Positions 1 through 5,226 of a DNA stretch of 5,226 bases are shown piece after piece. The notes beneath the pieces were generated by a model, which ran no database searches, was not told where the DNA came from, and saw only the letters and a program-made list of their open reading frames with translations. The DNA lies in NCBI GenBank assembly GCA_025782575.1, contig JALGYY010000027.1:1-5226 (forward strand). Direction: 5' to 3'. Source of the DNA: a bacterium. Lineage in GTDB: Bacteria; Orphanbacterota; Orphanbacteria; Orphanbacterales; Orphanbacteraceae. Numbering within the stretch: position 1 is the stretch's first letter; every line of letters begins with the position of its first letter. A program made the translations under genes and the position numbers.

Positions 1-1149
1 CGCAGGGATCTCTCGGGATTCGATGTTGAGACCTGGGGTGCGCAGATCCAACTTGAGAAGGACACGTCTCTCGGCTATTGGACCTTTGGAGGCGACTACT
101 ACTACGATGACATCAACAGCTTCCGTCGCAATTTCCGAGATGGCACCCTCGGCTCCAGGGACGTCCAAGGACCGCTTGGCGATGACGCCGATTACAGCCT
201 TTTTGGCGTGTACGCGCAGAATGAGTTCGAGCTCTTCGGTATCGATTGGACGCTCGGTATCCGGTATACCCAGGCCCGGGCAGATGCCGACCGGGTCGAC
301 AACCCGGAGGTGGACGGAAGCGATCCCACAACTCCAGGGAACATCATCTCGATCTCCGATACATACAACGATGTTTCGGGCAACATTCGGGGAAGCACGC
401 CGATTCACGGTGAAGACTGGCGTCTCTTCTTCGGAGTCTCGCAGGGGTTTCGCGCACCGTCAATTCACGATCTGACGAGTTTCGATTCAACCAGCATCTT
501 TGAGGTTCCCACGCAGGACCTCGATCCCGAGAACTTTCTCACCATCGAAGTGGGAGTCAAGGCAGACACCGACCGGCTATCCGGACGCATCGCAGGCTAC
601 TACACCTTCATCGACGATCTGATCGTCCCTTCCCCCACCGGTGAGATCCGAGACAACACTCCGGTGGTTCGGAAGGACAACGTCGGTGACGGTCATGTCG
701 CGGGAATAGAAGTGGAGGCGAACTACGTGCTCAACAGCGACTGGTCCCTCTTCGGAGCGGTTGGTTGGCAGAGCGGCCAGGTGGATCAATTTAGATTTCC
801 GTCCGGTGAGAAGGTCGACAAGCCGCTCGATCGGCTCATGCCGCTCTCTGGTGTCGTTGGTGTGCGCTTGAGTCCTGAAGGAGAGGGTTTTTGGATCGAT
901 ACCTTCACACGTTTCTCTGATGATCAGGATCGGCTCTCGTTGCGGGACAGAACGGATACCCAGCGCATCCCACTGGGCGGAACGCCTGGGTGGGCCACAT
1001 TGAACGTGCGAGGTGGATACAGCGTTACCGACGCGGTCACCGTTTCGGCGGTCGTGGAGAACATCACGAACAAGGATTACCGCATCCACGGCTCGGGGCA
1101 AAACGAGCCGGGGACCAACTTCATCCTGTCTCTCGAGTATCGATTCTGA
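1..1149 (+). CDS. TonB-dependent outer-membrane receptor, C-terminal part (5' truncated by window edge)
   Basis: The frame is open from base 1 to a TGA at 1147-1149, giving 382 residues of what is normally a 600-1000-residue protein. The signal peptide, TonB box and plug domain lie outside the window. What is seen is the second half of a 22-strand barrel: alternating aromatic/polar strands, the receptor signature GFRAPS (445-462) followed by a loop and then 'L-D-P-E-N-F-L-T-I-E-V-G-V-K', the near-terminal 'VENITNKDYRIHGSG', and a final strand LSLEYRF ending in Phe as required for BAM-dependent insertion. Receptors of this family import scarce ligands (metal chelates, haem, cobalamin, sugars) across the outer membrane using TonB-ExbB-ExbD energy. 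The substrate cannot be read from this part. It is separated from the MerR operon by 76 bp that contain that operon's own promoter, so co-regulation is not shown. The family assignment is firm; the ligand is unknown. Confidence 0.93.
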   Translation, partial: RRDLSGFDVETWGAQIQLEKDTSLGYWTFGGDYYYDDINSFRRNFRDGTLGSRDVQGPLGDDADYSLFGVYAQNEFELFGIDWTLGIRYTQARADADRVDNPEVDGSDPTTPGNIISISDTYNDVSGNIRGSTPIHGEDWRLFFGVSQGFRAPSIHDLTSFDSTSIFEVPTQDLDPENFLTIEVGVKADTDRLSGRIAGYYTFIDDLIVPSPTGEIRDNTPVVRKDNVGDGHVAGIEVEANYVLNSDWSLFGAVGWQSGQVDQFRFPSGEKVDKPLDRLMPLSGVVGVRLSPEGEGFWIDTFTRFSDDQDRLSLRDRTDTQRIPLGGTPGWATLNVRGGYSVTDAVTVSAVVENITNKDYRIHGSGQNEPGTNFILSLEYRF

Positions 1150-1150
1150 A

Positions 1151-1172
1151 GGCTTGTTTTTTTCGGCAAGCC
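1151..1172. repeat. Short inverted repeat after the receptor gene, possible weak terminator
   Basis: GGCTTG (1151-1156) and CAAGCC (1167-1172) are perfect complements around a T-rich 10-nt loop. The hairpin sits directly after the receptor stop codon and ends 1 nt before the -35 box of the MerR promoter. The T-run lies in the loop rather than after the stem, so it is not a canonical intrinsic terminator. It may only insulate the two transcription units. Confidence 0.35.
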
Positions 1173-1173
1173 C

Positions 1174-1205
1174 TTGACCCCGTACTTGGGTACAGGGTGT
1201 AGACT
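1174..1205 (+). promoter_or_regulatory. MerR-type promoter and mer-like operator
   Basis: A consensus-like -35 TTGACC (1174-1179) and a -10 TAGACT (1200-1205) are separated by 20 bp, longer than the usual 17. An over-long spacer is the hallmark of promoters that MerR proteins activate by distorting the DNA. The spacer carries a dyad, ACCCCGTAC (1177-1185), TTGG, GTACAGGGT (1190-1198), with 8 of 9 positions complementary. The core CCGTAC-N4-GTACAG differs by one half-site base from the Tn501/Tn21 mer operator CCGTAC-N4-GTACGG that I know from the literature. Transcription would start near 1212, leaving a leader of about 14 nt before merR. The GAGG at 1213-1216 would serve as ribosome binding site. 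The layout implies that merR is the first gene of its own regulated operon. Confidence 0.82.
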
Positions 1206-1225
1206 ATCGTCCGAGGAAACCAAAC

Positions 1226-1633
1226 ATGGACGAACTCACGATCGGAAAAGTCGCCAAACGGGCGGCCGTGAACATCGAGACCCTGCGCTACTACGAGCGG
1301 CGGGGCCTTGTCGCACAGCCCCCAAGGAGCGGCTCCAACTACCGCATCTACCCGGAGGAGACCGCCCAACGAGTGCGGTTCATTAAGCGCTCGCAAGAGC
1401 TCGGTTTCACCCTCAAGGAAATCAAGGGGCTCCTCTCCCTCCGGGCTGCACCGCGGGCAGGGTGCGCCGATGTTCGCCGCCGCGCCGAGGCCAAGGTCAA
1501 AGAGATCGACGAGAAGATTCGAACTCTTCGCGCGATGCGAAGGGCCCTCGGGAGCCTCGTTCAGGAGTGCTCCGGCCGTGGGCCAGTTACCGAGTGCCCG
1601 ATTCTCGAGGGCATTGATTCGGAGAAGCGCTGA
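1226..1633 (+). CDS. merR: MerR-family metal-responsive transcriptional regulator, Hg(II)-type
   Basis: This 135-residue protein has the usual MerR length. The N-terminal helix-turn-helix spans about residues 5-25 (TIGKVAKRAAVNIETLRYYE), followed by the wing (NYRIYP), a second helical pair (VRFIKRSQELGFTLKEIKGLL), a long dimerisation helix (about 80-112) and a metal-binding tail. Cys80, Cys115 and Cys124 are spaced 35 and 9, exactly as Cys82, Cys117 and Cys126 of Tn501 MerR, which bind one Hg(II) across the dimer. The C-terminal stretch CSGRGPVTECPIL matches the CHARRGNVSCPL loop of that protein. It should repress and, with metal, activate the promoter immediately upstream, so it would be autoregulated. 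The start is chosen on ATG with GAGG nine bases upstream. Its TGA overlaps the next gene's ATG (TGATG), which implies translational coupling. A response to another soft metal (Pb, Cd, Zn) is possible but is less well supported by the cysteine pattern. The gene symbol is used in the sense of the Hg-type subfamily. Confidence 0.92.
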   Translation: MDELTIGKVAKRAAVNIETLRYYERRGLVAQPPRSGSNYRIYPEETAQRVRFIKRSQELGFTLKEIKGLLSLRAAPRAGCADVRRRAEAKVKEIDEKIRTLRAMRRALGSLVQECSGRGPVTECPILEGIDSEKR

Positions 1634-2730
1634 TGGCATCCAAGTGCGCTTCGCAGAAATCCGGCACATCTCTGGTTGTCCCGCTCATGCTTGCCCCGCT
1701 GCTCATCGCAACAGGATGTGCGACCACGTCAGAAACAGACCGTCGGTTCTCGTTTCAAACCAGCAGCCGTGGTGTCTCCGCTGAGCCTGTGGTTTCCATT
1801 GAAACAATTCCTGTCTCGCGACCGCTAAGCGTGGAGGAATCCGACGTCATCGGTCTTTCCACAGACGACACAATTTTCACCGCCTCCGCACGCACGGTGG
1901 ACTTCAATGGACAGGCGCTCATTTCCAGATTCACGTACTTCGAAGCTAGCAACGTCTACGACGGAAATGACCGAGAAGGTGACCCTCTCGACCGAAAGCT
2001 TCGAGTCTATGTCACAAACGTTCGCGGGGTCTTTGGAATCAACGAGGACGTGACGCTTAGCATTGATGTCCCTTACGTGGTCAAGGAGCTCAAAACCAGG
2101 ACGCAAGGCGGAAGACGGATCACTTTGAATTCCGAAGGGCTCGGAGATGTCTCCACTATAGCCAAATGGCGCTTCTTCAAAGACCCCGGTCTTGGAGAAA
2201 CAACCGAAGCCGCAGCTTTTTTCGGATTCAAGCTGCCAACCGGAAGAGATGATGTCCGCGATGAAGGTCAACGCCTTCCTCAGCCCCTCCAGCCGGGAAC
2301 GGGCTCTCTCGACGCGATTCTCGGCACGGCATTCACCCGCTTGTGGAATGGGGGACGGTGGCTCGTTAACGCCGACCTTTTCTACAAAGCCAATTCCGAG
2401 GCGAACGACTACCGATTCGGAAACACTCTTCGCTTCGATGTTGGAGGACAGTTTCGAGTCTACCCGAGGCGCTACGAGCGGTACGACCAACTGACGCTAA
2501 ACGCCATCCTTGAAATGAACGGCCGATACGTTGCAAAGGACACCTTGGACGGCGAGCGCATCGGTACGACCGGTGGGCTCAAACTCTTTATCTCGCCAGG
2601 CATCCAGGCAATCGTCACCGATAGTCTCCTCTTTGAACTCGGGGTTCAGGTTCCGGTCTACCGCGACCTGAACGGTCCGCAACTGGCCGAGGACTTTCGC
2701 GCCACCTTCGGCCTCCGCTTGCGATTTTGA
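1633..2730 (+). CDS. Outer-membrane beta-barrel 'transporter' of the MetA/phenol-degradation type, with lipoprotein-like leader
   Basis: This is a 365-residue envelope protein. Residues 1-29 form a leader with a hydrophobic core LVVPLMLAPLLIATG and a lipobox-like IATGC, so Cys29 may be lipidated. Ala at +2 would allow transfer to the outer membrane. The remainder resembles the MetA-like family of 'transporter' barrels: GLGD (169-172), KLPTG (200-204), GTGS (222-225), SPGIQ (321-325) and ELGVQVPV (335-342), alternating amphipathic strands, and a last strand ending in Arg-Phe. Proteins of this family are found in many degradation and metal operons, but their substrates are mostly unproven. The start ATG shares its A with the merR stop (TGATG), and GGAG lies 8 nt upstream, so it is translationally coupled to merR. 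The HMA selenoprotein gene follows after 18 nt. A role in moving metal or a metal complex across the outer membrane is inferred from context only. A lipobox together with a barrel is unusual; if Cys29 is not lipidated, signal peptidase I would cut close by. Confidence 0.8.
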   Translation: MASKCASQKSGTSLVVPLMLAPLLIATGCATTSETDRRFSFQTSSRGVSAEPVVSIETIPVSRPLSVEESDVIGLSTDDTIFTASARTVDFNGQALISRFTYFEASNVYDGNDREGDPLDRKLRVYVTNVRGVFGINEDVTLSIDVPYVVKELKTRTQGGRRITLNSEGLGDVSTIAKWRFFKDPGLGETTEAAAFFGFKLPTGRDDVRDEGQRLPQPLQPGTGSLDAILGTAFTRLWNGGRWLVNADLFYKANSEANDYRFGNTLRFDVGGQFRVYPRRYERYDQLTLNAILEMNGRYVAKDTLDGERIGTTGGLKLFISPGIQAIVTDSLLFELGVQVPVYRDLNGPQLAEDFRATFGLRLRF

Positions 2731-2734
2731 TATG

Positions 2735-2742
2735 AAAGGAGA
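2735..2742 (+). promoter_or_regulatory. Strong ribosome binding site of the HMA selenoprotein gene
   Basis: AAAGGAGA lies 6 nt before ATG 2749-2751 and fixes that start. The nearby ATG at 2732 is upstream of this site and reads only six codons to a TGA, so it is not the gene start. Confidence 0.8.
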
Positions 2743-2748
2743 ACCATC

Positions 2749-3330
2749 ATGAGGAAATCACTCTTCGCTCTGCTCGCACTGACCCTGATGGTCGCTTGCA
2801 GCACGACTGCTGAAAAACAACAAGTCGGCAACAATGCCGACGTCACCACCGCTCGGCAAAACAAGACCCTTGCTGACCTGGCCATTGGTGGGGTCACCTG
2901 ACCAATATGAGCAGGAGCCCTGAAACGAGGGCTAGAACGCCAGGCTGGCGTTCAAGAATTTGCCTTTGACCTCAATACGGGCATCGCCCAGGTCGCGTTC
3001 CAGGAGGATCGACGAATCGATCTGCAGAACCTGGAAGAAGTCGTCAAATCCACGGGTTTCGAGCTCTTGTGGACGGACCTTTCGACCACTGGAGTGCTCA
3101 TCCGCGCGCCAGGCCCCGATAACCAGGAAGCGCTCGCCGTTCAGTTGCAAGGCAAAGAGCAGCTCCTCTTCCTCGGGCCCGGAGATTCCGAGGGCACCAG
3201 GACAAACTACGTGAAACTCCAGCGTTGGGAGGCGGATGGGAACACCGCCGTCCGCATCAAGGGGCGATTACACGCACACACCGACACAACCCTTGGTATG
3301 TCGGAGTTTGAGATCGTCAGGAGCAACTAA
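2749..3330 (+). CDS. Lipid-anchored HMA-domain selenoprotein with UXXU metal-binding motif (two in-frame UGA)
   Basis: Reading UGA 2899-2901 and 2908-2910 as selenocysteine gives 193 residues ending at TAA 3328-3330. Residues 1-17 are a lipoprotein signal (MRKSLFALLALTLMVAC); Cys17, encoded TGC, would be lipidated, and Ser at +2 predicts the outer membrane. Residues 18-38 are a polar linker. Residues 39-108 are a heavy-metal-associated ferredoxin-like fold: strand TLADLAIGG, motif V-T-U51-P-I-U54, helix AGALKRGLERQAG, strand VQEFAFDL, strand AQVAFQ, helix IDLQNLEEVVKSTG, strand FELLW. HMA proteins (MerP, CopZ, Atx1) bind soft metals with a CXXC at exactly this place. Both Cys codons are TGA here, and no other stop interrupts the frame. 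Residues 109-193 form an extra, probably beta-rich domain that I do not recognise. The gene sits 18 nt after the barrel gene in the MerR operon, which suggests mercury or soft-metal binding at the envelope. The alternative is a pseudogene with two nonsense changes, but hitting both and only the metal ligands by chance is unlikely. It requires selA, selB, selC and selD elsewhere in the genome. Confidence 0.87.
2916..2933 (+). promoter_or_regulatory. Candidate bacterial SECIS hairpin 1
   Basis: AGCCCT (2916-2921) and AGGGCT (2928-2933) form a perfect 6-bp stem closing the loop GAAACG. The loop starts with G2922, and bacterial SECIS elements need a G in the first two loop positions. Twenty nucleotides separate the first UGA from this G, close to the spacing in E. 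coli fdhF (19 by my count). It is only 11 nt from the second UGA, probably too near for that one. The element lies inside the coding sequence, as bacterial SECIS elements do. No bulged U like that of fdhF is evident. Confidence 0.55.
2935..2953 (+). promoter_or_regulatory. Candidate bacterial SECIS hairpin 2
   Basis: GAACGCCA (2935-2942) pairs perfectly with TGGCGTTC (2946-2953) around the loop GGC. If the inner A-T pair is open, the loop is AGGCT, which resembles the AGGUCU loop of fdhF. The loop G2943 lies 32 nt after the second UGA, within the 16-37 nt range commonly used for bacterial SECIS searches. A single base (A2934) separates it from hairpin 1, so the two could stack. There is no T-run after it, so it is not a terminator. 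Confidence 0.5.
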
Positions 3331-3352
3331 GGAGTCTCCCGAAAATAAGTTC
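3330..3352 (+). repeat. Left terminal inverted repeat of the insertion sequence
   Basis: The segment begins AGGAGTCTCCC and continues GAAAATAAGTTC. Aligned without gaps to the reverse complement of 5204-5226 it matches at 18 of 23 positions, including an uninterrupted TCTCCC. The first base is the last A of the selenoprotein stop codon, so the repeat proper may start at 3331. Confidence 0.8.
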
Positions 3353-3480
3353 ACAATATATTGATACTCCGCAACGCGTCCGGAAGACGTGCCTCTGCGT
3401 CCTGTCCGCCAGATCCCATCGAATCGCCTGATTCTAGGCAAAAATTCGTCTTTATTGCCCGATGGACAAGCTCGCCTTCG

Positions 3481-3530
3481 AATGTTACAGTATCAATAGT
3501 ATGAATGCATATAGTTGACATTGTAACATT
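3481..3530. repeat. 50-bp near-perfect palindrome in the transposase leader
   Basis: AATGTTACA (3481-3489) pairs with TGTAACATT (3522-3530), and pairing continues inwards to G3503-C3508 with only two mismatches and three G-T wobbles, leaving a 4-nt loop. The first possible start codon of the transposase frame (ATG 3505-3507) lies in that loop, and a good Shine-Dalgarno sequence AGGAG (3531-3535) follows the stem directly. In RNA this could hide or expose the translation start, which would protect against transcripts entering from outside. It could also be a transposase or repressor binding site. It is probably specific to the element. Confidence 0.65.
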
Positions 3531-4287
3531 AGGAGCGACATGGCCACCAGACCAACGAAAACGAATCGCGACGATGGAAGAATTGGGAGCTGCTCTCGGG
3601 ATCGATGTCCGCATGACCATCTATCGGCTACTCAAGGATCTTGGCTATCGAACGAGCTACTCCCACGGTGGCCGGTACTATGCCTTGAAGAGGACCGTCA
3701 ACTTCGACGAACGGGGACTGTGGTCAGCCCGATCGGTCTGGTTTTCGCAACACGGTACGTTGATGGCGACCTTGGAGAGATTTGTCTCTGACTCTCAACG
3801 TGGTTACTTTGCGACGGAGTTGGAACCATTGCTCCACGTTGGTGTCAAAGAATCCCTACTACGCCTGATCCAAAAGGGGCGTATCTCCCGAGAGCGGGTA
3901 TCACACTCGTATCTGTATTGTTCGCAGATCGATGCGATTCGCAAGTGTCAGCTTGCCGCTCGTGGTGCTGAACTGGGAGTCTCCCTCGATTCGCTGATCA
4001 CTCCGGACGAGGTCTCAAACGAGATCAAAGCCGCCATCGTGCTATTCGCGGCCTTGCTCGATGAACGGCAGTGTCGCCTATTCGCCGGCGTGGAAGCGCT
4101 TCAGTTTGGGAAGGGAACAGAAAGTTGGATCGCCGATTTGCTCGGCATCCATCGCCAAACCGTCGCCAAAGGCCGTCGTGAGTTGTTGGTCGGCGAAGTT
4201 GACTTCGAGCACGTCCGTAAGAAAGGAGCTGGGCGACCCCGGGTGGAAAAAAAACGCCCGAAGTCGTCGAAAAGATCAAAGAGCTGA
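3505..4287 (+). CDS. Transposase N-terminal frame (OrfA) of the ISAzo13-type element
   Basis: This frame gives 260 residues if read alone. Residues 24-140 form an additional winged-helix-like region (MEELGAALGIDVRMTIYRLL, SYSHGGRYYALKR, FDERGLWS) not needed for catalysis, possibly for DNA end recognition. Residues 180-250 match the ISAzo13 N-terminal region: LLDERQCRLFAGVEALQFG, then a helix-turn-helix (ESWIADLLGIHRQTVAKGRREL) and the basic GAGRPRVEKK. The last ten residues (RPKSSKRSKS) are out of family register, because the family sequence continues in the -1 frame after Lys250. The likely main product is therefore a 568-residue fusion made by shifting at 4248-4254. The start is uncertain: ATG 3505 lies in a hairpin loop without a ribosome binding site, ATG 3574 has no clear one either, and the ATG with a good site (3540) is in another frame. 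Confidence 0.8.
   Translation: MHIVDIVTLGATWPPDQRKRIATMEELGAALGIDVRMTIYRLLKDLGYRTSYSHGGRYYALKRTVNFDERGLWSARSVWFSQHGTLMATLERFVSDSQRGYFATELEPLLHVGVKESLLRLIQKGRISRERVSHSYLYCSQIDAIRKCQLAARGAELGVSLDSLITPDEVSNEIKAAIVLFAALLDERQCRLFAGVEALQFGKGTESWIADLLGIHRQTVAKGRRELLVGEVDFEHVRKKGAGRPRVEKKRPKSSKRSKS
4248..4254 (+). other. Predicted -1 frameshift site (A_AAA_AAA) joining the two transposase frames
   Basis: Eight A residues span 4247-4254. In the OrfA frame the heptamer is set as A AAA AAA, ideal for a -1 slip of two lysine tRNAs. A slip here produces VEKK-TPEVVEKIKELMKL, which keeps the family's usual run into the GDP motif. An SD-like AAAGGAG (4222-4228) lies 19 nt upstream and could stimulate the shift. 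Slippage by RNA polymerase on the A8 run is an alternative mechanism. Confidence 0.72.
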
Positions 4288-5210
4288 TGAAGTTGAAAAC
4301 GGCTGGTGATCCGATCACCGGACTGAAGTGGACACGAAAGACCACAACAAAGATCGCCGATGCACTGCACAAACACGGGATTCGCGTGGGACGAAGCACC
4401 GTCAGCAGACTCCTCAAGCAGATGGGTTTTAGACTCCGAGTCAATCACAAGAAACGTTCCACTGCCTCGCCCAAGAATCGCGACCGGCAATTCCGGCTGA
4501 TCCGTAGACGCCGCAACGCTTTTGCGCGTAGCGGCGATCCAATTGTCAGCATCGACTGCAAGAAGAAGGAAAAGGTTGGCAACTTCAAGAATGCAGGAGT
4601 AGCCTGGAAGGAGACAGCTACTGAGACGCTGGCCAACGATTTTCGTTCCGATGCGGATGGTATCGCCGTTCCTTACGGCCTGTACGATCCCGAAGCGAAT
4701 CGTGGACTGGTCGTCATTGGAACCTGCCGAGAGACGCCCGCTTTTGTCGTGGATTGCGTTCTGAGCTGGTGGCAAACAGAAGGACGCAAACGCTACCCAG
4801 AGAGTCGACGGCTCCTCATCCTTGCTGATGGTGGCGGCGGCAATCGCTCGACCTGTCACGTCTGGCGTGCGCAGCTCCAGAAAGAGCTGTGCGACAGGTA
4901 CGGTCTCACCATCACCGTCTGCCACTATCCCCCGGGTGCTTCAAAATGGAACCCTGTCGAACATTCCCTGTTCAGCCGCATCAGCGCCAACTGGCAGGGG
5001 GAACCCTTGGAGAGCTACGAGAAAACTCTCAAGTTCATTCGCACGACCAAAACGGAGTCCGGCCTGAAGGTCCGCGCCGTGCTAAATACCCGCGACTATC
5101 CCAAGGGCGTTAGAATTCCGGCCGAGGAGCTGCAAACGCTCTCGATCCGAAAACACCGAATCCTTCCCAAGTGGAACTACACGATCACGCCACGCTCGAT
5201 GTCGAATTAA
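4287..5210 (+). CDS. Transposase catalytic frame (OrfB) of the ISAzo13-type element, DDE enzyme
   Basis: This frame gives 307 residues from its own ATG, which overlaps the OrfA stop (TGATGA). The frame is open back to 4221, and the family sequence begins at 4254, so it is probably expressed mainly as an OrfA-OrfB fusion. It has a second helix-turn-helix (about 17-50: KTTTKIADALHKHGIRVGRS) and then the DDE catalytic core typical of ISAzo13. Asp90 is in VSIDCKKKEKVGNFKNAG, Asp181 in LLILADGGGGN, and Glu225 in CHYPPGASKWNPVEHSLF. The family end WNYTITP is also present. The enzyme cuts and joins the element's ends during transposition. All three acidic residues are in place and there are no internal stops, so it looks functional. 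There is no convincing ribosome binding site before ATG 4287. The TAA stop lies inside the right inverted repeat. Confidence 0.9.
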   Translation: MKLKTAGDPITGLKWTRKTTTKIADALHKHGIRVGRSTVSRLLKQMGFRLRVNHKKRSTASPKNRDRQFRLIRRRRNAFARSGDPIVSIDCKKKEKVGNFKNAGVAWKETATETLANDFRSDADGIAVPYGLYDPEANRGLVVIGTCRETPAFVVDCVLSWWQTEGRKRYPESRRLLILADGGGGNRSTCHVWRAQLQKELCDRYGLTITVCHYPPGASKWNPVEHSLFSRISANWQGEPLESYEKTLKFIRTTKTESGLKVRAVLNTRDYPKGVRIPAEELQTLSIRKHRILPKWNYTITPRSMSN

Positions 5211-5226
5211 TTCTTGGGAGAATCCT
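5204..5226 (-). repeat. Right terminal inverted repeat of the insertion sequence
   Basis: Read on the minus strand it begins AGGATTCTCCC and matches the left repeat at 18 of 23 positions. It contains the transposase stop codon (5208-5210) and runs to the end of the window, so its outer limit is not proven. Confidence 0.78.

Follow-up and report, generated by a model that had tools for sequence, protein, structure and literature searches.

A UxxU HMA gene with two in-frame TGA codons and a candidate SECIS hairpin for each, in a probable mercury-type operon

Introduction

Selenoproteins with an HMA domain in which both metal-binding cysteines are replaced by selenocysteine (UxxU) are already known as a kind (NF041115; PMC13188914). 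The NCBIfam family NF041115, UxxU metal-binding (seleno)protein, is entered in PMC13188914 under the name 'metal-binding protein (putative mercuric reductase)', with the motif UxxU. A selenoprotein MerP is listed for an ocean survey (PMC2398784).

Here we analyze a 5,226-nt stretch of bacterial DNA (the window), in which the gene at positions 2749-3330 appears, from comparison with its relatives, to decode two nearby stop codons as selenocysteine and to yield an exported two-selenium protein. The protein scored 28.4 bits against NF041115 (cut-off 95) and 22.1 bits against the MerP model TIGR02052 (cut-off 92.55), and so falls below the threshold of either family.

Results

Gene architecture

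A preliminary description, made from the DNA sequence alone, had read positions 2749-3330 (+ strand) as one gene with a UXXU motif in a single HMA domain, and our analysis confirmed this layout. Fifty codons run from the ATG at 2749, which is preceded by an AAGGAG ribosome-binding site, to a TGA at 2899-2901 (+; UGA1, predicted Sec51). Pro-Ile and a second TGA at 2908-2910 (+; UGA2, predicted Sec54) follow, and the frame is then open until TAA 3328-3330, for a total of 193 residues. The two TGAs, codons 51 and 54, are positioned exactly as the CxxC of HMA domains, and homologues align the first and second Cys of CxxC with UGA1 and UGA2, respectively. Pfam HMA (PF00403) matched residues 44-105 of the read-through protein (2.5e-8; 34.6 bits, gathering cut-off 24.8). 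This match spans both TGAs, so that the two halves represent one domain.

The predicted product consists of a lipoprotein-type signal with C17 (judged by eye), the HMA domain with U51-P-I-U54 and a C-terminal beta-rich domain. In the AlphaFold2 model, which has the same HMA plus beta-rich layout, block means of pLDDT are 80-93 over nearly all of the chain from residue 40, with the last few residues weak. The HMA part matches solved HMA domains, including CopZ and MerP (1osd: Z 6.8, rmsd 2.3, 72 residues). For the C-terminal domain, Pfam gave no convincing match and the fold-search matches were taken up by HMA domains; an OB-like fold is no more than hinted at by the b-b-b-a-b-b arrangement of the model.

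TGA also ends four other genes of the window (at 1149, 1633, 2730 and 4287), as had been noted earlier. TGA is therefore not generally reassigned, and we rejected host-wide reassignment as an explanation. Since annotation usually splits genes of this kind into two broken ORFs, the family probably has more members than have been counted.

Host genome and selenocysteine machinery

The host genome (4.88 Mb in 49 contigs, 95% complete) includes the window as its contig 49, and the host phylum is represented by seven genomes only among those searched. The assignment of this 5.2-kb contig to the 49-contig assembly rests on binning, and its GC content (56.3%, compared with 57-58% for four other stretches of the host genome) is not at odds with it. 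As expected of a genome with bacterial selenoproteins, the host has selA (524.6 bits), a full-length selB (378.6 bits) and tRNA-Sec (72.7 bits), each above its curated cut-off. The preliminary description had proposed a search of the source genome for sel genes, among them selA, selB and selC (tRNA-Sec), with a lack of sel genes counting against a selenoprotein; these three are present.

Relatives in other lineages and a Cys paralogue in the host

A two-sequence profile run across 386 genomes returned matches whose open frames are similar in length and contain two TGAs. The read-through motifs were UPTU (G079), UPVU (G349, Nitrospinae bacterium AH_259_B05_G02_I21, and G368, Candidatus Tectomicrobia KatS3mg131), CVFU (G104 and G370) and UPFC (G156), plus many CPFC. 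A scan of named genomes identified the Methylomirabilota genome FeB_30 with UPIU, a motif identical to that of the window. Relatives with both TGAs are found in Nitrospinae, Tectomicrobia and Methylomirabilota, and the others are UxxC, CxxU or CxxC. Including the window, the family contains five UxxU, one UxxC and two CxxU genes in addition to CxxC forms, and the in-frame UGAs align with Cys or UGA in the homologues. Homologues with Cys or TGA at both positions, which the preliminary description had asked for, do exist and are not uniformly TGC, as would be the case if the window gene were a lone degraded allele.

Other searches were less productive. In the host's own family, class and phylum (seven genomes), the host alone matched. 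Single-protein scans of genome contigs and viral contigs gave no matches, and plasmid tblastn gave weak matches to mer genes only (merA where annotated).

The host genome itself has a Cys version of the gene. Its contig 18 (L002) has an HMA gene with CPFC at the matching place and 28% protein identity to the window gene, and the beta-barrel gene that comes after it shares 34% identity (E 1e-36) with the one in the window. The two pairs share the same two-gene organization, which indicates that the HMA-barrel module exists as Sec and Cys versions. The contig 18 HMA gene differs from that of the window by Cys at both places, by the absence of the hairpins described below, and by the lack of a lipobox that could be seen by eye. 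The relatives with both TGAs from several lineages, together with this Cys paralogue, exclude chance or a lone damaged allele.

Selection was estimated for G079 and G349, two Nitrospinae-type genes. After UGA2, dN/dS was 0.19 (0.06 in the HMA part), versus 1.9 and 1.1 in the two shifted frames. The sequence downstream of the TGAs is under purifying selection in the read-through frame.

In a tree of the family, one branch parts all CxxC forms from all Sec forms (81/85 support); inner support is weak, and the window protein is divergent, on a very long branch. This topology suggests an old Sec subfamily and speaks against the repeated Sec/Cys switching that we had expected.

Two hairpins downstream of the motif

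A SECIS hairpin had been invoked in the preliminary description and not located. SECIS-type hairpins do follow the motif. The window RNA 3' of the motif contains two adjacent hairpins (z-score -4 versus shuffles). Hairpin A (AGCCCU-GAAACG-AGGGCU, 2916-2933, +) has its loop 20 nt after UGA1 and hairpin B (GAACGCC-AGGCU-GGCGUUC, 2935-2953, +) has its loop 31 nt after UGA2; we propose them as SECIS for UGA1 and UGA2, respectively. Rfam had no match in the window, and the hairpins were therefore judged by the published bSECIS limits (16-37 nt downstream, loop of 3-9 nt with G in the first two positions, stem of at least 4 pairs, -7.5 kcal/mol or lower; PMC13188914). Both hairpins pass these limits, each for its own UGA, and fail the distance limit for the other one (usual range 16-37 nt): the spacing is 11-12 nt between UGA2 and A, and about 40 nt between UGA1 and B.

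The presence of the hairpins in the family follows the positions of the TGA codons. Both were found in all five UxxU genes and also in a sixth related gene with UGGU (G196, adjoining a CPFC gene). The UxxC gene (G156) has hairpin A only. The CxxU genes (G104 and G370) have a strong B, and a weak hairpin (-3.6 kcal/mol) at the place of A. None of nine CxxC genes has a hairpin stronger than -2.1 kcal/mol at the place of A, and one has a hairpin B (-6.1 kcal/mol).

Synonymous recoding gave p values of 0.008-0.095 for hairpin A (genes in which the motif begins with Sec) and of 0.0005-0.39 for hairpin B (genes in which it ends with Sec), the latter including G079, G349 and G368, in which B is no stronger than recoding often yields (p 0.17-0.39). 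In stem B, the four innermost pairs are kept in 8/8 aligned genes, with two-sided changes at two outer pairs. In stem A, three pairs have changed on both sides, and the window's hairpin A is shifted by one base relative to the others. Hairpin A of the Tectomicrobia gene (G368) and of the Methylomirabilota gene has no G in the first two loop positions. The hairpin comparisons involve few, partly related sequences and are supportive, not conclusive.

On this comparative evidence, each of the two UGAs appears to have its own hairpin directing read-through. With the UGAs just 9 nt apart, a single hairpin might serve both, the other being an incidental product of the coding sequence, and B indeed overlaps a stretch of codons for RLEGV, which most relatives conserve, though the window does not. 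We consider this unlikely, because neither hairpin is at the usual distance from the other's UGA, because the UxxC gene retains A only and the CxxU genes a strong B only, and because two separate qualifying hairpins arose in just 0.06% of 20,000 synonymous recodings of the window. The literature that we searched, a part of the whole, did not describe paired bSECIS for UxxU genes. The natural set of UxxU, UxxC, CxxU and CxxC genes in one family is a ready-made test of SECIS assignment to closely spaced UGAs.

Gene context

A MerR-type promoter at 1174-1205 (+; TTGACC, a 20-nt spacer with a CCGTAC..GTAC dyad, TAGACT) is followed by merR, the barrel gene and, in third place, the HMA gene. Promoters regulated by MerR proteins typically have a long spacer. 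The MerR-family regulator (1226-1633, +) scored 140.1 bits against TIGR02051 (mercury MerR), the best of all families and below the cut-off of 150.85. Its nearest solved relatives are 4ua1 ('Regulatory protein'), which we take to be B. megaterium MerR, and 5crl (mercuric resistance operon regulatory protein). C80, C115 and C124 of the regulator align with the cysteines of both structures with matching spacing, and occupy the three Hg(II)-binding places.

The second gene encodes a predicted outer-membrane beta-barrel partner of 365 aa (1633-2730, +), the counterpart of the barrel beside the Cys paralogue. Relatives of the window barrel match Pfam PF13557 (Phenol_MetA_deg), from which its own family was taken; the barrel model itself is poor (pLDDT 42.5). 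A barrel homologue adjoins the HMA gene in most of the relatives' loci.

Positions 1-1149, upstream of the mercury-type promoter, encode the C-terminal part of a TonB-dependent receptor (heme/copper-receptor-like), with the N-terminal part off the contig. Positions 3505-5210 carry an ISAzo13-family transposase in two frames. Its first ORF stops at TGA 4285-4287, its second is in the -1 frame and open from 4221, and an eight-A run at 4247-4254 could be a programmed frameshift site.

Metal specificity

Mercury-type genes are found beside several relatives: the G349 cluster (Nitrospinae) has MerT plus another UxxU protein, which is of MerP type; the G104 cluster has a MerT-like gene and the first part of a MerA-like reductase; and the G196 cluster has MerT. 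Together with the Hg-type cysteines of the regulator, these neighbours make mercury the likeliest metal, as judged from gene context, in line with the earlier suggestion of Hg(II) as a plausible ligand. A diselenol metal site is chemically plausible.

Another soft metal is possible because the regulator falls just below the mercury-equivalog cut-off. The selenoprotein might then be a chaperone for Cu(I), Cd(II) or Ag(I), or one linked to arsenic, under a CueR/CadR-like regulator: copper is the commonest HMA cargo, CopZ-type models score near MerP-type ones, and metal-efflux ATPases and ArsP-type permeases occur in related loci. Such a specificity is improbable in our view, since the regulator scores higher with the MerR than with the CueR model (118.5 bits) and retains all three Hg(II) cysteines with matching spacing, and since the relatives adjoin MerT, MerP and MerA-like genes.

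Other HMA genes in the related loci

The loci surveyed contain further genes of interest. In G349, a gene for a MerP-type UGAU protein (L054:7738-8034) directly follows the MerT gene and scores 89.1 bits against NF041115 (cut-off 95), so that this cluster encodes two UxxU proteins. In G196, the UGGU gene (L061, minus strand, 7235 up past 7684) is a second HMA gene that adjoins the barrel and the CPFC HMA gene, which places Sec and Cys HMA versions together. G104 (L056:3896-4300 extended upstream, minus strand) and G370 (L057:9033-9437, likewise) encode a protein with two HMA domains, of which the first carries CEKU; its gene clusters with MerT- and MerA-like genes. Genes that by eye resemble NHL-repeat lipoproteins (L061:4777-5724; L014:6464-7378 and 9381-10373) adjoin Cys HMA-barrel pairs in two genomes. 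A region of Planctomycetota HKST-UBA84 (L076, ending at 5510) has two HMA-like domains with U-GVS-U and U-GVT-U, that is, four in-frame TGAs. The TGAs of each pair are separated by three residues, not two, and a strong hairpin lies about 24 nt after the first UGA of each pair.

Discussion

The reading of the gene as a UXXU selenoprotein, originally proposed from the DNA letters, is supported by the sel genes of the host, the relatives with TGA at both positions and the SECIS-type hairpins. Conserved TGAs, selection on the read-through frame, Sec machinery, TGA-tracking hairpins and a conserved HMA-barrel pairing are in hand. In our estimate, the best overall explanation, with a probability of roughly 0.7, is a mercury-induced operon for a two-selenocysteine periplasmic HMA lipoprotein, with one hairpin per UGA and Hg(II) held between selenolates.

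In this mechanism, Hg(II) or an organomercurial would bind the MerR-type regulator, and the long-spacer promoter would open, so that merR is transcribed together with the genes for the outer-membrane barrel and the HMA protein. On the HMA mRNA, ribosomes would decode both UGAs as selenocysteine, with SelB/Sec-tRNA probably brought to UGA1 by hairpin A and to UGA2 by hairpin B, as the comparison of family members indicates. The product would be exported and, as a lipoprotein, anchored at the periplasmic side of a membrane. Its UPIU loop would bind a single soft metal ion, most likely Hg(II), between the two selenolates, and the protein may work with the adjoining barrel, so that mercury is either kept in the periplasm or passed to or from the barrel.

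Most bacterial UxxC and UxxU selenoproteins are thought to be redox proteins (PMC9312934, PMC2398784), and thioredoxin-like genes occur in the relatives' clusters. The U-U pair could then be a diselenide/diselenol redox centre that reduces a periplasmic substrate instead of a metal holder, yet the fold is HMA and not thioredoxin, and the genes are located in metal-resistance clusters, which makes this role highly improbable. The window gene lies on a single short contig of a draft assembly, but the possibility that it is a CxxC gene which acquired two stops by accident, as a pseudogene or through misassembly, can be dismissed for practical purposes, in view of the same two TGAs in several distant lineages, the purifying selection past them, the hairpins and the Sec machinery.

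If mercury binding by a two-selenocysteine loop is correct, the affinity between mercury and selenium, usually told as a story of toxicity, would here be put to deliberate use to hold mercury. Few known selenoproteins have a metal site with two selenols, as distinct from selenium in a redox role. Looking beyond the window, we see somewhat better than even odds that the family constitutes a widespread, undescribed subfamily of barrel-paired, exported Hg-binding proteins with a two-selenium site and one SECIS for each of two UGAs 9 nt apart, the hairpin being weakened or lost when its own UGA is replaced by a Cys codon.

Comparison with known systems

NF041115 shares with the window protein the HMA domain and the replacement of both metal-binding Cys by Sec. 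It is a 74-position model of the HMA domain alone, whereas the window protein also has a lipoprotein-type signal and a C-terminal domain and is paired with a barrel. MerP (TIGR02052) and the selenoprotein MerP of the ocean survey resemble the window protein as exported HMA proteins of mercury clusters with a CxxC/UxxU metal loop. Unlike MerP, the window protein has an extra C-terminal domain, and its gene is without an adjoining MerT gene in the window. NF045683 (MerT/CopZ fusion-like heavy metal transport selenoprotein) also has a selenium-bearing HMA domain in heavy-metal transport, but it is a membrane fusion protein, against which the window protein scores 24.3 versus 375. Compared with these systems and with the literature that we searched, what appears new is an exported protein that has a C-terminal domain, is partnered by a barrel, occurs in several phyla and has two hairpins matched to two UGAs.
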